In this document: positions 1-64,000 of the stretch, one piece after another
How positions within the stretch are numbered: position 1 is the stretch's first letter
How the letters are laid out: each line of letters begins with the position of its first letter
Origin: Chloroflexota bacterium
GTDB taxonomy: Bacteria; Chloroflexota; Dehalococcoidia; Tepidiformales; Tepidiformaceae
Direction: 5' to 3'
Length of the DNA stretch: 64,000 nucleotides
NCBI GenBank assembly: GCA_016234445.1
Contig: JACRBT010000004.1
Span: forward strand, 558,001 to 622,000
Position numbers and translations under genes: made by a program
Notes under the pieces: generated by a model
What the model saw: the letters and a program-made list of their open reading frames with translations, nothing else
What the model was told of the DNA's origin: nothing
Databases searched by the model: none

Positions 1-2
1 CC

Positions 3-1115
3 GGGGCCTACGCCGCGGACACAGCCGGTTCGTTCGAAGACACCTATGTGCAGTTCGGCGCCCCTTCCGCCGCGAACGGGGCGCTCTCGGAGATCCGGGT
101 CGGGCTCTCGGCCAGCGACCGCCAGGACGCGATCCTTCGCTTCGACCTGACCGACACGCCGTCCCTCGCCGGGGCGACCATCCTCAGCGCGCAGCTCGTG
201 CTCCCGGTCGCGGTGCCCGGCCTCGACAGGACGCTCCACGCGGCCCGCGTCTGCCAGCCAGCGGGACTGGCGGCGGCCGGGGCGATCACCGGCGCGACCT
301 ACGCGGGCATCCCCTACGCCCAGCTCCAGTGGACCCAGGCGACCGCCGGGTTCGCCTACACAACCGGGGCCGCGACCGCCGGCTTCGACGTCCGCGACAT
401 CGTCCAGGCGTGGGCGAACGGCGAGCCGAACCTGGGCTTCCGCGTGTACCAGGTGGCCCCCGCCGTCATCGACACCGTCGACTTCCACAGCTTCAACGCC
501 GCGGTCGAATCCAACCGCCCCCGGCTGGTCGTGGAATACGTCACCGACGCGGGGACACCGAACGTGACGCCATCGCCCGCCTGCGGCCAGGCGGCCACGC
601 CAACGGCAACCGCAACACCGACATCGACATCGACCGCGACGCCAACGTCCACGCCCACCGCGACGACCACGCCCGTGCCCACGGCAACGCCCACCGCTAC
701 TGCTACTGCTACTGCTACCGCTACAGTCACCGCCACGGCGACCGCGACCTCCGCGACACCTTCGCCGACGGCTACCCCGGCGGTCTCGGCGCAGCTGACG
801 ATCACGAGCCCCGGGGGGGCGGTGCCGCGGAGCCGCCTCGCCTTCACCGCGACAGACGGCACCCTCGACCCCTCCGCCGTGAGTCTCGTGGTGCGGCGTG
901 TCTCCGACGGCAGCTACTGGAACAGCGCGGAGGCGAAGTGGCAGGCGGCGCTGGTCGCGAACGCGGCAGCAGAGTCCCCCGAAGGCACCTGGACGCTCGC
1001 GGTCGCCGGGGCCGCCCGCCGGAGCTTCGCCAACACCACGGTAAGCGTGGAGGCGCGCGCGACGGTCGGCGCCACTTCCTACGTGTCGGCGCTCGCGACG
1101 GTGGTAGTGCGATGA
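3..1115 (+). CDS. DNRLRE-type surface protein with Thr/Pro/Ala-rich linker (5' end outside window)
   Basis: The reading frame is open to the left window edge, so the true start, and any signal peptide, lie upstream. The first ~180 residues look like a DNRLRE-type beta-sandwich: an opening DTYV-like strand, an ILRFDLT segment, then FDVRDIVQAWANGEPNLGF and a closing RPRLVVEYV strand. Next comes a low-complexity linker of about 60 residues made almost wholly of Thr, Ala, Pro and Ser, encoded partly by an ACT-GCT microsatellite near 700. A ~100-residue Ig-like C-terminal domain follows. The architecture is typical of secreted cell-surface or adhesion proteins. The next gene carries the same kind of linker, so the two may be displayed together. 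Function unknown beyond surface location, which is inferred. Confidence 0.7.
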   Translation, partial: GAYAADTAGSFEDTYVQFGAPSAANGALSEIRVGLSASDRQDAILRFDLTDTPSLAGATILSAQLVLPVAVPGLDRTLHAARVCQPAGLAAAGAITGATYAGIPYAQLQWTQATAGFAYTTGAATAGFDVRDIVQAWANGEPNLGFRVYQVAPAVIDTVDFHSFNAAVESNRPRLVVEYVTDAGTPNVTPSPACGQAATPTATATPTSTSTATPTSTPTATTTPVPTATPTATATATATATVTATATATSATPSPTATPAVSAQLTITSPGGAVPRSRLAFTATDGTLDPSAVSLVVRRVSDGSYWNSAEAKWQAALVANAAAESPEGTWTLAVAGAARRSFANTTVSVEARATVGATSYVSALATVVVR

Positions 1116-1190
1116 GGCACGGCCCGAGGTTGAGGGAGGCGCGAGCCGCGATCAGGCGATGCCCCGATAGGCCGCGCCAGGCGGCGGGAC

Positions 1191-1196
1191 TACGGT
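1191..1196 (+). promoter_or_regulatory. -10-like hexamer TACGGT, 8 nt before lipoprotein start
   Basis: TAnnnT hexamer ending 8 bases before the ATG at 1205, with no Shine-Dalgarno sequence between. It fits the leaderless-promoter pattern seen repeatedly in this window. Confidence 0.4.
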
Positions 1197-1204
1197 CATG
1201 GGCG

Positions 1205-1729
1205 ATGCATCGCTTCCGCCGGACCACGTCTCTCATGGCCCTCGCCGGGCTGGCCTCCCTCCTCGGGACCGCCTGCCTCGGCTACGCACCCGGGACGGTC
1301 GGGACCCCGGCTTCACCCACGGAAGACACCGGATCGCGGCTGCCGACGCTGCTCCAGCAGCTGCAGTCGGGCAGCGCCGCGATCGAGGTGTTCGACTCGA
1401 CGCCGCAGGCCCAGGTCCTCGCCGCCCAGGACACCGGTGGCAAGACGAACGGCTCGACCACCCCCACAGCAACGCCTTCGCGCACAGCCACCGCGACGGG
1501 GAACACAACCCCCGTCGGCGGCCAGGGAGCGCTGCCAACCGCAACCTCGACGCGCACACCCACCCCGGCGCCTGGCTCCACGGCAACGCCAACCGCCGCC
1601 GCCAGCCCGTCCGCGACCGCAACGGCAACGGCCACACCGTCGCCGACGCCAACCTCGACCCCGACGCCGGCCCCGACCATCCCAACCGAGCCGACCCCCG
1701 CCGGGCCAACGCCCCCGAGCGAGGGGTAG
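1205..1729 (+). CDS. Putative lipoprotein with TATPT-rich tail
   Basis: 174 residues. The N-terminus has basic residues (HRFRR), a hydrophobic stretch and a likely lipobox ending LGTAC (Cys about residue 23), so membrane anchoring as a lipoprotein is inferred; Gly at -3 is not the commonest lipobox residue. About 60 residues follow that contain a short helix-like segment (LPTLLQQLQSG). The last ~85 residues are a Thr/Pro/Ala/Ser repeat resembling the linker of the upstream surface protein. No catalytic motif is visible. It starts 89 bases after the DNRLRE gene, and the next gene begins 2 bases after its stop, so the three probably form one unit. ATG 1205 is chosen because it gives the signal sequence; the ATG at 1198 is in another frame. 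Confidence 0.6.
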   Translation: MHRFRRTTSLMALAGLASLLGTACLGYAPGTVGTPASPTEDTGSRLPTLLQQLQSGSAAIEVFDSTPQAQVLAAQDTGGKTNGSTTPTATPSRTATATGNTTPVGGQGALPTATSTRTPTPAPGSTATPTAAASPSATATATATPSPTPTSTPTPAPTIPTEPTPAGPTPPSEG

Positions 1730-1731
1730 CG

Positions 1732-2241
1732 ATGGCGATCCGCCAGGCCGACGACGCCCAGGTCCGTTCGCGCTGTTCGTCCTGCCGGCGCATCCTCAGC
1801 TTCGACGAATGGTCGAGCGGCTACGAACTCTGCTCAGGGTGCGCGCGCAGCCGGAATGCGCCGGGTCCAGCGGCGACGTTTGTCCACGGTCCCGCTCCCG
1901 CCCGGGCGCGCTCCGCGCCGCCGGACCTGCCCGAAGAGATCTTCGCGGAACTCCTGGCCGCCCTCGAAGCGGAGGCGCGGTCGCCCTCAACGCCGCCGCA
2001 GGGCGCCCTCCGCGAAGTCCTTGCCGAAATCGGCATCGAGCGGTCGGCCCGCCAGGTGCAGTGGACGGCCTGGGGCTTCGCGGCAGGGTTTGCGGGCAAC
2101 GTCGCGGTAGCGAAGTACGCCCAGATGGCAACGGGCGCACCCATGGGACAGTTCGTCGGCCCGTTCATCATCGGGGGCCTCGTCGCCGGGGCGGCCTGCG
2201 CGCTCATCGGCTGGGGGTTCGCCCGCCTGCGCGAGGTGTAG
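1732..2241 (+). CDS. Zinc-ribbon membrane protein, function unknown
   Basis: 169 residues. The N-terminus carries a four-cysteine ribbon, CSSC near residue 13 and CSGC near 36, which should bind one zinc ion. A charged middle region follows (PEEIFAELLAALEAEA, probably helical). The C-terminus has two likely transmembrane segments, FAAGFAGNVAVAKY and VGPFIIGGLVAGAACALIGW. The gene starts 2 bases after the lipoprotein stop, so co-translation is likely. I do not recognise a named family. The ribbon plus two-helix layout would suit a small membrane-anchored adaptor, but that is only inference. Confidence 0.6.
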   Translation: MAIRQADDAQVRSRCSSCRRILSFDEWSSGYELCSGCARSRNAPGPAATFVHGPAPARARSAPPDLPEEIFAELLAALEAEARSPSTPPQGALREVLAEIGIERSARQVQWTAWGFAAGFAGNVAVAKYAQMATGAPMGQFVGPFIIGGLVAGAACALIGWGFARLREV

Positions 2242-2298
2242 GGGCCGCTTGTCCCAACGCCGCGGGCGCTGGATCCTCGTCCGTGGAGGAGTTGCCGC

Positions 2299-3213
2299 AT
2301 GAGGATCCTTGTCACCGGGGGCGCCGGCTTCATCGGCTCCCACGTCGTCGAAGCCTACCTCGCCGAGAGCCACGAGGTCCGCGTGGTCGACAACCTCTCG
2401 ACCGGGCGGCGAGCCCACGTCCCCCGCGCCGCGACCCTCCACGAGGTCGACGTCCACGCCCGCGAGATGGAGAGCATCTTCGCTGACTTCAGGCCCGAGG
2501 TGGTGAACCATCTCGCCGCCCAGGCCTCCGTGAAGGTCTCGACGGGCGACCCGGTGCACGACCTCGAGGTCAACGGCGGCGGCACCGCCCGGGTATCCGC
2601 GCTCTGCCTGGCCCACGGCGTGAAAAAGCTCATCTACGCCAGTTCCGGCGGCACCGTCTATGGCGACCCCATGGAGCTGCCGGTCCCCGAGACCCACCCG
2701 ATAGCGCCGACCTCCCCCTACGGGACGAGCAAGTACGTGGGCGAGCTCTACCTCCAGCTCGCGCACCGGACCGGCGGGCTCGACTACACCATCCTCCGCT
2801 ACGGCAACGCCTTCGGCCCCCGGCAGGACCCCTTCGGCGAGGCCGGCGTCTGCGCGATCTTCGCCAACCTCATGCTCAAGGGCGAACCCTGCACCATCGA
2901 CGGGGACGGCGAGCAGCGCAAGGACTACCTCTACGTCGGCGACATCGCCCGGGCGAACGTCCTCGCGCTGACGAAGGGAGCGGGCCTTTCGATCAACATC
3001 GGCACGGGCCGCGGCACCTCCGTCAACGAGATCCACGCGGCGCTCCAGAAGGCCACCGGCGACGCGACCCCGCCGCGGTTCGGCCCGCCCCGGCCGGGCG
3101 ACGTCCGCAACTTCTGGCTGACCACCGCCCTCGCGAAGGACGCCCTCGGCTGGGAGGCGACGGTCAGCCTGGAGGATGGGCTCCAGCGCACGGTCGACGC
3201 GCTCCGGGCCTGA
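2299..3213 (+). CDS. NAD-dependent epimerase/dehydratase (UDP-glucose 4-epimerase-like)
   Basis: 304 residues, an extended short-chain dehydrogenase. The NAD-binding glycine motif GGAGFIG is at residues 7-13. The catalytic set is SSGG near 115-118 and Tyr141-x-x-x-Lys145 (YGTSK). The following segment, YGNAFGPRQ, is characteristic of UDP-sugar epimerases. Length and motifs match GalE-type enzymes that interconvert UDP-glucose and UDP-galactose or related sugars; substrate cannot be fixed from sequence. A good Shine-Dalgarno (GGAGG-like, 2285-2289) precedes the ATG. It may feed exopolysaccharide or surface glycosylation, which fits the surface proteins just upstream. Confidence 0.85.
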   Translation: MRILVTGGAGFIGSHVVEAYLAESHEVRVVDNLSTGRRAHVPRAATLHEVDVHAREMESIFADFRPEVVNHLAAQASVKVSTGDPVHDLEVNGGGTARVSALCLAHGVKKLIYASSGGTVYGDPMELPVPETHPIAPTSPYGTSKYVGELYLQLAHRTGGLDYTILRYGNAFGPRQDPFGEAGVCAIFANLMLKGEPCTIDGDGEQRKDYLYVGDIARANVLALTKGAGLSINIGTGRGTSVNEIHAALQKATGDATPPRFGPPRPGDVRNFWLTTALAKDALGWEATVSLEDGLQRTVDALRA

Positions 3214-3237
3214 TTCCCGCCTCTCCCGCTTTCCCGG

Positions 3238-3243
3238 TAGGAT
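3238..3243 (+). promoter_or_regulatory. -10-like hexamer TAGGAT, 7 nt before serine hydrolase start
   Basis: TAGGAT ends 7 bases before ATG 3251. No ribosome-binding site lies in between, which suggests a leaderless transcript. No convincing -35 is visible. Confidence 0.5.
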
Positions 3244-3250
3244 TCGCGCC

Positions 3251-4624
3251 ATGGACTACGAACCGCTGCCGCCGGAGATCGCCGCGTTCGCCCGGGCCGA
3301 GATGGAACGGCTGGAGGTGCCGGGTGTCGCCGCCGCGGCCATCCACGACGGACGCGTCTACGCCCAGGGCTTCGGGGCAACAAACGTCGACCACCCCCTC
3401 CCGGTAACGCCCGAGACGCTGTTCCAGGTCGGGTCGACCTCGAAGACGTTCACCGCAACCGTGCTCATGACGCTCCTCGAGGAGGGCCGCGTGAGCCTCG
3501 AAGCCCGGGTCCGCGACTACCTGCCGGAGTTCCGGCTCCAGTCGGAGGCGGATGCGGCCCGGATGACGCTCCGGCACCTGGTGACCCACCACGGCGGCTG
3601 GGCCGGCGACTACTTCCGCGACACCGGCCGCGGCGACGCCGCGCTCGCCCTGATTGTCGCGAAGATGGCGAATTCGCCCCAGCTCATCCCTGCGGGAACG
3701 GCGTTTTCGTACAACAACGCCGGCTTCTACGTGCTCGGGCGGATCATCGAGGCGGTGACGGGCGAACCGTTCGAAAGCGTGGTCGCGGAGCGCATCTTCC
3801 GCCCGCTGGGGATGGAAATCTCGACCTACTTCCCCGAGGACACGATCGTCCACGCGCCGGCGGCGGGGCACGTCCGGACGCCGGGCGGGCCCAGGGTCGC
3901 GACACCGTGGCGGATGCCGCGCAGCATCGGGCCCGGCGGCGGGGTCATCTCCAACGTGCTCGAACAGCTCCGCTACGCCGCCTTCCACATGGGCGACGGG
4001 ACCGCCCCCGGCGGCGCAAGAATCCTCCGCCGCGAGACGCTCGAACTGATGCAGACGCCGCAGGCCGAGGCCGGGAGCATGTGCGCCCACATCGGCGTCT
4101 CCTGGATGCTCGACACGATCGACGGGGTGCGGATCGTAAAGCACGGCGGCGCGACGAACGGTCACCTCTCCGCGTTCGAACTCGTGCCCGAACGCGGCTT
4201 TGGCGTCACCGTGTTGACGAACAGCGACAGCGGCCGCGAACTCCGCCAGACCGTGGCCGAGGCGCTCCGGGAGCACTTCACCGGGCTTCGGCCACCGGAG
4301 ATCGTCCCGGCGGCCGGGCTGCCGCGGGACCCGTCGGAGTACACCGGCCGCTACGAGGCCACACTCGCCGACCTGACCGTGCAGGTCCGGGACAACGGGC
4401 TGGAAGTCGCCGAAGGTCCGCCCGCGAAGGCGAGAGCGCGGGGCGCGCAGGTACCCTTCGACACCCCCGCCGAGCCGATCGTCTTCGTCGCGCCGGACCG
4501 GGCAGTCGTCGGCCGGGGGCCGCGCCGGGGAGAAGGCTGCGAGTTCCTCCGCGATGCCTCCGGGGCGGTCGGATGGATGCGCTGGGACGGGCGGGTGGCG
4601 CGCCGGGTGTTCCCGCCGGAGTGA
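3251..4624 (+). CDS. Serine hydrolase, beta-lactamase class C / penicillin-binding-protein-like family
   Basis: 457 residues. The nucleophile motif S-x-x-K is Ser62-Thr-Ser-Lys65 (GSTSKTFTAT). The second motif Y-x-N appears as YNNAGFYVLG, and the third (KTG equivalent) as HGG in VKHGGATNGH. The ~100 C-terminal residues form a separate beta-rich extension, as in many class C-like esterases and peptidases. No signal peptide is evident, so a cytoplasmic esterase or peptidase is more likely than a true beta-lactamase; substrate unknown. The 3' end overlaps the MFS gene by GTGA, implying translational coupling. ATG 3251 is preferred because a -10-like element sits 7 bases upstream and it gives a normal family N-terminus. 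Confidence 0.85.
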   Translation: MDYEPLPPEIAAFARAEMERLEVPGVAAAAIHDGRVYAQGFGATNVDHPLPVTPETLFQVGSTSKTFTATVLMTLLEEGRVSLEARVRDYLPEFRLQSEADAARMTLRHLVTHHGGWAGDYFRDTGRGDAALALIVAKMANSPQLIPAGTAFSYNNAGFYVLGRIIEAVTGEPFESVVAERIFRPLGMEISTYFPEDTIVHAPAAGHVRTPGGPRVATPWRMPRSIGPGGGVISNVLEQLRYAAFHMGDGTAPGGARILRRETLELMQTPQAEAGSMCAHIGVSWMLDTIDGVRIVKHGGATNGHLSAFELVPERGFGVTVLTNSDSGRELRQTVAEALREHFTGLRPPEIVPAAGLPRDPSEYTGRYEATLADLTVQVRDNGLEVAEGPPAKARARGAQVPFDTPAEPIVFVAPDRAVVGRGPRRGEGCEFLRDASGAVGWMRWDGRVARRVFPPE

Positions 4625-5772
4625 CGGGTCCTGTGGGCGCCCCATCGGTGACGCGCACTCACCTCGCGGCGTTCCTGGCGCTCGCCTGCGTGGGGCTCTA
4701 CGGGACGTCGTTCGGTCCGGCAGCGTCGACCCTCGCCGCGGACTTCGATGTCTCCCTGGACCGCGCCGGGCTGCTGGTGACGCTCCTCTTCGCCGGGTCG
4801 ATCAGCGCATCCGGGGCGATCGCCCTGCGGACGACGTTCCGCGACACCCGGGCGATGACCGCCGCCGGGCTCGTCCTCGCGACCGCCGGCCTGCTCCTGC
4901 TGGGGCTCGCCGGGGCCTGGTGGATGGCGCTGGCCGCGGCCGTGCTCATCGGCGCCGGCGACGGACTGATCGTCGCCGGAACGCACCTTTCCGTGGCGAT
5001 GAGCGCGCGCGACGTGGCCGGTGCGATCAACCGGCTGAACCTCTGGTTCACCTTCGGCGCCGTCGCGGGGCCGGCCTGGACGGGGATCGCACTCGATGCA
5101 GGAGCGGGGCGCGGGGTGGTCTACGGGGTCCTCGCGGCCGCGATCGTGCCCGTGGTCGCCCTGACCCTCGTCTCCCCGCGGGTGGCGCCCCGGCCGCGGA
5201 GCGAGCACCACCGGCCCGCGCCCATGTCGCCCGTCGCGTGGGGGATGGCGGCGGTGCTCTTCCTCTACGTCGGTGGCGAGTTCGGGCTCGGGCTCTGGGT
5301 GGCGAGTTACGCGACGGACGTGGCGGGGGCCAGCATCGCCGGGGGCGCGCTCCTGACCTCCGGCTACTGGGGAGCGCTTGCCGCCGGGAGGTTCATGAGC
5401 GGGCGGCTGCTGGAGGCCGGGCGTGACCCCGGGCTGGTGCTCGTCGCCGTCATCACCGGGGCCGGCGTGGCCAGCGTCGTCCTCGCGCTCGCCGACGGCA
5501 GCATCGCGATCGCGACCGTCGCGGCGGTGGCGACCGGGTTCTGTTTCGGGCCTGTCTGGCCCTCGGGGATGGCGGTGGCGTCGCGGGAATCGCCCGAAGG
5601 CGCGCCGGCCGCGCTTGTCACCGTCGGGAACGCGGGCGGGCTGGCGTTCCCGTGGATCCAGGGGCGGCTGCTCGTCTCCGCCGGGCCTGGCACCGGCGTG
5701 GCGATGACGGCCGTCCTCTGCGCCGGGATGCTCGCGCTGGCGCTCCCATCGGTGCGTCGTTCGCGGCGGTAG
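4621..5772 (+). CDS. MFS-type permease
   Basis: About 383 residues and roughly 12 hydrophobic segments, starting THLAAFLALACVGLYG. The loop between the second and third helices (RTTFRDTRAMTAAG) stands where MFS proteins carry a basic motif. A gap in hydrophobicity near the middle (VSPRVAPRPRSEHHRP) marks the cytoplasmic loop between two six-helix halves. GTG 4621 overlaps the upstream TGA as GTGA; GTG 4633 or 4648 are alternatives, and a GGAG at 4617-4620 would suit 4633 better. Substrate unknown; coupling to the hydrolase gene suggests export or import of that enzyme's product or substrate. It resembles the Fucose/sugar-type MFS subfamily only loosely. Confidence 0.75.
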   Translation: MTGPVGAPSVTRTHLAAFLALACVGLYGTSFGPAASTLAADFDVSLDRAGLLVTLLFAGSISASGAIALRTTFRDTRAMTAAGLVLATAGLLLLGLAGAWWMALAAAVLIGAGDGLIVAGTHLSVAMSARDVAGAINRLNLWFTFGAVAGPAWTGIALDAGAGRGVVYGVLAAAIVPVVALTLVSPRVAPRPRSEHHRPAPMSPVAWGMAAVLFLYVGGEFGLGLWVASYATDVAGASIAGGALLTSGYWGALAAGRFMSGRLLEAGRDPGLVLVAVITGAGVASVVLALADGSIAIATVAAVATGFCFGPVWPSGMAVASRESPEGAPAALVTVGNAGGLAFPWIQGRLLVSAGPGTGVAMTAVLCAGMLALALPSVRRSRR

Positions 5773-5832
5773 GGTACCTTATGTCCCACCCACCGCGTTT
5801 CAAACCGCGGTCTTCCCCCGGAGCGCGCCAGC

Positions 5833-7242
5833 ATGCCCCAGGCCCGAACCATCGCCCGGAAGATCTGGGAGAACCACCTCGTCCGCCGTGAAGCCGGCAA
5901 ACCGGACCTCCTCTACCTCGACCTCCACCTTGTCCACGAGGTGACGTCGCCACAGGCCTTCGAGGGGCTGAGGCTTGCCGGGCGCCCCGTCCGCCGTCCC
6001 GACCGCACCATCGCCACCGCCGACCACAACGTGCCCACGATCGACCGCGACAAGCCCTGGACCGACCCGCTTTCGATCACCCAGGTGGATGCGCTGCGGG
6101 ACAACTGCAAGGAGTTCGGCGTCCCCTACTTTGGCGTCGGCGACCCGCGGCAGGGGATCGTCCACGTGATCGGCCCCGAGCAGGGGCTGACGCAGCCGGG
6201 GATGACCATCGTCTGCGGCGACAGCCACACTTCCACCCACGGCGCCTTCGGGGCGCTCGCCTTCGGCATCGGCACGTCGGAAGTGGAACACGTCCTCGCG
6301 ACCCAGACCCTCCCCCAGGCTACGCCAAAGACGATGTCGGTGGAGGTCAACGGCGAGCTCCACGACGGCGTCACGGCGAAAGACGTCATCCTCGCGATCA
6401 TCCGCAAGATCGGCGTCTCCGGCGGCACCGGGCACGTCATCGAATATCGCGGCGACGTCATCCGGGCGCTTTCGATGGAAGGACGGATGACCGTCTGCAA
6501 CATGTCGATCGAGGGTGGCGCCCGGGCGGGACTGGTCGCCCCCGACGACAAGACCTTCGCCTACCTCGAAGGGCGGAACCACGCCCCCAAAGGCGACGAC
6601 TGGGAACGCGCGCTCGATCACTGGCGCTCCCTGCCGACGGATGAGGGCGCCGAATTCGACGCGGTCGTCACCCTGGACGGCGCGGAGATCGAGCCCTGCG
6701 TGACGTGGGGCACCACGCCCGCCCAGAGCGTCCCCGTGGCCGGCCGCGTGCCCGACCCCAACGACGCCGGTTCGCCCCAGGCGCGGGAACTGGCCGAACG
6801 TTCGCTGACCTACATGGCGCTCAAGCCCGGCACTGCGATCGAGAGCATCGCCCTCGACAAGGTCTTCCTCGGCTCCTGCACGAACTCACGGATCGAGGAC
6901 CTCCGGAACGCGGCGGCGGTGGTCCGCGGCAAGCGCGTGGCGTCGACGGTGAAGGCGATCGTGGTCCCCGGATCCGGGCTGGTGAAGCTCCAGGCCGAAG
7001 CCGAGGGCCTCGACAAGATCTTCGTAGAAGCGGGCTTTGAATGGCGCGAAGCCGGCTGCTCGATGTGCCTGGGGATGAACCCGGACATCCTCCTGCCCGG
7101 CGAACGCTGCGCTTCGACGTCGAACCGCAACTTCGAAGGCCGCCAGGGCCCGGGTGGCCGGACGCACCTGGTGAGCCCGCAGATGGCCGCCGCCGCCGCG
7201 ATCGCCGGCCACTTCGTCGACATTCGCACCTGGGGGAAATGA
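5833..7242 (+). CDS. leuC: 3-isopropylmalate dehydratase large subunit
   Basis: 469 residues, the usual LeuC length. It isomerises 2-isopropylmalate to 3-isopropylmalate in leucine synthesis, with LeuD. The aconitase-family signature [18 protein letters not shown] is near residues 130-150. The [4Fe-4S] cysteines appear in GSCTNSR and in CSMCLGMN near the C-terminus. A -10-like TACCTT lies at 5775-5780, leaving a leader of about 45 bases with GGAG at 5819-5822 before the ATG. Stop and leuD start overlap, so the subunits are co-translated. leuA, leuB and ilv genes are not in the window. Confidence 0.95.
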
Positions 7243-7841
7243 TGGACAAGTTCGAAACCGTCAAGGGCAAGGTGCTCCCGCTCAACCGCGCGGACGTCGA
7301 CACCGACCAGATCATCCCGGCCCAGCACATGAAGCGGATCGAGCGGACCGGCTACGGCAAGTTCGCCTTCGAGGCGTGGCGCAAGGACCCTGACTTCGTC
7401 GCCAACAACCCGGCCTACGAAGGCGCCCCGATCCTCGTCGCGGGGCCGAACTTCGGCTGCGGGTCGTCCCGCGAACACGCGCCCTGGGCGCTCGAAGGCA
7501 TGGGGATCCGGGTGGTGATCGCGCCCTCGTTCGCCGACATCTTCCGCAACAACTGCGCCAAGATCGGCCTGCTGACGGTGACGCTACCGCAGAAGGACAT
7601 CGACCACCTGATCGCGCGGGCGGAGGAACTGCCGCAGTCGGAGGTCGTCGTCGACCTCGCCTCGCAGACGGTGGCGACCGCGGACGGCAGCTTCGCGCGC
7701 AAGTTCGAGATCGACCAGTTCGTGAAGTACACGCTCGTCGAGGGGCTCGACGCGATCGGGCTGACGCTGCTTGAGGCCGACGCCATCGACGCCTTCGAAG
7801 CGAAGCGCGAGGACATCTACCCGGAAACCATCCCGGCGTGA
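7239..7841 (+). CDS. leuD: 3-isopropylmalate dehydratase small subunit
   Basis: 200 residues, normal length. The swivelling domain that completes the LeuC active site is recognised by [15 protein letters not shown] near the start and by the substrate-binding loop [17 protein letters not shown] in the first half. ATG 7239 overlaps the leuC stop (ATGA); ATG 7242 directly follows in frame and is equally possible. The 3' end overlaps a small downstream gene by GTGA, so three cistrons are chained. Confidence 0.95.
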
Positions 7842-7999
7842 GCGGCGAACGGCGCCCCAGCTTCGCGGCCTCGCGGGCCAATTGGAAGGGCTACGACGCG
7901 CCCTTCGCGACGAAGCTGAAGATGCTCCTCCGGAACAACTGGACGAAGATGCGGACCCGCGGCAACTGCTGCGGCAACGACGGCGAGCCCGGCTGCTGA
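7838..7999 (+). CDS. Small cysteine-rich protein with C-terminal CCGN-x-GEPGC, coupled to leuD
   Basis: 53 residues, GTG start overlapping the leuD stop as GTGA. The sequence is basic and amphipathic in the middle (KLKMLLRNNWTKMRTRG) and ends in NCCGNDGEPGC, with three cysteines and two glycine turns. I recall similar short proteins with NW-x-K and CCGN-x-G-x-PGC tails in Chloroflexota and other bacteria, of unknown function; this is recollection, not a search. Codon choice is ordinary for the region. The paired cysteines could hold a metal or act in redox. No other open frame of this quality lies before the next gene. A CGCCCGG-T-CCGGGCG inverted repeat at 8013-8027 may mark the operon end. 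Confidence 0.6.
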   Translation: MSGERRPSFAASRANWKGYDAPFATKLKMLLRNNWTKMRTRGNCCGNDGEPGC

Positions 8000-8088
8000 C
8001 TGCGCGAAGAGACGCCCGGTCCGGGCGAGTAAGACCGCAGCCGGCAACGACCAACATAGCCCTCAAGGCGTGATCGCCGGATGGTGCG

Positions 8089-9189
8089 TCAGACAGCCTC
8101 CGCGGCCCCCATCTGCGCCGTGGAAACCGTAGCTGAGAACTCGGGGAGCCAGCCCTTCGCTCGCAGCACTTCCCACGCCAGTTGGATCTGGTCGCGTGTG
8201 AACCCGCGCTTCCGTTCGTTCCACGCATAGGTGCGCGCAGTAGCAGCCTCAGGGGTGGTTGCGCCCTCGTGCGTGGCGACCCAATGGACCGTCGAGAGAA
8301 GCTCCAGGCCGTAGGGCGTCTCGAAGCCCTCGACAAGAGCTACGACGCGATCGAAGCGTGCCAATGTGTCGGGATGGTGTTCGAGGACCGCCGCTGCGTC
8401 GTTCACTGCACCTGGAATCAGTTCCAGAGGCTTGTTCGGGGCGTCTCCCCCATCGGCGTAGCCAGAGATGTAGTACCCTTCGATTCCGCTCAACACGTGG
8501 CGAAGCTTCTCGCTGTAGGGCCCGTAAGTCCCCTTAACGTATCCGAGATCCTTCCGTGGTCCCGCTTCCTGAAGGAAGTACATGAGCTTGTGGACTTCGA
8601 GTAGCGTGATGAATGGGTCAAGCAGCCCGCCGAGGTAACGCTCCATCAGTCCCACGAGGGCGGCCCGGCCAGCGGTCATACTGGGGACCTTGTCTGATTT
8701 CACCATGTCTTCGCTCGGGGGTGCGCCCGCCGGCTCGTAGACGAGAGCGCGCACGCCCGGCACTTCGGCGAGGGCCAGTGCGATTCGCTCACGAACGTCA
8801 GGCCAGTTGAGGCCTCCCAGGCCCGCGCCGAGAGGCGGGATCGCAATCGAAGTGATGCCTAGCCGATGGATCTCCGCTACGAGCGCGGTAAGCCCGGCCT
8901 CGATGTCCGACATCCGGCTCTTACCCTTCCAATGACGCTTGGTTGGGAAGTTAATGACGAATCTCGGTGGCGTGAGTTGACCCGTCTCGTAGACGAACAT
9001 CCGCCCGGGTTCGACTTCCTTGCGTCGGCACGCGGCTTCGTAGGCCTTGAAGTTCGCGGGGTAGGCCTTCTTGAACTGGAGAGCGATCCCTCTACCCATG
9101 ATGCCGACACAGTTGACAGTGTTGACGACCGCATCGGTGTCCGCCGCCAAGATGTCGCCCGACCGTAACTCCATGCTCATCGGCTCCAT
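8089..9189 (-). CDS. darG: DarG-type antitoxin: macrodomain DNA ADP-ribosylglycohydrolase
   Basis: 366 residues. Residues 1-160 form a macrodomain: GDILAADTDAVVNTVNC, the ligand loop GIMGRGIALQFK, and IPPLGAGLGGLNW. DarG macrodomains remove ADP-ribose from thymidine in single-stranded DNA. The C-terminal ~200 residues match the DarG-specific domain that binds DarT (HKLMYFLQEAG, YVKGTYGPYSEKLRHVL, DAPNKPLELIPGA). The gene starts 1 base after the darT stop, the usual toxin-then-antitoxin order. Base composition looks somewhat less GC-rich than the flanks, hinting at acquisition. A second in-frame ATG (MSMEL) is an alternative start. Confidence 0.9.
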   Translation of the reverse strand: MEPMSMELRSGDILAADTDAVVNTVNCVGIMGRGIALQFKKAYPANFKAYEAACRRKEVEPGRMFVYETGQLTPPRFVINFPTKRHWKGKSRMSDIEAGLTALVAEIHRLGITSIAIPPLGAGLGGLNWPDVRERIALALAEVPGVRALVYEPAGAPPSEDMVKSDKVPSMTAGRAALVGLMERYLGGLLDPFITLLEVHKLMYFLQEAGPRKDLGYVKGTYGPYSEKLRHVLSGIEGYYISGYADGGDAPNKPLELIPGAVNDAAAVLEHHPDTLARFDRVVALVEGFETPYGLELLSTVHWVATHEGATTPEAATARTYAWNERKRGFTRDQIQLAWEVLRAKGWLPEFSATVSTAQMGAAEAV

Positions 9190-9190
9190 T

Positions 9191-9838
9191 CTAGTAGTAC
9201 CACCGGGGAAGCACTTCCACCGGCGGTCTTTGGGATGGGCTCCCCAACGCCGCGAGGGCCTGGGCCTGCACGCCGGGTGTTAGCACTCCTACCCTCTGAA
9301 CTAGCATCCACGGGAACTCCGCTTGGACGAGGAACTCTGCCTGCTTGGCCTCCTTCACCTCGGCGGCCCGCCAGTCCGTAGCTCGCACCGACACCCAATC
9401 GATCTCGGCGAGCTGATTGATGTTCGAGCGGAACTGAGTGTACTGAGCCCCAGCGTTGCTCAGGCTGAACGCCCATCGACGCCCACTCTGGTTCGCCCAG
9501 GCCACAGAGTCATGGAGGTCCGCCTCCAAGTGCACTATCGATCCTTGGCCCCCTTTGAACGCGAGGTTCGGATGGTTCGCCATGTGGATGAGGTAGAGCA
9601 TGACCGAACGGGGACAGAAGTAGAAGGGAACGTAGTCACCAACATGGTCGCCGGGGTGGCAGCCAACCGGCAGGGTCAACCGGCGGTCCTTGATGGCTGA
9701 CATGCCGATCGCGACCGCCGGTCCGCCACGGGCGACGATACTGGCATCGCAGACAAGCCGGCCCTCGGCGACGATGGCTGCAAGGTTTTCCACCGAGGTG
9801 ATGTGATACACCTTCGGCCGCGGGGGTGGCTGGCTCAT
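9191..9838 (-). CDS. darT: DarT-type toxin: DNA thymidine ADP-ribosyltransferase
   Basis: 215 residues. DarT uses NAD+ to ADP-ribosylate thymidine bases in single-stranded DNA, blocking replication; DarG reverses this. N-terminal YHITSVENLAAIVAEGRLVCD carries the NAD-site histidine and the family start. IGMSAIKDRR near 44-53 contains the expected arginine. DYVPFYFCPRSVMLYLIH (69-84) is the conserved core. The likely catalytic glutamate is Glu168 in KQAEFLVQAEFPW. Full length with key residues in place, so it is probably active. It sits alone with darG between a leucine operon and a thioesterase gene, like a small defence island. Confidence 0.92.
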   Translation of the reverse strand: MSQPPPRPKVYHITSVENLAAIVAEGRLVCDASIVARGGPAVAIGMSAIKDRRLTLPVGCHPGDHVGDYVPFYFCPRSVMLYLIHMANHPNLAFKGGQGSIVHLEADLHDSVAWANQSGRRWAFSLSNAGAQYTQFRSNINQLAEIDWVSVRATDWRAAEVKEAKQAEFLVQAEFPWMLVQRVGVLTPGVQAQALAALGSPSQRPPVEVLPRWYY

Positions 9839-9994
9839 GTTTGGTCCTCGGAAGTGGCATCGGCTTCGCGCCTCCCTGCCAAGATCATGTCAACCAACGC
9901 TCGGCCCGTATGCCCCTGCCCGGGATTCTACGCCACCCCGCGCGACACCCGCTGTCGCCCTCAGCGAATCGACTCGGTCGCCGGGCTGGTCTGC

Positions 9995-10000
9995 TACCCT
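9995..10000 (+). promoter_or_regulatory. -10-like hexamer TACCCT, 6 nt before thioesterase GTG
   Basis: TACCCT followed by six bases and the GTG at 10007; no Shine-Dalgarno. This decides the start of the thioesterase gene and fits a leaderless transcript. Confidence 0.5.
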
Positions 10001-10006
10001 TGCGGG

Positions 10007-10444
10007 GTGCATGACATCCTCGCCAGCCTGAAGTCGTCGTCCGAGGGGCGGTACTGGGGGCTGCTCGGGATCGCCTTCGTGGAGGCGGAGCCGGGGCGCT
10101 GCGTCTGCACCGTGAACCTCGCGGAACAGCACCTGAACTACAACGACGTGGTCCACGGGGGAGTGATCTCGTCGCTCGTGGATTCGGCCGCGGGCGGGGC
10201 GGTGCGCTCCGTGCGGACGCCGGAGGAGATTGCGGCCCGGCCCCATGCCACCACCGACCTCCACGTCAGCTACCTCTCGCCGGCGATGGGGGACGAACTG
10301 ACCGCGGTCGCGAAGGTCATCAAGGCGGGGCGGACGGCGATGTTTACGGAGGTGGAGGTCACCGACGACCGCGGCCGGCTGGTGGCGAAGGGCATGGTGA
10401 CGTTCGTCGTGGCCTCGCGCCCGCCGGCGAGCGGTGGACGCTAA
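10007..10444 (+). CDS. Hotdog-fold acyl-CoA thioesterase (PaaI family)
   Basis: 145 residues. The PaaI/YdiI-type signature is clear: HLNYNDVVHGGVISSLVDSAAGGA, where the HGG histidine and the following Asp form the hotdog active site, then DLHVSYLSPAM and a closing GRLVAKGMVTFVV strand. These enzymes hydrolyse acyl-CoA thioesters; the acyl group is not predictable. The frame is open further upstream, but GTG 10007 gives the usual family N-terminus (HDILASLK) and has a -10-like element 6 bases before it. It overlaps aat by 11 bases, so the two are probably co-transcribed. Confidence 0.85.
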   Translation: MHDILASLKSSSEGRYWGLLGIAFVEAEPGRCVCTVNLAEQHLNYNDVVHGGVISSLVDSAAGGAVRSVRTPEEIAARPHATTDLHVSYLSPAMGDELTAVAKVIKAGRTAMFTEVEVTDDRGRLVAKGMVTFVVASRPPASGGR

Positions 10445-11168
10445 CCCCGCGGCGGAGCGGGTTCGCTTCGGGTTCGGCGCCGCGCTGGCCGCCCAGGAAC
10501 GGAAGCCGCAACCCTTCTCGCCAACGGAGTTTGCCTACGAGTTCCCTGACCCTTCGGGAGCGGAGCCGTACGGGCTCATCGGCTACGGAGCCGACTTCGC
10601 CCCGGCGACGGTCGTCGCGGCCTACCTCCAGGGCATCTTCCCGTGGCCGCACGGGGACGAGGAGTACCTCTGGTTCTCTCCCGATCCGCGCGCCATCATC
10701 CCCGTCGGCGGGCTCCACATCTCCCGGCGGCTGGCACGGACCATCCGCCAGGGGCGGTTCCGGGTGACGATGGACCGCGCCTTTCGCGATGTGATGACGG
10801 CCTGCGCGGACCGCCCCGAAGGCACCTGGATCACGCCGGCGCTGATCGAAGGCTACTGTCAGCTCAACGAACGCGGCTGGGCACACAGCATCGAGGTCTG
10901 GGACGTCGACGGCGCGCTCGCGGGCGGTCTCTACGGCGTCCGCGTGGGCAACCTCTTCGGCGCCGAGTCGATGTTCCACCGGGTCACGGACGCCTCGAAG
11001 GTGGCGATGGCCGCGATGATGGAATGGGCCGAGGCGACCGGGATCGAGGTCGTCGACGTCCAGGTGCTGTCCCCGCACACAGAGGCGATGGGCGCCATCG
11101 AGCTCGCGAGGGACGACTACCTGGCGATGGCACGGCACGCCATGGCCGGGCTGCACGACTACGACTGA
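10434..11168 (+). CDS. aat: Leucyl/phenylalanyl-tRNA-protein transferase
   Basis: 244 residues. It transfers Leu or Phe from tRNA to the N-terminus of proteins with Arg or Lys ends, marking them for ClpS/ClpAP degradation. The family core is intact: YLQGIFPWPHGDE, LWFSPDPRAIIPVGGLH, ITPALIEGYCQLNERGWAHS, the motif GGLYGVRVGNLFGAESMFH, and VVDVQVLSPHTEAMGA. GTG start inside the thioesterase gene. About 35 residues before the core are a little longer than in short homologues but ordinary. Confidence 0.93.
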   Translation: MDANPAAERVRFGFGAALAAQERKPQPFSPTEFAYEFPDPSGAEPYGLIGYGADFAPATVVAAYLQGIFPWPHGDEEYLWFSPDPRAIIPVGGLHISRRLARTIRQGRFRVTMDRAFRDVMTACADRPEGTWITPALIEGYCQLNERGWAHSIEVWDVDGALAGGLYGVRVGNLFGAESMFHRVTDASKVAMAAMMEWAEATGIEVVDVQVLSPHTEAMGAIELARDDYLAMARHAMAGLHDYD

Positions 11169-11176
11169 CGGGGGGG

Positions 11177-12238
11177 CTATCCGGCGAGCGCGGCCTTGAG
11201 CCGGTCGATCTGGGGCACCGGGGTCGGGTCCACGCCCTGGAGGAGGGCCAGGTAAACGGAGACGAAGTCGCCCCAAGCCGTGCCAACCATGAGCTGGTCG
11301 AGGAGGCTGTGGCCTTCGACCGCCAGCCGGTAGACCGGCATGCCAGCCTCCGCGAAGAGGTCGCAGGTGACGTCGAACCGGCGCCGCGTGCGCTCGTCGT
11401 AGGCGGCGGATTCGAGGGTCACGAGGGCGAGGTTCTTCGCCTGGGCCGGGGCCGTTTCGAGCCCAACGATGAGGTTGTGGTCGGCCTCCGGGAGGATGTC
11501 GGCCGCGCCGAGCACTTTGCCGTTTTCGGCCAGCTGGTTCTTGAAGCGGGAGGCAACGGTCGCGAGGTGCTCCGCCCCGAGGACGAAGGGGACGCGCCCC
11601 TGGAGCGCCTCCGCGACCTGCTTCGCCCCGTTCGATGCGGTCGGCACATCGCGGCCGAGGCGGGTGACGACAACGCGCTCGTGGGCGTCGGCCGCCGCGC
11701 GGACAATCTCGCCATCGGCGGCACAGAGGTCAAGGCTGGCGCCGAGCCGGAGCAGGGGGGCGAGCCCATGGGCGATCGCCGCCCGGGGGCTCGACTGGTA
11801 CGTGATGGTGTAGACGGGGACGCCATCCTCCCGGGCGCGCTGCGCAAGCTTGCCCCCGGTCGTTATGACGAGAATCGAGGCGCCACGCTTCCAGGCGTCG
11901 TCGTAGGCGGCCAGCGTCTCTTCGGTGTTGCCGCTGTAGGACGAGACGACTACAAGCGTTCGTTCGGAGACGTAGTTCGGGAGGCTGTAGCCGCGGACGA
12001 CGTGCACGGGGATCTCGGCGGCATCGGTGCAGAGGGCGGCGAAGAAGTCACCCGCCGTGGCGGAGCCTCCCATCCCGGCGACAACCACGGAGTCGGCCCC
12101 GGCGGCAGCGCCAGGCACCTCCATGTCGGCGGTCCGGTGCCAGGCGCGGTCCAGTTCGACGCCGAGCGTCTCAATCGCCCGGAGCATGCCGAAGCGATCC
12201 TGTTCGTAGAGTGAACGGTCGTCCAGGTCGATGATCAT
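11177..12238 (-). CDS. Bifunctional phosphoglucose/phosphomannose isomerase (SIS domain)
   Basis: 353 residues, the archaeal-type PGI/PMI family that interconverts fructose-6-phosphate with glucose-6- and mannose-6-phosphate. The N-terminal SIS domain has VVVAGMGGSATAGDF and the sugar-phosphate loop VVSSYSGNTEETLAAYDDA. The second half carries PEADHNLIVG with the catalytic His/Glu region, and ends in a helical tail. The ATG overlaps the phosphomutase stop (ATGA), the last of a metK-nucleotidyltransferase-mutase-isomerase unit. The pathway is hexose phosphate to hexose-1-phosphate to NDP-sugar, likely mannose- or glucose-based. Confidence 0.88.
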   Translation of the reverse strand: MIIDLDDRSLYEQDRFGMLRAIETLGVELDRAWHRTADMEVPGAAAGADSVVVAGMGGSATAGDFFAALCTDAAEIPVHVVRGYSLPNYVSERTLVVVSSYSGNTEETLAAYDDAWKRGASILVITTGGKLAQRAREDGVPVYTITYQSSPRAAIAHGLAPLLRLGASLDLCAADGEIVRAAADAHERVVVTRLGRDVPTASNGAKQVAEALQGRVPFVLGAEHLATVASRFKNQLAENGKVLGAADILPEADHNLIVGLETAPAQAKNLALVTLESAAYDERTRRRFDVTCDLFAEAGMPVYRLAVEGHSLLDQLMVGTAWGDFVSVYLALLQGVDPTPVPQIDRLKAALAG

Positions 12239-13659
12239 CGACTCACCCCCGCGATGGCCTTGCCGGCGTCGAGAACGTCACGCACGAGCGCCCTGTCCCG
12301 CACCTCGGTGTAGATCCGGAGCAGCGGTTCGGTGCCGGAGAGCCGGAACAGCAGCCAGCCCTCGTCGATGAAGAAGCGCCAGCCATCGGTCCGATCGGCG
12401 CGAATCACCGGGCGCCCGGCGATTTCCGCCGGGTTCGCCGCATCGAGGGTGGCTTTGACCGCCGCGTTCGCGCCAGGTTCGAGGTCGAAGTCGAGGCGTT
12501 CGTAGAAGTGGGGCCCGGTGATCGCGAACATCTCTTCGAGCAGCGCGGAGGGGCGCTTCCCGGTCGCGGCGACGTAGTCGAGGAGGAACAGCCCCGCGAG
12601 GACGCCGTCGCGCTCGGGGAGGTGTCCACGGAAGCCGTATCCGCCGCTCTCTTCGCCACCGATGAGGGCGTCCTCGCTCATCATCAGGGGGCCGATGTGC
12701 TTGAAGCCGACCGGTGTCTCGAAGCACTTCACCCCGTAGTGGTCGGCGAGGATGTTGGCCATGTTCGTGGTGGTGACGGAGCGGACGATAGGCCCACGGA
12801 GGCCGCGTTCGCCGAGGAGGTAGTTCACAAGCAGGGCGAAGGTCCGCAGCTGGTCGACGTAGGCGCCGGTTTCGTCCACCAGGCCGACGCGGTCGGCGTC
12901 GCCGTCGTTGGCGATGCCGATGTCGAAGCCGCCGCCAGCCATGAGAAGCATGAACTCGCCGAGGTTCGACTCGATCGGTTCTGGGGCGCGAATCCCCGGG
13001 AAGAGCGGATTGCGCTCGTGGTGCACCTCGGTGACAGTGGTGCTGCCGCCGGAGAGCAGCTGGGTGAAGAGCCCGGCCCCGGCGCCATACATGGGATCGA
13101 CCGCGACCCGGAGCCCCGCGGCCCGGATCCGGCGGATGTCGACCTGCCGCTCAAGGGCGGCGAGGTAGCCGGGCACCGGGTTGAAGGTGGTAATCGCTTC
13201 CGAGTCCGCGGGGGCGATCCTGATCAGCTCCGGCCGTTCGAGGATCGCCGGGACACGGCGCTCGATGTCGGCAACGACTTCGGGGCTGGCGCTGCCGCCG
13301 TAGTGGGGCTTCACCTTGATGCCGTTCCAGCGGAAGGGGTTGTGGCTGCTGGTCACCATCACGCCGCCACAGGCCCCGGCTTCGATGATCCGGTAGCTCA
13401 GGGCGGGCGTTGGCACGGGCCGGTCGCCGAGCTGGACGGTGAAGCCGTTGCCGGCGAGCACGCGCGCGGCCGTCATCGCGAATTCGTCGGAGAGGAAGCG
13501 GGTGTCGTAGGCCACGATGACCGGCTTCTCCTTGCCGTAGGTGTCGGCGAAGTGCCCCGCGACCGCCTGGATGCAGGCGCGGACGTTGTCGAAGGTGAAC
13601 GTGTCACCGATGATGGCGCGCCAGCCATCGGTGCCGAACTTGATCGGGTTCTCAGTCAT
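12235..13659 (-). CDS. Phosphoglucomutase/phosphomannomutase
   Basis: 474 residues, alpha-D-phosphohexomutase family. It moves phosphate between C6 and C1 of glucose or mannose. Domain 1 starts IKFGTDGWRAIIG; the phosphoserine loop is VMVTSSHNPFRWNG with Ser in TSSHNP; the metal loop is IANDGDADRVG; the sugar-binding loop is GGEESGGYGF; and the C-terminal phosphate loop is RLSGTEPLLRIY. All are in order. ATG 13659 is chosen at MTENPIKFG; it overlaps the upstream gene's stop by 8 bases. An upstream in-frame pair of ATGs near 13671 is possible. Confidence 0.92.
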   Translation of the reverse strand: MTENPIKFGTDGWRAIIGDTFTFDNVRACIQAVAGHFADTYGKEKPVIVAYDTRFLSDEFAMTAARVLAGNGFTVQLGDRPVPTPALSYRIIEAGACGGVMVTSSHNPFRWNGIKVKPHYGGSASPEVVADIERRVPAILERPELIRIAPADSEAITTFNPVPGYLAALERQVDIRRIRAAGLRVAVDPMYGAGAGLFTQLLSGGSTTVTEVHHERNPLFPGIRAPEPIESNLGEFMLLMAGGGFDIGIANDGDADRVGLVDETGAYVDQLRTFALLVNYLLGERGLRGPIVRSVTTTNMANILADHYGVKCFETPVGFKHIGPLMMSEDALIGGEESGGYGFRGHLPERDGVLAGLFLLDYVAATGKRPSALLEEMFAITGPHFYERLDFDLEPGANAAVKATLDAANPAEIAGRPVIRADRTDGWRFFIDEGWLLFRLSGTEPLLRIYTEVRDRALVRDVLDAGKAIAGVSR

Positions 13660-14668
13660 CCCGACCATCATATCGCCCGCCGGGCTCAAGGCTGGTACCG
13701 GGTGGGACCGAAGCTGCTTCCCCAATGGTCGCACCCTTGCCAGCGACGACCCCGGAGAGCCGCGCCCCCGCGCCCACGCTGACACCGTCAGCGAGGATGC
13801 ATGCGTCCACCGACGCCCCGGCGCCGATAGTGACTCCCTCCCAGAGGATGGACTCCCGCACGACCGCTCCCGGCCCCACAACGCAGCCGGCGCCAAGCGA
13901 GGAGGCCGAGAGTCGCGCCGAGGCGTCGACGCTGACGTTTTCGCCGATACAGTTACCGCCCGCGCGAAGGGCCAGTTCGCGGTTCAGGGAGAGGTATCGC
14001 GCCGGCGTCCCAATGTCGGCCCAGGTGCCATCGAAACGGTAGCCGAAGACCCGCCGCCGCCGGGCCACCAGTGACGGGAAGAGTGTCTCTTCGACACGGA
14101 CCGGCCCGGTTGGGATCTCCGCGACGAGGCCCGGCTCGAAGATCCAGACGCCGGCGTTGACGAGGTTCCCCGGGGCGGTACCGCGCGGTGGCTTTTCGAC
14201 GAAGCCCGTGACCATGCTTTCGTCGTCGACCACCGCCACGCCGAAGGAGGACGGGTCGCTGACCGGGTAGAGCGCAAGCGTCAGGTCTGCCTGCTTCTCC
14301 GCGTGGGCACGCAGGGCGGCGGCGAAGTCGAAGTCCACGAAGACGTCGCCGTTGAGGACGACGAAGCGGCCCTCGACACCGGCGGTCTGGACGGCATTGC
14401 GGATGGCGCCGCCCGATTCCAGCCGCGAAGTCTCGTGGACAACGGTGATCTCGATGCCGTGGGCGCGACCGGGCGGATATGCCTCGGCGAGGTCGTCGTT
14501 GTCCCGGCCGATGGCGAGCACGGCGCGGTCGAACCCCGAACGGGCCAGCCATTCGAAGAGATAGGCGATGGCCGGGCGGTTGCAGACGGGCACAAGGCTC
14601 TTGTGCCGCGTCAGGGACAGCGGCCGGAGCCGGGTCCCCTGGCCCCCAACGAGGACGATCGCGTCCAT
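13652..14668 (-). CDS. NDP-sugar pyrophosphorylase (mannose-1-phosphate guanylyltransferase-like) with left-handed beta-helix tail
   Basis: 338 residues. The nucleotidyltransferase signature VLVGGQGTRLRPLS opens the protein; KSLVPVCNRPAIAYLFEWL, FVVLNGDVFVDFD (metal/NTP Asp) and GFVEKPPRG follow. From about residue 245 hexapeptide repeats (IGENVSVDASARLS, GAVVRESILWEG) build a left-handed beta-helix. It makes an NDP-sugar, probably GDP-mannose given the neighbouring PGI/PMI and mutase, though a glucose-1-phosphate enzyme cannot be excluded. It starts 16 bases after metK, so it should share the SAM-riboswitch-controlled transcript unless an internal promoter exists. Confidence 0.88.
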   Translation of the reverse strand: MDAIVLVGGQGTRLRPLSLTRHKSLVPVCNRPAIAYLFEWLARSGFDRAVLAIGRDNDDLAEAYPPGRAHGIEITVVHETSRLESGGAIRNAVQTAGVEGRFVVLNGDVFVDFDFAAALRAHAEKQADLTLALYPVSDPSSFGVAVVDDESMVTGFVEKPPRGTAPGNLVNAGVWIFEPGLVAEIPTGPVRVEETLFPSLVARRRRVFGYRFDGTWADIGTPARYLSLNRELALRAGGNCIGENVSVDASARLSASSLGAGCVVGPGAVVRESILWEGVTIGAGASVDACILADGVSVGAGARLSGVVAGKGATIGEAASVPPGTSLEPGGRYDGRDD

Positions 14669-14684
14669 GCTCCTCCGATGCTCG

Positions 14685-15851
14685 CTACGTCAGCCCGGCG
14701 GCAATGCGAAGGTCCGCCGCCCGGTCGGTCCGTTCCCACGGCACGTCGAGGTCGATCCGGCCGAAGTGGCCGTAGGCGGCGGTCGCCTTGTAGATCGGCC
14801 GGCGGAGGTCGAGCTGGCTGATGATCGCGCCCGGGCGGAGGTCGAAGTGCTTCCTCACGGAAGCAAGGATAGCGGACTCGGAGACGCGCCCGGTCCCGAA
14901 CGTCTCGACGCCGATCGAGGTCGGTTCGGCGACGCCGATCGCGTAGGAGAGCATGAACTCGCAGCGGGTGGCGAGCCCGGCGGCAACGATGTTCTTCGCC
15001 ACCCAGCGGGCCGCGTAGGCGCCGGAGCGGTCAACCTTTGTCGGGTCCTTGCCGCTGAAGGCGCCGCCGCCGTGCCGGGCGATGCCCCCGTAGGTGTCGA
15101 CGATGATCTTGCGGCCGGTGAGGCCGGCGTCGGCGCGGGGGCCGCCAAGTTCGAAGCGCCCGGAAGGGTTCACGAAGACCTTGGTGGTGGCGTCGATCAG
15201 CCGGTCCGGGATGATGGTGCCGATGATGTGCTTGCGCACGCCGGTCTCAATCGTCTCGTTGTCGACGTCGGGTGCGTGCTGGGTCGAAACGACGATGGCC
15301 TCGGAGCGGACGGGCTTCCAGTTCTCGTCGTATTCGATGGTGACCTGGGACTTGCCGTCGGGGCGGAGCCAGGGGAGTTCGCCACTCTTGCGGGCTTCGG
15401 CCAGGCGGCGGGCGAGACGATGGGCGAGGGCGATCGTGAGGGGCATCATCTCCGGGGTCTCGTCGCAGGCGAAGCCGATCATCATGCCCTGGTCGCCGGC
15501 GCCGGTTTCGAGCTCGTCGTGCTTGGTCACGGCGTCGCGGATGTTCGCCGACTGCTCGCTGATGGCGGTGATCACGCCGCAGGTGGAGCCGTCGAAGCCG
15601 ACGTCGCTGGAGGTGTAGCCGATAGCGCGGACAGTCGCCCGGACGATGCCGGGGATGTCGACGTAGGCGGTGGTCGTGATTTCGCCCGTGACGAGGACGA
15701 GGCCGTTGGTGATGGCCGTCTCGCAGGCGACGCGGGCCATCGGGTCGCGGTCGAAGATCGCGTCGAGGACGCCGTCGGAGATCTGGTCGCAGACCTTGTC
15801 CGGGTGGCCCTCGGTGACGGATTCGGAGGTAAGGAGCTTGCGTTCACTCAT
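14685..15851 (-). CDS. metK: S-adenosylmethionine synthetase
   Basis: 388 residues, normal length. It makes SAM from methionine and [19 protein letters not shown] is the ATP-binding start; [16 protein letters not shown] carries the loop over the active site; [16 protein letters not shown] is the glycine-rich phosphate loop with catalytic lysines. The leader (15852-16152) holds a SAM-I-clan riboswitch and an intrinsic terminator, so expression should drop when SAM is abundant. First gene of a unit with sugar-nucleotide genes, an odd pairing. Confidence 0.97.
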
Positions 15852-15951
15852 GGGTAGGGATGTGCCTTTCTCGCGCTCAATCGTGGGGCCGCCGCCTGCA
15901 ACGTGGCACTGCGGATCCCCTGCATTCCTGCGTTCTTCGTCCCTCGGGTAC

Positions 15952-15978
15952 GAAAAACCCCTCGTGAGGCGAGGGGTT
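15952..15978 (-). terminator. Intrinsic terminator in the metK leader
   Basis: On the minus strand AACCCCTCG (15978-15970), loop CCTCA, CGAGGGGTT (15964-15956), then continued T (TTTTT) and CG. A perfect 9-bp stem with a T-run about 100 bases before metK. It is the expression platform of the riboswitch: the upstream GAGGGG (16009-16004) could pair with CCCCTC of this stem and disrupt it. Confidence 0.85.
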
Positions 15979-16049
15979 GGGCGCTGCTTGCTGCGGCGCG
16001 CGGCCCCTCAGACGGAGGGGCGGGCCATGGGACCCGCCTTTTGTTGCCC

Positions 16050-16152
16050 GCTGGCCGAAACCGCGGACCGCGTCGATTGGGGCACCTTGGAGGCTACCAG
16101 GTTGCCGTTCGCGGCGAGTTTCCCCGCCGCGCCCTCTTAACGCTCTCATGAT
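16050..16152 (-). promoter_or_regulatory. SAM riboswitch (SAM-I clan, SAM-IV-like) upstream of metK
   Basis: Minus-strand reading from 16150: CATGAGAGCGTTAAGAGG, then a hairpin CGCGGCG/CGCCGCG with loop GGGAAACT, then CGGCAACC (rc of 16100-16107), and AAGGTGCCCC (16088-16079). GGCAACCTGG and CCAAGGTGCC form the imperfect P3 helix that holds SAM in this clan. The CATGAG start, GCGT(T)AAG, GGCAACC and GGTGCCCC order resembles SAM-IV or SAM-I/IV variants more than classical S-boxes; this is from memory of the consensus. Placement before metK and an intrinsic terminator supports a transcription-off switch. Confidence 0.8.
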
Positions 16153-16191
16153 GGTAGCAGGCAGCGCACCGGAAAGGGAATCCGTTCGGCG

Positions 16192-16197
16192 TATACT
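16192..16197 (+). promoter_or_regulatory. Candidate -10 box TATACT of the toxin-antitoxin pair
   Basis: TATACT, 26 bases before the antitoxin ATG. The element overlaps GTATAC, which is symmetric, so the opposite strand also reads TATAC in the direction of metK. No clear -35 on either strand. Confidence 0.4.
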
Positions 16198-16223
16198 GGG
16201 GGTATCCGGCCGGGGGCGAACGC

Positions 16224-16463
16224 ATGACGACACGGGAACGGCTGCTCCAGGAGGCCCTTGGCCTGCCGCCGGAGGAACGCGAGCTCCTCGCGGTGGAACT
16301 TGCGCTGAGCATCGAGAAGGAACCCGGCTACGACGAGGCCTGGGCGGCCGAAATCGAACGCCGCCTGAAGGCCATCGACGACGGCACGGAAGAGTTGATG
16401 GAACTCGAAGAGTTCGAAGCAGAGGTGTGGGGCGACCTGCCTCCTACGACGAACGAACAGTGA
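16224..16463 (+). CDS. Addiction-module antitoxin component (TIGR02574-like)
   Basis: 79 residues, highly acidic and helical. LLQEALGLPPEERELLAVEL followed by DEAWAAEIERRLKAIDDG is the recognisable pattern of the short antitoxins paired with ParE/RelE toxins. The protein binds and neutralises the toxin and usually represses the operon. Its stop overlaps the toxin start (GTGA), so translation is coupled. Located between the metK riboswitch (divergent) and ahcY (convergent). Confidence 0.85.
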   Translation: MTTRERLLQEALGLPPEERELLAVELALSIEKEPGYDEAWAAEIERRLKAIDDGTEELMELEEFEAEVWGDLPPTTNEQ

Positions 16464-16753
16464 GGGTCCGGGCCACACGGTCAGCAGCGAAGGAGCTGAC
16501 TGACGCCAGGGCGTGGTATGGCGCGCGAAACCCGTCCACCGCTGCAAATCTGTACGAGGACTATCTCAAGGCCAGGAGGCTGATCCAGGAGCTGCCCATG
16601 GCCGGTTCGCCGCACCTGGCGGGGACGCGCCGCGTGTTCCTGGAGCGTTTCCCCTACGCATTGGTCTACCGGGTGGAAGCTTCCGTCGCGACGATCCTGG
16701 CGGTGTCGCATGGTTCGCAGCGGCCGGGGTACTGGCTCAGCCGCCGCGGATAG
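16460..16753 (+). CDS. RelE/ParE-family toxin
   Basis: 97 residues, GTG start. Family pattern: VRVRATRSAAKELTDARAWY at the start, a helix AANLYEDYLKARRLIQELP, GSPHLAGTRRVFLERFPYALVYRVE and a closing VATILAVSHGSQRPGYW. The RRVFLERFPY...Y segment is typical of ParE/RelE plasmid-stabilisation toxins, which act on ribosome-bound mRNA (RelE) or gyrase (ParE); which one is not decidable here. Full length, so probably functional. Confidence 0.85.
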   Translation: MRVRATRSAAKELTDARAWYGARNPSTAANLYEDYLKARRLIQELPMAGSPHLAGTRRVFLERFPYALVYRVEASVATILAVSHGSQRPGYWLSRRG

Positions 16754-16777
16754 TCCCCCGCGCCGCGAAAGCGCCGC

Positions 16778-18052
<1,275 letters not shown>

Positions 18053-18124
18053 TCAACAGTCGGAGGTAAGCACCCAGCGTCCGCGAGCGGGCTGGCTACG
18101 TCAATCGGGGAACCGGCGCGCCTT

Positions 18125-19036
18125 CTACCGCTTGAGGGAAACGAAGGCGCCGTCGTACTGCCGACCCCGGAGGTTGGCCCGGGCCCGGCGAAGCCAGGCG
18201 CCCATGCCCGACGGGTCCTTGCGGGCGGCACTCGCCTCCAGCAGCTGGCAGACCTCCTGGTAGCCCAGCCGTTCGTAGGCGGCGACGGCGGGCCGGTTGG
18301 AGGGGTCGACGGTCAGGACGACGTTGTCGCAACGCTCGAAGAGGGCTTCGGTGACGGCGCTGGTGGCGGCCGTCGCGAATCCCCGCCCGCGGTAGCCCGG
18401 GTGGGTGAAGACGTTCCCGACGACCGCAACCCGCTCCTGGGGTGAGACCACGTGGGTACCCGCGACAGCGACAAGCCTGCCTTCGACGACGACGCCACGG
18501 TAGACGCCTGCGTCGATGTGCTCCGGGGCGTAGTAGCTCGGGCCGGCCTCGGAGCTGTAAAGCCCGTTGATCCGGCGGATGTCGAGGCCGGTGAGACGCA
18601 CGGTCGCGACGCCGGAGACAGGCCGGAAGCGCTCACGCTGCACGCCCATCCGGATCATCACCTGGTGGCTCGCGAGCCGGTGGCTGGCGCGAAGCGAGTC
18701 GAGGTGCTGTGGCTGGCAGGTGACGTACGTCTGCGGGGGGCCGGGCTGAATCGAAAGGACCGCCGCAACGGCATCCGGATCGCCCATGAGGAACGTCGCC
18801 TCGCCGAGTCCGCCGCGGCTGTGGAGGACGAGCCCGGTCCCGGTGTCGCCCTTCGCCAGGAACCAGCGGGTGCGTTCTGCGAGCCCGGGCTCAAGCTGCC
18901 CGAGAGCATAGGCGGTGTATTCGAGCCGGGGGGTGAGCAGCGCCCGGATCCGGGCCAGGTCGGTCAGCGGTTGGACGACGTAGTCCAGCCTGTGGTGAGC
19001 CACTCCCTGCCAGCGGACGTCTCGCTCGGCCATCAC
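18125..19036 (-). CDS. GNAT family N-acetyltransferase
   Basis: 303 residues. The C-terminal half has a GNAT fold: VVEGRLVAVAGTHVVSP, then VGNVFTHPGYRGRGFATAA with the acetyl-CoA pyrophosphate loop (R/Q-x-x-G-x-G/A), and VDPSNRPAVAAYERLGYQ. The N-terminal half (YVTCQPQHLDSL region) is a second, degenerate GNAT-like domain, as in tandem GCN5-like proteins. Acceptor unknown. ATG 19036 overlaps the PfkB stop (ATGA), so it belongs to the mtn cluster. Confidence 0.82.
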   Translation of the reverse strand: MMAERDVRWQGVAHHRLDYVVQPLTDLARIRALLTPRLEYTAYALGQLEPGLAERTRWFLAKGDTGTGLVLHSRGGLGEATFLMGDPDAVAAVLSIQPGPPQTYVTCQPQHLDSLRASHRLASHQVMIRMGVQRERFRPVSGVATVRLTGLDIRRINGLYSSEAGPSYYAPEHIDAGVYRGVVVEGRLVAVAGTHVVSPQERVAVVGNVFTHPGYRGRGFATAATSAVTEALFERCDNVVLTVDPSNRPAVAAYERLGYQEVCQLLEASAARKDPSGMGAWLRRARANLRGRQYDGAFVSLKR

Positions 19037-19944
19037 TCGCCCACCTCGAAATGGGTGAGGGCGCGGAACTCGCGGTAACGCGCGTCAACTTCGGTGCGGG
19101 TGAGCGCCAGCAGCCGCGACGGTCCCAGGCCCTCGACCTGGAAGGAGGCGACCGTCGAGCCGTAGATGATCGCCTGCCGGATGGCGGCGGGCGTCACGGC
19201 GGCAACGGTGTCGAGGTAGCCCATGAAGCCGCCCGCGAAAGCGTCCCCGGCGCCTGTTGGGTCGACCACTTCCTCCAGCGGGTAGCCGGCGGCGACAAAG
19301 TAATCCTCGTCGCTGACGAAGGCGGCGCCGTATTCGCCGAGCTTCACGATGACGCCCTTCGGCCCGCCGGCGAGGAGCGCGCGGGCGGCCCGGGCGATGC
19401 TTGGCGTGCGCGCCAGTTCGCGGGCCTCGCTTTCGTTCAGGGAGACGAAGTCGGCGGCCCTGAAAGTGGCGTCGAGTTCGTCGCGCGCGCCGTCAATGAA
19501 GAACTTGATGGTGTCGACCATGGTCGCGCGGGGGGCGCGAAGGGCGTTGATAAGCTGGCGCTGGAGCACGGGGTCGCCCGCGGCGAGAAAGGCGGAGGTC
19601 GAGTCATCCCAGCCGTCAGGGAGCCGGGGGCTCCAGCCCGCGTTCACGCCCAGTTCGGTGTAAACGGTGTCGCGCGAGTTCATGTCGAAGTGGTAGCGGC
19701 CGCCCCAGCGGCTGGTGACCCCGGGCTCCACGGTGAGGCCGGCCAGGTCGATGCGCCGGCCTTCGAACTTGCGACGGTGCTCGTTTGGGAAGTCGGCGCC
19801 GACGGCCGCAAGCAGGCGCACGTCCGTGAAGAGGGCGGCAGCGAGGGCGGCGCAGGTCGCGGAGCCGCCAAGTTCGCCGGAGACCTTCGCGAACGGCGTC
19901 TCGATTTCGTCGATGGCGACCCAGCCGGCGACGAGGAGCGTCAT
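19033..19944 (-). CDS. PfkB-family carbohydrate kinase
   Basis: 303 residues, ribokinase fold. GGSATCAALAAALF near residue 26 is the sugar-binding first signature; VVDPTGAGDAFAGGFMGYL near 235 is the ATP/anion-hole signature with catalytic Asp. The middle has NESEARELA. It overlaps mtnP and the GNAT gene by 4 bases on each side. Substrate unknown. Its place right after MTA phosphorylase suggests a purine-ribose or methylthioribose-derived sugar, or adenosine released by AhcY; all inference. Confidence 0.85.
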   Translation of the reverse strand: MTLLVAGWVAIDEIETPFAKVSGELGGSATCAALAAALFTDVRLLAAVGADFPNEHRRKFEGRRIDLAGLTVEPGVTSRWGGRYHFDMNSRDTVYTELGVNAGWSPRLPDGWDDSTSAFLAAGDPVLQRQLINALRAPRATMVDTIKFFIDGARDELDATFRAADFVSLNESEARELARTPSIARAARALLAGGPKGVIVKLGEYGAAFVSDEDYFVAAGYPLEEVVDPTGAGDAFAGGFMGYLDTVAAVTPAAIRQAIIYGSTVASFQVEGLGPSRLLALTRTEVDARYREFRALTHFEVGE

Positions 19945-20822
19945 TTTGCACCGCCACCGAGACGGCGGGCGAGGATGGGCGCCAGCCGCTGCCTCGCGTC
20001 GTCGCTGATCGCCGCGGCCGCGGTCACAAGGGCGGCGTCGAGCGTCGTCGCGCATGTGCAGGCCGGGACGGTGCCGAGCTTCCCCGCGAGGTTGCGGACG
20101 GCGTCCTGGCCCCGGCGCACGTTCTCCCGGAGGACGCCGAAGACGGTGGCGGCATCGACGTCCCCGTGGCCGGTGTGCCAGGAGTCGTAGTCGGTCACGG
20201 TGGCGATGACGGCGTAGCAGAGCTCGGCTTCGCGGGCGAGCTTCGCCTCGGGGAGGGCCGTCATGCCGACGACGCTGGCGCCCCAGACCCGGTAGAGTTC
20301 GCTCTCGGCACGGGTGCCGAAGGCGGGGCCTTCGATGACGATGTAGGCGCCGCCGTCGTGGGTGGTGGCATCGGCGGCGCTCCCCGCGTCGACCGCGAGC
20401 CGCCGCAGGGCCGGGCAGAAGGGGTCACCCATGCCGATGTGGGCGACGACGCCCGCGCCAAAGAAGGTCGGTGGGCGCATGCCGGTCGTGCGGTCGATGA
20501 GCTGGTCGGGGACGACGAAATCGCGCGGGCGGTAGTCCTCGCGAAGGCTTCCGACGGCCGAGACGCCAAGCACGCGCGTCACCCCGAGGGACTTCAGCGC
20601 CCAGAAGTTCGCGCGCTGGGGAAGTTCCGAAGGGAGCAGGCTGTGGTGGCGGCCGTGGCGGGCGAGGAATGCGACGCGGCGCCCTTCGAGCGTACCCACC
20701 CGGATGCTGTCGCTGGGGGGCCCGAAGGGCGTGTCGACGGCGATTTCGTCGACCTCAAGAAGGCCCGGCATCTCGTAGAAGCCGGACCCGCCAAGGACCG
20801 CGAGGTCGATTGCCGGGTGCAC
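19941..20822 (-). CDS. mtnP: S-methyl-5'-thioadenosine phosphorylase
   Basis: 293 residues. It splits MTA with phosphate into adenine and 5-methylthioribose-1-phosphate. Family marks: LGGSGFYEMPGL, FLARHGRHHSLLPSELPQRA, GAYIVIEGPAFGTRAESEL and GMTALPEAKLAREAELCYA, then VTDYDSWH. GTG start with a strong AGGAGG six bases upstream, unlike the leaderless mtnA. Adenine produced here is the substrate of the apt product encoded upstream in the same cluster. Purine-nucleoside specificity could be broader. Confidence 0.93.
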   Translation of the reverse strand: MHPAIDLAVLGGSGFYEMPGLLEVDEIAVDTPFGPPSDSIRVGTLEGRRVAFLARHGRHHSLLPSELPQRANFWALKSLGVTRVLGVSAVGSLREDYRPRDFVVPDQLIDRTTGMRPPTFFGAGVVAHIGMGDPFCPALRRLAVDAGSAADATTHDGGAYIVIEGPAFGTRAESELYRVWGASVVGMTALPEAKLAREAELCYAVIATVTDYDSWHTGHGDVDAATVFGVLRENVRRGQDAVRNLAGKLGTVPACTCATTLDAALVTAAAAISDDARQRLAPILARRLGGGAK

Positions 20823-20854
20823 ACGAATCCTCCTCCCTGGCGGGTTCTTTCAGT

Positions 20855-21892
20855 TTACGGGGTGCGGCGCCCTTCTGGCGCGATCCCCAGGGCCGCGATC
20901 GAATCCCCGTAAGGTGGCCGCGCGATGCCGCGTTCGCTGACGATGGCGGTGATGAGGGCGCCGGGAGTGACGTCGAAAGCCGGGTTGAAGGCGCCGCCGC
21001 CGGCAGGGGACCAGCGCACGCCCGCGAATCCGCCCACTTCGTCGCCGGCCCGGAATTCGATGGGAATAGCCGAACCGTCGGGGCAGGCAGGGTCGAAGGT
21101 CGTCGAGGGGGCGACGATCAAGAACGGGATGCCGTGGCGGGCGGCGGCGAGCGCCAGGCCATAGGTGCCGACCTTGTTGGCGGTGTCGCCGTTGGCGGCG
21201 ATCCGGTCGGCGCCGGTGATGACTGCCTGGACCCGCCCGGACGCGATGAGCGTAGCCGCGGCGGTGTCGGGCAGGAGTGTCGCGGGGATACCGAGCTTCA
21301 TCAGTTCCCACATCGTCAGCCGGGCGCCCTGGAGGAGTGGCCGCGTCTCGGTCGCGTAACAGTGGGAGAGCACGCCGGCTTCGTGGGCCGCGCGGATCAC
21401 GCCGAGGGCGGTGCCGATGCCGCCGGTGGCGAGGGCGCCGGTGTTGCAGTGGGTAAGGACGGCGTCTCCGGGGCGGAGCAGGGACGCCCCGAGCGCGGCC
21501 ATGGCGCGGTCTTCAACGGCGCGCTGCCGGGCGAATTCGGAGGCGAATTTCCAGAGCGCCCCGGCGGGGTCCCCGGCGGCCTCGCCCGCAACCGCGAGCG
21601 CGCGGTGGACGCCTTTCGCGAGGTCGGCGGCAGTGGGACGGGTGGCGATGATTGCCTCCGCCGCGGCCCGTAGCTCCGGGCCAGACGCATCGGTCGATGC
21701 GGCGACGGCCATCCCGTAGGCGCCGATCAGCCCGAGGAGCGGCGCCCCCCGTACCCGCAACGACCGGATCGCTTCGCACACGGCTTCGATCCCGGCGAGG
21801 TGAACGTACCGCTCTTCGGAAGGGAGGAGCGTCTGGTCCAGCACCTCCAGGCGCCGGCCAGGAAGGACGCGCAGGGGTTCGACTTCAGCCAC
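20855..21892 (-). CDS. mtnA: Methylthioribose-1-phosphate isomerase
   Basis: 345 residues, eIF2B-related. It converts 5-methylthioribose-1-phosphate to the ribulose form. The catalytic cysteine is in THCNTGALATGGIGTALG and the catalytic aspartate in VITGADRIAANGDTANKVGTY. N-terminal RVRGAPLLGLIGAYGMA is the substrate-binding loop. GTG start with a TACACT element 6 bases upstream. Later salvage enzymes (mtnB, mtnC, mtnD or a class II aldolase) are absent from the window, so the fate of the product is open. Confidence 0.93.
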   Translation of the reverse strand: MAEVEPLRVLPGRRLEVLDQTLLPSEERYVHLAGIEAVCEAIRSLRVRGAPLLGLIGAYGMAVAASTDASGPELRAAAEAIIATRPTAADLAKGVHRALAVAGEAAGDPAGALWKFASEFARQRAVEDRAMAALGASLLRPGDAVLTHCNTGALATGGIGTALGVIRAAHEAGVLSHCYATETRPLLQGARLTMWELMKLGIPATLLPDTAAATLIASGRVQAVITGADRIAANGDTANKVGTYGLALAAARHGIPFLIVAPSTTFDPACPDGSAIPIEFRAGDEVGGFAGVRWSPAGGGAFNPAFDVTPGALITAIVSERGIARPPYGDSIAALGIAPEGRRTP

Positions 21893-21898
21893 CCGGGA

Positions 21899-21904
21899 AG
21901 TGTA
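21899..21904 (-). promoter_or_regulatory. -10-like hexamer TACACT, 6 nt before mtnA GTG
   Basis: Minus-strand TACACT, six bases (TCCCGG), then GTG 21892. It lies between the MarR stop and mtnA, so mtnA-mtnP-pfkB may have their own leaderless promoter in addition to read-through. Confidence 0.5.
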
Positions 21905-21909
21905 CCGGG

Positions 21910-22356
21910 TCAGTCGTCGCTGGACGCGTTGATCGACGCTTCGACCGTCTCGATGTCGCGCGTGACCGCGGCCACCAGGGGAGCCTGGACACCCGCCAGG
22001 AGCAGCGACACCTGGCGGGTGAGGGTCTCCTGGGCGCCGGCAGCCAGCCTCTTCCCGCTGGCCGTGAGTTCGAGGCGGACCGCGCGACGGTCGTCCATGT
22101 CGCGGAAGCGGTGGACGTGGCCGGCCCGTTCGAGGCGATCGAGCACGCCGGTAACGGTCTGCGACTGCTGGCTGAGGAACGTGGCGACCAGGTTCGGTTG
22201 TGGGCGGTCGAACGACCCTATCGCCACCAGCGTCAGCGCCTGGATGAAGGTCACGTCGTGGGCGCGGAGCAACCGCCGGTCAAGCTGCCGGACGAGGGCG
22301 TTGGTGGTCCGGTAGAGCCCCATCGCGAGGTTCAGTTCAGGTGTATTGCCGTCCAT
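21910..22356 (-). CDS. MarR-family transcriptional regulator
   Basis: 148 residues. A winged helix runs from about residue 30 to 105: LLRAHDVTFIQALTLVAIG, recognition region NLVATFLSQQSQTVTGVLDRLERAGHVHR, wing DMDDRRAVRLELTASGK, then a dimerisation helix. MarR proteins repress until a small ligand binds; the ligand here is unknown. It lies between the LLM oxidoreductase gene and mtnA, and has its own candidate promoter with a palindrome (22415-22443), suggesting autoregulation. Confidence 0.85.
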   Translation of the reverse strand: MDGNTPELNLAMGLYRTTNALVRQLDRRLLRAHDVTFIQALTLVAIGSFDRPQPNLVATFLSQQSQTVTGVLDRLERAGHVHRFRDMDDRRAVRLELTASGKRLAAGAQETLTRQVSLLLAGVQAPLVAAVTRDIETVEASINASSDD

Positions 22357-22414
22357 GGCTCACCGCTCTCCGGGGACACGCAACTTCTTGGGGGACGGCG
22401 TGCCCCACGCAGGG

Positions 22415-22443
22415 AGTATACGAAACTGAAGCGATATTCGCTA
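22415..22443 (-). promoter_or_regulatory. Candidate marR promoter with overlapping palindrome
   Basis: Minus strand: TAGCGA (22443-22438), 17 bases, TATACT (22420-22415). The -35 overlaps the end of the LLM gene. An inverted repeat AGCGA-ATA-TCGCT (22442-22430) covers the -35 and spacer and is a plausible operator for the MarR protein encoded just downstream. Only three of six -35 bases match the consensus. Confidence 0.45.
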
Positions 22444-23469
22444 CCGGAATGCGTGAAATCGGACGAGTACGTGGCGGGCGAACAGTTCGAGAGACTCATA
22501 CGTCTCCCTCGGCGCCATCCCCGGGGGAATGCCCCACCAGTAGAGGTTCGTCACCGGGAGCTCCCGGACAACGCGTTCGACGATCTCCACGGCCCGGGCG
22601 GGGGTGACGACGATGTCGGGCGTCCTTGCCCGGATCTCCTCCGCCGATGTGGGGATGGAGTCGAACAGTCCCATCCCGGCGTCGGTGAACCAGCGGGCGT
22701 AGTTCTGGGCGCGGTGGAGAAGGTGGGGAGCGGCCTTCGCCCAGGCGGCGTCCGGGTCCTCGGCGATGAGCGCCCACGGCAGGCTGAGCGCGATCCGCCG
22801 GGGGACGGCCCCCTTCCCTTGCTTCTCCAGTTCGTCCAGGTAGGCCGGGATGACGTTCGCGGCGGCGAGGAGGCCGTCGCCGATGCGGGCGGCGCGCCGG
22901 ATGGCCGGCTCGGCGAAACCGCCCATCCAGAGGGGCATCGGGTCCTGCACCGGCTTCGGCGTGACATCGATGTTCTCGTAGCGGTAGTGGCGGCCTTCGA
23001 AGCTGAACGGCCCCGGCGCCCAGGCCCGGCGGATCACTTCGACCGCCTCGTCCATGCGGCGGGCGCGGGTGCGGCGGTCGATGCCGAAGCCGGTGAACTC
23101 CTCCCGCTTGTAGCCGACGGCCACGCCCAGGTCCAACCGGCCGCCGCTGATGGCATCGACGGTGGCGGCGTCCTCGGCGACGCGGAGCGGGTCGTGGAGC
23201 GGCAGGAGGAGGACGTTCGTGCCGATGCGGACGCGCGTGGTCCGGGCGGCGATGGCGGCGCAGATGGGCAGCAGCGATGGCGAATAGCCGTCGTCGATGA
23301 AGTGGTGCTCGCTGGTCCAGATGTCGTCGAAGCCGAGGGTCTCGGCGTAGGCGATGTGGTCGAGGGTGGCGGCGTAGAGCTCGTTCCAGGGCCGGGCCCA
23401 GGGGGCCGGGTTGCGGAAGTCATACCAAACGCCGAGGCGGATTTCGCGCCCGTCCACAAGAGCCGGCAT
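22441..23469 (-). CDS. LLM-class (luciferase-like, probably F420-dependent) oxidoreductase
   Basis: 342 residues. The bacterial luciferase-like TIM barrel is clear: LGFDDIWTSEHHFIDDGYSP, TRVRIGTNVLLLPLHDPLRVAED, SGGRLDLGVAVGYKREEF and PLWMGGFAEPAIRRAARIGDG. The EHHF and GVGxGY-like segments are typical of F420 or FMN users in Actinobacteria and Chloroflexota. Substrate unknown. It is 11 bases downstream of apt and upstream of marR. Confidence 0.85.
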   Translation of the reverse strand: MPALVDGREIRLGVWYDFRNPAPWARPWNELYAATLDHIAYAETLGFDDIWTSEHHFIDDGYSPSLLPICAAIAARTTRVRIGTNVLLLPLHDPLRVAEDAATVDAISGGRLDLGVAVGYKREEFTGFGIDRRTRARRMDEAVEVIRRAWAPGPFSFEGRHYRYENIDVTPKPVQDPMPLWMGGFAEPAIRRAARIGDGLLAAANVIPAYLDELEKQGKGAVPRRIALSLPWALIAEDPDAAWAKAAPHLLHRAQNYARWFTDAGMGLFDSIPTSAEEIRARTPDIVVTPARAVEIVERVVRELPVTNLYWWGIPPGMAPRETYESLELFARHVLVRFHAFR

Positions 23470-23480
23470 CGGATCTCTCC

Positions 23481-23993
23481 TCAGTACTGGATGACGCTGA
23501 ACACGTCGTAGCCGTTGAGTTCGGCCCGGCCGCCGAGGTCGCGCAGTTCGACGACGAAGCCGAAGCCCGCGACCGTCCCGCGGATCAGCTCGACCAGCTT
23601 GGCCGCCGCCCGGGCGGTGCCGCCGGTGGCGAGGAGGTCGTCGACGATGTAGGCCCTCGTCCTGGGAGCGAAGGCGTCCTCGTGGATGTCGAGCTGGTTC
23701 GTCCCGTATTCGAGGGAGTATTCGACCGACATGCGCGCGGCTGGCAGCTTTCCTGGCTTGCGCACGGGCACGAAGGGCAGGCCCATGCGGTTCGCCAGCG
23801 GCGCCCCGAAGACGAACCCCCGCGACTCGATCCCGACGATGGCCGCGGGGCGTCGCGGGCCGGCATCGTCCTGGAGCGCGTCGAGGACGAAGGCGAACGC
23901 GGCCGGGTGGGCGAGCAGTGGCGTGATGTCGCGAAAGAGGATCCCGGGCTGGGGGAAGTCGGGCACGTCGCGGATGAGCGGTTTCAGGTCCAC
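23481..23993 (-). CDS. apt: Adenine phosphoribosyltransferase
   Basis: 170 residues, normal for Apt. It makes AMP from adenine and PRPP. IRDVPDFPQPGILFRDITPLL is the conserved N-terminus; GIESRGFVFGAPLANRMGL the middle; the PRPP loop is AYIVDDLLATGGTARAA. GTG 23993 is chosen because a TAGAAT element lies 7 bases upstream; the frame extends further but without family similarity. It recycles adenine released by MtnP, which gives the cluster a coherent job. Confidence 0.94.
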   Translation of the reverse strand: MDLKPLIRDVPDFPQPGILFRDITPLLAHPAAFAFVLDALQDDAGPRRPAAIVGIESRGFVFGAPLANRMGLPFVPVRKPGKLPAARMSVEYSLEYGTNQLDIHEDAFAPRTRAYIVDDLLATGGTARAAAKLVELIRGTVAGFGFVVELRDLGGRAELNGYDVFSVIQY

Positions 23994-24000
23994 GGCCCGG

Positions 24001-24006
24001 ATTCTA
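24001..24006 (-). promoter_or_regulatory. -10-like hexamer TAGAAT, 7 nt before apt GTG
   Basis: Minus-strand TAGAAT, seven bases, GTG 23993. It sits between the DUF1501 terminator and apt, making it the likely head promoter of the apt-LLM-marR-mtn cluster, with a leaderless first gene. Confidence 0.55.
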
Positions 24007-24016
24007 CCGGAAACGA

Positions 24017-24048
24017 GCCCTCCCACGACGCGGCGGTCGTGGGAGGGC
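24017..24048 (-). terminator. Terminator hairpin after the DUF1501 gene
   Basis: Perfect 13-bp stem GCCCTCCCACGAC / GTCGTGGGAGGGC with loop of six. On the minus strand it follows the DUF1501 stop by 14 bases and is followed by TCGTTTCC, a weak T-tract. Confidence 0.65.
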
Positions 24049-24061
24049 CCGGGTTGGCGGC

Positions 24062-25309
24062 TCAGGCGGCGCCGATGAAGTTCAGCTGGGGCCATTGCTG
24101 GCCGAGGAGCGCCTCCGCCGGGGTGCCCAGCCAGCGTTCGATGACGGTGGCGTAGACGGAGCGGAAGTCGGTCGTGTAGGCGAGGTTGCCGTTGTCGATG
24201 AGCTGATTCAGCTTCGGCGCTTCGCCGTAGAGGCCCTTTCGCACCTGGGCGCCGAGGGTGAACACCTGGCTCGCCGAACCGTGGTCGGTGCCGCCGTTGG
24301 CGTTCTCCTGGACGCGGCGGCCGAATTCGCTCCAGGTCATGACGAGCACGTCATTCGCCTTCCCCTGGGCTTCGAGGTCCTGGTAAAACGCGGTCAGGCC
24401 CTGATCGAGCGTCTCCATGAGGTCGTCGTGCTCGGCCTGCTGGTTGTTGTGGGTGTCGAAGCCGCCGAGAGTGATGTGCCCCACCCGCATGCCGAGGTTC
24501 CCGACGATGGTCTCCGCGAGCAGGGAGAGGCCGGACCCGAAGGACGTCTTCGGGTAGGTGACCGCCGGCTTGTAGGTTTGCGCCGCCTGCGCCAGCAGCC
24601 GGGACGACTCGACCGCGCTTTCGGCCGTGGTCTCGAGGAGGACGCCGTAGGGCGAGTTGCCCGGGTACTGCTCGTAGAGCTTCATCACAGTCGCCGTGCG
24701 GGGGTCGTTGGCGACCGCCGGTTTCCCGCCGACCTTGAAGCCGTAGTCCGCGGGGTCCGAGACGGAGGGGATGGAGATGCTCTCCGCCCGCATCTCGGGC
24801 GGGGTTGAACTGCCGACGTTGAACCCGAGGAAGGGGTCGTGCTGTTCGCTTTCGAGCTTCTCCAGCGTCCGCCCGAGCCAGCCGTCCTGGAGCGCGCCCT
24901 TCGGGTCGCCGGACTGCCAGATCGCCATCGACTTGAAGTGGCTGTAGTTCTGTTCGGGGTAGCCCACGCCCTGCACGATGGCCATGTGGCCCTTGTCCCA
25001 GAGCCCCTTGAGGCCGGTGAGCTTCGGGTTGAGGAAGAAGCCGTCCTGGAGCGGGAGGGCAAGTTCCTCCTTGACGCCGAGCACCTTTCGCGCCGACTTG
25101 TAGTTGGGGTCGGACGCGGGGATGACGGTAGAGAGGCCGTCGTTACCGCCGGCCAGCTGGACGAGGATGAGGATCTTGCCGTTGTTGGCGGCGACGTAGG
25201 CCGGGTTCTGTTGGGCGAAGGCGAGGCTGCCCTTGAGCAACGAGTTGGCGGTGGTCCCGATGGAGACGAGGGCGACGCCGCCCTTGACGAAGTCTCTGCG
25301 TGAAAGCAT
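24062..25309 (-). CDS. DUF1501 domain protein with Tat signal
   Basis: 415 residues. A twin-arginine signal opens it (LSRRDFVKGGVALVSIG), so folded export is expected. DUF1501 features: ILILVQLAGGNDGLSTVIP, YPEQNYSHFKSMAIWQSG, GGFDTHNNQQAEHDDLMETL and VMTWSEFGRRVQENANGGTDHG, the last resembling sulfatase/phosphatase-like metal sites. Function is not established. It follows the DUF1800 gene by 11 bases; these two families are commonly found as neighbours. ATG 25309 is chosen because it begins the Tat signal. Confidence 0.88.
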   Translation of the reverse strand: MLSRRDFVKGGVALVSIGTTANSLLKGSLAFAQQNPAYVAANNGKILILVQLAGGNDGLSTVIPASDPNYKSARKVLGVKEELALPLQDGFFLNPKLTGLKGLWDKGHMAIVQGVGYPEQNYSHFKSMAIWQSGDPKGALQDGWLGRTLEKLESEQHDPFLGFNVGSSTPPEMRAESISIPSVSDPADYGFKVGGKPAVANDPRTATVMKLYEQYPGNSPYGVLLETTAESAVESSRLLAQAAQTYKPAVTYPKTSFGSGLSLLAETIVGNLGMRVGHITLGGFDTHNNQQAEHDDLMETLDQGLTAFYQDLEAQGKANDVLVMTWSEFGRRVQENANGGTDHGSASQVFTLGAQVRKGLYGEAPKLNQLIDNGNLAYTTDFRSVYATVIERWLGTPAEALLGQQWPQLNFIGAA

Positions 25310-25320
25310 GGCGCTCCTCC

Positions 25321-26958
25321 TCAGGTGAGCTGGTATTCGGGGCTGGCGAGGACCAGGTAGGCGACCCCCGCGGCCCGTTCGTCGGCGTTCTTGACGCCGC
25401 GGGCGTAGTCGTAGATGGCCTGGCGGTTGGCGTCGGCGACGTTGCCGTCGACGAGCCGGTCGAGGGCGGCGTCGACCATCGCTTCGGGCGTCGCCGCGGC
25501 CGCCAGGACCGGGATCTTCGTGGGCCGCCCGGCGCGGAAGAGGAACGAGTCCAGGTAGTTCATCCGGGCGAAAAAGGTGCTCGACGAAAGCCAGGTTTCG
25601 CCGCCGGGCCAGCCCGCAACGCTTGGCGGTTCGAAGAGCACCTGGTCCATGCCCTTGAAGCTGTCGGCCTGGCGGGCGTTGGCCCCGGCGCCCCCGGCCG
25701 GGATCTGGGCGAGGTCCAGTTCGAGCCCACGGATCGCGCCGGTCACGAACTCGATCGGGCTGCGGACGAATCCGCGGTAGGAGGCTTCGGAGTAGAACTC
25801 GTCGCTGACAAGGATCTCGCGGACGACGTCGCGGACCTGGTGGCCGCTGCTGTCCCACACCCTCACGAGGCGATCGATCGTGCCTGGTTCCGGGTTGTAG
25901 TTCGCAAACTCCATGAACAGCCGCGTGCAGATGAACCGGCCGGTGGCGGCCTGGGTCATGATGATGTCGACGATGTCGTCGCCGCCCCAGTTGCCGGTCC
26001 TCCCGAGGAAGGTCTTGGCGCCGCTGTCGTGCAAGCGCTGCTGGACAACGAACTTCGGTTCCCAGGCGGCGTAAAGGTCGTCGAGGAGCTTGCGGCGCTC
26101 CTCTTCGGTCAGGTTCGCTTTCGGTTCCGCCGGGCGCTCGGGCATGGTGACCCGCCAGCCGGTGAAGGCGCGGGCGCTCTCCCGGACATCGGTCTCGGTG
26201 TAGTTGCCGACGCCCATGGAAAAGAGCTCCATCAGTTCGCGGGCGTAGTTCTCGTTCGGGTGCTCCTTCGTGCTCTCGGCCGTGTCGAGGTAGAACAGCA
26301 TCGCCGGGTCCTTACTGATGGCCTTGAGGAGGTCGTCGTACCGCGGCAGGGCGTTCTCGCGAAAGAGCGCGTTCTGGATCAGCATCAGCTTGAAGCGCTG
26401 ACCGCCGATCTTGCTGACCTGGGTCGTGAGGAGCCCGTGCCAGATGAAGGTCATCCGCTCTTCAAGGGGGCGGGCCGTGTAGGCCATGCGGGTGATCCAC
26501 CAGCGGTTACCGTCGGCTGGCTTCATCCGTGACAGGTCGTCGAGGCCCGCCGCCTGGATGCGGGCGTCGAGGGCCGCGTTGTCGACTGACTGGAAGTCCA
26601 GGAGCCGGTCCGCGGCCTCTTCGCGGCTGAGCTTCGCGAACGCGTCTACCTCGGCGGGGGTGCCGCCGAATCCGGCCCGGCGGAGGAGGTGAGCGGCGCG
26701 GCGGCGGGGGTCGGCGATCGGTTTCGCCGCGAGGGCCGCGGCAGTGGCGGTGGCACCCGTGCTGCCAGTCCCGCCGACGACGTCTTCTTCCGCGGGCGCG
26801 CTGTCGTCGCCGCCGCCTCCCTGTCGGGCGACGCCCACGATGCCGGCCGCCGTGCCCGCGGCCGCGGTCGCGGCGGCCCCGGCGAGGACGGCGCGGCGGG
26901 TCGCCGGGCGGTTCCAGAAGGGGACGCGGGGTGGGAATGCGGGTCCTTCTTCGTCCAT
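25321..26958 (-). CDS. DUF1800 domain protein
   Basis: 545 residues. The N-terminus has ATRRAVLAGAAATAAAGTAAG, a Tat-like or anchored signal. HLLRRAGFGGTPAEVDAFA starts the DUF1800 domain; WHGLLTTQVSKIGGQRF, NYARELMELFSMGVGNYTE and ARAFTGWRV are its hallmarks, and FEPPSVAGWPGGETWLSSST is near the end. The family is exported and of unknown biochemical role. First gene of the DUF1800-DUF1501 pair; TAGGAT at 27006-27001 (minus) may be its -10. Confidence 0.88.
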   Translation of the reverse strand: MDEEGPAFPPRVPFWNRPATRRAVLAGAAATAAAGTAAGIVGVARQGGGGDDSAPAEEDVVGGTGSTGATATAAALAAKPIADPRRRAAHLLRRAGFGGTPAEVDAFAKLSREEAADRLLDFQSVDNAALDARIQAAGLDDLSRMKPADGNRWWITRMAYTARPLEERMTFIWHGLLTTQVSKIGGQRFKLMLIQNALFRENALPRYDDLLKAISKDPAMLFYLDTAESTKEHPNENYARELMELFSMGVGNYTETDVRESARAFTGWRVTMPERPAEPKANLTEEERRKLLDDLYAAWEPKFVVQQRLHDSGAKTFLGRTGNWGGDDIVDIIMTQAATGRFICTRLFMEFANYNPEPGTIDRLVRVWDSSGHQVRDVVREILVSDEFYSEASYRGFVRSPIEFVTGAIRGLELDLAQIPAGGAGANARQADSFKGMDQVLFEPPSVAGWPGGETWLSSSTFFARMNYLDSFLFRAGRPTKIPVLAAAATPEAMVDAALDRLVDGNVADANRQAIYDYARGVKNADERAAGVAYLVLASPEYQLT

Positions 26959-27161
26959 TCGATGTGCTCCGTTTGGCCCCGTTCGGAGGGGGTGTCGCCA
27001 TCCTATGGCGGTTGCCCGCGGGAAAGTGACGGCGCCCGCGGCGGGTCACCCTGATCCCGCCGTATCTTTACGCGCTGTCCACCCGGCTGCGACGCCCGAA
27101 TTCCTCGACCGCATGGCGGCACTTCCGGGGCGGGAGGGGCCATACTCCCGTGAGAGGCGGC

Positions 27162-27407
27162 ATGGCAGGCAACAAGCGCGGTTTCACGAAGGAACGTCAC
27201 GGCGGGACGAAGGTCGCGGTCTCGGTGCTCGCGGTCGCGGGGTTTGCTGCCACCTGGGCGGGGTTCGCGGGGAGCCACCCGGAGCCGGCCACAGCGCCGC
27301 CGACCGGCACCACCCCGGCAGCGACAGAGACGATAGCCACCCCCGCAGGCGCCGCTTCTACGCCGGCAGCGGCGCCAACCCGCGCTCGCCGCAGCAGGGG
27401 GTCCTAG
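27162..27407 (+). CDS. Small single-span membrane protein with Pro/Thr/Ala tail
   Basis: 81 residues from ATG 27162, preceded by GAGAGG. A basic N-terminus (GNKRGFTKERHGG) leads into one transmembrane segment (VAVSVLAVAGFAATWAGFAG) and then a Pro/Thr/Ala-rich tail ending RRSRGS. The stop overlaps the GTG of the heme-membrane protein gene by one base, so the two are probably translated together. Function unknown; possibly an accessory subunit. Confidence 0.55.
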   Translation: MAGNKRGFTKERHGGTKVAVSVLAVAGFAATWAGFAGSHPEPATAPPTGTTPAATETIATPAGAASTPAAAPTRARRSRGS

Positions 27408-28030
27408 TGACCTGGAAGCTCGGCGGCCTCCTGGGGGCGGTCTTGCTGTGCGCGGTCGTCGTCGCCCGACTGCTCCAGGATTCGGGGACGGGCACGGCCA
27501 GCTGGGACGCCTCCCGGGCCGCCGGGTTCGCGAGTTACCTGCTCCTCTGGGCCTCCACGGTGACCGGCGTGGCGGTCCACATGCGCTTCCGGGCGACTGG
27601 CGGGCCGCTGACCCTGATGCTCGAATTCCACCGGGTGACCTCGGTGCTGGCACTGGCGTTCGCCGCCGCCCACGTCCTCGGCCTGCTGGTGGACCCGGTC
27701 GTGCGCTTCTCCGTCGTCGATGCGGTGGTGCCCTTCACCAGCGGCTACCGCCCGCTCCAGGTGGGTGCCGGGACGATCGCCCAGTGGCTCCTGGTGGCGG
27801 TCCTGGTGACCACCGCGGCGGCAGCCCGCGTCCTGTACGCGGCCTGGCGGCGGGTCCACTTCCTGAGTTTCCCCTGCTACGTGCTGGCGCTGATCCATGG
27901 GATCACGAGCGGGACGAGCACCGGCAACTCCGCGGCCCTGGCGCTGTACACGAGCACAGCGGCCACTGTCGCGGCGCTGCTTGTGGTCCGCGTTGCCGGG
28001 CGGGGCTGGGTCACAGCCGGGGAAAGCTAG
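27407..28030 (+). CDS. Ferric-reductase-like transmembrane (heme b) protein
   Basis: 207 residues and about six hydrophobic helices. Several histidines lie in pairs one heme apart: VHMRF, EFHRVTSVLALAFAAAHVLG, and RVHFLSFPCYVLALIHG, the arrangement of ferric-reductase/YedZ-like cytochrome b domains. No FAD/NADPH domain is attached, so a partner is needed for electron supply. GTG 27407 overlaps the small membrane protein stop. It meets the M3 peptidase gene tail to tail, sharing CTAG at 28027-28030. Confidence 0.78.
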   Translation: MTWKLGGLLGAVLLCAVVVARLLQDSGTGTASWDASRAAGFASYLLLWASTVTGVAVHMRFRATGGPLTLMLEFHRVTSVLALAFAAAHVLGLLVDPVVRFSVVDAVVPFTSGYRPLQVGAGTIAQWLLVAVLVTTAAAARVLYAAWRRVHFLSFPCYVLALIHGITSGTSTGNSAALALYTSTAATVAALLVVRVAGRGWVTAGES

Positions 28031-30006
28031 ACCTCGAGCCCCAGGCCCCGGAGGAAGGCGTCGCTGTTCGGCTCGCGGCCGAGGAACTGGCGCACCATAT
28101 CCCCACCGTCGACGGAGCCGCCGCGTTCGAGCACGGTCCGCCGGTATTCGCCGCCGATCGCGGGATCGAGCAGCCCGGCGTGTTCGAAGCGGGTGAACAT
28201 GTCGTCGCCGAAGACGTTCGACCAGAGGTAGCCGTAGTAGCCCGCGTCGTAGCCGAACAGGTGGCCGAAGCCGGACTGGAAGTGCGTCCCCGGGGTGTAG
28301 GGGAAGCCGCTGACGTCATGGAGCCGGCGCAGCGCGGCCGTCGTGTCGCCATCGAACCCGGGGGAGTGGTAGGCGAAGTCCAGCGTGGCGAAGAGGAGCT
28401 GGCGCAGGGTCATCACGCCGGAGTCGAGGTGGCGCGCCGCGAGCATCGCCTGGAGGAGCCTCTCGGGCAGGGGCTCGCCCGTCTCGAACTGGCGGCTGAA
28501 GCGGCGCAAGACGCCCTCGTCCCAGACCCAGTGTTCGAGCATCTGCGAGGGCGCTTCGACGAAGTCACGCTCGGTGGCGGTGCCGCTGAAGCGGGCGCGG
28601 CGGGCGCGGGTGAGGGTTTGGTGGAGGATGTGGCCGAATTCGTGGAAGAGCGTCTCGACCTCCGTGTGGCGGAGCAGCGAAGGCTGCGTCGCGGACGGCT
28701 TCGTGAAGTTCGCGACGATGGCGCTGACGGGGGCCTGGTAGGTCCCGTCCGGCAACTCCCTCCCCGACCGGAGGGTGAACGCAGCGGCGTGGCCGTACTT
28801 GCTCGGCCGCGGGAAGAGGTCCATGTAGAAGCGGGCGAAGGGCGCGTCCTCGCCGGCTTCGCAGACGTCGAAGGCGCGCACGTCCCGGTGCCAGGCCGGC
28901 GCCTGGACCTCGCGGTACGTCACGCCGAGGAGGCCCTGGGTGACGTCGAAGAGCCCTTCGAGGACGGCGTCGAGCGGGAAGTAGGTGGCAACCTCGAACT
29001 CGTCGACGGCGTAGCGGGTCTTCATCAGGCGGTTGTGGTAGAAGCGCCAGTCCCAGATGTTGAGTGTGTCCGAGCCAGCGTGGTCTCGCTTCGCCTCGCG
29101 CAGGGCGTCCATGTCGGCCGCGGCCTTGAGGGTGACACGCTGTCGAAGGTCGGCGAGAAAGCTGTCGACGGCGTCCCGGGTCTTTGCCATCCGCACCTCG
29201 ACCGTGTACGCAGCCCAGGAGTCGTAGCCGAGGAGCCGCGCGATCTCGGCCCGGACCTGGATGGCCCGTTCGAGGCGCTGGACGTTCTCCGGCCCCGCCT
29301 TCACCTGTTCCTTCGAGAAGAGCTCGCGGCGGAGCGCTTCGGATTCGGCGTTGGACATGAAGGGGAAGTACTCGGGGTAGTCGAGGGAAACGCGGTAGCG
29401 GGTCTCGCCGTCCGCCTCGACCGTCTTCAGGCTGGCAATGTACGACTCCGGGAGCCCGGCCAGGTCCTCGCGGCGAACCTCGATTCCGTCGTCCCAGTCG
29501 TCGATGGCGTTGCGGAACTGGACGCCAAGGGCGACGAGTTCCTCCTGCAGCTCCTGGACGCGGGCGCGCTCGGCCGGGGGGAGTTCGAAGCCGTTGCGGC
29601 GGTAGCCGCGGAGTTCGCGTTCGAGGAAGCGCGCCTCTTCGCCGCTGAGGGCGGCCGCTTCCGGGGTGGCGGCAAAGTCCTTGATCGCCCGGTAGAGGTC
29701 TTCACGGAACGAGAGCCCAACCATGTAGGTATCGAGCTTCTCGTCCCATTCGCGGGCGGTCTCGCGCAGGGCGTCGTCGGCCGCGACGTAGGCCATGAAG
29801 GCGTGCTGCCCGGAGGCGATCCTTACCGGTTCGAGGGCCTCTTCGAGCGCGAGGAGCGTGTTCTCGGACGTGCGGCCGCCGGCGGGGGCGGCGACGATTG
29901 AGGCGATGGCTGCGTCGCAGTCGCGGATGGCGCGTTCGCAGGCGGCGGCCAGGCTCGCCGGTGTGAGCGCGGCGAAGTCGATGGTGGCGGGAGGAGAGAC
30001 GAGCAT
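28027..30006 (-). CDS. M3-family oligoendopeptidase
   Basis: 659 residues, cytoplasmic thimet/oligopeptidase F-like metallopeptidase that trims short peptides. The zinc site HEFGHILHQ lies near residue 453 and is preceded by VETLF; the third ligand region is FVEAPSQMLEHWVWD. YDSWAAYTVEVRMAKT and PGTHFQSGFGHLFGYDAGYYGY match the helical family. ATG 30006 gives the expected N-terminus and has TACCCT 6 bases upstream. Ends by overlapping the convergent gene by four bases. Confidence 0.92.
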   Translation of the reverse strand: MLVSPPATIDFAALTPASLAAACERAIRDCDAAIASIVAAPAGGRTSENTLLALEEALEPVRIASGQHAFMAYVAADDALRETAREWDEKLDTYMVGLSFREDLYRAIKDFAATPEAAALSGEEARFLERELRGYRRNGFELPPAERARVQELQEELVALGVQFRNAIDDWDDGIEVRREDLAGLPESYIASLKTVEADGETRYRVSLDYPEYFPFMSNAESEALRRELFSKEQVKAGPENVQRLERAIQVRAEIARLLGYDSWAAYTVEVRMAKTRDAVDSFLADLRQRVTLKAAADMDALREAKRDHAGSDTLNIWDWRFYHNRLMKTRYAVDEFEVATYFPLDAVLEGLFDVTQGLLGVTYREVQAPAWHRDVRAFDVCEAGEDAPFARFYMDLFPRPSKYGHAAAFTLRSGRELPDGTYQAPVSAIVANFTKPSATQPSLLRHTEVETLFHEFGHILHQTLTRARRARFSGTATERDFVEAPSQMLEHWVWDEGVLRRFSRQFETGEPLPERLLQAMLAARHLDSGVMTLRQLLFATLDFAYHSPGFDGDTTAALRRLHDVSGFPYTPGTHFQSGFGHLFGYDAGYYGYLWSNVFGDDMFTRFEHAGLLDPAIGGEYRRTVLERGGSVDGGDMVRQFLGREPNSDAFLRGLGLEV

Positions 30007-30012
30007 CTGTTT

Positions 30013-30018
30013 AGGGTA
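30013..30018 (-). promoter_or_regulatory. -10-like hexamer TACCCT, 6 nt before M3 peptidase start
   Basis: Minus-strand TACCCT, then AAACAG, then ATG 30006. No ribosome-binding site. The remaining spacer to the next gene (to 30238) shows no other gene or clear signal. Confidence 0.55.
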
Positions 30019-30238
30019 GCGGGTTGGCCCGGGGATGGGCGAGGATTTTCCCGTCTCGCTGCGCTCCGGGCGGCGCGGGGAACCACGGCCGCGCCTACCG
30101 GTCCCCTCCATTCGTTTCGACGCCAAGCGAGGGACACCCGGTGCCCTCGGAATGCCCCTCTCGGCCCTTGGGCGGCGGCAATCGTGGCGGTAAGGTGGGC
30201 GTGCCGGACAGCGGAGGGACCGGGGCAGGAGGCAGGAG

Positions 30239-31264
30239 ATGAAGGCGGCGCGGATCCAGGCCTACGGGCAGCCACTGGTGCTCCAGGACATCCCAATCCC
30301 GGCGCCGCGGCCCGGCCAGGTCTTGGTGCGGGTGCGCGGCGCCGGCATCTGCCGCAGCGACCTCCACGTGCTGAGCGGCGAGATCCCCATCCTCCCACGC
30401 ATGCCCGTGACGCTCGGCCATGAAAATGCCGGGTTCGTCGCCGCCGCCGGCCCTGGCGTGACGGGGGTTCGCGAAGGGGACGCGGTCGCCGTCTGCGGCG
30501 GCTGGGGGTGCGGGCGCTGCGACTACTGCGTCGTCGGGGACGACCAACTCTGCGCGACACCGTCCTGGGCAGGGCTCTCGGCCTGCGATGGGGGCTATGC
30601 GGAGTACCTCCTCGTGCCCAACGAGAAGTACCTGGTCAGGCTCCACGGCCTCGACCCGCGAGGCGCCGCGCCCCTGACCGACGCTGCCTTGACGCCGTAT
30701 CGCGCGATCAAGCGGGCGCTCCCCTACTTCCAGCCCGACCACGGGGTCCTGGTCATCGGTTGCGGGGGGCTGGGCCAGTACGGGATCAAGCTGCTTAGGA
30801 TCCTGGCCGGGTCCCCGATCATCGCCGTGGACCTCGACCCGGCGAAGCGCCAGATCGCGATCTGCCTTGGCGCGGCCCATGCCCTCGACGCCTCGGACCC
30901 GGAGACGGCGGCTCGCATCCTCGAACTGAGCGGCGGCGGCGTCGCGGCGGCATTCGACTTCGTCGGCTCGGAGGCGACGCTCGCGCTCGCGGCGGGGTCG
31001 ACTCGGAGCGGCGGGAAGGTCACGCAGGTTGGGCTCGCGGGAGGCGAGGCCCGCCTGCGGGTGCGGGAGAGCATCCGCTGGGAGGTCGCCTTCGAAGCCA
31101 CGCTCTGGGGCAACGTCAAGGAGCTGCGGGAGGTAGTGGCGCTGGCGGAAAGCGGGCTGCTGACGCCTATCGAGGTCGAGTACGCGACGCTCGACCGGAT
31201 CAACGAGGTCTGCCAGCGCCTGGAGCGCGGCGAGGTGAAGGGCAGGGTGGTGGTGACGCCGTAG
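30239..31264 (+). CDS. Zinc-dependent alcohol dehydrogenase family protein
   Basis: 341 residues, medium-chain dehydrogenase. The catalytic zinc ligands are in GAGICRSDLHVLSG and LGHENAGFV; the structural-zinc loop CGGWGCGRCDYCVVGDDQLC has the needed cysteines. The nucleotide-binding stretch is LVIGCGGLGQYGIKLLR followed by an acidic AVDLDPAK, which favours NAD+. It oxidises an alcohol, substrate unknown. ATG preceded by AGGAGGCAGGAG, one of the stronger ribosome-binding sites here. Confidence 0.9.
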   Translation: MKAARIQAYGQPLVLQDIPIPAPRPGQVLVRVRGAGICRSDLHVLSGEIPILPRMPVTLGHENAGFVAAAGPGVTGVREGDAVAVCGGWGCGRCDYCVVGDDQLCATPSWAGLSACDGGYAEYLLVPNEKYLVRLHGLDPRGAAPLTDAALTPYRAIKRALPYFQPDHGVLVIGCGGLGQYGIKLLRILAGSPIIAVDLDPAKRQIAICLGAAHALDASDPETAARILELSGGGVAAAFDFVGSEATLALAAGSTRSGGKVTQVGLAGGEARLRVRESIRWEVAFEATLWGNVKELREVVALAESGLLTPIEVEYATLDRINEVCQRLERGEVKGRVVVTP

Positions 31265-31285
31265 CCTCCGGGCGCTGGCGACTCC

Positions 31286-31315
31286 AGCCGGGGCCGGCGC
31301 ACTCCAGCCCCGGCT
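31286..31315. terminator. Hairpin between convergent alcohol dehydrogenase and acyl-CoA dehydrogenase genes
   Basis: AGCCGGGGC (31286-31294) and GCCCCGGCT (31307-31315) form a 9-bp stem with a 12-base loop, in the 66-base gap between two convergent genes. It can fold on both strands; T-tracts are weak. Confidence 0.5.
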
Positions 31316-31330
31316 TCGCTGTTCCGACGG

Positions 31331-32512
31331 CTACGCCCGGGGCAGGCCGAGACCGCGGGTGGCGATGATGTTGCGGTTGATCTCGCTCGTGCCGCCTTCG
31401 ATCGTGTTGGCGATGGAGCGGAGGTACATGTACTTGATCCGCCCCTTCATCGGAGCGGCCACGCCTTCGCTCTTGGAGTCGAGCTGCCCGTACATGCCGG
31501 CGATCTTCATCCCCGTGCGATAGACACGCTGGTTGAGTTCGGTGCTGAACATCTTGGCGACGCTCGCTTCGTGGCCGGGGGCGACGCCTTCCTTCGCCTG
31601 GATGGAGACGATCTTGTAGCTCATCATCGTCGCCACGTTGGCCTCGATGAAGCGGTCGACGATCTCCGTGCGCACCGCCTCGTTGTGGCCAAGGGTGCTC
31701 GAACCGTCCTTCGCGTGCTCACGCGCGAACTCGGCGAGGTCTTCCACGGTCTGGCGTGCGCCAACGGCCGAGCCGATGTTCGAACGTTCGAAACTGAGCG
31801 TCGTCTGGGCGAGGTACCAGCCGCGGTTCTCCTCCCCGATCATGTTCTCCTTGGGGATGCGCACGTCCTCGAAGAAGACTTCGTTGAACTCGTGCGAGTA
31901 GGCAGCGTTGATCAGCGGGCGCACCGTCACCCCCGGCGACTTCATGTCGACGATGAAGTAGCTGATGCCGCGGTGCTTCGGCGCGTCGGGGTCCGTGCGC
32001 GTCAGGAGGATCATCCACTTGGCCATGTGGCCGCCAGAGGTCCAGATTTTCTGGCCGTTGACCACGTAGTCGTCGCCATCGCGGACGGCGCGGGTCTGGA
32101 GCGAGGCGAGGTCGGAGCCGGCGCCCGGCTCGGAATAGCCCTGGCACCAGGTGACGTCGGCGTTGAGGATCTCCGGGAGGTACTTCTGCTTCTGGGCCTC
32201 GGTGCCGTGGACGATGAGGGTGGGCCCGGCGAAGCCGACGGCGATGCCGCCCGGCCGCGGGGCGCGCGCTTCCGCAAGTTCGCAGTTGAAGATGAACTGT
32301 TCCATGACGCTCATCCCGGCGCCGCCATACTCCTTCGGCCAGGCCGGGGCCACCCAGCTCCGCGCCGCGAGCTTCTTCATGAATTCGCGGTAGCCCCGGC
32401 CGCCGTACATCTCCTCGCCGTTGCGGTCGGCGGCCTTCGGGGCTTCGGCGGCGACGAAATCGCGGACCACTTTGCGGAAGGCGGCTTCTTCGGCGGTGTC
32501 GTGGAAGTTCAT
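31331..32512 (-). CDS. Acyl-CoA dehydrogenase
   Basis: 393 residues, FAD enzyme introducing an alpha-beta double bond in acyl-CoA. WCQGYSEPGAGSDLASLQTRA is the first family signature, GQKIWTSGGHMAKWMILLTRT follows, and the C-terminal signature is ANTIEGGTSEINRNIIATRG with the conserved Glu/Gly loop. RSNIGSAVGARQTVEDL belongs to the helical domain. Closest to medium/long-chain FadE-like members; chain length unknown. A TAGAAT at 32557-32552 (minus) gives it a leader of about 35 bases. Confidence 0.92.
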   Translation of the reverse strand: MNFHDTAEEAAFRKVVRDFVAAEAPKAADRNGEEMYGGRGYREFMKKLAARSWVAPAWPKEYGGAGMSVMEQFIFNCELAEARAPRPGGIAVGFAGPTLIVHGTEAQKQKYLPEILNADVTWCQGYSEPGAGSDLASLQTRAVRDGDDYVVNGQKIWTSGGHMAKWMILLTRTDPDAPKHRGISYFIVDMKSPGVTVRPLINAAYSHEFNEVFFEDVRIPKENMIGEENRGWYLAQTTLSFERSNIGSAVGARQTVEDLAEFAREHAKDGSSTLGHNEAVRTEIVDRFIEANVATMMSYKIVSIQAKEGVAPGHEASVAKMFSTELNQRVYRTGMKIAGMYGQLDSKSEGVAAPMKGRIKYMYLRSIANTIEGGTSEINRNIIATRGLGLPRA

Positions 32513-32551
32513 GGCTTACCTCGGATGTGTTTCGGGGGAGTCGATGCTGCG

Positions 32552-32557
32552 ATTCTA
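32552..32557 (-). promoter_or_regulatory. Candidate -10 box TAGAAT of the acyl-CoA dehydrogenase gene
   Basis: TAGAAT on the minus strand, 39 bases before ATG 32512. No convincing -35. Confidence 0.4.
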
Positions 32558-32622
32558 CCGCCGCGGGAGCGCGCCGTCAGTTCGCGGACAATTCGGCGAA
32601 ACGGCCGGCGGCATCCCCGGGC

Positions 32623-33927
32623 CTAGAAGATCGGGTTGACGATGACCGCCTGTTCGCGCGACGGCCCGACGGAGATCAGGTCCACCGGGCAACCAAGCAG
32701 CACCTCGACGCGGCGGACGAAGGCCTGCGCCTGTTCCGGCAGGTCGTCGAAGTTGCGGACCTCGGTCGTCGGCTTCCTCCAGCCGGGGAGCTCTTCGTAG
32801 ATCGGCTTGCAGCGGTCGAGCACCGAGAGGCTCGCCGGGACCGTGTTCACGATCTTGCCGTCGAGTTCGTAGCCGGTGCAGATCTTGATGCTTTCGAGCC
32901 CGTCGAGGACGTCCAGCCGGGTGAGGGCGACCGCGGAGAGTCCGTTGAACCGGACGCTGTAGCGCGCGGCCACCGCATCCAGCCAGCCGATCCGCCGGGG
33001 ACGGCCGGTGGTCGTGCCGTATTCGCCGCGGCCGTACTCCTTGCCGTGATCACGGAGCCGGTTGGCGATCTCGCCTTCGAGTTCCGTGGGGAACGAGCCG
33101 TTGCCAACGCGTGTGCAGTAGCTCTTGAAGACGCCGACGACGCGCTGGATGTCGGTGGGGCCGATGCCGATGCCGATCGCCGCGCCGCCGCTGGTGCTGC
33201 TGGGGACGCTCGAAGTGACGTACGGGTAAGTGCCGTGGTCGAGGTCCAGGAGCGACCCCTGGGCGCCTTCGAGGAGCACGTACTCGCCCCGCTGGTGGGC
33301 GTCGAGGACAACCGCCTGGGTGTCGGTGACGTAGGGGTGCAGGCGGCGGCCAAACTCGCGGTAGGTTTCGAGGCAGTCGCGGAAGTCGATGGGGTCACCG
33401 CCGTAGACGCCGGTGATCACCCGGTTCTCGAATTCGAGGACCGTCTTGATCCGCTCGGCGAATTCGTCGGTGCGGAGGAGGTCGGCGACCCGGATGCCGC
33501 GGCGGGCCACCTTGTCGGCGAAGCAGGGCCCGACGCCCTTCCCCGTGGTGCCGATCGCAGCGTCGCCCCGCAGCTTTTCGTCCAGCTGATCGATGAGCTT
33601 GTGCCACGGCATGATCAGCTGGGCACGGTCGCTGACGACGAGCCTGGCGGTGCTGACACCCTTCGCTTCGAGGTTGTCGATCTCTTCGAGGAGGACCTCG
33701 GGGTCGATGGCGACGCCGTTGCCGATGACGCAGGTCTTTTCGGGGTAGAAGATGCCGGCGGGGACGAGGTGGAGCTTGAACTCGCCGCGTTCGTTCACGA
33801 TCGTATGGCCCGCGTTATTCCCTGCGGAATAGCGGGCGACGACTTTGGCTTTGCGAGCGAGGAGGTCGACGATCCGGCCCTTGCCTTCGTCGCCCCACTG
33901 CCCGCCGACAACGACGACGATTGGCAT
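32623..33927 (-). CDS. purA: Adenylosuccinate synthetase
   Basis: 434 residues. It joins IMP and aspartate with GTP, the first step to AMP. The GTP loop GGQWGDEGKGRIVD opens the protein; YSAGNNAGHTIV, TGKGVGPCFADK and VLLEGAQGSLLDLDHGTYP follow; VALTRLDVLDG and the end region are normal. ATG 33927 at MPIVVVV is the standard start. A 9-bp hairpin lies in its 5' leader. Confidence 0.96.
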   Translation of the reverse strand: MPIVVVVGGQWGDEGKGRIVDLLARKAKVVARYSAGNNAGHTIVNERGEFKLHLVPAGIFYPEKTCVIGNGVAIDPEVLLEEIDNLEAKGVSTARLVVSDRAQLIMPWHKLIDQLDEKLRGDAAIGTTGKGVGPCFADKVARRGIRVADLLRTDEFAERIKTVLEFENRVITGVYGGDPIDFRDCLETYREFGRRLHPYVTDTQAVVLDAHQRGEYVLLEGAQGSLLDLDHGTYPYVTSSVPSSTSGGAAIGIGIGPTDIQRVVGVFKSYCTRVGNGSFPTELEGEIANRLRDHGKEYGRGEYGTTTGRPRRIGWLDAVAARYSVRFNGLSAVALTRLDVLDGLESIKICTGYELDGKIVNTVPASLSVLDRCKPIYEELPGWRKPTTEVRNFDDLPEQAQAFVRRVEVLLGCPVDLISVGPSREQAVIVNPIF

Positions 33928-33941
33928 GGTAGACACACTCC

Positions 33942-33981
33942 GGGCCTCCCATTCTGCCGGGAGGCCCGTTGGCGAATGGTA
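33942..33981 (-). promoter_or_regulatory. purA promoter element and perfect leader hairpin
   Basis: Minus strand: TACCAT (33981-33976) as a -10, with TTCAAC 17 bases further upstream. Then GGGCCTCCC (33967-33959), eight bases, GGGAGGCCC (33950-33942), a perfect 9-bp stem, 15 bases before the ATG. It would lie inside the purA 5' untranslated region, or act as an operator in double-stranded form. Confidence 0.5.
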
Positions 33982-34064
33982 CACCAATTTGGCCTTCGGT
34001 TGAACCCAATCGCCGCGCTCAGCCCGGAAGGGGCCCGCCGAATGCGCCAACCCCCGCCGGGGCA

Positions 34065-34070
34065 TAAGCT
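34065..34070 (+). promoter_or_regulatory. -10-like hexamer TAAGCT, 8 nt before KimA-like gene
   Basis: TAAGCT ending eight bases before ATG 34079, no Shine-Dalgarno. I looked for a c-di-AMP (ydaO) riboswitch in the 150-base gap and found no match. Confidence 0.45.
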
Positions 34071-34078
34071 TCGCTGGT

Positions 34079-36085
34079 ATGCCTGAGGGACAGAACGAAC
34101 CCCACATCCGGCCGGTGGGCACCAGCCGCCGGATAAGCACCTACCGTGTCGCTCGCCCCCACGCCGGGATCGTCCCCCTCAGCCGGGACCGTTTCGAAGC
34201 GACGGAGTACGCGGAGCAGCGCACCGGCTGGCGTGGCCGCGTCCTCAACGCGAAGGACAAGGTCATTGGCTCGAGCATGTCCAACGCGCGGTTGGTGGAA
34301 GAACGGCTGAGCAAGCGAGTCGCGCTCGCCATCTTCTCCTCCGACGCGCTTTCCTCGACTGCCTACGCGACCCAGGAGATCCTGCTCATCCTCGTGCTCG
34401 CCGGGGCCGGCGCGATCACCTACAGCTTGCCCATCGCGGCCGCCATCGTCGTCCTCCTCGCGATTGTCGTCGCCAGTTACCGCCAGACCATCCGGGCCTA
34501 CCCCAACGGTGGCGGCGCCTACATCGTTGCCCACGAAAACCTCGGGGTGTGGGCGGGGCTCACGGCGGCAGCGGCGCTCCTGATCGACTACGTGCTGACG
34601 GTCGCGGTGTCGATCGCTGCCTGCACCGAAGCGATCTACTCCGCCGCGCCCTCTGTTCATGCCTACGCTGTGCCCCTCGCCGTTGGCCTGACGACGGTGA
34701 TCGCGATGGGCAACCTCCGCGGGATCCGGGAATCGGGGACGCTGTTCTCGATCCCCACCTACGGCTTCATCTTCGTGCTTTCAGGGACGATCGCCTGGGG
34801 CGTCATGAAAGTCGTCACCAGCAGCGACCCGAATATCTTCGCCGCCGGAGAACCGTCGCACGAAATCCACCAGGTTTCCCAGACGCTGACGCTGTTCCTC
34901 ATCCTCCGGGCGTTCTCGGCGGGCTGTACGGCCCTGACGGGCGTGGAGGCGATTTCCAACGGCGTCGCCGCCTTCAAGAAGCCGGAAGCGAGGAACGCCG
35001 CCACGACGATGACGGCGATGGCGCTCATCCTCGGCGCCCTCTTCCTCGGCACAACCCTGCTCGCCCGCCATTTCGGCATCGTCTACCAGCACGGCGACAA
35101 AGAGACGGTGATGTCCCAGATGGGCGAGCAGGTCTTCGGCCGCAACGTCGTGTACTACACGCTCCAGGCCTTCACCGCCGGGATCCTCTTCCTCGCCGCG
35201 AACACCAGCTTCGCGGGGTTCCCCCTCCTCGGGGCGATCCTCGCGCGCGACGGCTACCTGCCCCGGCTCTTCCACCAGCGCGGCAACCGGCTTGTCTTCA
35301 GCTATGGCATCGCCGCCCTCACCGGCTTCGCGGTGCTGCTCCTTATCGCCTTCGGGGCGAGCACCACCCGCCTCATCCCGCTCTACGCCCTCGGCGTCTT
35401 CCTTTCCTTCACCCTGGCCCAGAGCGGCATGGTTCGGCGTTGGCTGACGATCAAGGAGAGTGGCTGGAAGAGGTCCGCGATTATCAACGGCGTCGGCGCG
35501 GTCGCCACCTGTGTGGTCTTCTTCATCATCCTCATCACCAAGTTCTCCGAAGGTGGCTGGATGGTCGTGGTGCTCCTCCCCATCATCACCGTCTGGCTGT
35601 GGATGATCGGGCGGTTCTACCGGCGCCTGGCGACCGCGCTCAAGGTGCCCGAGCAGGCGGTCTTCGAACTTCGGCCAAAGGGCGCCTCCCGCGTCCCCGT
35701 CCTCGTCCCGGTCGAAGAGATCAACCTCGCGACGGTCATCGCCATCGACGCTGCCTGCCAGCGGTCGAAGGCCGTCACCGCGGTCCACGTGAACTACGAC
35801 GCCGAGGACGGGCGGGTGCTGATCCAGAAGTGGAACCAGCAGTTCCCCGGCGTACCGCTGGTGGTTATCGAGTCGCCCTTCCGGACCGTGGCCGAGCCGC
35901 TCAGCCTCTACGTCACCGACCGTCTGAAGGAATGGCCGCACGAAGTCACCATCATCCTGCCGGTGGTGAAGGTGCGGCACTGGTACCAGAGGCCGCTGGT
36001 GAACCAATCGCTCAAGCGGATGCGGACCCTCGTGGGCAAGCGGCGAACGGTGGAACTGATCGAACAGCCCTTCGCCGTGGGGTAG
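34079..36085 (+). CDS. APC-superfamily permease, KimA (YdaO)-like potassium/amino-acid transporter
   Basis: 668 residues. After a ~70-residue soluble N-terminus come about 12 transmembrane segments and a ~150-residue cytoplasmic C-terminal domain. The segments AIFSSDALSSTAYATQEIL and RQTIRAYPNGGGAYIVAHENLG strongly resemble KimA, the high-affinity K+ importer of Bacillus. The C-terminal part (VPVLVPVEEINLATVIAID) has a universal-stress-like fold as in KimA. Substrate could also be an amino acid. Divergent from purA. Confidence 0.8.
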   Translation: MPEGQNEPHIRPVGTSRRISTYRVARPHAGIVPLSRDRFEATEYAEQRTGWRGRVLNAKDKVIGSSMSNARLVEERLSKRVALAIFSSDALSSTAYATQEILLILVLAGAGAITYSLPIAAAIVVLLAIVVASYRQTIRAYPNGGGAYIVAHENLGVWAGLTAAAALLIDYVLTVAVSIAACTEAIYSAAPSVHAYAVPLAVGLTTVIAMGNLRGIRESGTLFSIPTYGFIFVLSGTIAWGVMKVVTSSDPNIFAAGEPSHEIHQVSQTLTLFLILRAFSAGCTALTGVEAISNGVAAFKKPEARNAATTMTAMALILGALFLGTTLLARHFGIVYQHGDKETVMSQMGEQVFGRNVVYYTLQAFTAGILFLAANTSFAGFPLLGAILARDGYLPRLFHQRGNRLVFSYGIAALTGFAVLLLIAFGASTTRLIPLYALGVFLSFTLAQSGMVRRWLTIKESGWKRSAIINGVGAVATCVVFFIILITKFSEGGWMVVVLLPIITVWLWMIGRFYRRLATALKVPEQAVFELRPKGASRVPVLVPVEEINLATVIAIDAACQRSKAVTAVHVNYDAEDGRVLIQKWNQQFPGVPLVVIESPFRTVAEPLSLYVTDRLKEWPHEVTIILPVVKVRHWYQRPLVNQSLKRMRTLVGKRRTVELIEQPFAVG

Positions 36086-36092
36086 GCCGCCG

Positions 36093-36392
36093 CTACGGCA
36101 CCCGGATCGGGGTCGCTTCGTAGACCGTCATCCGCGACTGCCCATCGGAGAGCGCCGTCGCGGCCCGGACGAATTCGCGCGAGGCCGGCACTGCGAAGTG
36201 GGCGGCAAGCGCATCGCGGTCGGCCCATTCTTCAACGAACGTAAACCGGAGCGGGTCCTCGACGTCGCGGTGGACGCCGTGGCTGACGCACCCTGGCTCG
36301 GTCCGCGAGCGCCGCACATGCGCCAGGCAGAGCTCCGCGAGCTGGTCCACGGAATCCGGGCGGGCAACGAAACCCCCGGTAACCACGATCAT
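36093..36392 (-). CDS. Antibiotic-biosynthesis monooxygenase (ABM) domain protein
   Basis: 99 residues, a single ferredoxin-like ABM domain. MIVVTGGFVARPDSVDQLAE, SRTEPGCVSHGVHRDVEDP and RFTFVEEWADRDALAAHFA are diagnostic. Such small dimers act as cofactor-free monooxygenases or heme-binding proteins; activity unknown. It ends 7 bases from the permease stop (convergent). A TAGCAT at 36427-36422 (minus) may be its -10. Confidence 0.82.
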   Translation of the reverse strand: MIVVTGGFVARPDSVDQLAELCLAHVRRSRTEPGCVSHGVHRDVEDPLRFTFVEEWADRDALAAHFAVPASREFVRAATALSDGQSRMTVYEATPIRVP

Positions 36393-36463
36393 GAACGCAC
36401 CTTCTTCCCGGGTAGTGCGGCGATGCTACCGCGCCTGGAGGCGAGGCGCGCCCGGCCTGACGC

Positions 36464-38707
36464 TCAGGCGCCCCCCGTTCCCTGGTCCGCGGCTTCGTCG
36501 ATGGTCGCCAGGAACTGGCGGACGTCAAACGGCTTCGCGAGGTAAGCCCGGGCGCCGCCCGCGAGCATTCGTTCGACGGTCCCGGGCGTGGCGTCGGCGC
36601 TTGCAATGACGACGGGGATGTTGCGCGTCGCGGGGTCGCCACGAAGCTCCGCGAGCACATGGTCCCCCGGCACATCCGGCAGGTGAAGGTCGAGGACGAT
36701 GACGTCGGGGCGGTGCTGGCGTGCGAGTTCGAGCCCGAGGCTACCTTGCATCGCGACGATCAGGCGCGTGTTTGGCCGGCGCTGCATCAGGCGTTCTACC
36801 AACCCGATGTTCGCCAGGTTGTCCTCGATGTAGAGGACGACGAGGGGGCCGTGAGGCGCGGGGAGGGCGAGCGCGTCAACCGCCGCTGAGCCGCCGATCA
36901 GTGCCGGGCCGGGTTCGAGGGCAACCGGGAGGTCCAGCCAGAAGGTGCTCCCTTCGCCAAGGACGCTCTCGGCGCCCATCTCGCCGTTCATGGCCTCGAC
37001 GAGGCCCCGGGAGAGGCTCAGGCCGAGCCCGGTGCCTTCGATCGAGGTGGTCTCCGCGCCGAGGCGGTCGAACGCTGTCCCCCAGCGAGCCAGCCTCTCC
37101 GGGGCGATACCACGGCCCGTGTCGCGCACCGCGATTCGCCACCGCTCGTTCTCGCCCTCGCTGCAACTCAGGAAGACGCTGCCTCCTTCACGGTTGTACT
37201 TGATCGCATTCGAAAGGACGTTCAGCAGCACCTGCTTGATGCGCTGTCTATCGACGAAGACGTATCTCTGGCAGTCATCCGTGTCCAGCTCGATCGAGAT
37301 CCCCCGCCCATCCGCCAGCGGCCGCACGAGGTCGGTCGACTCGGTCAGAATGGTGTCCACCAGTACTGGCTCGAGGGAGAGCGGCAGGCGGCCGGCCTCG
37401 ATCCGCGAGAGGTCCAGGATTTCGTCGATGAGGTTGAGGAGGTGGCGGCCCGCGGTGAGGATGTGCGTCACGGAGTCGTCCTGCCCCGGCGTGAGCGGGT
37501 CCAACTGCAGCACCTGGCCAAAACCAAGCACGACATTGAGCGGCGTCCGGAGCTCGTGGCTCATGCGGGAGAGGAAGTCGCTCTTCGCCCGGTTTGCGGA
37601 GCGGGCTTCTTCCGTGGCCGTTCGCAGTGCTTCTTCCGCGGCCTTCCGCTCCGACACGTCACGCAGAATGCCCGAGAAGACGGGTTTGCCCCCTACCTGT
37701 GTCACACCCACCGCCAGGTCCAGCGGGAAGGTCGTCCCATCCTTGCGCAGCCCGGTCACCTCGCGGCCACTGCCGATGAGCTTCGCGACGCCGGTCTCCA
37801 GGTAGTTCCGCAGATAGCTGTCGTGTTCATCCCGGTGAGGCGGGGGCATCAGCTTCGAGACGTTCTTCCCGATGACCTCGCCGGGAGCATAGCCGAACAT
37901 TCGCTCCGCGGCCGGGTTGAAGCTCTCGACGATCCCGCTGGCTCCAATCGTGATGATCGCGTCCGGAGCCGTTGCCAGGATGGCGCGGAGGCCTTCCTGT
38001 GCGGCCTGCAGGTCCGCGGCTACCTGCAGCTCGCCCTGCTGGGCGCGGAGGGTGCGCTGCACGACAACGCCGACCGTACCAAGCAACAGCACAACGGCGA
38101 TCATCAGGCCGCCCATGACCAGGTTCGTCCTGAGTGTGGCGGTATCGGAGCTCTCCTGCCGGGCAGCGAGCAGTTCTTGCTCCCGCGCCTCCATCCGGCC
38201 GACGATCGCGCGCACGTCGTCCATGATGGTCTTGGGGAGCCCGCTTGCGAGATGCTCGGCGGCCCCGGCGCTCCCTCGCTCGCGGAAAAGCGTCTGGCCA
38301 AGCACGATGTTCGCGAGCTTGTCGGCAGCGCGTTGGCGGAGCAGCGGCAGCTCGGGCTGTTCCGCCGGGTCGGCCGCCGTTAGCGCCTCGAGGGCGCTGA
38401 GGTGGCTCTCAACAGCAACCACCCCGCGATCGTAGACATCCAGGAACTTCGGGTCGGACGTAAGAAGAAACCCACGCGATCCGGTCTCTGCGTCGGTGAG
38501 ACCCTGCAGGGTGGCGTTGAGCTCCTCGATCACCTGGTGCGTGTGGACAACGAGGTCCTGGTTCTCGCTGGCGGTGACGGCGTTCTGGTAAACCAGCCAG
38601 CCAGCGAGAGCGACGGCCACGACTAACGCCGAGACGCCGGCCCAGAGGAGCCAGCGCGAGCGCGTTGCCCTTGACGCCATCCAGTCGCTCATCCGGCTCG
38701 CACGCAT
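36464..38707 (-). CDS. Hybrid sensor histidine kinase (CHASE3-PAS-HisKA-HATPase-REC)
   Basis: 747 residues. A first transmembrane helix (20-40), a CHASE3-like periplasmic helical region to about 190, a second helix (196-216), a PAS domain (about 236-350), HisKA with His384 in FLSRMSHELRTPLNVV, and HATPase with NVLSNAIKYN and DTGRGIAPERL and GTGLGLSLSR. A receiver domain (about 622-738) has the phospho-acceptor Asp673 in VIVLDLHLPD and Lys725. Signal unknown. Encoded after (51 bases downstream of) the NarL-type regulator gene, its probable partner. Confidence 0.93.
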   Translation of the reverse strand: MRASRMSDWMASRATRSRWLLWAGVSALVVAVALAGWLVYQNAVTASENQDLVVHTHQVIEELNATLQGLTDAETGSRGFLLTSDPKFLDVYDRGVVAVESHLSALEALTAADPAEQPELPLLRQRAADKLANIVLGQTLFRERGSAGAAEHLASGLPKTIMDDVRAIVGRMEAREQELLAARQESSDTATLRTNLVMGGLMIAVVLLLGTVGVVVQRTLRAQQGELQVAADLQAAQEGLRAILATAPDAIITIGASGIVESFNPAAERMFGYAPGEVIGKNVSKLMPPPHRDEHDSYLRNYLETGVAKLIGSGREVTGLRKDGTTFPLDLAVGVTQVGGKPVFSGILRDVSERKAAEEALRTATEEARSANRAKSDFLSRMSHELRTPLNVVLGFGQVLQLDPLTPGQDDSVTHILTAGRHLLNLIDEILDLSRIEAGRLPLSLEPVLVDTILTESTDLVRPLADGRGISIELDTDDCQRYVFVDRQRIKQVLLNVLSNAIKYNREGGSVFLSCSEGENERWRIAVRDTGRGIAPERLARWGTAFDRLGAETTSIEGTGLGLSLSRGLVEAMNGEMGAESVLGEGSTFWLDLPVALEPGPALIGGSAAVDALALPAPHGPLVVLYIEDNLANIGLVERLMQRRPNTRLIVAMQGSLGLELARQHRPDVIVLDLHLPDVPGDHVLAELRGDPATRNIPVVIASADATPGTVERMLAGGARAYLAKPFDVRQFLATIDEAADQGTGGA

Positions 38708-38758
38708 CCCCGGCTGGAGGGCTCTGCCCGGCCGTTCCGACGCACCGCCGGCACTCGC

Positions 38759-39472
38759 CTACCCCGCCTGATCCGCCGCGTCCATAGCCACCATCCCCGT
38801 CTTGAGCGCGAAACGCAGCAGCTCGATCCGGTTCTTCGCTCCAATCTTTCCCATCGCGCGCGCCTTATGACCCTCCACCGTCTTTTCGCTGATTACCAGC
38901 TTACTGGCGATTTCGCGCGCTGTCTTGCCTTCCGCGATCAGCTGGACGATCTCGCGCTCGCGCGCCGTGAGCACTTCCCGGGCTGTCGGCGATTCGGGCC
39001 GCTTCGACTCGTAAATCAACTGGTTGACGTCCATGCTCTCGGCCAGTGAAGCGGAAAAGTAGGTGTTCCCGTGGCAGACGGTGGTTATCGCGAGAATCAG
39101 CTCGTCGATGTCGGACCGCTTCAGGACGTAGCCCGAGGCGCCCGCGCGGAGGGCCTCGCGCACCTGCCCGTAGTCGGCATAGGAACTGAGGACGAGGACT
39201 CGAACACCCCGGACCCGCTGGCGGATCTGGCGCGTCGCCTCAATCCCGTTGAGGTTCGGCATGTTGAGGTCCATCAGGACGACGTCCGGCTGGAGCTCCT
39301 GCGCCGCCGTCACGGCGTCGTGGCCGTCGGCGCACTCGCCCACCACCTTCATGCCGGGCCGGGCGTCCAGGAGGATGCGGAGCGGCGTCCGGAGCATCCC
39401 GTGGTCATCACACAGGAGGACGCGGATTGAACCGGGCGCCGCGTCCGAAGATGCTGTCAAAGTGTTTCCCAC
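38759..39472 (-). CDS. NarL/FixJ-type response regulator
   Basis: 237 residues, GTG start with GGAAAGGTGGG just upstream. The receiver domain spans about 16-135 with acidic Asp22-Asp23, phospho-acceptor Asp68 (LMDLNMPN) and Lys118 in YVLKRSD. The LuxR-type helix-turn-helix is at about 165-230: LTAREREIVQLIAEGKTAREIASKL and ISEKTVEGHKARAMGKI. A perfect inverted repeat sits 125 bases upstream and could be its own binding site. It and the downstream hybrid kinase form a two-component unit. Confidence 0.93.
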   Translation of the reverse strand: MGNTLTASSDAAPGSIRVLLCDDHGMLRTPLRILLDARPGMKVVGECADGHDAVTAAQELQPDVVLMDLNMPNLNGIEATRQIRQRVRGVRVLVLSSYADYGQVREALRAGASGYVLKRSDIDELILAITTVCHGNTYFSASLAESMDVNQLIYESKRPESPTAREVLTAREREIVQLIAEGKTAREIASKLVISEKTVEGHKARAMGKIGAKNRIELLRFALKTGMVAMDAADQAG

Positions 39473-39596
39473 CTTTCCCAGGCCCCACCAGCCGCGGTTT
39501 CCAGCCTCGTTGCCTGGCCGGTGAGGGCCGCGCCATTCAAGTGCGCGCTCAGACGGCTGTTATGAGGGCATTCTCTGATTACCATCGGATTTGCCT

Positions 39597-39614
39597 ATAA
39601 GGGTTTACCCTTAT
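39597..39614 (-). promoter_or_regulatory. Inverted repeat ATAAGGGT-TT-ACCCTTAT, candidate operator
   Basis: Perfect 8-bp arms with a 2-base centre, conspicuously AT-rich for this genome, 125 bases before the response regulator start. The size fits a dimer of a NarL-type DNA-binding domain. It lies past the FtsX-gene terminator, so it is not part of that hairpin. Confidence 0.5.
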
Positions 39615-39619
39615 CTTCC

Positions 39620-39640
39620 GAGACGCCGCCGGCGCGTCTC
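39620..39640 (-). terminator. Hairpin after the FtsX-like permease gene
   Basis: GAGACGC / GCGTCTC with a 7-base loop, 18 bases past the permease stop on the minus strand. No strong T-run follows. Confidence 0.45.
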
Positions 39641-39658
39641 ACGGCGCCCGTGGAGTGC

Positions 39659-42600
39659 TCATTCGTAGCGCAGCGCCTCGGCGATCGGGACGGCTGCAGC
39701 GCGCCGGCTGGGCCACCAGGACATCGCCAGCGCGCAGCCGAAGGCAAGCACGGAGTAGACGACGACCTCACCCCAGGGGACGTAGAACTCCACGTTGCTG
39801 TTGCCCTGGAAGTAGGTCGAGTCGATGAGGTTCCACGACAGGATCGTTGCGCCGACGACCCCGGAGGCGATCCCTGCGAGGGCGACGAAGCCCGACTCGA
39901 GCATGAAGCTCATCGCCACCGAGCCCCGCTGGTAGCCGATCGCCCGGAGCATCCCGATCTGCTGGCGGCGTTCAACCACCGAGCGGAGGGCGATGACCCC
40001 AAGCGAGGCGATCCCCACGAACAGCCCGAGGCCCATGAACGCCTGGAAGATGCGGAGGAACCCGACCGACATGGCGATCGCGTCGTCGATCGTCTCCTTG
40101 ATCGAATCGGCCTGGACGCCCTGGGTCACGAGCGCGGCCTCGATGGCGTGGGCCGCCTGGCGGTCGTCGGCCCCCGGCGCCAGGCGCAGGTAGCTGATCG
40201 CATATTCCGGCGTCCCGAAGACCGCGGCCCAGGTCGGCTCGTTCGTGTAGATCCCCCAGAGCACATTCGCCGGGATTCGCCCCGAGAGCACGCCGACGAT
40301 GGTGATCCGGATCGTCTTCCCGCTGACGGCGTCGCGGATGTCCACTTCGAACGCGTCGAATTCGCCTTCTTCCACCTTGACCCCCGTGATGTGGACGCCC
40401 TCCGGGTTCCCGCCGAATCCCATCGCCTGGAGCGCCGACGAATCGATCAGGCCGGTGTTCGGCTGCGTACGGACGGCGGCGATCGCGGCCTCGTCGCTGG
40501 GGAACGAACGGGCGTGCCCCTCCAGGGTGAGGTTCGCTTCCGCGAGAAAGGTGGCGTCGAGCGCCTGGACCGGGTAGGCCTTGAACTCCTCCTTGCCCGC
40601 CTGCCGGGCCTGCTGGACGTTGTCGTCGTAGCGCGTCGCCCTGCCGACAGCGGCGATCTGGGAGGTGTCGAAGGAGCCTTCGAGGTCCAGGGCGGCGCGG
40701 AGGTCTCCGATGGGGTTGTTCCAGTTGCTCGTGGCGACGACGTCCCAGCCCGCACGTCCTTCGTCGGTGGCGAACGACCGCAGCACGGTGGCGTTGAGGA
40801 TCCCCATGACGGTGATCGAGAAGACGACGAGCGAAAACATCGCGATCGTCATTCCCGTGCGGAAGCGGTTGGCCAACGGGTAGGCGATGGCCATCTTCAG
40901 GGCGGGGGCGAACCAGGGCGTCCGGGCGGCGAGGAACCCCGTCGCCGCGAAGACCCCGCAGGCCACCGCCAGGATGAAGAAGACCTGCCCGAGTCCGTCG
41001 GCCGCGTCCCCGAACCAGATGCCTGCGGCGAGCGTAACGACGGCCATGGCCGTGAGGGCAGCCGGCGCCCGGAAGCGCCCGGGGCCTGAGGCGAAGACGG
41101 TGGTCAGCAGGCGGGCGTTGAAGACGATGACCATCGTGAAGCTGCTCACGATCATGATCCCGGAGAAGACGAACATCTCCATGCTCCCGCTGGTCTTCCC
41201 GAAGACCGCCTCGTGCCAGCCGGTCGGCGACAGCCAGTAGACCGCGAGGAGGGCGCCCGTGGTGCTCCAGACCGGGCGGGCGCGCACGCCGAGCATCCGC
41301 ACAATCGTGCCCCCGGAAAGCAGCGCCAGGGAGACGCCCAGGGTCAACGGGAAGTCGAGGTTCGTGTCCATCCCGAGGATGACCAGGGGGATAGCCACGA
41401 GCAGCCCGGCCGGGCCGGTGATCCAGGCCCAGGGGATGCCGAGTCCCTTTCGCAGAAGGAAGTAGAGCCCAAGGGGCGGGATGACCATGGCCAGGCAGCC
41501 GACCACAACCCACGTCCACCGCGTCCGGCGGCGATAGGCAGGACGGCCCCGTTCCGACTGTCCCCGCACCGCCGCCACGATGGTCAGCAGGCTGATCCGC
41601 AGCGATGAGATGACCACCGTCACGAATGTGAGGACGGCCCCGAGGGTGAAGCTGATGACCAGCGTCCTCGCGGTCACGTGCGGGCGGATCCAGCCCAGTT
41701 CTTCGCCGGCGACAAGCTGTATCCCCCCAACGATGATCACGGCGCCGGCGATGACCCCCAACACCACGCCCACGACCCCCGCCAGGACGTCGTAGACCAT
41801 CCCCTCGGCGACGAACGCCTGGACCAGGTTGGTGCGCTGGGCCCCCACGGCCCGGGCGATGCCCATGTCGCGGCGGCGTTCGGCGGCGAGCATGACAAAG
41901 AGGGTGAAAATCAGCATGATCCCGGCCGCGATCGAGAAGAGCCCGAGGACGAGGAAGAGCGTGGTGAAGAGGCTGCTGGCGAGTTTGGCCCCGTCCACGC
42001 CGTCCTGCTTGTTCTTCTCCACCTGGAAGTCCACCGGGGCCAGCCCTGCGGCCGCCTTCGCGGCGGGGTCGGCTTCGAATGCCTCCAGCCGCCCCGCCGC
42101 CGAATCCGAGCGCTTCATGCTGCTCCGGACGTCGCCATAGAGGACCACGTTCACCGAGTCGATGAGCCCTTCGCGCCCGACGATCTCCTGCGCCGTCGCC
42201 AGCGGGACGACGAGGCCGAGCATCGGCGCGCCGCCGAACTCCAGCGAACCGCTCGCGCGCTCGTCCCTCACGATGCCCACCACGGTGAGGTCCCAGGTGG
42301 CGTCGCGCGCGAAGACGCGGATGACGTCCCCCGTGCGGGCGTCGAGCTTCTTCGCCGTGGTCTGGTTGATGAAGGTGTCGCGCGGGCCGAGCGCCGTGAG
42401 GCTGGCCCGGCCGCCGCCCACGAGGTGAAGGCCACCGAAGCGCTCCTGCCTGGTAGCGTCGATCCCGGCGAGCATGGCGAGCGGCTCCGCCTGGCGCGTC
42501 CGCGGATTCAACAACGGGACAGGCTCGAAGAGGAACGGCACGAAGCCTTCGATGTCGGCGTCGCCCGCGAAAACGCTCTCCATCGCGGCCGTGAAGCCTT

Positions 42601-42946
42601 CGTCGACATAGCCCTCCTCCGGTGCGATCTCCGCGGCGCCCTCGGCCGGGAGGAAGTGGTGGAGGCTCAGATCCGTCCGCTGGAGGTTGTCGAAGGCGAT
42701 GTTCGTGGCGCTGTAGTCGATGGTGTCGCCCGTGCTGAAGGCGGCAGTGATGATGACCGTCGCCAGCATCAGCCCGGCGACAACCAGCGAACTCTGGGCC
42801 CGGCGGCGGCCGATGTTGCGAAGGCCCCAGCGAAACATCATCCGGTTGGAGAGGTAGATCCCGAGCACCGCGACCACGCAGGCGGCGAAGCTGGCGACCA
42901 GCACCACCATGATGACGTTCATCGAGAGGCCGAAGATCTCGCTCAT
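39659..42946 (-). CDS. ABC transporter permease with two FtsX/MacB domains
   Basis: 1095 residues. The N-terminus ([21 protein letters not shown]) and [24 protein letters not shown] begin the first half. A large extracytoplasmic region lies between helices in each half, and the FtsX-type motif [21 protein letters not shown] is mid-protein. The end has [23 protein letters not shown] and a final [16 protein letters not shown], the classic FtsX/MacB tail (P-A-EALRYE). Duplicated LolE/MacB-like permease for exporting a peptide, lipid or lipoprotein; cargo unknown. ATG overlaps the ATPase stop. Confidence 0.9.
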
Positions 42947-43677
42947 CCCGGCCGGTCCTCTCCCACGATCCGCCCGTCCCGCATCCGCACGATCCGGTCG
43001 CAGCGGGCGCCGATGGCGGGGTCATGGGTCACGATCACGAACGTCTGGCGCTGTTCCCGGTTCAGCTGTTCGAGGAGCCGCATGACGTCGTCGGCCATCT
43101 GGGAGTCGAGGTTCCCCGTCGGTTCGTCCGCCCAGACGATGGCCGGGTTGTTCACGAGCGCGCGGGCAATGGTCACGCGCTGGCGTTCGCCGCCGCTCAA
43201 CTGCCCGGGCCAGTGCTCCGCCCGGTCGCGGAGGCCCACCATCTCGAGCGCCGTCAGCGCCCGTTCGCGCGCGCCTGGCCCCCCGACCCCGGAGACGATC
43301 AGCGGCAGTTCGACATTCTCAGCCGCCGACAGCACCGGCAGGAGATTGTAGGTCTGGAAGACGAAGCCCATCCGCCGCGCGCGGTAGAGCGTCCGGTCGT
43401 GGTCACTCAAGGTGGCGATGTCGACGCCTTCGATCAGCACGCGCCCCGAGTCGATCGTGTCGAGCCCGCTGAGGCGGTTGAGGAGCGTCGTCTTGCCGCA
43501 GCCAGAGGGCCCCATGATGGCGACCATCTCCCCGCGTTCGACGGTAAGCGAAACGCCCTGGAGGGCCTGCACCGAGCCGGCGCCGCCGTCGCTGTCGTAC
43601 ACCTTCGAGACGTCTGCCGCGGCCACCATAGCCACGGCCGCCGCCTCGGTCCTGGGGCTCCCGCTCATCGCCACCAT
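42943..43677 (-). CDS. ABC transporter ATP-binding protein (MacB/LolD type)
   Basis: 244 residues from ATG 43677, which is preceded by GGAGGAA with a three-base gap; the frame runs on upstream but this start is better supported. Walker [14 protein letters not shown]-loop [12 protein letters not shown], signature [15 protein letters not shown], Walker [10 protein letters not shown] and H-loop VTHD. The [16 protein letters not shown] and EPTGNLDSQ segments mark the MacB/LolD class. It powers the FtsX-type permease. Confidence 0.95.
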
Positions 43678-43782
43678 TGGTTCCTCCGGCCGCTTCTCGA
43701 TTGTCGCGCGGGGACACGGAGCCGCCATGGCCAAAGGGCCCGCCACGCGAAGCCGTTCGGCCGGAGATGGGGAACCCCAGGG

Positions 43783-45297
43783 CTACGCCAGGAAGCTTTG
43801 GCCTTCGAAGTGGGGCATGGGGTCGACGCCGAAGCGGCTGAGAAGCGTGGGCGCGAAGTCGAGGCAGTCCACCTCGGCGCGGAGTACAGACGCCGCGGTC
43901 CCTGGCCGGAAAAAGCAGAAGCCGCGCCCGGTGTGCCGCCCGTTCCGGATCTCCGCGCTGTCGCTCGTGAGGATGCGACCCTCGGCGTCGCGGACCGAGT
44001 CCGCCGCGGGAAGTTCCGGGTTCGTCGGGAGGAGCGCGTCCGGGAGGTGGTGGGCGTTGCGCCCGGGGTACCGCTGCGGGGGCCGGGCGAGCGGTTCGAA
44101 TGCCAGCTCCGCCCCATCGACGGTGAACCCGCGGGCCAGCTCAGCGACCCGTGCGATCAACGCCTCGCCCTCCTCCGGGGTCACCAGGCCCCCCCGTTCG
44201 CGGCCCTGCAGCCGGAGCCGTATGGCCGTGGCGCCGTCGATCGGGACGATGAGGACGCGGTCATCCGGGCCGAACCCGCGCATGGCGAGCGCGTTGAAGC
44301 GGTTCGCCCGGACCTTCGCGGGAACATACCGCCAGATAGCTTCCTGGACGGAGAGCGGGAGGAGGTCGCGGACGCGGCGGATGAGGTCGGGCGGCGCCAC
44401 TTCCGGGACAGGGGGGAGGCCCTGCGCCAGGCGGGTGATCTGGTGGCCGAGGTCGGTGAAGTCGCGCTGGCCGCTCATCCCGTGGAGCGCCATCAGGAAG
44501 ATGTCGCAGTCTTCGCCGGCGGCTTCCACAATCCGCGGCCAGGCGGCGTCGAAGGGGCGGAGGATGGCGAGCATGGCGCCTTCGTTGTCGACCTTCGGGG
44601 TCAGTTGCTGGGGGAGCGCGAGGTAGTGCCCGGCCTTGTGGATTTCGGAGAAGTGGATTGCGAAGAGGTCCCAGTCGCGGCGGCTGGCATAGTCTTCGAG
44701 CAGGCGGCAGCGCATCGCCGTTCCCTCCCGCATCGCCCTGGCCATGCGGAGCTTCTGGGCGGGGGCGAGCGAGTGCATGGTGTCGAACGCGAGGGGGTGG
44801 CGACCGTACTGGCGCCGGATGGACTTGAGCAGCGGCGCCGGGTGAGATCGGGCGGTGAGTTCGTCGTGCGTGCCCCAGCCCATGACCGTCCGCACCCCGG
44901 GGTGCTCCACTACAGGCACGTAGGGCACGTCCACGAGGACGACGCGATGCCCACTTTCGGCCAGCGGCGCCCAGAACGGCTCGAACTGGAGGGCCGGGTG
45001 TTCGTTGCGGACGACCCGGTCTTCCCCGGCCATCCACTGTGCCCACCAGTAGCGGCCGTGGTAGCCGGGGCCGGCGCCGGCCGCGAACGTCGACCAGATG
45101 GAGCCGTGGAAGTCGGCGCCGTTCGAAGTCACGCCCAGCCGGGTCGTCCCCTCCGCGAAGGCGGCGAGGTTCGGCAGCTTCCCCGCGGCCATGAACTTGT
45201 CCAGCAGGCTGAAGTCGAGGGAGTCGAGGGCGACGAGGAGGACGCGGCGGGGTTCGGTCACGGGCGTATGGTGGGGCGAATCGGCGGCAGGGGCCAC
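43783..45297 (-). CDS. Alkaline-phosphatase-superfamily (type I phosphodiesterase-like) protein
   Basis: 504 residues. RRVLLVALDSLDFSLLDKF starts with the metal-binding Asp; GSIWSTFAAGAG holds the region where the nucleophilic Ser/Thr of these enzymes lies; FLMALHGMSGQRDF resembles the late metal-ligand loop; GLTP-like HTGRGFCFFRPG and DFAPTLLSRFGV close the fold. Likely hydrolyses phosphate esters or phosphodiesters on nucleotides, lipids or sugars; specificity unknown. GTG 45297 is the longest start; GTG 45261 (VTEPRRVLL) is a good alternative and avoids the upstream terminator stem. Confidence 0.8.
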   Translation of the reverse strand: MAPAADSPHHTPVTEPRRVLLVALDSLDFSLLDKFMAAGKLPNLAAFAEGTTRLGVTSNGADFHGSIWSTFAAGAGPGYHGRYWWAQWMAGEDRVVRNEHPALQFEPFWAPLAESGHRVVLVDVPYVPVVEHPGVRTVMGWGTHDELTARSHPAPLLKSIRRQYGRHPLAFDTMHSLAPAQKLRMARAMREGTAMRCRLLEDYASRRDWDLFAIHFSEIHKAGHYLALPQQLTPKVDNEGAMLAILRPFDAAWPRIVEAAGEDCDIFLMALHGMSGQRDFTDLGHQITRLAQGLPPVPEVAPPDLIRRVRDLLPLSVQEAIWRYVPAKVRANRFNALAMRGFGPDDRVLIVPIDGATAIRLRLQGRERGGLVTPEEGEALIARVAELARGFTVDGAELAFEPLARPPQRYPGRNAHHLPDALLPTNPELPAADSVRDAEGRILTSDSAEIRNGRHTGRGFCFFRPGTAASVLRAEVDCLDFAPTLLSRFGVDPMPHFEGQSFLA

Positions 45298-45311
45298 TCG
45301 GCGCCACGAAA

Positions 45312-45337
45312 AAGGCCGGGCGAAATTGCCCGGCCTT
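45312..45337 (-). terminator. Terminator after tRNA-Thr
   Basis: Minus strand AAGGCCGGGC, six bases, GCCCGGCCTT followed by TTTCG. A perfect 10-bp stem 11 bases past the tRNA 3' end with a T-run. Confidence 0.85.
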
Positions 45338-45348
45338 CGGCTTCTCGT

Positions 45349-45425
45349 TGGAGCCTCCTCACGGACTCGAACCGTGGACCTGCCGCTTACGAAGCGGCCG
45401 CTCTGGCCAGCTGAGCTAAGGAGGC
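45349..45425 (-). tRNA. tRNA-Thr (anticodon CGU)
   Basis: Minus-strand 5' GCCTCCT pairs perfectly with AGGAGGC. D-arm GCTC-AGCTGGCCA-GAGC, anticodon arm GCCGC-TTCGTAA-GCGGC with anticodon CGT, T-arm CACGG-TTCGAGT-CCGTG, discriminator U, and an encoded CCA (45351-45349). Reads ACG codons. All stems are complete, so functional. Confidence 0.97.
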
Positions 45426-45475
45426 GAGAGAACTAGGCTACCCAGACAGCTTCCTCTTGTCTATCAGTTCCGGGC

Positions 45476-46105
45476 TCAGGCGACCGGTTCGGCGAGGCCC
45501 TCGATGTGGGCGTGGTCGTTGAACCCGAGGAGCGTGAAGCGGCCGCTTTTCGAAAACTGGAGCCGCGTCAACGAGGTGTTGTCGACGGCGAACGACCAGG
45601 TCGCCTCGATCGGCAGGGCGAGGAACTCCGCGAGCATCGCCATGATCGCGTTGCCGTGGGAGACGACCATGACCGTCCCGCCGCGATGGGTGCTGACGGC
45701 GTCACGGACGGCCTCCGTGGTCCGGGCGCGGATGGCTTCGAAGCCCTCGCCGTTCGGCGCTGTCGCCCGGCAGAGGAAGAACTGGCGCATCAGGTCCGGG
45801 TGGGCCTCGCCGATCTCGCTGCCGGGGCGGGCTTCCCAATCGCCGTAGTACATCTCGCGGAGGCGCTGGTCGAGCTGCATCGGCGGCGCTTCGAGCGATT
45901 CGAGCGCGTGCTCCCCCGTTTTCACCGCGCGCGAGAGGTCGCTGCTGTAGACGCCGTCGAAATCCGTGCCGGCGAGCCTGCGCCCCAGTGCCCGTGCCTG
46001 GGCGACGCCAAGCGGCGTGAGGTCCGTCTCCGAATGCCCGCAGAAGCGGCCTTCGATGTTCCCGTAAGTCTGGCCGTGGCGGACGACGAAGACGCGTGTG
46101 GTCAT
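45476..46105 (-). CDS. Histidine phosphatase family (phosphoglycerate-mutase-like) protein
   Basis: 209 residues. The phospho-acceptor motif FVVRHGQTYGNIEGRF is at residues 6-21 and the second histidine is in VVSHGNAIMAML. The rest, GHSETDLTPLGVAQARALG and YYGDWEARPG, is typical of the cofactor-dependent PGM/CobC/phosphatase branch. Substrate uncertain: sugar phosphate or alpha-ribazole phosphate are common for this size. Start supported by TAGACT 7 bases upstream. Confidence 0.88.
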   Translation of the reverse strand: MTTRVFVVRHGQTYGNIEGRFCGHSETDLTPLGVAQARALGRRLAGTDFDGVYSSDLSRAVKTGEHALESLEAPPMQLDQRLREMYYGDWEARPGSEIGEAHPDLMRQFFLCRATAPNGEGFEAIRARTTEAVRDAVSTHRGGTVMVVSHGNAIMAMLAEFLALPIEATWSFAVDNTSLTRLQFSKSGRFTLLGFNDHAHIEGLAEPVA

Positions 46106-46112
46106 GGTTCCG

Positions 46113-46118
46113 AGTCTA
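46113..46118 (-). promoter_or_regulatory. -10-like hexamer TAGACT, 7 nt before histidine phosphatase start
   Basis: Minus-strand TAGACT, CGGAACC, then ATG 46105; no Shine-Dalgarno. Confidence 0.5.
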
Positions 46119-46178
46119 GCGGGCGCTCCGGCTACCGTCCCCGGCGTTTGCGGGGGCGGAGGTGGGCGGGAAACCGCG

Positions 46179-46198
46179 ACGTTTTACGAACGTTTTAC
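46179..46198. repeat. Direct repeat ACGTTTTAC, 11-bp period
   Basis: Two identical 9-mers at 46179-46187 and 46190-46198, so one helical turn apart, in a 210-base region between divergent genes. The AT-rich motif stands out. It could be tandem half-sites for a regulator of the secreted protein gene at 46316. Confidence 0.5.
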
Positions 46199-46315
46199 AT
46201 GGCATTGGCAACCCGAATGCGTTCCCGCGCGTTTTCCTAATGCACGTACAGCGGCCGCTTGCTACGGTAACGTTCACGCAGCCGGGACCGTTCCCGCGCC
46301 GCCCCGGGAGGGACA

Positions 46316-46735
46316 ATGAAGTCTGCCACCCACAAGATGTTCGCACTCACGGCCGGGATGCTCTTGCTCGCGGCCGTCCTTGGCAGCTCGCTGGGCATCG
46401 CCGCTGGACAGGGGCGCAGGGATGCTACCGGCGCGGCGGTCCCGCTGGTGGTCGGCCAGAACTACACCGGGCCGCTCGGCAACCAACCGGTGACACCAGA
46501 ATCATGGCTCTCCTGCCTCCCCGCCCAGTCGTGGTCGGCGCTCTATTCGTGGGACGCCGCCAACCAGCAGTGGAAGCACTACTTCAACACCGCCAGGGGC
46601 ATTCCCGCGTACGTGAACAAGGCCGAAGTCGGGGGGATCCTGACCCTCACTCCGCCCGCGGGTGTGGCTCTGATCATGGAAGTGAAGGTCGATAACCCCT
46701 TCTTCAAGGACTTCAGTTACGAAAGCTGCCCGTAG
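46316..46735 (+). CDS. Secreted protein of unknown function
   Basis: 139 residues with a clear signal peptide: basic MKSATHK, hydrophobic MFALTAGMLLLAAVLGSSLGIAAG, cleavage probably after about residue 31. The mature part holds two cysteines (SCLP, ESCP) that could form a disulfide, and aromatic patches (SWSALYSWDAANQQWKHYF) of a type seen in small secreted domains. I recognise no family. GGGAGGGACA precedes the ATG, with TACGGT about 50 bases up as a possible -10. A terminator follows, so it is probably monocistronic. Confidence 0.65.
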   Translation: MKSATHKMFALTAGMLLLAAVLGSSLGIAAGQGRRDATGAAVPLVVGQNYTGPLGNQPVTPESWLSCLPAQSWSALYSWDAANQQWKHYFNTARGIPAYVNKAEVGGILTLTPPAGVALIMEVKVDNPFFKDFSYESCP

Positions 46736-46764
46736 CCGCGCCCGGCAAGCGCCCGGCCCGGAGA

Positions 46765-46790
46765 AGCCCCTCCCTGTGAGGGGCTTTCGT
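46765..46790 (+). terminator. Terminator after the secreted protein gene
   Basis: AGCCCCTC, loop CCTGT, GAGGGGCT, then TTCGTTCG. An 8-bp stem with a short T-tract, 29 bases past the stop. Confidence 0.65.
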
Positions 46791-46837
46791 TCGTCCCCGG
46801 CCGTCGCCCGTAGAATAGGACCGAGGGACGAGGACTG

Positions 46838-46900
46838 AGTGCTCAGTGCTCAGAGCTGAGTGCTCAGTGCTCAGTGCTGAGTGCTGAGTGCTGAGTGCGA
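46838..46900. repeat. Nine-unit 7-bp tandem repeat (AGTGCTC/AGTGCTG)
   Basis: Units in order: AGTGCTC, AGTGCTC, AGAGCTG, AGTGCTC, AGTGCTC, then three AGTGCTG, then AGTGCGA. CTGAG...CTCAG segments also make it partly self-complementary. It lies between a likely -10 (TAGAAT, 46811-46816) and the JAMM gene start, so it would be part of the 5' leader of the JAMM-folP-folK transcript. Such heptamer arrays are prone to length change. Confidence 0.9.
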
Positions 46901-46927
46901 ACCCCTACCACCTTCCCGGAGGTCCCG

Positions 46928-47350
46928 TTGGCCGCAGTGATCAAGCTCCGCAAGGAACACCTGGAGGCGATGATCCAGCACGCGCTGGAGGATGCGCCGG
47001 TCGAATGCTGCGGGGTAGTCGCGCTCAACGGTGGCACTACCTCCGGCATCTTTCGCGCCCGGAACACCGAAGCGAGCCCCTATCGCTTCAACATCGACCC
47101 CCGTGACTACCTGAAGGTGGAGCGCACGATCGACGCCGAGGGGGGAAGCGTCGCCGGGTTCTACCACTCCCACACCGGCACGGACCCCATCCCCAGTCCC
47201 ACCGACGTCCGCGCGATGACCGGCGCCGGGTTCACGCCGCCCTTCATCCACTTCGTCATCGGCGTGAAGGACCGCGACCACCCCGTGGTCCGGGCCTGGC
47301 ACATCGAGGATGGCGACAAGACGGAGCAGAGCTACGACCTCGTCGACTGA
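46928..47350 (+). CDS. JAMM (Mov34/JAB) metallopeptidase
   Basis: 140 residues from a TTG start that has GGAGG 5 bases upstream. The zinc motif is complete: Glu26 (APVECCG), His80-Ser-His82, then seven residues, Ser90-x-x-Asp93 (HSHTGTDPIPSPTD). Stand-alone bacterial JAMM proteins cleave ubiquitin-like sulfur-carrier fusions (for example CysO-cysteine) or related isopeptides; no partner gene is in the window. It leads into folP and folK, perhaps one operon. The extra cysteine pair by Glu26 is common in this subfamily. Confidence 0.88.
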   Translation: MAAVIKLRKEHLEAMIQHALEDAPVECCGVVALNGGTTSGIFRARNTEASPYRFNIDPRDYLKVERTIDAEGGSVAGFYHSHTGTDPIPSPTDVRAMTGAGFTPPFIHFVIGVKDRDHPVVRAWHIEDGDKTEQSYDLVD

Positions 47351-47402
47351 ACCCCGCACCCCCTGGCCGCTGCGCCGAAGCTACCGGGCGCCCTACCTCC
47401 GG

Positions 47403-48224
47403 GTGGGCGGAGGCGACTTCACCTGGGGTTCGCGGACCTACCTCATGGCGATCATCAACGTCACCCCCGACTCCTTCAGCGGCGACGGCACGGGCGGCGA
47501 CGTCGAGGCCGCGGTAGCGCTGGCGAAACGCTTCGAGGCTGAGGGCGCGGACATCCTCGACATCGGGGGCGAATCCACCCGGCCGGGCGCAGCACCGCTT
47601 TCGCCCGCGGACGAGGAGGCCCGGGTGATCCCCGCGATCGAGGCCGTCCGCGCCGCCACGGCCCTCCCCCTTTCGATCGACACGCGGCACGCGGAGGTAG
47701 CCTGCGCGGCGCTGGCAGCAGGGGCGGCGATGGTCAACGACGTCACCGGGCTCCGGGGCGACCCCGCGATGGCCGAGGTCGTGGCAGGAGCGGCCGTACC
47801 CCTTGTGGCGATGCACAACCAGCGCGGCCGCCCCTTCAACGACGTCGCCGGTGACATCCGCGCCGGCTTCGAAGCGACCCTCGCCCTCGCCGATGCCGCC
47901 GGGATCGACCGCGGCAAGATCATCCTCGACCCCGGCTTCGGGTTCGGCTGGACGCCGGAACAGAACCTGGAGATGGTCCGCCGCCTGCCCGAACTCTGGG
48001 ACTTCGGCCTGCCGCTCCTCCTCGGGCCGTCGCGGAAGTCAACGATCGGCCTCATCCTCAAGGCGGAGGTCGACCAGCGGCTGGAGGGCACGGCCGCAGC
48101 AGTCGCGCTTTCTATCGCCGCCGGAGCCGACATCGTCCGCGTCCACGATGTCGCCGAGATGGCACGGGTGGCGCGTGTCGCCGATGCGATTGCGCGCGGC
48201 AATTGGCGGTCCGGGGCGCCATGA
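47403..48224 (+). CDS. folP: Dihydropteroate synthase
   Basis: 273 residues from GTG 47403. It condenses p-aminobenzoate with dihydropterin pyrophosphate. MAIINVTPDSFSGDG is the pterin-binding start, DILDIGGESTRPGA the second signature, and the closing GPSRKSTIG the third. An earlier in-frame ATG (47310) would overlap the JAMM gene and add residues with no family likeness; neither start has a good ribosome-binding site, so the exact start is uncertain. Its TGA overlaps folK (ATGA). Confidence 0.94.
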   Translation: MGGGDFTWGSRTYLMAIINVTPDSFSGDGTGGDVEAAVALAKRFEAEGADILDIGGESTRPGAAPLSPADEEARVIPAIEAVRAATALPLSIDTRHAEVACAALAAGAAMVNDVTGLRGDPAMAEVVAGAAVPLVAMHNQRGRPFNDVAGDIRAGFEATLALADAAGIDRGKIILDPGFGFGWTPEQNLEMVRRLPELWDFGLPLLLGPSRKSTIGLILKAEVDQRLEGTAAAVALSIAAGADIVRVHDVAEMARVARVADAIARGNWRSGAP

Positions 48225-48790
48225 CGCGCGTCGTCGTGGCCCTCGGTTCGAACCTGGGCGACCGCGCGGCGAACCTCCAGGCCGCCATCGAATTGATAAC
48301 GGCGGCAGGCGTCCTCGTCGATGGCGTGTCGTCAGTTTGGGAGACGGAACCCATACCCGCGGACCAGCCGGCCTACCTGAACGCCGTCGTCACCGGCAAA
48401 TGGGACGGCGACGCCCACCGTCTGCTGGCCGCCCTCAAGCAGGTCGAACAGGCGCTGGGACGGCGGCCGGAACGCCGCTGGGGACCGCGCCCCATCGACC
48501 TCGACATCCTCTTCTTCGGCGACGAGCAGCTGGACACGCCCGAACTGACCGTTCCGCACCCGCGGATCGCCGAGCGCGCGTTCGTCCTGGTGCCGCTGTC
48601 GGAAGTCGTGCCCGGGCCGCTGCCGGTGCTCGGCGCGCGTGCGGTGGAGCTGCTCGACCGAATTGGCCTCCAGGGTGCGAAACGAACGGGAGTGGCGTTG
48701 CGGCGGCCCCTCACCCCCGGCCCCGCGCCCGCGGAGCGGGAGAGGGGAGCCAAACGCATCGCCCGGGGTGGTGAGGTCTCCGGGCGGTAG
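48221..48790 (+). CDS. folK: 2-amino-4-hydroxy-6-hydroxymethyldihydropteridine pyrophosphokinase with repeat-derived tail
   Basis: 189 residues. It pyrophosphorylates the dihydropterin used by FolP. VALGSNLGDRAANLQAAI, SSVWETEPIPADQPAYLNAVV and RRWGPRPIDLDILFFGDE are the standard motifs, ending in PHPRIAERAFVLVPLSEV. The normal enzyme stops near residue 160; the last ~30 residues (from about RRPLTPGP) are encoded by a palindromic intergenic-type repeat (48707-48749) that has removed the native stop. The tail is basic and proline-rich, probably disordered. Confidence 0.92.
   Translation: MTRVVVALGSNLGDRAANLQAAIELITAAGVLVDGVSSVWETEPIPADQPAYLNAVVTGKWDGDAHRLLAALKQVEQALGRRPERRWGPRPIDLDILFFGDEQLDTPELTVPHPRIAERAFVLVPLSEVVPGPLPVLGARAVELLDRIGLQGAKRTGVALRRPLTPGPAPAERERGAKRIARGGEVSGR
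48707..48749. repeat. REP-like palindromic element inside folK 3' end
   Basis: CCCCTCACCCCCGGCCCC, then a GC-rich turn and GCGGGAGAGGGGAG. A related copy with the same opening (CCCTCACCCCCCGGCCCC) lies at 56776-56821, there between genes. The outer CCCCTC and GAGGGG arms pair. Confidence 0.7.
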
Positions 48791-48809
48791 GGTCGTGTCA
48801 GGCGTGGAG

Positions 48810-49109
48810 CTACACGCAGTCGTGGTCGTCGAACTTTTCGCCGCCGGTGAGGTGAATGGCAGAGGCCCAGGCCGAGAGCACGGCAGCCCCAAGGAAGCCC
48901 AGCGCCACCGGCTTGCCGATGAGGAGCGAGCCCCTCACCGCCCATCGCGCCATGCGCAGGGCCAGCAGCGCACCGCCCGCGAACGCCAGGCCGCGCCAGA
49001 GCATCGGCATCTCGGGGATGAGCCCTTCGCGCACGCCCGAATCGGGCTTCGGAGGCATCTCGTGGCCGTGCTCGTGGCCAGCCGTCCCGGGATGGGCCTC
49101 GGCGCTCAT
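48810..49109 (-). CDS. Small membrane protein with His-rich N-terminus
   Basis: 99 residues. The N-terminal third is soluble and histidine-rich (HPGTAGHEHGHE), the rest has two hydrophobic helices (LWRGLAFAGGALLALRM and VALGFLGAAVLSAWASAIHL) and a short acidic tail FDDHDCV with a Cys. The His-rich start could bind metal. I recognise no family. Its ATG overlaps the Trm112-like gene's TGA by one base, so the two are coupled. Convergent with folK. Confidence 0.6.
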   Translation of the reverse strand: MSAEAHPGTAGHEHGHEMPPKPDSGVREGLIPEMPMLWRGLAFAGGALLALRMARWAVRGSLLIGKPVALGFLGAAVLSAWASAIHLTGGEKFDDHDCV

Positions 49110-49291
49110 CAGTCGCGCATGTCGGGCGGGAGGAGGTTGGGGATGCCGTCCTCGATCGGGTACGTCTCGCGGCACCCGCTGCAGACGAGCTTCCCTTCCA
49201 CCACCTCGCCGTCTTCTTCGCGGTCGGCGGTGAGGGTCAGCTCGGCCCGGCACATGGGGCAGACGAGGATCTCCATCAGGTCGTGTCGCAT
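49109..49291 (-). CDS. Trm112-family zinc-ribbon protein
   Basis: 60 residues, normal for the family. MEILVCPMCRAELTLTADRE and VCSGCRETYPIEDGIPNLLP are diagnostic; the cysteine pairs bind zinc in the ribbon. Bacterial members resemble YcaR and the eukaryotic methyltransferase activator Trm112; partners here are unknown. TACGAT sits 6 bases before ATG 49291, a leaderless-type start. First of a two-gene unit with the membrane protein. Confidence 0.88.
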   Translation of the reverse strand: MRHDLMEILVCPMCRAELTLTADREEDGEVVEGKLVCSGCRETYPIEDGIPNLLPPDMRD

Positions 49292-49297
49292 GGCGCC

Positions 49298-49303
49298 ATC
49301 GTA
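49298..49303 (-). promoter_or_regulatory. -10-like hexamer TACGAT, 6 nt before Trm112 start
   Basis: Minus-strand TACGAT, GGCGCC, ATG 49291; no Shine-Dalgarno. Confidence 0.5.
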
Positions 49304-49414
49304 CATCCGCGGGCGGCTGCGCACATCCAACTTGAACCTTGCCGGGTGCTGCCCGAACGTGAGCGCCATGGACAACCCCCGGCCTTCCCCGCGACCGCCC
49401 CGGTTCGAAGCCCG

Positions 49415-49972
49415 ATGAACTGGCTCGACGTCGTCCTCGTCGTGGCGATCGGCGTCATGACCTACCGGGCATGGCGCAACGGTTTCATCCTCGAACTCGT
49501 CTCCCTGGGCACGCTCATTCTGGCCGTGCCGATCGCCGGCATCTTCTACGACGACATGTTCCCGAAGGTGCAGCCGATCGTCGACAACGACTTCCTCGCG
49601 AACCTGATCTCGTTTCTCTCGATCCTCATCGCCGTCGTGGTTGGCGGGCAGGTCGTCGCCCATCTCCTCCGCCAGAGCGTGGCGATGCTCAACCTGGGGC
49701 CGCTGGACCACCTCGCCGGGGCCGTCTTCGGCTTCGTGAAGGCTGCAGTCCTCTGCCAGGTGGTGCTCGTCGCCCTCGTCGTCTTCCCGAAGCCGAACCT
49801 GCTCAACGCAATCGACGACTCCAGCGTAGCCGGGACGCTGCTCGACTCCGCGCCGGTGGTGCTGGCGATCCTGCCCGGCACCTTCAACGACGGCATCGAC
49901 CTCTTCACGAGCGGCGTCGCCGCCCTGAACGGCGCCGTCGGCCCGGACGCGACCCCCACGCCGGCCCGCTGA
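49415..49972 (+). CDS. CvpA-family membrane protein
   Basis: 185 residues, four or so transmembrane helices. MNWLDVVLVVAIGVMTYRAWRNGFILEL is the CvpA opening (split here for length: WLDVV and the YRAWRNGF loop). LISFLSILIAVVVGGQVVAHLL and GAVFGFVKAAVLCQVVLVAL follow. The C-terminal ~45 residues are less conserved. CvpA proteins are linked to envelope homeostasis and colicin V production; exact role unknown. ATG 49415 begins the conserved domain. Confidence 0.82.
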   Translation: MNWLDVVLVVAIGVMTYRAWRNGFILELVSLGTLILAVPIAGIFYDDMFPKVQPIVDNDFLANLISFLSILIAVVVGGQVVAHLLRQSVAMLNLGPLDHLAGAVFGFVKAAVLCQVVLVALVVFPKPNLLNAIDDSSVAGTLLDSAPVVLAILPGTFNDGIDLFTSGVAALNGAVGPDATPTPAR

Positions 49973-50033
49973 CCCGCCGCTTCCCGCCGGCCGAGCAAAG
50001 CCCGACAATACCGGCCTGCGCAGGGAGGGAACC

Positions 50034-50993
50034 ATGGCCGACGTACGGCACCATTTCGTCCAGACAAACGGCATCCGGATGCACGTCGCCGAAGCAGGCG
50101 AAGGCTTCCCGGTGGTCATGGTCCACGGCTGGCCCGAACTCTGGTATTCGTGGCGGCACCAACTGAAGGCGCTTTCCGAGGCCGGCTTTCGCGCCATCGC
50201 CCCCGACATGCGCGGCTACGGCGACACCGACGCCCCGCCCGACCCGGCCCAATACCGGACGAGCGTCATCTGCGCTGACATCGCCGGGCTGCTGGACGCC
50301 CTAGAGATCGAGAAGGCCGTCATCGTCGGGCACGACTGGGGCGGCTACCACATCTGGCAGTTCGGCCTGCGCTACCCGGACCGCACGGAACGCCTGGTGG
50401 GCCTGAACACGCCCTACTCGCCGCCGACGCCCATCCCCTCGACACAGGCCCTGCACGCGGCCTTCGGCGAAGGCGACCGCGGCTACTACATGCTTTACAA
50501 CCAGAAGCCCGGCCAGCCCGAAGCCGAGTTCGAAGCCGACATCCGCGGGAACATCGCCAAGGTGATGCACCCCTACACGCGGGCGCAGGACCTCTGGACG
50601 ATGGCGACGCTCGGCGGCGATGGCAGCGGCATGTACACCCGCATCCCGACGCCCCCCGCGGACCAGATGCTCCTGACGGAGGCGGACCTCGACGTCTACG
50701 CGAAGGCCTTCGAGCGCTCCGGCTCCCGCGGCGCCTTCAACTGGTACCGGGCCATCGACCTGAACTGGGAAGACGCCCGCGCCCTGCCGGACCCCGTAAT
50801 CCGTGTCCCGGCGATGATGATCACGGCCGAAAACGACCTCATCCTCCGGCCGGAAGCCGCCGAGCCAATGCGGCAGTGGATCCCCAACCTCCGGATCGAG
50901 CACATCAAGAAGTGCGCTCATTGGACCCAGCAGGAACGGCCGGAGGAGGTCAACCGCCTCCTCATCGACTTCCTCGGGGACCTGCGGGGGTAG
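50034..50993 (+). CDS. Alpha/beta hydrolase, epoxide hydrolase-like
   Basis: 319 residues. The oxyanion motif HGWPELWYSW is at 31-40 and the nucleophile elbow VGHDWGGYH carries Asp101, so it is an Asp-type hydrolase (epoxide hydrolase or haloalkane/haloacid dehalogenase class) rather than a serine esterase. The cap region contains tyrosines (GYYMLYN) that could open an epoxide. The catalytic His is in KCAHWTQQERPEEVN. HGxP favours an epoxide hydrolase. ATG preceded by GGGAGGGAACC. Confidence 0.86.
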   Translation: MADVRHHFVQTNGIRMHVAEAGEGFPVVMVHGWPELWYSWRHQLKALSEAGFRAIAPDMRGYGDTDAPPDPAQYRTSVICADIAGLLDALEIEKAVIVGHDWGGYHIWQFGLRYPDRTERLVGLNTPYSPPTPIPSTQALHAAFGEGDRGYYMLYNQKPGQPEAEFEADIRGNIAKVMHPYTRAQDLWTMATLGGDGSGMYTRIPTPPADQMLLTEADLDVYAKAFERSGSRGAFNWYRAIDLNWEDARALPDPVIRVPAMMITAENDLILRPEAAEPMRQWIPNLRIEHIKKCAHWTQQERPEEVNRLLIDFLGDLRG

Positions 50994-51003
50994 GCTCGGC
51001 CCG

Positions 51004-51090
51004 CTACATCCGGCGCATGCGGCGGCGGAAGATGCGCCGGCGGGCGCCCAGTGGCCTGCGGGGGAAGAAGAAGAGCCTGCGAAGAAACAT
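51004..51090 (-). CDS. Possible arginine-rich micropeptide
   Basis: 28 residues downstream of arsR on the same strand: MFLRRLFFFPRRPLGARRR and on to RRRMRRM. About half the residues are arginine. It is unclear whether it is translated; the composition could be a nucleic-acid-binding or membrane-active peptide, or chance in a GC-rich spacer. A GTG about 11 codons upstream would extend it. No family recognised. Confidence 0.25.
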   Translation of the reverse strand: MFLRRLFFFPRRPLGARRRIFRRRMRRM

Positions 51091-51166
51091 CCCGGTCCTC
51101 GGAGGGAAACGCCCTCGGTTCACGATCGAGATGGCACCGGGAGCGGGAAAGGTGACGGGCGAAGGC

Positions 51167-51499
51167 TCAGCAGCAGTTCGTTTTGGCCGCGGGGGCCTGT
51201 TCCGGCGGGCAGCAGACGTCGTTGCAGAAGCGCGCCAGCCAGCGCACCGTCTCCGGGTCGAGGCAGTAGCAGGGGTCACCGTCGGAAGAACCACGGACGA
51301 TGCCGGCCTCCTTAAGCACCTTCAGGTGCTGGGACACAGTCGACTGCGCCAGCGGGAGCACCTCCACCAGGTCGGCGGTGATGCAGGCGTCCCGGCGAGC
51401 GAGTTCGGTGACGATGCGGATACGGGCGGGATTGCCGAGCGCGCGGAAGACGGCGGAGGCGCGCTCCTCTTCGTCCGTGAGTCCCTCGATGGCTTTCAT
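51167..51499 (-). CDS. ArsR-family metal(loid)-type regulator with C-terminal cysteine cluster
   Basis: 110 residues. The winged helix has FRALGNPARIRIVTELARRD, the recognition part AQSTVSQHLKVLKEAGIVR and a wing SSDGDPCYCLD. Cysteines are C-Y-C in the wing and CNDVCCP...TNCC at the C-terminus, so a thiol-binding ligand such as arsenite or a soft metal is likely, though not in the usual ELCVCDL place. TACGAT 6 bases before ATG. It is divergent from the selenoprotein gene, 83 bases apart, and is a likely regulator of it. Confidence 0.88.
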   Translation of the reverse strand: MKAIEGLTDEEERASAVFRALGNPARIRIVTELARRDACITADLVEVLPLAQSTVSQHLKVLKEAGIVRGSSDGDPCYCLDPETVRWLARFCNDVCCPPEQAPAAKTNCC

Positions 51500-51505
51500 A
51501 CCGCG

Positions 51506-51511
51506 ATCGTA
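51506..51511 (-). promoter_or_regulatory. -10-like hexamer TACGAT, 6 nt before arsR start
   Basis: Minus-strand TACGAT, CGCGGT, ATG 51499; the same six bases as the Trm112 promoter. Confidence 0.5.
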
Positions 51512-51534
51512 CCGCCTCCGGGGCACCGGCGTCA

Positions 51535-51567
51535 TTGCGCAAAGGCGGTGCAGCGGCCCGGCGGTGC
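51535..51567. promoter_or_regulatory. Candidate operator elements between arsR and the selenoprotein gene
   Basis: TTGCGCAA palindrome at 51535-51542 and a direct repeat GGCGGTGC at 51544-51551 and 51560-51567, between the two outward -10 boxes. Suitable positions for ArsR control of both genes. No consensus was available to test. Confidence 0.35.
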
Positions 51568-51570
51568 CGC

Positions 51571-51576
51571 TACCAT
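51571..51576 (+). promoter_or_regulatory. -10-like hexamer TACCAT, 6 nt before selenoprotein start
   Basis: TACCAT, GGGCTC, ATG 51583; no Shine-Dalgarno. Confidence 0.5.
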
Positions 51577-51582
51577 GGGCTC

Positions 51583-52476
51583 ATGGAACCGGTGGACTAC
51601 ATCGCCCGCCTGAAGCGGACCTACGCGAAACTCGGGTACCCGGCCTACCAGTGGGTGCACAGCGAAACCCCGCCGCCATGGGCGCCGGTCCGCAAGCCGC
51701 TTTCGGAATCGCGGCTGGGGCTGATCGCCTCCGGCGGGATCTACGCCGCGGGACAGGTCGCCTTCCACTTCAAGGACGACACCGGCATCCGCGCCATCCC
51801 CCGCGACGTGCCCACAGCCGAACTGCGGACCGCCCACTTCGCCTACGACCAGACCGACGCTCGCAGCGACCCCAACGTCGTCTTCCCGATCGACACCCTT
51901 CGTAACCTCGTCGCCGAGGGAGTGATCGGCGAACTCGCGAGCCACGCCTACACCTTCATGGGCGGGATCTACTCGGCCCGGCGCGTCCGCGAAGACGTTG
52001 CCCCGGCCCTCCGCCAGCGCCTCCAGGACGAACGGGTCGACATCGCCCTCCTGGTGCCCGTCTGACCGGTTTGTCACCAGTCCGTGGGACTGGTTGCCCG
52101 CGAAGTCGAAGCGGCCGGCATCCCGACGCTCTCGATGACCAGCGCCCTCGACATCACCCGCGCGGTGAACCCGCCGCGCGCCGCATTCCTCGACTACCCC
52201 CTGGGCCACACCACCGGAAAGCCCCACGAACCCGCCCTCCAGCGGGCGATCATGCTCGAGGCGCTGGATGCCTTCACCTCCCTCCGCGAGCCCGGCCAGG
52301 TGAAGCACCTCCCCTTCCGCTGGGACGAGGACGAAAGGTGGAAACACGGAATGGCCGGCACCGACACCCGGACGGAGCGGTTCGACACCCCCCAGTACCA
52401 GTGTGAAGAGGACCGCCTGAAAGCGGCCGCGCTGGAACCGGGCGATTGCCCGGTCTGCGGACTGGAAGACCTTTAG
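51583..52476 (+). CDS. Probable selenoprotein, glycine/sarcosine/betaine reductase selenoprotein B (GrdB/PrdB) family, in-frame UGA
   Basis: Read as one 297-residue protein with TGA 52063-52065 as selenocysteine 161. Upstream, GLIASGGIYAAGQVAFHF, PNVVFPIDTLRNLVAEGVIG and TFMGGIYSARR match the GrdB/PrdB-like family; downstream in the same frame, VGLVAREVEAAGIPTLSMTS and DYPLGHTTGKP continue it. The UGA falls at U-P-V-C-H-Q, where family members carry U/C-x-x-C. A hairpin with the features of a bacterial SECIS starts 10 bases after the UGA. The C-terminus adds CPVCG. In known relatives the selenol attacks glycine, betaine or D-proline adducts; the substrate here is unknown. Without Sec insertion a truncated 160-residue product would result. 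Confidence 0.82.
52066..52097 (+). promoter_or_regulatory. Bacterial SECIS-like hairpin downstream of in-frame UGA
   Basis: ACCAGTC (52076-52082), loop CGTGG, GACTGGT (52088-52094): a perfect 7-bp stem, extended by G73-C97 and U74-G96 around one mismatch. The apical loop starts 18 bases after the UGA and has G in its second position, as the published bSECIS rule expects (G in the first two loop bases). Confidence 0.75.
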
Positions 52477-52526
52477 CCTTCAACGGCGTCCGGCGACCCG
52501 CTAAGCTGGAAGGACAGGGAGGACCC

Positions 52527-53261
52527 ATGCCCACTCGCGTCCAGCCATCCATCGACATCCGCCGCGCCGGCGAGCGTTTCCAGACGGAGATCTCGTGGCT
52601 CGATTCGCGGCATTCGTTCTCGTTCGGCCACCACTATGACCCTGAGAACACCCATTTCGGCCTGCTCCTCGTCAGCAACGACGACGTCGTCCGTCCGGAC
52701 ACCGGCTTCTCCACGCACCCGCACCGTGACATGGAGATCGTCACCTGGGTGCTCGAAGGCGAACTCGAACACAAGGACTCCGAGGGCCACACGGGTGTCA
52801 TCCACCCCGGGCTCGCCCAGCGAATGAGCGCGGGGACCGGGATCTGGCACTCGGAGATGAATGCCACCCGCGGCGGTGACGTCCACTTCGTCCAGATGTG
52901 GGTTGTGCCTGACACGGAAAGCATCCGGCCCGCTTACCAGGAACTCGACATCGGCAAGGAACTGGCGAAGGGCGGCCTCGTACCTGTCGCCTCCGGGCGG
53001 GGCCACGAAGCTGCCATCTCCATCCGCCAGGAAGGCGCGACCCTCTGGGCGGCGCGGCTCAAGGTGCGGGAGTCCGTCCGCCTGCCCACCGCGCCGTTCG
53101 TCCACCTGTACGTCGCCGATGGAGACGTGACGGTTGGCGGCGAGACGCTTGGCCGTGGCGACGCGGCGCGCATGACCCACGCCGCCGAGGGTCAATCGCT
53201 CACCGCCGGGTACATGGGCGCCGAGGTGCTGATCTGGGAGATGCACGGCCGCCTGGGGTAG
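52527..53261 (+). CDS. Pirin-family protein (bicupin)
   Basis: 244 residues. RRAGERFQTEISWLDSRHSFSFGHHYD, split here, is the pirin opening; STHPHRDMEIVTWVLEGELEHKDS carries the metal-binding His residues, and GTGIWHSEMN the second set with His and Glu. The C-terminal cupin (FVHLYVADGDVTVGGETLG) is intact. Pirins bind iron or another metal, some act as quercetinases. ATG 52527 has GGGAGGACCC upstream and TAAGCT at 52502-52507 as -10. Ends tail to tail with the MBL gene. Confidence 0.9.
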   Translation: MPTRVQPSIDIRRAGERFQTEISWLDSRHSFSFGHHYDPENTHFGLLLVSNDDVVRPDTGFSTHPHRDMEIVTWVLEGELEHKDSEGHTGVIHPGLAQRMSAGTGIWHSEMNATRGGDVHFVQMWVVPDTESIRPAYQELDIGKELAKGGLVPVASGRGHEAAISIRQEGATLWAARLKVRESVRLPTAPFVHLYVADGDVTVGGETLGRGDAARMTHAAEGQSLTAGYMGAEVLIWEMHGRLG

Positions 53262-54101
53262 TCAGGCGATGGTGAACGTGGCCCCCTCGAGGCCGGGGCT
53301 GTAGCGGAAGGGCCACTGCCTGGAGCCAAGGGCCTCGGCCGCCATCGCGTCGAGCATCTCGTCGGCGTGGGACGGGTCGTGGTGGAACCCGACCAGGTGC
53401 TTCACCCCGGCCAATTCGGCCAGGCGGAACGCGTGCGTGATGGTGCAATGGCCCCAGCCCGCCCGCACGGCGTACTCGGCGTCGATGTACTGCGTGTCGT
53501 GGATGAGCAGGTCGGTCCCGGCGGCGAGGTCGAACCCTGACATCCAGCGGGCCGGGCCGGGGAAGTCTTTCATGCCGAGCGCCGGTTCGTGATCGGGCAT
53601 ATAGGTGAGGCTCCGCCCGCCTTCGCTGACCCGGAACCCGAGCGTGGGCCCGGGGTGCGAGATCAGGTCCGCGGAAACCTGGAAGGGGCCGATCGCGAGT
53701 TCGCCGCGCATCAGGTCGTGGATCTGGAGGTCGCAGGGGAGGTCCCGGAGAAGGACCGGGAAGAGCGGCGGCGAGAGGTAGCGGGTGAGCCGTTCGCGCA
53801 GGTGCATGGTGGCCGACGACGGCCCCCAGATGTGAACCTCCATCCCCGGCGTGAAGAGCGGCGCGAAGAACCCAAGCCCCTGGACGTGGTCCATGTGGAG
53901 GTGCGTGAGGAGGATGTCCACGCGCTTGAGCCCGGGCTCGAACGACGCCCCCAGGCGGCGGATACCCGTGCCCGCGTCGAGCACGAGGACGGCGCCGCCG
54001 GCTGAGCGGACTTCGACGCAGGAGGTGTTGCCGCCGTAGCGGACGGTCTCAGGGCCGGGCGCGGCGAGCGAACCCCGCGTGCCCCAGAGCGTCGCCTTCA
54101 T
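53262..54101 (-). CDS. MBL-fold metallo-hydrolase (ribonuclease Z/PhnP-like)
   Basis: 279 residues. TLWGTRGSLAAPGPET and RYGGNTSCVEV are the start seen in the PhnP/RNase Z-like branch; HLHMDH is the metal motif (LLTHLHMDHVQGLGFF); later ligands are in YMPDHEPALG, IHDTQYIDAEY, GHCTITHAF and VGFHHDPSHAD. Likely a phosphodiesterase acting on nucleotides or cyclic nucleotides. It overlaps the PAS protein gene upstream by ATGA, so output may be linked to that sensor. Confidence 0.85.
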   Translation of the reverse strand: MKATLWGTRGSLAAPGPETVRYGGNTSCVEVRSAGGAVLVLDAGTGIRRLGASFEPGLKRVDILLTHLHMDHVQGLGFFAPLFTPGMEVHIWGPSSATMHLRERLTRYLSPPLFPVLLRDLPCDLQIHDLMRGELAIGPFQVSADLISHPGPTLGFRVSEGGRSLTYMPDHEPALGMKDFPGPARWMSGFDLAAGTDLLIHDTQYIDAEYAVRAGWGHCTITHAFRLAELAGVKHLVGFHHDPSHADEMLDAMAAEALGSRQWPFRYSPGLEGATFTIA

Positions 54102-54493
54102 CGCTTGTGCGCTTCCCAGAACATGGCCACGGCCCCGAGGAAGCCGCCCTGCTGACCCTCGATGGGAAAGGCGGTGGCTTCGATCAGGCGGGTGACGCCA
54201 TCGAAGCCGCGGATGTGGAGGCGCCGATGGGCCGGCTGGCGCCGCAGCAGGGCGACCCCGAGGGGGTGTTTCGTCCGCGAAACCGGGGCGCCGGCCTCGT
54301 CCGTGGTGACGAAGATCTCGGCGAGCCGCTCCAGGGGCACTTCGTCGAATTCGTCGAACCGGTGGCCCAGCAGCGCCTCGGCCGGTTCGTTGAAGAAGAG
54401 GAGCTTGCCGTCGGCGCCGGCGATGAACACGGGGAGCGCCAGGTAGCTCGCCCACTGGCGGAGGAGGATAAGTTCGATGGCTAACTGTGCCAA
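54098..54493 (-). CDS. PAS-domain protein
   Basis: 131 residues, essentially one PAS domain: LPVFIAGADGKLLFFNEPAE, the middle helix, RRLHIRGFDGVTRLIEATAFPIEG and the final strand LGAVAMFWEAHKR. No output domain. TTG start at 54493; no nearby ATG fits. A TAGAAT at 54544-54539 (minus) may be the -10. It overlaps and presumably works with the MBL hydrolase. Ligand or signal unknown. Confidence 0.75.
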   Translation of the reverse strand: MAQLAIELILLRQWASYLALPVFIAGADGKLLFFNEPAEALLGHRFDEFDEVPLERLAEIFVTTDEAGAPVSRTKHPLGVALLRRQPAHRRLHIRGFDGVTRLIEATAFPIEGQQGGFLGAVAMFWEAHKR

Positions 54494-54600
54494 GGCGGCC
54501 CCCCGGCGCGACGACGAACAGGAGCTTGCATCTGGAGCATTCTAGGCGATGCTCATGCTACCCCGCGCCGTCAGTGTGATGGGCCCAACAGACCGTCCGG

Positions 54601-55356
54601 CTACGGGCGGATTTCCCGGGCGTAGTCGCGCCCGCCACGGACCGTCACGCGCATGATCGCCCCCGCCCGCGAATCGTCCTCGACCAGTTCGACGACGCCT
54701 GCGGCGATGTCCTCCGGCTGGAGAATCCCCCCGAGCATGCGCTTCGTCTCTTCAAGGCGCTCCTCGTTACCGTCGCGGTGGACGAGCGGCGTATCCACGT
54801 AGGAAGGGCAGATCGCGTTGACGCGGATGCGCGCCTCCGGGGCGAGGTAGGCGAGGGAACGGCTGAAGTTCACGACGCCCGCCTTCGAGGCGGCATAGAC
54901 GGGCGAGACCGGCATCGGCAGCAGGCCGCCCATCGAGGCGGTGTTGACGATGACCCCCCCGCGGCCGCCCTTGCGAAGCTCACGCACGGCAATCCGGGTC
55001 GCGTCGATGACGGCAGTGAGGTTGATGTCGATGATCCGCTGCCAATCGCCGGAGTCGTCGCCGAAGAGGTCTTCGCCGCCGATGCCGGCGTTGTTGAAGG
55101 CGATGTCGAACCGCCCGAAGTGGTCCACGGCCGAGGCGAAGGCGGCGGCGAGGTCTTCGGTCCGGGTCACGTCGCAGTGACGGTAGATGGCGATCCCGCC
55201 GGCCGCGCCGACGAGGTCCACGGTCTCGGCGCCGCCTGCCTCGTTGATGTCCGCAACGATGACGCGGGCTCCGCGTTTCGCCAGCGCGACCGCCGTCGCC
55301 CTGCCAATGCCCGACCCGGCCCCACTGATGACGGCCGCCGTCCCCTGGATTTCCAT
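54601..55356 (-). CDS. Short-chain dehydrogenase/reductase
   Basis: 251 residues. TGxxxGxG as SGAGSGIGRA at 11-20, the strand-end Asp in VIVADINEAGG favouring NAD, NNAG at 88-91, catalytic Ser141, Tyr154 and Lys158 (YAASK). The remaining C-terminal loop (ICPSYVDTPLV) is standard. Substrate alcohol or ketone unknown. ATG preceded by GAGGAGAAC; TACATT about 35 bases upstream may be the -10. Divergent from the carbonic-anhydrase gene. Confidence 0.9.
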   Translation of the reverse strand: MEIQGTAAVISGAGSGIGRATAVALAKRGARVIVADINEAGGAETVDLVGAAGGIAIYRHCDVTRTEDLAAAFASAVDHFGRFDIAFNNAGIGGEDLFGDDSGDWQRIIDINLTAVIDATRIAVRELRKGGRGGVIVNTASMGGLLPMPVSPVYAASKAGVVNFSRSLAYLAPEARIRVNAICPSYVDTPLVHRDGNEERLEETKRMLGGILQPEDIAAGVVELVEDDSRAGAIMRVTVRGGRDYAREIRP

Positions 55357-55476
55357 CGCCGTTCTCCTCTGCTGTTCGTTCTCCCCGAATGTACCGCGTG
55401 GCGAGGATGGCCGCTCGCGGGAGGGCACCGTGCCCGGCGATAATGGCCGCCGGCCCTTCGCCGCACCGGAGTTCCC

Positions 55477-56028
55477 ATGCCCATCTACGCTGTCGGCGGC
55501 AAGGTCCCCAGCATCCACCCTGAGGCATTCATCGCGCCGACCGCGACCATCGTCGGCGACGTCACGGTCCACGCGGGGGCATCCGTCTGGTATGGGGCCG
55601 TGGTCCGTGGTGACACCTCGTACGCCGTCATCGGCCCCGGCGCGAACGTCCAGGACGGGGCCATCGTCCACGGGCGGGCGGACCTCCCGGCGATCATCGA
55701 ACGCGAGGCATCGGTGGCCCACAACGCCATCATCCACGGCGCCCGGATCGGCGAACGGGCACTGATCGGCAACGGCGCCCAGGTCCTCGACGGGGCCGTG
55801 GTCGAGGCGGGCGCGCTCGTCGCGGCAGGGTCGGTCGTCCTTGCGGGGGCAGTGATCCCGGCGGGCATGCTCGCCGCGGGCACCCCGGCGACGGTAAAGC
55901 GCTCCATCGCCGGAACGCCCAGCGAGGAGTGGGTGACCGGGAACCCGGGCCGCTACGCCCGGCTTGCGGTCGAACACCGCGAGGGCATCCGCGAGCTGGA
56001 CCGCGACGACGTGCCTCACCCCGGGTGA
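55477..56028 (+). CDS. Gamma-carbonic-anhydrase family protein
   Basis: 183 residues of left-handed beta-helix hexapeptide repeats. The three zinc-binding histidines of the family fall at His65 (IVHGR), His82 (VAHN) and His87 (IIHG) with the correct spacing, so metal binding is expected; the residues needed for CO2 hydration are not checked. TPATVKRSIAG is near the end with a helical tail typical of CamH/YrdA/PaaY proteins. ATG has CGGAG upstream; GATAAT at about 55441 may be the -10. Confidence 0.9.
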   Translation: MPIYAVGGKVPSIHPEAFIAPTATIVGDVTVHAGASVWYGAVVRGDTSYAVIGPGANVQDGAIVHGRADLPAIIEREASVAHNAIIHGARIGERALIGNGAQVLDGAVVEAGALVAAGSVVLAGAVIPAGMLAAGTPATVKRSIAGTPSEEWVTGNPGRYARLAVEHREGIRELDRDDVPHPG

Positions 56029-56145
56029 TTGCCCTGAGATGAACTTCTCAAATCGCCTAATTCCTTAACCGGCGGCTTCACCACGCCACGTTTTCGGCTA
56101 CACTTGGCGGACACTCCAGCGTCCGATTCGAGCGAACGGCCAACC

Positions 56146-56775
56146 ATGAACCTTCGCATCCTCCTCAGCCTCCTCCCCGTCGCCGTCTTCTTCGGGTTGA
56201 GCCGCGTGGCACCGCCCTGGGTCTCGATTTCCGGCGGGTTCGCCGCCTCGACGCTCGTCTTCGCGACGAACCGGCGCGACCGGCTGATCGGATCGCTCAC
56301 GGCCTTTGGGTTCGTCGTCGTCGCCATTTCCGCCGCCATCGGCATCATCTGGTCGAGCGAAAAGGCGTACCTCGCTTCCGGGCCGATCGCCGAGTTTCTC
56401 TTCGTCCCGCTCTTCGGGGTAAGCATGATCATGCGGCGGCCCCTCGTCGGCGGGATCTCGCAGGAACTCTTCCCGAAGATCGCGGGGCGGCTGGCGAAGG
56501 ACGCGCCGGTTTTCATGTGGCTCTCCGTGGCCTGGGCGATCTTCGACTTCTTCCTCGGCCTTACCCGCGCCCTGATGCTCTCCGACCTCTCCGTCGGCGA
56601 GTACATCATCTGGAGCCGGGTGGTGACCTGGCCCTTCAGCGCCGCGCTCCTGGGGGCGACCGCCTACTTCATCTACCGCGAGGCAAAGCGGCTGGAAGCG
56701 GACCTGGATTCGCCCGTCGTCGAGCCGGCGCCGTCGTCTCCGGCCCTCTCCCGGGGCGTCGAAGCCGCGCCCTGA
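56146..56775 (+). CDS. Membrane protein, DUF3159/VC0807-like
   Basis: 209 residues with five or six hydrophobic helices (ILLSLLPVAVFFGLS, GSLTAFGFVVVAISAAIGI, FLFVPLFGVSMIM and others) and a soluble C-terminus. The FLFVPLFGVSMIMRRPL and SVAWAIFDFFLGLTRALM parts resemble DUF3159-type proteins with the RxRPL loop. Role unknown. A TTG at 56104 in frame is a less likely start. TACACT at 56097-56102 within TCGGCTACACTTG may be its -10. Confidence 0.6.
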   Translation: MNLRILLSLLPVAVFFGLSRVAPPWVSISGGFAASTLVFATNRRDRLIGSLTAFGFVVVAISAAIGIIWSSEKAYLASGPIAEFLFVPLFGVSMIMRRPLVGGISQELFPKIAGRLAKDAPVFMWLSVAWAIFDFFLGLTRALMLSDLSVGEYIIWSRVVTWPFSAALLGATAYFIYREAKRLEADLDSPVVEPAPSSPALSRGVEAAP

Positions 56776-56821
56776 CCCTCACCCCCCGGCCCCCTGCTCC
56801 CACTGCGTGGGCGAGGGGGAG
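56776..56821. repeat. REP-like palindromic element between genes
   Basis: CCCTCACCCCCCGGCCCC with a central loop and ending GGGCGAGGGGGAG, immediately after a stop codon. Same opening as the element inside folK. The arms can fold and may also act as a transcription terminator between the two convergent genes. Confidence 0.65.
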
Positions 56822-56835
56822 TGCGGCCTGCGGCC

Positions 56836-58122
56836 TCAGGGCGAAGTGGACGCCTTCGGCGCGTCGAAGTAGGCGCGCAGGGCCGGGGCCTGTTCTCCCA
56901 CTTTCCGCATCGCCGCGGCGACCTGCGCCATCAGTTCCGGGCTGTCTACGTAGTAGTTCCCGCCGACCTGGAACTCGACGTGGGCCATCGCTTCGGCGAC
57001 GGGGCAGTCGCCCTTATGGTAGACGACAGGTTCGTCGGCGATCGCCCAGGGGTAGCCTCGGCCGAAGTAGTCGTGGTTCTGGAACCGCGGCCGCAGGTAG
57101 AGTGGCACCCGCACGTAGATCCCGGCGTTCACGCCCTCGGCCTTCAGCGCCTCGACGAACTCGGTGCGCGAAAGGGGGATGATGCCCGGGCGGTAGACGA
57201 AGGGGATGTTGTAGTAGGCGTGCCGGTCGGTCTCAGGGAGTTCCGCCGGGATTTCGATGAAGGGCAGGTCGCGCACCTGGTCGTAGAGGTCGCGGGCGTT
57301 CCGTCCCCGGGCGAGCGTCCACTGCTCCAGGTACTTCAGCTGGACGTTCGCCATCGCCGCCGACATCGAATGCATGCGGTAATTGAAGGCGAGGCTGTCG
57401 ATTTTCTCCCGGAACTCCGGCAGTTCCAGTTCGGCGTACAGGCGTTGGGGGTGGGTCCCCATGCTCATCGCGCGCTCGTAGACCACGCGGTCGTCGCAGA
57501 CGAGGATGCCGCCTTCGCCCCCGGTCAGGTTCTTCGACGCCTGGAGCGAGAACGCGCCGACGGTCCCCCACGAGCCGACGAGACGGCCGGCGTGTTTGCC
57601 GCCGTGGGCCTGGGCGCAGTCTTCGATGACGGCGAGGTTATGGCGCTTCGCGACCTCCATAATCCGGGTCATGTCCGCCGGGAAGCCGAAGATGTGGACA
57701 ACGACGATCGCCTTCGTCCGGGGCGTGATCTTCGCCTCGATCGAGGCCGGGTCGAGGGTGAAGGTGTTTCGATCGATGTCGGCGAAGATCGGGATGGCCA
57801 GGTTCTGGAGCACGCAGCTCACGGAGGCGCCCCAGGTGAAGGGCGAGCAGATGACCTCGTCGCCCGGCTGCACCCCGGCGCCGTGGAGCGCCAGCATCAG
57901 GGCGGCCGTGCCGCCGTTGACCGCGAGGGCGAACTTGCGCCCGTGGAGCGCAGCGAATGCACGCTCGAAGTCGCCCTGCGTGCCCTCGGCGCCGACCGGG
58001 CAGAGCGTCTCCTCGGTGATGACGCGCGTGATCTCGGCAAGCGCCTCGGCGTCGACCAGCGGCCATGGCGGCAGGGCGGCCGTGACGGCGGGCGTCCCCC
58101 CGAGGAGTGCGGGCTGGCTCAT
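56836..58122 (-). CDS. DegT/DnrJ/EryC1/StrS-family aminotransferase
   Basis: 428 residues, PLP-dependent sugar or similar aminotransferase. FALAVNGGTAALMLALHGAG, CSPFTWGASV, VIEDCAQAHGGKHAGRLVG, and the PLP lysine in FSLQASKNLTGGEGG with the following GGIL. The substrate loop AFNYRMHSMSAAMANVQL is present. Likely makes a 3- or 4-amino sugar or a cyclitol. ATG 58122 at MSQPALLGG. GATACT on the minus strand about 30 bases up is a possible -10. Confidence 0.9.
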   Translation of the reverse strand: MSQPALLGGTPAVTAALPPWPLVDAEALAEITRVITEETLCPVGAEGTQGDFERAFAALHGRKFALAVNGGTAALMLALHGAGVQPGDEVICSPFTWGASVSCVLQNLAIPIFADIDRNTFTLDPASIEAKITPRTKAIVVVHIFGFPADMTRIMEVAKRHNLAVIEDCAQAHGGKHAGRLVGSWGTVGAFSLQASKNLTGGEGGILVCDDRVVYERAMSMGTHPQRLYAELELPEFREKIDSLAFNYRMHSMSAAMANVQLKYLEQWTLARGRNARDLYDQVRDLPFIEIPAELPETDRHAYYNIPFVYRPGIIPLSRTEFVEALKAEGVNAGIYVRVPLYLRPRFQNHDYFGRGYPWAIADEPVVYHKGDCPVAEAMAHVEFQVGGNYYVDSPELMAQVAAAMRKVGEQAPALRAYFDAPKASTSP

Positions 58123-58192
58123 CGTTGCACCCACGCTGCGAAGTGAGGCGAGTATCGGGGCTGCGCTACCACCGCGGCAAGACGCGGCGGGG

Positions 58193-58198
58193 TACACT
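58193..58198 (+). promoter_or_regulatory. -10-like hexamer TACACT, 6 nt before MmcQ/YjbR start
   Basis: TACACT, CCCGCC, ATG 58205; no Shine-Dalgarno. Confidence 0.5.
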
Positions 58199-58204
58199 CC
58201 CGCC

Positions 58205-58549
58205 ATGCCGGAACTGTTCGAACGCCTGCGAGCGCTTTCGCTCGCCTTCCCGGGCGCCTACGAGGATTGGCCCTGGGGCCACGAAGACCCCGTGTTCAAG
58301 GCCGCGAACAAGAAGATCTTCGCGATGACCGGCCACGACGCGGAGGGCGTTCTGCGGGTAACGGTAAAGCTCTCGCCGGACGAAGCCGAAGCAGCGCTGA
58401 TGCTCCCTTTCGTCTCGGTCGCGGCCTACGTGGGCCGCTACGGCTGGGTGACGGCCCGGGTGGAACAGGGAGTGGAGTTCGACATCGCGACAGAGTGGGT
58501 CGCGCGAAGCCATGAACTCGTGACCGCGAAGCCGGGCCGCCGCCGCTAA
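58205..58549 (+). CDS. MmcQ/YjbR-family protein
   Basis: 114 residues, the family's usual size. LRALSLAFPGAYEDWPWGHED, FKAANKKIFAMTG, VTVKLSPDEAEAALM and VAAYVGRYGWVTARVEQG are typical. These small proteins have a double-wing DNA-binding-like fold with unproven function. Divergent from the DegT aminotransferase gene, 82 bases apart. Confidence 0.85.
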   Translation: MPELFERLRALSLAFPGAYEDWPWGHEDPVFKAANKKIFAMTGHDAEGVLRVTVKLSPDEAEAALMLPFVSVAAYVGRYGWVTARVEQGVEFDIATEWVARSHELVTAKPGRRR

Positions 58550-58596
58550 CGGGCCAATGGCCCCCAATTTCCGGCCCTTGTGGCCTCGCGAAGGGG

Positions 58597-58626
58597 TTGA
58601 CACGTCCGCGACACTGGGACCGTAAT
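58597..58626 (+). promoter_or_regulatory. Sigma70-like promoter overlapping the next gene's ATG
   Basis: TTGACA (58597-58602), 18 bases, CGTAAT (58621-58626). The -35 is a perfect consensus. If real, transcription would begin near 58633, downstream of ATG 58625, so the protein start might be later (for example GTG 58703). Confidence 0.45.
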
Positions 58627-59137
58627 GGTTTCCCCAGCCGATCAGCCACGCCTGCAGGACAGCTGCGAAGTCAGCCGGGTAGCCCGGAAAGACGAGTCCC
58701 GGGTGCAGCAATTCTGCGCCTCGCCGGGAGTTCACTACATCTGCCTCGGCGCCTGCAGTTCCCACCACGACCCGGCGGGCGCGTTTTTCGGCCCGGCCGC
58801 CGCGGCGGGAGACATTGTCCTGGTCGCGACGTCGCCGCCCGGTGACCTCTCCGGCTTCGCGGGGGTGCGCCGCAAGGAAAGCCCCTGCGAAGACATCGGC
58901 GAACTGACCCTCCTCCTCCGCGCCGGCCACCACCGGGACGAAACCACCGTCGCTCTGCTTCGCGCGGCGGCTCGGGACGCCCGGGCGGCCGGTATGCGGC
59001 GGCTGGAGACGCAACTCTGCAGGGAGACGGGCCACACCCTGGAGGAGTTCCGGCGGGCGGGGCTCCATGCGCTCTCGACGCTCAACCTGGGTGGGGTGAC
59101 GGAAGTCGCCCTGGAGATTGACGCGTTCGATTCCTGA
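58625..59137 (+). CDS. GNAT-like acetyltransferase-fold protein, divergent
   Basis: 170 residues from ATG 58625. The second half has a degraded GNAT pattern: IGELTLLLRAGHHRDETTVALLRAAARDAR, split here (ELTLLLRAGHH and ALLRAAARDAR), then MRRLETQLC, LEEFRRAGLHALSTLN and a final EVALEID. The usual Q/R-x-x-G-x-G/A acetyl-CoA loop is not conserved (HHRDET), so it may not bind acetyl-CoA normally. The front has four cysteines (CEVS, FCAS, ICLGAC). Promoter evidence suggests the start may be later. Confidence 0.55.
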   Translation: MVSPADQPRLQDSCEVSRVARKDESRVQQFCASPGVHYICLGACSSHHDPAGAFFGPAAAAGDIVLVATSPPGDLSGFAGVRRKESPCEDIGELTLLLRAGHHRDETTVALLRAAARDARAAGMRRLETQLCRETGHTLEEFRRAGLHALSTLNLGGVTEVALEIDAFDS

Positions 59138-59160
59138 CATCTGTGATTTTTCGAACAAAT

Positions 59161-59184
59161 ACGGCCACAGGGCCGTGTTTTGTT
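59161..59184 (+). terminator. Terminator after the GNAT-like gene
   Basis: ACGGCC, loop ACAG, GGCCGT then GTTTTGTT, 23 bases past the stop. Confidence 0.65.
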
Positions 59185-59256
59185 GGGCCTTATGACCTGC
59201 ATCATTGACGGTAAGGGCGTCACGATGCCCCGAGCGATTCAGAGAGGTGCAATGTC

Positions 59257-60351
59257 TTGAGCAAGGAGCCCATTTCTTCGATCCGGGTCGGCCGCCGCCG
59301 CTTCCTCAAGGGGGCCGGCGTTGTCGGCGCGGCGCTTCCGGTGGCGGGCGGGCTGGTCGCAGCCGCCTGCTACAGCGAGCCGGAGACCGCCAAGTCCGAA
59401 GGCAGTCCCGCTGCGTCGGGCGCCACGCCAGCCGGCGGCGGCAGCACCGGCGGCGTCACGGCCCAGGTCGACTGGCAGAAGATCGACAACGACCACAAGA
59501 AAGGCGTCGAAGACTTCCTCAAGAACCAGGCGACCCCTTTGACCAGGGGCAAGGGCATGGTGGCACTCCAGCCCAGGCTCGAAGGGGATGTGAAGGTCTT
59601 CGACCTGACGATGGACGAGGTCGAATGGGAAGTCGCCCCCGGCGTCATCGAAAAGGGCCGCGGCTACAACAACATGATCCCGGGCCCGACCATCCGTGTG
59701 ACCGAAGGCGACAAGGTCAAGATCAATGTCAAGAACAACCTCACGGAGAGTTCCGCCGTCCACTGGCATGGCATCCGCCTGCCGAACAAGATGGACGGTG
59801 TCCCCTATGTCACCCAGGACCCCATTGAGCCCGGCAAGACCTTCACGTACGAGTTCCAGCTCCGCAACCAGGGCTCGCACATGTACCACTCCCACCACAA
59901 CTCGTCGGACCAGGTGAACCGGGGCATGCTCGGCGCCTTCATCGTCGAACCCAAGGACAAGTCGACGTACCCGAAGTACGACAAGGAAGCCATCCTGATC
60001 ATGAACGACACGGCGCTGGGCTTCACGCTCAACGGGAAGAGCTTCCCGGCGACTGACGCGCTCGTGGCGAAGAAGGGCGAGAAGCTCCTCGTCCGCTGGA
60101 TGAACGAGGGCATGCAATACCACCCCATGCACCTCCACGGCCTTTCGATGACCGTCTTCCAGCGCGACGGCTACCCCATCAACCCGCCCTACGAATGCGA
60201 CACGATCGACGTCCCCCCGGGGAACCGGTTTGACTGCATCATCGACTGCAACGAGCCGGGGCTCTGGGCGTTCCACTGCCACGTGCTCTCTCACGCCGAG
60301 AGCCCGGCCGGGTTCTTCGGCCTGGTCACCGTCCTGGTCATCCAGGAATAG
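59257..60351 (+). CDS. Two-domain multicopper oxidase with Tat and lipobox
   Basis: 364 residues, TTG start. RRRFLKGAG (13-21) is a Tat signal and LVAAAC puts a lipid-anchored Cys at 38. Two cupredoxin domains carry all copper motifs: HWHG (His169, His171), HMYHSHHN (208-215), HPMHLHG (289-295), and HCHVLSHAE (340-348) with Cys341. Small two-domain laccase-like or nitrite-reductase-like enzymes form trimers; the substrate (metal ion, phenol or nitrite) is not fixed. AGAGAGG lies 9 bases before the TTG. Confidence 0.88.
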   Translation: MSKEPISSIRVGRRRFLKGAGVVGAALPVAGGLVAAACYSEPETAKSEGSPAASGATPAGGGSTGGVTAQVDWQKIDNDHKKGVEDFLKNQATPLTRGKGMVALQPRLEGDVKVFDLTMDEVEWEVAPGVIEKGRGYNNMIPGPTIRVTEGDKVKINVKNNLTESSAVHWHGIRLPNKMDGVPYVTQDPIEPGKTFTYEFQLRNQGSHMYHSHHNSSDQVNRGMLGAFIVEPKDKSTYPKYDKEAILIMNDTALGFTLNGKSFPATDALVAKKGEKLLVRWMNEGMQYHPMHLHGLSMTVFQRDGYPINPPYECDTIDVPPGNRFDCIIDCNEPGLWAFHCHVLSHAESPAGFFGLVTVLVIQE

Positions 60352-60370
60352 TTCCCCCGGTTCCCCCTCT

Positions 60371-60400
60371 GAAGAGAGCCCGGCATGCCGGGCTCTCTTC
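60371..60400. terminator. Perfect 30-base palindrome terminator between convergent genes
   Basis: GAAGAGAGCCCGGCA joined to its exact complement, 19 bases after the oxidase stop and 26 bases before the end of the convergent MFS gene. Serves both strands. Confidence 0.8.
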
Positions 60401-60425
60401 ATTCCCGGGTGATTCCCACAAGAAC

Positions 60426-61706
60426 TCAGGCGGCCGGCGGGACGGCCGCGACCGCGGCCGCCGGGCGGGCGCGCGCGCCCACAAGTTCGCGGAAGACGAG
60501 GATGAGGACTGCGCATCCCGCGAGTTCCGCCCACCCCAGCGCGGGGAGGAGCACGTCAAGGCCCGTGCGCTGGCCAACGAGGCCGGCCACGGCCGTCCCC
60601 ACTTGCGCCAGCCCGAGAGTGAACGGGAAGAGGCTGAGCACCCGCCCGCGGACCGAGTCGTCGACCATGTGCTGCACCAGCGTGCTCGCCACGAGCATCG
60701 TGCCCGTGAAGGCGAACCCCATTCCGTAGTCCGAAACGGCGGTCAGGGGAATGAAGCGGGAGTATCCGAACCCGAGGGCCGCGACGCCGAACAGCGTTGA
60801 AACGGCGACCAGGGTGGAACCTCGCAGCGTCAGCCCGCGCATCCGTGCCAACCCCACCGACGCGGTCAGCGAACCAAGCCCCCAGGTCGCGCCCATCAGG
60901 CCCACCTGCGCCGCCGTGAAGCCCAGCACCTCGATTTCGAACATCGGCCCCAGCGGTGTCGCGATCGGCATCCCCAGCACCTGGACGACGGCCACGATCG
61001 CGAGCGTCGCCAGGATCGGCCGCCGGCCCCGGGCGTAGCTGAGCCCGGCCCGGATGTTGGCGACCATCGAAACCGCGGTGGCGCCGCCCCGGCTCTGGAA
61101 GCGAAGCATGGCGATTAGCGGGAGGATCCCCAACCACGCCAGCAGCGAGCCCGCGTAGACCACGCCCGATGGCATCGCCCCATTGAGGAGCCCCACCAGC
61201 GGCAGCGAGAGCGGCATCGTCAGCTGGCCCGCAACCGACATCAGCGCGATCGCGGCGCCGACGTTCTCGCGCCCGGCGGCGGCAGGGATGCTCGCGCTCC
61301 GGGCGGGCGAGTCGATCGACTGCACGCCCGCGGCCAGGAACGTCCAGGCGGCGACGGCGGCGACCGTCGCTTCCCCGAAGGGCTGCGCGATCATGAGCCC
61401 GGCGATGACGGCGTGGGCGCCCAGCGAGAGCGATTCGCAGACAAGCAGCACCCGCCGCCGTTCGACGCGGTCGGCGATCGCGCCCCCGGCGAGGCTGAAC
61501 AAGACCATCGCCGCGCCCCGGCTCGCCGCCAGCACACCGGAATAGACGACCGCACGCTCCGGGAAGTCGTGGTTCACCCAGAACACCTGGGTCATCAGGT
61601 GGAAGGGTGTGAGGATGCCGACGAGCACCGACCCGGCGAGGAGCAGCCGGTAGTCGCGGCGCGCGAGCGGGCGGAGGGCGGGTCTGCTTTCGAAGTACCC
61701 CGGCAT
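60426..61706 (-). CDS. MFS transporter (enterobactin-exporter-like/MFS_3 type)
   Basis: 426 residues from ATG 61706, about 12 helices. RRDYRLLLAGSVLVGILTPF, then GGAIADRVERRRVLLV holds the MFS loop motif, and RARSASIPA-like ARSASIPAAAGRENVGAAIAL is typical of the EntS/MFS_3 branch of drug or siderophore exporters. The end is Ala-rich. Convergent with the multicopper oxidase. Cargo unknown. Confidence 0.85.
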   Translation of the reverse strand: MPGYFESRPALRPLARRDYRLLLAGSVLVGILTPFHLMTQVFWVNHDFPERAVVYSGVLAASRGAAMVLFSLAGGAIADRVERRRVLLVCESLSLGAHAVIAGLMIAQPFGEATVAAVAAWTFLAAGVQSIDSPARSASIPAAAGRENVGAAIALMSVAGQLTMPLSLPLVGLLNGAMPSGVVYAGSLLAWLGILPLIAMLRFQSRGGATAVSMVANIRAGLSYARGRRPILATLAIVAVVQVLGMPIATPLGPMFEIEVLGFTAAQVGLMGATWGLGSLTASVGLARMRGLTLRGSTLVAVSTLFGVAALGFGYSRFIPLTAVSDYGMGFAFTGTMLVASTLVQHMVDDSVRGRVLSLFPFTLGLAQVGTAVAGLVGQRTGLDVLLPALGWAELAGCAVLILVFRELVGARARPAAAVAAVPPAA

Positions 61707-61897
61707 CGAAGGGAGCCTTGCGGGAGAAAGGGCGCGGAGCAATGTCCGCGGTCATACCACGGCCGCGCCCAGGCTGGCTTACATGCGGCCAGCGCGCACA
61801 TCATCGGCATCCAGTGAATGTGCGGCGGCGGCTGCGCTCGACCGCGCGGCCGCGTCGGCTACACTTGCTCCCTCATCCGAAAGCCGGAGCGCGCACT

Positions 61898-63622
61898 ATG
61901 TCCGCCGGGGTCGACCCAATCACGCCGATCGCCGTTTCCACCGAACCGCCGCCGGGATACTGGCGCCGCGAGTCGAGCCATTACCCGCAGCCGCTCTCGC
62001 CGATGGTGCGGTCGTTGATGGTCGAACCGATCAACAAGGCCTTTCGCGGCGTCTTCGCCGAAACCGGGGCGCTGCTCGAGGGGATCGAGTTTTGCGAAAT
62101 CGGCGGCTGGGTCTACAACCGCCAGGTGCCCCTCGGCGGCAAGGACCGGAAGGCCCCGCCGAAGTGGTTGATGTGGGTCGCCGCACGGACTGTCCCCAGT
62201 CTCCGCTCGCGGATCAAGACGAACCTCGCGGCCATCCGCAGTGACCTCACCTTCCAGTGGGTGGAGCGCTGGTACAACGAGTGGCGGCCCGGCCAGGAAG
62301 CGGCCATCACCCGGTTCCGCGCGGTCGACCTGGCTGCGCTCGACGACAAGGCCTTCCTTCAGTACGTCGAAGAACTCCGCCGCTTCTTCGACGAGAGCAT
62401 CAACATCCACTTCAAGCTCGCGGTGGTGGCGCTGCCGATGGTCGAGCTGGTCTTCGCCTGCGAAGAGATGCTGCAGTGGGACGAGCGCCGCGTGCTCTCG
62501 CTCCTCACGGGGCTTTCGACGACAAGCACCGAACCCGCGCGCCGCCTGGCCGAACTCACGCGGATGGCGGCCGGGCGGCCCGCCGTGCGCGACGCGATCT
62601 CCCGTGGTGGGCCCGGCACTGCCGCCCGCCTCCCGGCGATCGACGCGGAGTTCGCGGCCGCCTTCGACGCCTACCAGCACGACTTCGCCTGCCGGGCTAT
62701 CCGTTACGAAGTTGCAGATCCGACGCTCGCGGAACTCCCCGACCTCACGATGACACTGATCCGCGATCAACTGACCCGCAACTACGACCCCGAGGCCGAT
62801 GCGGCCGCGGCTGCGGCGAAACGCGGCGCAACGGCGTCCGAGGCCCGGGCGGCACTCAACTCACGCCCCGCCGACCTCGCCCGGTTCGACCGCCTCCTTG
62901 CCCGGGCGGAGCGCGTCTACCCGGTCCGCGAAGACAACGAATTCACGACCGTGAGCGTGCCCCTCGCCCTCGCCCGCTACGCTGGGCTGGAGGCCGGCCG
63001 CAGGCTCGTCGCCCGCGAGGAACTCGCTGACCCGAACGACGTCTTCTTCCTCGAGTGGGAGGAGATGACCGCGCGCCTGGCGTCCAGCGGCGACGCCCGG
63101 GCACTGGTCGCCCATCGTAAGGGCGAACGAAAGTGGACGCTCGAACATCCAGCCCCACCCGCATATGGGACGCCACCGGGCCCTCCGCCATCGTTCGACG
63201 CCCTGCCGAAGGAGTCGGCCGTGGCGATGAAGGCCATCCTCTGGGCCACCCAGCGCGTGTTCGAAGAGGACCGCGCGGCCCAGAAGCAGGTGATCAGCGC
63301 GACCCTCAGGGGCATCGGCGCGGCCCCGGGGCGCTACACCGGCCCCGTCCGTGTCATCCTCAGCGAAGAAGAATTCGACAAGATCGAAGCGGGGGACGTG
63401 CTCGTCTGCCCGATCACGTCCCCCGTCTGGTCGATCATCTTCCCCAGCGTCGGCGCCCTGGTCACCGACACCGGCGGGATCCTCTCGCACCCGGCGATCA
63501 TCTCGCGGGAGTACGGCGTCCCGGCCGTCGTCGCGACCGCCAACGCCACCGCCCTCCTGAAGGACGGCCAGGTCGTCACCGTCGACGGCGACCGCGGGGT
63601 CATCGAAGTTGCCGTCGCCTGA
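61898..63622 (+). CDS. PEP-utilising-enzyme mobile (phosphohistidine) domain protein without ATP-grasp
   Basis: 574 residues. The C-terminal ~90 residues are a clear phosphohistidine swivel domain: GDVLVCPITSPVWSIIFPS, then VTDTGGILSHPAIISREYG with the conserved His in SH, and a closing VPAVVATANAT. The N-terminal ~450 residues are helical and resemble the middle part of rifampin phosphotransferase-type proteins. The ATP-grasp domain normally at the front is absent, so a separate kinase partner would be needed. Phosphocarrier or phosphotransferase role inferred. TACACT at 61859-61864 may be the -10, in the same 13-base context as at 56097. Confidence 0.8.
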   Translation: MSAGVDPITPIAVSTEPPPGYWRRESSHYPQPLSPMVRSLMVEPINKAFRGVFAETGALLEGIEFCEIGGWVYNRQVPLGGKDRKAPPKWLMWVAARTVPSLRSRIKTNLAAIRSDLTFQWVERWYNEWRPGQEAAITRFRAVDLAALDDKAFLQYVEELRRFFDESINIHFKLAVVALPMVELVFACEEMLQWDERRVLSLLTGLSTTSTEPARRLAELTRMAAGRPAVRDAISRGGPGTAARLPAIDAEFAAAFDAYQHDFACRAIRYEVADPTLAELPDLTMTLIRDQLTRNYDPEADAAAAAAKRGATASEARAALNSRPADLARFDRLLARAERVYPVREDNEFTTVSVPLALARYAGLEAGRRLVAREELADPNDVFFLEWEEMTARLASSGDARALVAHRKGERKWTLEHPAPPAYGTPPGPPPSFDALPKESAVAMKAILWATQRVFEEDRAAQKQVISATLRGIGAAPGRYTGPVRVILSEEEFDKIEAGDVLVCPITSPVWSIIFPSVGALVTDTGGILSHPAIISREYGVPAVVATANATALLKDGQVVTVDGDRGVIEVAVA

Positions 63623-63643
63623 CCGCCTGCGACCGGGCGCTGC

Positions 63644-63970
63644 TTAGTCGGGCAACAGCGGCCGGAGGACGTCCTTCGCACCCTCAGGGCCGGTAAGACG
63701 AAGCCGGATGGCGGCGCCGTCCCCCGTCGGCCACTCGAGGGCAAAGTTGAGGAACGAGCAACAGCGGCGTTCTAGCGTGACCCACTCGGCAACCCTGCCG
63801 TAGAGCCCCGGTCGAGCCTCCAGAAGCAAGGCAAATCCGTCGACAAGTTCCTCGGCCCCCGTGATGGCGCCGCGCAACTCCGCGAGCAGGTCGCGATGGC
63901 GCACGGTCTCCGCGGGTTCGAATACGTCCAGGTAGCAGGCGATAGCCGCTGAGTCGCCGAATGTGCGCAT
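63644..63970 (-). CDS. Small conserved protein with ERRCC-F motif, function unknown
   Basis: 108 residues. The front is helical and acidic; the notable part is EWVTLERRCCSFLNFALEW with vicinal cysteines, then GAAIRLRLTGPEGAKDVL. I recall similar short proteins near metal-resistance genes, but this is not checked. The vicinal cysteines could bind mercury or arsenic. It ends close to the window's right edge, so upstream context is missing. Confidence 0.55.
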   Translation of the reverse strand: MRTFGDSAAIACYLDVFEPAETVRHRDLLAELRGAITGAEELVDGFALLLEARPGLYGRVAEWVTLERRCCSFLNFALEWPTGDGAAIRLRLTGPEGAKDVLRPLLPD

Positions 63971-64000
63971 GTGTCAGCTCTTTCGGCCGCCCGGGCCCGT

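Follow-up and report, generated by a model that had tools for sequence, protein, structure and literature searches.

The SAM-I riboswitch (S box, RF00162) is characterized by a kink-turn P2, PK-1 and a P4 inside P1, and as a rule its switching is based on P1. For the SAM-I/IV class (RF01725) a crystal structure, 4L81, was reportedly obtained by Trausch et al. in 2014; PK-2 is said to belong to the regulatory switch of this class, and the structure is said to contain a P4 between P3 and P1. P2 of SAM-I/IV lacks the internal loop of SAM-I and SAM-IV (Weinberg et al. 2010, PMC2864571) and SAM-IV (RF00634) comprises P2a/P2b and PK-1 (cryo-EM, PMC6890682).

The locus described here is the leader of metK in a 3.5-Mb Chloroflexota genome and lies in a 64-kb stretch of DNA (G000:C2:558001-622000), the whole of which is called the window. 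The closest named relatives of its MetK are from Dehalococcoidia MAGs, with 79-80% identity. This leader is probably a SAM-sensing riboswitch of the SAM-I/IV type that shuts metK off by termination, the signal passing by way of PK-2 and a series of hairpins that overlap one another. The features of the locus are collected in Table 1.

Table 1. Features of the metK leader and its neighbourhood (window positions)
Feature	Position	Strand	Remarks
Extended -10 element TGCTACCAT	16151..16159	-	TGnTAnnnT conserved in metK leaders
SAM-I/IV-type aptamer, diverged	16030..16148	-	RF01725 39.2 bits; family model 75.2 bits
P1 5' strand GCGUU	16139..16143	-	pairs with GACGC; top pair U.G
P2, long GNRA-capped hairpin	16107..16134	-	from the alignment row of the window copy
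P3 (GGCAACC...GGTGCC)	16081..16106	-	8 pairs
PK-2 5' strand GCCU in P3 loop	16091..16094	-	pairs with 3' strand in 27/27 rows
P1 3' strand GACGC	16070..16074	-	partner of GCGUU
P5 hairpin, 3' of P1	16047..16067	-	5/5 counted pairs changed on both sides, 27 rows
PK-2 3' strand AGGC	16036..16039	-	its GGC (16038-16036) is also the H1 foot
H1, GGCGGG/CCCGCC core, 8 pairs	16019..16038	-	competes with PK-2 and H2
H2, GCCCCTC/GAGGGGC	16003..16021	-	overlaps H1 by GCC (16021-16019)
AT (antiterminator), GAGGGG (16009-16004) and CCCCTC (15976-15971)	15971..16009	-	predicted in the unblocked fold
Intrinsic terminator ACCCCTCG/CGAGGGGT, U tract 15957-15953	15953..15977	-	GC hairpin and U tract
metK, SAM synthetase	14685..15851	-	PF00438, PF02772, PF02773
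Sugar nucleotidyltransferase (NTP-transferase), operon gene 2	13652..14668	-	PF00483
Phosphoglucomutase/phosphomannomutase	12235..13896	-	PF02878-PF02880, PF00408; ORF as listed, real start probably further inside
SIS-domain phosphoglucose/phosphomannose isomerase-like gene	11177..12238	-	PF10432, PF01380
S-adenosylhomocysteine hydrolase (ahcY)	16778-18040	-	upstream of metK, same strand

The metK operon runs into sugar-nucleotide genes, as a reading of the sequence alone (the sequence-only reading) had proposed; Pfam identifies an NTP-transferase, a phosphomutase and a SIS isomerase. In 22 of 24 leader loci the nucleotidyltransferase comes after metK; the remaining two gave no match within the short stretch covered. 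The phosphomutase comes next in L032, L033 and L034, and the SIS gene was seen in L032 and L033. A small toxin-antitoxin-like pair (PF09720 and PF05016; 16224-16753, plus strand) is located between ahcY and the metK leader, and in many other Chloroflexota loci ahcY is found immediately upstream of metK. Elsewhere the same genome contains another SAM switch, of the true SAM-I class and with 81.4 bits (G000:C4:90805-90914, L151:406-515), which precedes a threonine-synthase-like frame (gene name assigned by eye).

Aptamer and promoter of the metK leader

A permissive Rfam scan, the check suggested by the sequence-only reading, matches RF01725 to positions 16148-16030 of the minus strand (39.2 bits, E 5.3e-5; whole-genome E 1.1e-4), and this is the best match within the SAM-I clan among the Rfam models. 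The curated gathering score of RF01725, a practical threshold and not an anatomical feature, is 41.1 bits; default Rfam scans miss this copy because it scores below that value, and the one run on the window reported zero riboswitches. RF00162 matches at E <=0.1 include the true SAM-I copy of the genome and none at the metK leader. A covariance model made from 26 relatives, with the window excluded, gives 75.2 bits at the leader (rough E 3.6e-15), its second-best match within the window being 12.9 bits. The aptamer is homologous to the SAM-I/IV riboswitches, and it is termed a diverged homologue because of its sub-gathering score. Of the earlier class assignment, SAM-IV or SAM-I/IV-like, the SAM-I-clan aptamer before metK stands and SAM-IV is discarded in favour of RF01725.

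The sequence elements of the leader (GCGTTAAG, GGCAACC and AAGGTGCCCC, on the minus strand) are beyond chance. Its fold is more stable than that of its shuffles, with z -3.10 and 1 of 200 shuffles equally good. The alignment comprises 27 rows, the window copy and 26 relatives (L014 left out), where 96.1% of aptamer cells are paired and 8 pairs show a change on each side (shuffles give 4.0). The core is formed by P1, P2 and P3 with GGCAACC/GGTGCC. P1 is 100% paired over the 27 rows, its top pair being CG in 23, UA in 3 and UG in one. GGCAACC and GGTGCC do pair in relatives: P3 is paired in 27/27 rows, with all 8 pairs invariant, so that P3 itself has no covariation. With this pairing and the clan match, the refuting case named in the sequence-only reading did not arise. 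Downstream of P1, P5 and a PK-2 to the P3 loop were identified in 27/27 rows. PK-2 is GCCU/AGGC in 24 rows and GCCG/CGGC in three non-metK copies; its last pair (UA in 24, GC in 3) is compensatory. Other PK-2 pairings were found by eye in L002 and L015. About six bases separate P3 from P1 in the window copy and in the aligned relatives, leaving no P4; this is not taken as defining because the same positions are also unpaired in the RF01725 consensus.

The foot of P2 in the window copy is unlike that of all relatives and only partly paired, with GGGC opposite GAAC and not GCCC, the basal pairs being G-C, G.A, G.A and C-G (GGGC/GCCC in relatives). The helix is single and continuous except for these two adjacent mismatches, G16.A and G17.A, in columns that are paired in 21 of 27 rows (column 16) and in all relatives (column 17). 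Short purine loops are apparent by eye in P2 of several relatives. No PK-1 partner for the P2 loop, the GNRA-capped end of the hairpin, was seen in the window copy.

In 22 of 24 metK leaders the extended -10 element TGnTAnnnT ends 1-3 nt ahead of the RF01725 start, and TAnnnT does so in 24/24; in all, only 25 such 9-mers occur among 72734 positions of the metK-leader loci. A stricter -35/-10 scan gave no sigma-70 site. As the box lies just before the aptamer, the RNA should begin with the aptamer, and the predicted transcription start is about 16146-16144. CATGAG, which had been listed as an aptamer mark, does not belong to the aptamer: 16150-16145 is the spacer from the extended -10 box, conserved in those 22 leaders, to the aptamer start. 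The upstream GCTACCA (16158-16152), complementary to GGTAGC in P3, was considered as an anti-P3 strand and rejected because it is part of that conserved -10 element and would not be expected in the transcript.

RF01725 matches were found in 28 of 99 genomes (family and class relatives, own included), 26 above the cut-off and almost all in the same family, where the family covariance model matches 26 of 38 genomes (own included). In genus g12 of this family that model finds the SAM-I/IV leader in none of the 9 genomes. Across the phylum, RF01725 was identified in 17 of 400 genomes at E <=0.001. At L156/L165 (G356:C257:17682-18067) two SAM-I/IV aptamers, each scoring above the cut-off, stand in tandem at a distance of about 190 bases.

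Hairpins between the aptamer and metK

The three CCCCTC/GAGGGG helices (16020-16004 onward), like the sequence elements of the leader, are present exactly as claimed from the sequence alone. That claim of three competing helices was right in its members and too low in its count, as H1 (16038-16019) and PK-2 had been overlooked. In the H1 core 99.5% of cells are paired, and three of its pairs vary on both sides (8 cells of this kind, where shuffles give 1.3; L002 and L015 excluded from H1 parsing). The H2 core, CCCCTCcgtctGAGGGG at 16020-16004, pairs CCCCTC with GAGGGG in 26/26 scored rows. H1 and H2 overlap by at least 2 nt in 26/26 scored rows despite differing loops and spacers, and the third pair is G-C or G.U in 18 of 26. 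L014 was excluded also from the overlap counts and from PK-2-block folding; L031, mis-parsed by the script and with H2 and terminator visible by eye, was excluded from H2 counts, PK-2-block folding, and swapped-arm and sham-block tests. L144 and L147 were assessed by eye only.

The terminator, CCCCTCGcctcaCGAGGGG with TTTTT at 15976-15953, is a GC hairpin with an immediate U tract ahead of the metK start codon, as expected of an intrinsic terminator. The terminator scan found 1 against 0.8 in shuffles and by that figure is no evidence; the evidence is the conserved place. The 24 metK leaders comprise 13 two-hairpin leaders (window included), where another hairpin of this kind, with its U tract, lies downstream, 7 one-hairpin leaders, where the U tract comes directly after H2, and 4 in which the script, requiring at least 5 T within nine bases, found no terminator. 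The latter (L014, L018, L022 and L029) are counted against the relay, as is the lack of H1 in L014; a weak-tailed hairpin is visible by eye in L029. In the swapped-arm test the terminator arms were equalled by 1 of 5000 permutations, the H2 arms by 499 of 5000 and the AT arms by 474 of 5000. Only the terminator arms thus fit their own partners significantly better than swapped ones, and the AT result also counts against the relay.

A metK tree was built without L013, in which the metK frame is broken. One-hairpin leaders need 3 changes on this tree; with 9 of its 23 inner branches open, either layout may be ancestral. In two-hairpin leaders H2 could be no more than a duplicate of the terminator in decay, with AT arising as a by-product of the duplication and the aptamer reaching the terminator in some other way. 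The arms common to H2 and terminator (CCCCTC/GAGGGG), the seven metK leaders in which the hairpin at the place of H2 is the terminator, the three changes on the tree and the want of covariation support for AT all fit this explanation. However, the six H2 core pairs are kept in every scored row, even without a U tract, and a useless copy should decay; we consider it unlikely. A further reading is proposed more tentatively than the switch itself: a five-helix relay (PK-2, H1, H2, AT and terminator, with overlaps of 2-6 bases) may take the SAM signal from the pseudoknot to the terminator, H2 and the terminator being copies of one hairpin, whose loss or gain would have swapped two- and one-hairpin switches of the same sign on more than one occasion within a single bacterial family.

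Outside the family, in L162, L166, L161 and L160 (G183, G104 and G310), the PK-2 3' strand GUCGC overlaps by eye an inverted repeat that interleaves with a terminator ending in a U tract, and the folding flip is found in one of the four (L160). These overlaps suggest that coupling of PK-2 to a terminator arose more than once. Four non-metK loci (L142, L143, L145 and L146, from G021, G032, G034 and G023) present SAM-I/IV with the same putative hairpin relay and then SAM-I, 150-530 bases downstream, the SAM-I aptamer having a purine-rich RBS-like site just ahead of the next start codon. Both aptamers score above gathering in 4 of the 5 non-metK loci examined, L144 having SAM-I/IV only. What follows the tandem is either a small protein lacking any Pfam match or an AAA/MoxR-like ATPase.

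By comparison of sequences, then, the homology of the aptamer, PK-2, H1 and H2 with their overlaps of 2-3 nt, the terminator and the position of the promoter are established.

Predicted switching of the leader

The folded segments began with the PK-2 3' strand and ran through the 5' arm of the terminator; each was computed free and with the four PK-2 bases barred from pairing. The free segment of the window forms H1 and AT, with 6.3 expected AT pairs; on blocking the PK-2 strand AT falls to 0.86 and the H2 foot rises from 0.00 to 0.86. The same block halves AT, in favour of H2, in 14 of 16 two-hairpin leaders (13 metK and 3 others, window included). Exceptions are L005 and L025, where AT does not respond, and these are counted against the relay. 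With sham blocks of 4 nt placed in loops and spacers, AT is halved in 34 of 384 trials overall and in 0 of 23 on the window segment. Blocking PK-2 lifts the foot pairs of the terminator (H2) from 0.27-0.62 to 0.97-1.00 in the 7 one-hairpin metK leaders, thus both layouts predict that SAM means off. The values of the H2 foot without PK-2, 0.27-0.62 in one-hairpin against 0.00-0.38 in two-hairpin leaders, suggest that in this model the extra relay step sharpens switching. Overall remodelling is not distinctive, as a block of the first four bases shifts dinucleotide shuffles like the native segments (for the window 101 of 200 shuffles equal or exceed native). Since GC-rich shuffles remodel equally when blocked, it is the specific conserved elements that carry the case.

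Between the predicted start and the decision point the transcript has a minimum energy of -88.6 kcal/mol, with AT present. Forcing the aptamer gives -88.2, with H1 and AT present, and blocking the PK-2 strands gives -81.5, with H2 present. The cost of the switch on this transcript is 6.7 kcal/mol (-88.2 to -81.5), which ligand binding together with the pairing of PK-2 would need to cover. When the whole 236-nt leader is folded, the minimum-energy structure has P1 broken and the P5 region paired with the stretch after H2; this is counted against the relay. The same fold, by joining the P1-3'/P5 region with the post-H2 stretch, speaks for a coupling in the style of SAM-I, the P1 3' strand (or the P5 region) being the antiterminator partner and H1 and H2 passive, as does the usual role of P1 in SAM-I. 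However, forcing P1 and P3 on the transcript to the decision point costs only 0.4 kcal/mol and leaves H1 and AT unaltered, and relatives differ in the post-H2 stretch but keep the H1/H2 overlap; coupling through P1 appears distinctly unlikely.

The layout had been described before as a textbook anti-anti-terminator. The mutually exclusive hairpins and the intrinsic terminator at their end agree with that description, from which the link between the aptamer and CCCCTC/GAGGGG was missing; in the folding model this link is PK-2, by way of the extra hairpin H1, and not P1 as in SAM-I. In the absence of SAM, PK-2 would be open and the GGC of its 3' strand would serve as the foot of H1. The closed H1 would hold the GCC needed by H2, keeping H2 open, and the free GAGGGG would pair with the incoming CCCCTC as AT before the terminator closes, with RNA polymerase reading through into metK. 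With SAM bound, PK-2 would capture GGC and three bottom pairs of H1 would be lost; the released GCC would let H2 close and capture GAGGGG, AT would be prevented, and the terminator would close at the U tract, turning metK off. The flip from AT to H2 is a prediction of the folding calculation. We infer SAM as the ligand of the metK-leader aptamer, with the linkage to metK as indirect support, and likewise the direction of control in the cell and the kinetics of the metK switch. That the target gene makes SAM is counted in favour of the relay.

It is quite improbable that the aptamer of this genome is a pseudo-riboswitch which has lost SAM binding: its score (39.2 against 41.1 bits) and the mismatched P2 foot (G16.A, G17.A) point that way, but P1, P3, P5, PK-2, H1, H2, AT, the terminator and the promoter all remain intact and the family model gives 75.2 bits. 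Translational control in place of transcriptional control appears very unlikely, for although no terminator lies near the aptamer in L014, L018 and L022 (family) and L002 and L015 (outside), and the 3' end of the Rfam consensus is a purine-rich aaggag, the metK start (15851) is about 100 nt past the U-tract terminator (15953) and neither PK-2 nor H1 overlaps the ribosome-binding region.

Comparison with known SAM riboswitches

The class of the riboswitch is known and its proposed hairpin relay to a terminator is apparently a new wiring. Searches of the literature for a SAM-I/IV terminator relay or for riboswitches of Tepidiforma turned up no such paper, which is no proof of absence. If the relay is true, the PK-2 subdomain, a hallmark of SAM-I/IV as opposed to SAM-I, can drive transcription termination, and a four-pair pseudoknot is amplified by hairpins passing on three bases each. 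The natural pair of one- and two-hairpin leaders offers a way to test the effect of an extra relay step on the sharpness of switching.

With SAM-I (S box, RF00162) the window copy shares the ligand-binding core and, broadly, the anti-antiterminator logic; it differs in that no kink-turn P2, PK-1 or P4 is seen and in that control would pass through PK-2 and not P1. SAM-IV (RF00634) also has PK-2 and P5 outside P1, whereas its P2a/P2b and PK-1 are both absent from the window copy. The closest class is SAM-I/IV (RF01725), with the same order of P1, P2, P3 and P5, a PK-2 from the P3 loop to the strand after P5, the GGCAACC/GGTGCC core and no PK-1. The window copy departs from this class in its sub-gathering score, in the G.A mismatches of P2, in having no P4 and in a PK-2 3' strand that at the same time forms the foot of a hairpin leading to a transcription terminator.

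Follow-up and report, generated by a model that had tools for sequence, protein, structure and literature searches.

A predicted selenoprotein of the GrdB/PrdB superfamily in a Chloroflexota genome, encoded through an in-frame UGA and a SECIS hairpin

The window (the whole stretch of 64,000 nucleotides of Chloroflexota DNA analysed here) contains two open frames in the same register, separated by a single TGA codon. The locus raises the question of whether this TGA is a stop or encodes selenocysteine (Sec) and, in the latter case, what kind of enzyme the gene encodes. A first-pass annotation had proposed a selenoprotein of the GrdB/PrdB family with a SECIS-like hairpin, acting outside Stickland-type amino acid reduction and perhaps in a redox or metalloid role. 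Judged by comparison with related loci, the UGA of this frame is a Sec codon served by a SECIS, and the gene encodes a selenoprotein of the GrdB/PrdB superfamily (Table 1).

The UGA codon, the downstream hairpin and the Sec machinery

The frame starts with an ATG at position 51583 and consists of 160 codons, the TGA, 136 further codons and a TAG; the coordinates given in the first-pass annotation are exact. When the TGA is read as Sec (U), a chain of 297 residues results, containing the motif ALLVPV-U-P-V-C-H-Q-S-V-G-L, so that the codon falls inside U-P-V-C, as had been claimed.

Table 1. Coordinates of the gene, its recoding elements and its neighbours in the window.
Feature	Position	Strand	Remarks
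Alpha/beta-hydrolase, upstream neighbour	50034..50993	+	Not conserved as adjacent
Divergent ArsR-type regulator (HTH_5)	51167..51499	-	Adjacency not conserved, probably unrelated
Predicted gene for a PrdB-like selenoprotein of 297 aa (Sec at 161)	51583..52476	+	Stop TAG 52474-52476
In-frame TGA, Sec161 of U-P-V-C	52063..52065	+	109 of 110 related loci have TGA, the other TGC
Codon TGT for Cys164, the invariant Cys of U-x-x-C that partners Sec161	52072..52074	+	
SECIS hairpin	52076..52094	+	Stem 52076-52082/52088-52094, loop CGTGG 52083-52087
C-terminal extension (PQYQ ... C-P-V-C), close subfamily only	52388..52473	+	Last residues of low pLDDT
Pirin-family gene, downstream neighbour	52527..53261	+	Not conserved

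The comparison covered 110 related loci, 30 of them from whole genomes of class relatives (the window's own gene included) and 80 from GTDB species genomes. The exception to TGA is L093, a Desulfobacteraceae record, in which the hairpin is lost as well (four of seven pairs kept). An alignment at residue 161, suggested earlier as a check, hence shows UGA alternating with Cys only. Almost all PrdB-type matches in the window's class relatives contain exactly one TGA. In G015, a same-family relative with no SelA match, a gene of a paralogous branch (L139, G015:C3:15361-16017) contains none and has Cys at the site (CPVCHQTTSL), a Sec/Cys exchange alongside absent Sec machinery. When the window gene is compared with five relatives, substitutions are enriched at third codon positions both before and after the TGA; for the 76%-identical gene of L051, the counts at codon positions 1, 2 and 3 are 21, 23 and 76 before the TGA and 20, 21 and 62 after it. 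This third-position excess after the TGA indicates that the downstream part is translated in the same frame and is under selection.

The hairpin (ACCAGTC-CGTGG-GACTGGT) starts 10 nucleotides after the TGA and has a G at the second loop position; a possible eighth pair would reduce the loop to three nucleotides. Folded alone, the window sequence is unremarkable (z -1.4, not significant), and seven pairs also arise in 10% of trials when the window gene alone is resampled synonymously. In a set of 80 close TGA-containing sequences (the window and 79 loci), an average of 6.71 of the seven stem pairs is kept, where synonymous resampling with the codon usage of these genes predicts 4.72, and at least six pairs are present in 96%. 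The glycine codon of the 3'-arm, on the loop side, is GGA in 75 of these 80 sequences, versus 277 of 1490 glycine codons (19%) over the same genes, while in the eight cases with CAA for Gln the Leu codon is always TTG and the pair is kept. In a covariation alignment of 26 sequences, which includes both paralogues of the window's own genome, pairing is seen in 95.1% of cells, and three of the seven pairs show changes on both sides. None of 500 shuffles matches the paired fraction, the count of double-change cells or the covariation score, shifted partner registers fail, and RNAalifold, unaided, returns the identical stem with two additional lower pairs. The paralogues have Thr-Ser in place of Ser-Gly and, in the copy on contig C20, a T-A pair is swapped to A-T with the stem kept. 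An Rfam scan of the window matched only a tRNA. The 7-bp hairpin of the first-pass annotation is confirmed in all its details, and the comparative evidence, which is decisive, identifies it as a conserved bacterial SECIS with compensatory changes.

The window's own genome (G000; 3.54 Mb, 97% complete) contains a tRNA-Sec with anticodon UCA (66.9 bits), SelB (317 bits), SelD (361 bits) and SelA (541 bits), so all four components for which a search had been advised (selA, selB, selC and selD) are present. The SelD gene (L017, G000:C10:286703-287638) has an in-frame TGA of its own at the usual UxxK place, which probably makes SelD another selenoprotein. The gene directly upstream of tRNA-Sec is tyrosine-recombinase-like (MVEKTKRRRAHGEGG..., L001 1497-2894, G000:C16); an integrative element next to selC is possible. 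Two further PrdB-type UGA genes, L137 (C8:109752-110417) and L138 (C20:45705-46349), bring the paralogues to three; both read U-P-V-C-H-Q-T and each has a hairpin.

Of 196 class-relative genomes, 64 have a UGA-containing gene, and SelA is found in 52 of these; of the other 132, 71 have it (Fisher p 1.6e-4, only a guide, as the genomes are related). The 12 genomes with a UGA-containing PrdB-type gene and no SelA match are G018, G023, G024, G052, G055, G066, G077, G129, G151, G163, G167 and G186, of which G055, G077 and G167 are 90-95% complete; missing contigs, binning or a diverged SelA may account for them.

Family assignment and predicted structure

The protein matches the Pfam family GRDB (PF07355) with 45.9 bits (E 6e-12), above the gathering cut-off of 22 bits, and the NCBIfam family PrdB (TIGR04483) with 170.4 bits (E 4e-50), below the curated cut-off of 300 bits, which is passed in none of the 196 class-relative genomes. 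The PrdB match extends over 219 residues (29 to 247) and thus runs across the TGA, in agreement with the in-frame homology reported earlier for both sides. GrdB, GrdF and GrdH are matched more weakly in NCBIfam, in their C-terminal parts; the match to TIGR01917 (GrdB) reaches 64 bits over profile positions 261-420 only, with a cut-off of 602 bits, so the protein does not qualify as a full-length GrdB. From these profile comparisons, it belongs to the wider PF07355 superfamily, as a stand-alone protein homologous to PrdB and to the C-terminal half of GrdB.

The protein is 65-71% identical to proteins from Binatota and Proteobacteria metagenome-assembled genomes (L051-L061) and only 45-48% identical to many members from its own class (L024, L029, L030, L038), a greater closeness to other phyla that suggests horizontal transfer of the gene. 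One record titled Klebsiella pneumoniae (L097, CAMAVY010000021.1) contains a 58% homologue of this environmental family, and its title looks wrong.

The AlphaFold model, made with 46 homologues, has a pLDDT of 94 and a pTM of 0.93. Residue 161 is located between a beta-strand (residues 154-158) and an alpha-helix (residues 162-177), at the start of the helix. In the alignment of 46 diverse members, where Sec161 is printed as C, the invariant columns are G52, H85, P102, G127, U161, C164, E176, G179, R199, P206, G208 and G212. Those outside the UxxC motif (G52, H85, P102, G127, R199, G208 and G212) suggest a specific pocket for a small molecule. Among solved structures, phmmer found none at E 1, and a profile search gave only low-information matches, to designed proteins and, at E 2, a glutaredoxin. 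When folds are compared, there is no Foldseek match under 1e-3, the best VIA match has a Z of 7.7, which is within the range of common arrangements, and the best structural neighbours are generic alpha/beta folds.

Proposed reaction and alternative readings

In the mechanism that we propose, SelB and Sec-tRNA(UCA) would decode the UGA via the hairpin, yielding a single selenoprotein. Sec161, at the amino-terminal end of the helix after the central strand, would be the nucleophile attacking an electrophilic substrate; the seleno-adduct would then be resolved by Cys164, giving a selenenylsulfide, and the enzyme would be regenerated by a dithiol donor, for instance thioredoxin. The cycle of Sec nucleophile and resolving Cys is inferred from PrdB/GrdB chemistry: for PrdB, it has been proposed that the selenol attacks the alpha-carbon and that a Cys cleaves the selenoether to a selenide-sulfide, which is reduced by PrdC or a dithiol (PMC3091704). 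The probability of a stand-alone Sec-nucleophile redox enzyme, meaning this whole explanation minus the substrate class, is put at roughly 85%. The guessed substrate class, an alpha-activated small molecule that would undergo reductive C-X cleavage without need for pyruvoyl (Schiff-base) activation, is tentative, its chances being rather below even.

A stand-alone selenoperoxidase or thiol-disulfide oxidoreductase acting against oxidants, and not a C-X reductase, is a serious possibility, although not the one we would choose. GrdB reportedly has peroxidase activity, most carriers of the gene have oxidases and the UxxC motif would fit a redox function, but the lack of a thioredoxin-fold match in the aforementioned fold comparison argues weakly against it, and the conserved residues outside the motif are suggestive of a specific substrate pocket.

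Partner subunits were searched for with PF09338, which we take to cover GrdE/PrdA-type subunits. There is no match in the window's own genome, while the same search is positive in nine of the 196 class relatives. Several of these matches adjoin long GrdB-type UGA genes (for example L131, G055:C11, and L134, G109:C45); from such loci, true glycine/betaine-type reductases do occur in the window's class. In a carrier set of 44 genomes (the window's own and 43 reached through GTDB loci), PF09338 was not found in 41, where a diverged or unrelated partner could exist; the three positive carriers are two Entotheonella genomes and one from the Desulfobacteraceae. SelA is present in 42 of the 44, and haem-copper oxidase subunit I (COX1) in 41, G000 included, with oxidase genes denoting respiratory capacity and not proof that the protein works under oxygen. 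Sequence comparison thus shows a lack of the pyruvoyl-type partner family and a predominance of carriers with terminal oxidases. A search of G000 for GrdA gave no match, and the control search likewise matched nowhere.

It is highly improbable that the protein is a genuine subunit of a D-proline (or glycine/betaine) reductase, working with a pyruvoyl partner in Stickland fermentation. PrdB is its best NCBIfam match and its UxxC lies at the place equivalent to Sec152 of the Clostridium sticklandii protein (PMC3091704), but the score is far from the family cut-off and, although D-proline and glycine reductases need a second, pyruvoyl-forming subunit, PrdA/GrdE (PMC3091704, PMC10838667), the window's own genome has neither a match to that family nor one to GrdA (the latter also missing in the control), and it does have a haem-copper oxidase. 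Exceptions without a pyruvoyl-forming second subunit exist (PMC10838667). A D-proline/glycine reductase in the usual sense was rejected because no GrdE/PrdA-type subunit was found with PF09338 in its own genome or in 41 of the 44 carriers. A role different from Stickland proline or glycine reduction, as first suggested, is therefore probable. The accompanying statement, that known members act in Stickland reduction of anaerobes, is incomplete, given the oxidases of the carriers and a family already abundant in surface-ocean metagenomes (PMC1088965, PMC2398784).

Regulation by ArsR and a role in handling metalloids, the other suggestion made from the sequence, is very unlikely. The regulator, which has Cys pairs at its C-terminus, lies about 80 bp from the gene in divergent orientation, but no ArsR match is present near the gene in any of 80 related loci, not even in the 76%-identical L051; with the adjacency not conserved, the metalloid role is left without support. 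The pirin gene has no match in any of the 80 loci either and the hydrolase has distant matches only, in three. An all-against-all comparison of flanking open reading frames over the 80 loci revealed no family shared across most phyla, only lineage-specific neighbours. From reading their sequences and not from database matches, we take some gammaproteobacterial neighbours to be DUF427, bacterioferritin and enoyl-CoA hydratase, and scattered others to be SDR, acyl-CoA dehydrogenase, CoA-transferase and Opp transporter genes.

A nonsense-mutated pseudogene or an error of sequencing, to which the in-frame stop might point, has next to no probability and is already refuted by the comparative data, with the TGA common to all but one of the loci, from many phyla and assemblies, no sense codon other than that one TGC, no frame drift, a conserved SECIS with compensatory changes, an equal third-position preference on both sides of the TGA and a complete Sec machinery in the genome.

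Comparison with known systems

Ocean DNA had already yielded the PrdB-type family by 2005: among the known selenoprotein families of the Sargasso Sea, "proline reductase PrdB", with UxxC, ranked third in abundance, with 42 genes (PMC1088965). In the GOS data, 235 PrdB members were assigned to pfam07355, in a paper that leaves PrdA unmentioned (PMC2398784), and recent reviews list PF07355 and TIGR04483 with UxxC (PMC9312934, PMC13188914). The window gene adds a member to a selenoprotein family described before, which makes the discovery itself modest. The Sargasso/GOS proteins have the same family label and the UxxC motif, and come from surface-ocean DNA, in which one would not expect strict anaerobes, although those papers name them after D-proline reductase (PMC1088965, PMC2398784); likened by label and motif, they very probably include the subfamily of the window gene. 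No paper on stand-alone PrdB-like proteins or on PrdA absence in marine carriers, and no discussion of the stand-alone, oxidase-associated distribution, was found in the papers searched, which were mostly open-access.

The useful part of the analysis is the correction of an annotation. With carriers that almost all lack a GrdE/PrdA-type subunit and almost all have a terminal oxidase, the D-proline reductase (Stickland) label would lead to wrong metabolic reconstructions for bacteria of oceans and soils; the question raised is what one of the commonest marine selenoproteins reduces. We would entertain, as a speculation with the odds against it, a widespread class of stand-alone Sec-dependent enzymes of oxygen-respiring bacteria, long filed under "PrdB", which, with no pyruvoyl partner, would perform an undescribed reductive cleavage of a compound common in both oceans and soils.

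Of the characterised relatives, C. sticklandii PrdB (TIGR04483) shares profile homology over 219 residues and a Sec in UxxC near residue 150-160 (its own is Sec152 of 242; PMC3091704). The window protein differs from it in scoring 170 bits against the 300-bit cut-off, in its longer C-terminus, in a host with a terminal oxidase and in having no PrdA-type partner found. To GrdB, GrdF and GrdH of glycine, sarcosine and betaine reductase (PF07355, TIGR01917/01918), it is homologous in their C-terminal half, including the Sec site, but it is without the N-terminal part of GrdB, no GrdE was found, and it has only UxxC where UxxCxxC is described for GrdB (PMC13188914). GrdB relatives also act on other substrates, such as fluoroacetate, which is reduced in Synergistota by FarB and FarE, the latter without the pyruvoyl-forming cysteines (PMC10838667). 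FarB is paired with FarE in an operon, whereas no second subunit was found for the window protein; the likeness lies in a GrdB-type selenoprotein that works on a substrate other than an amino acid.
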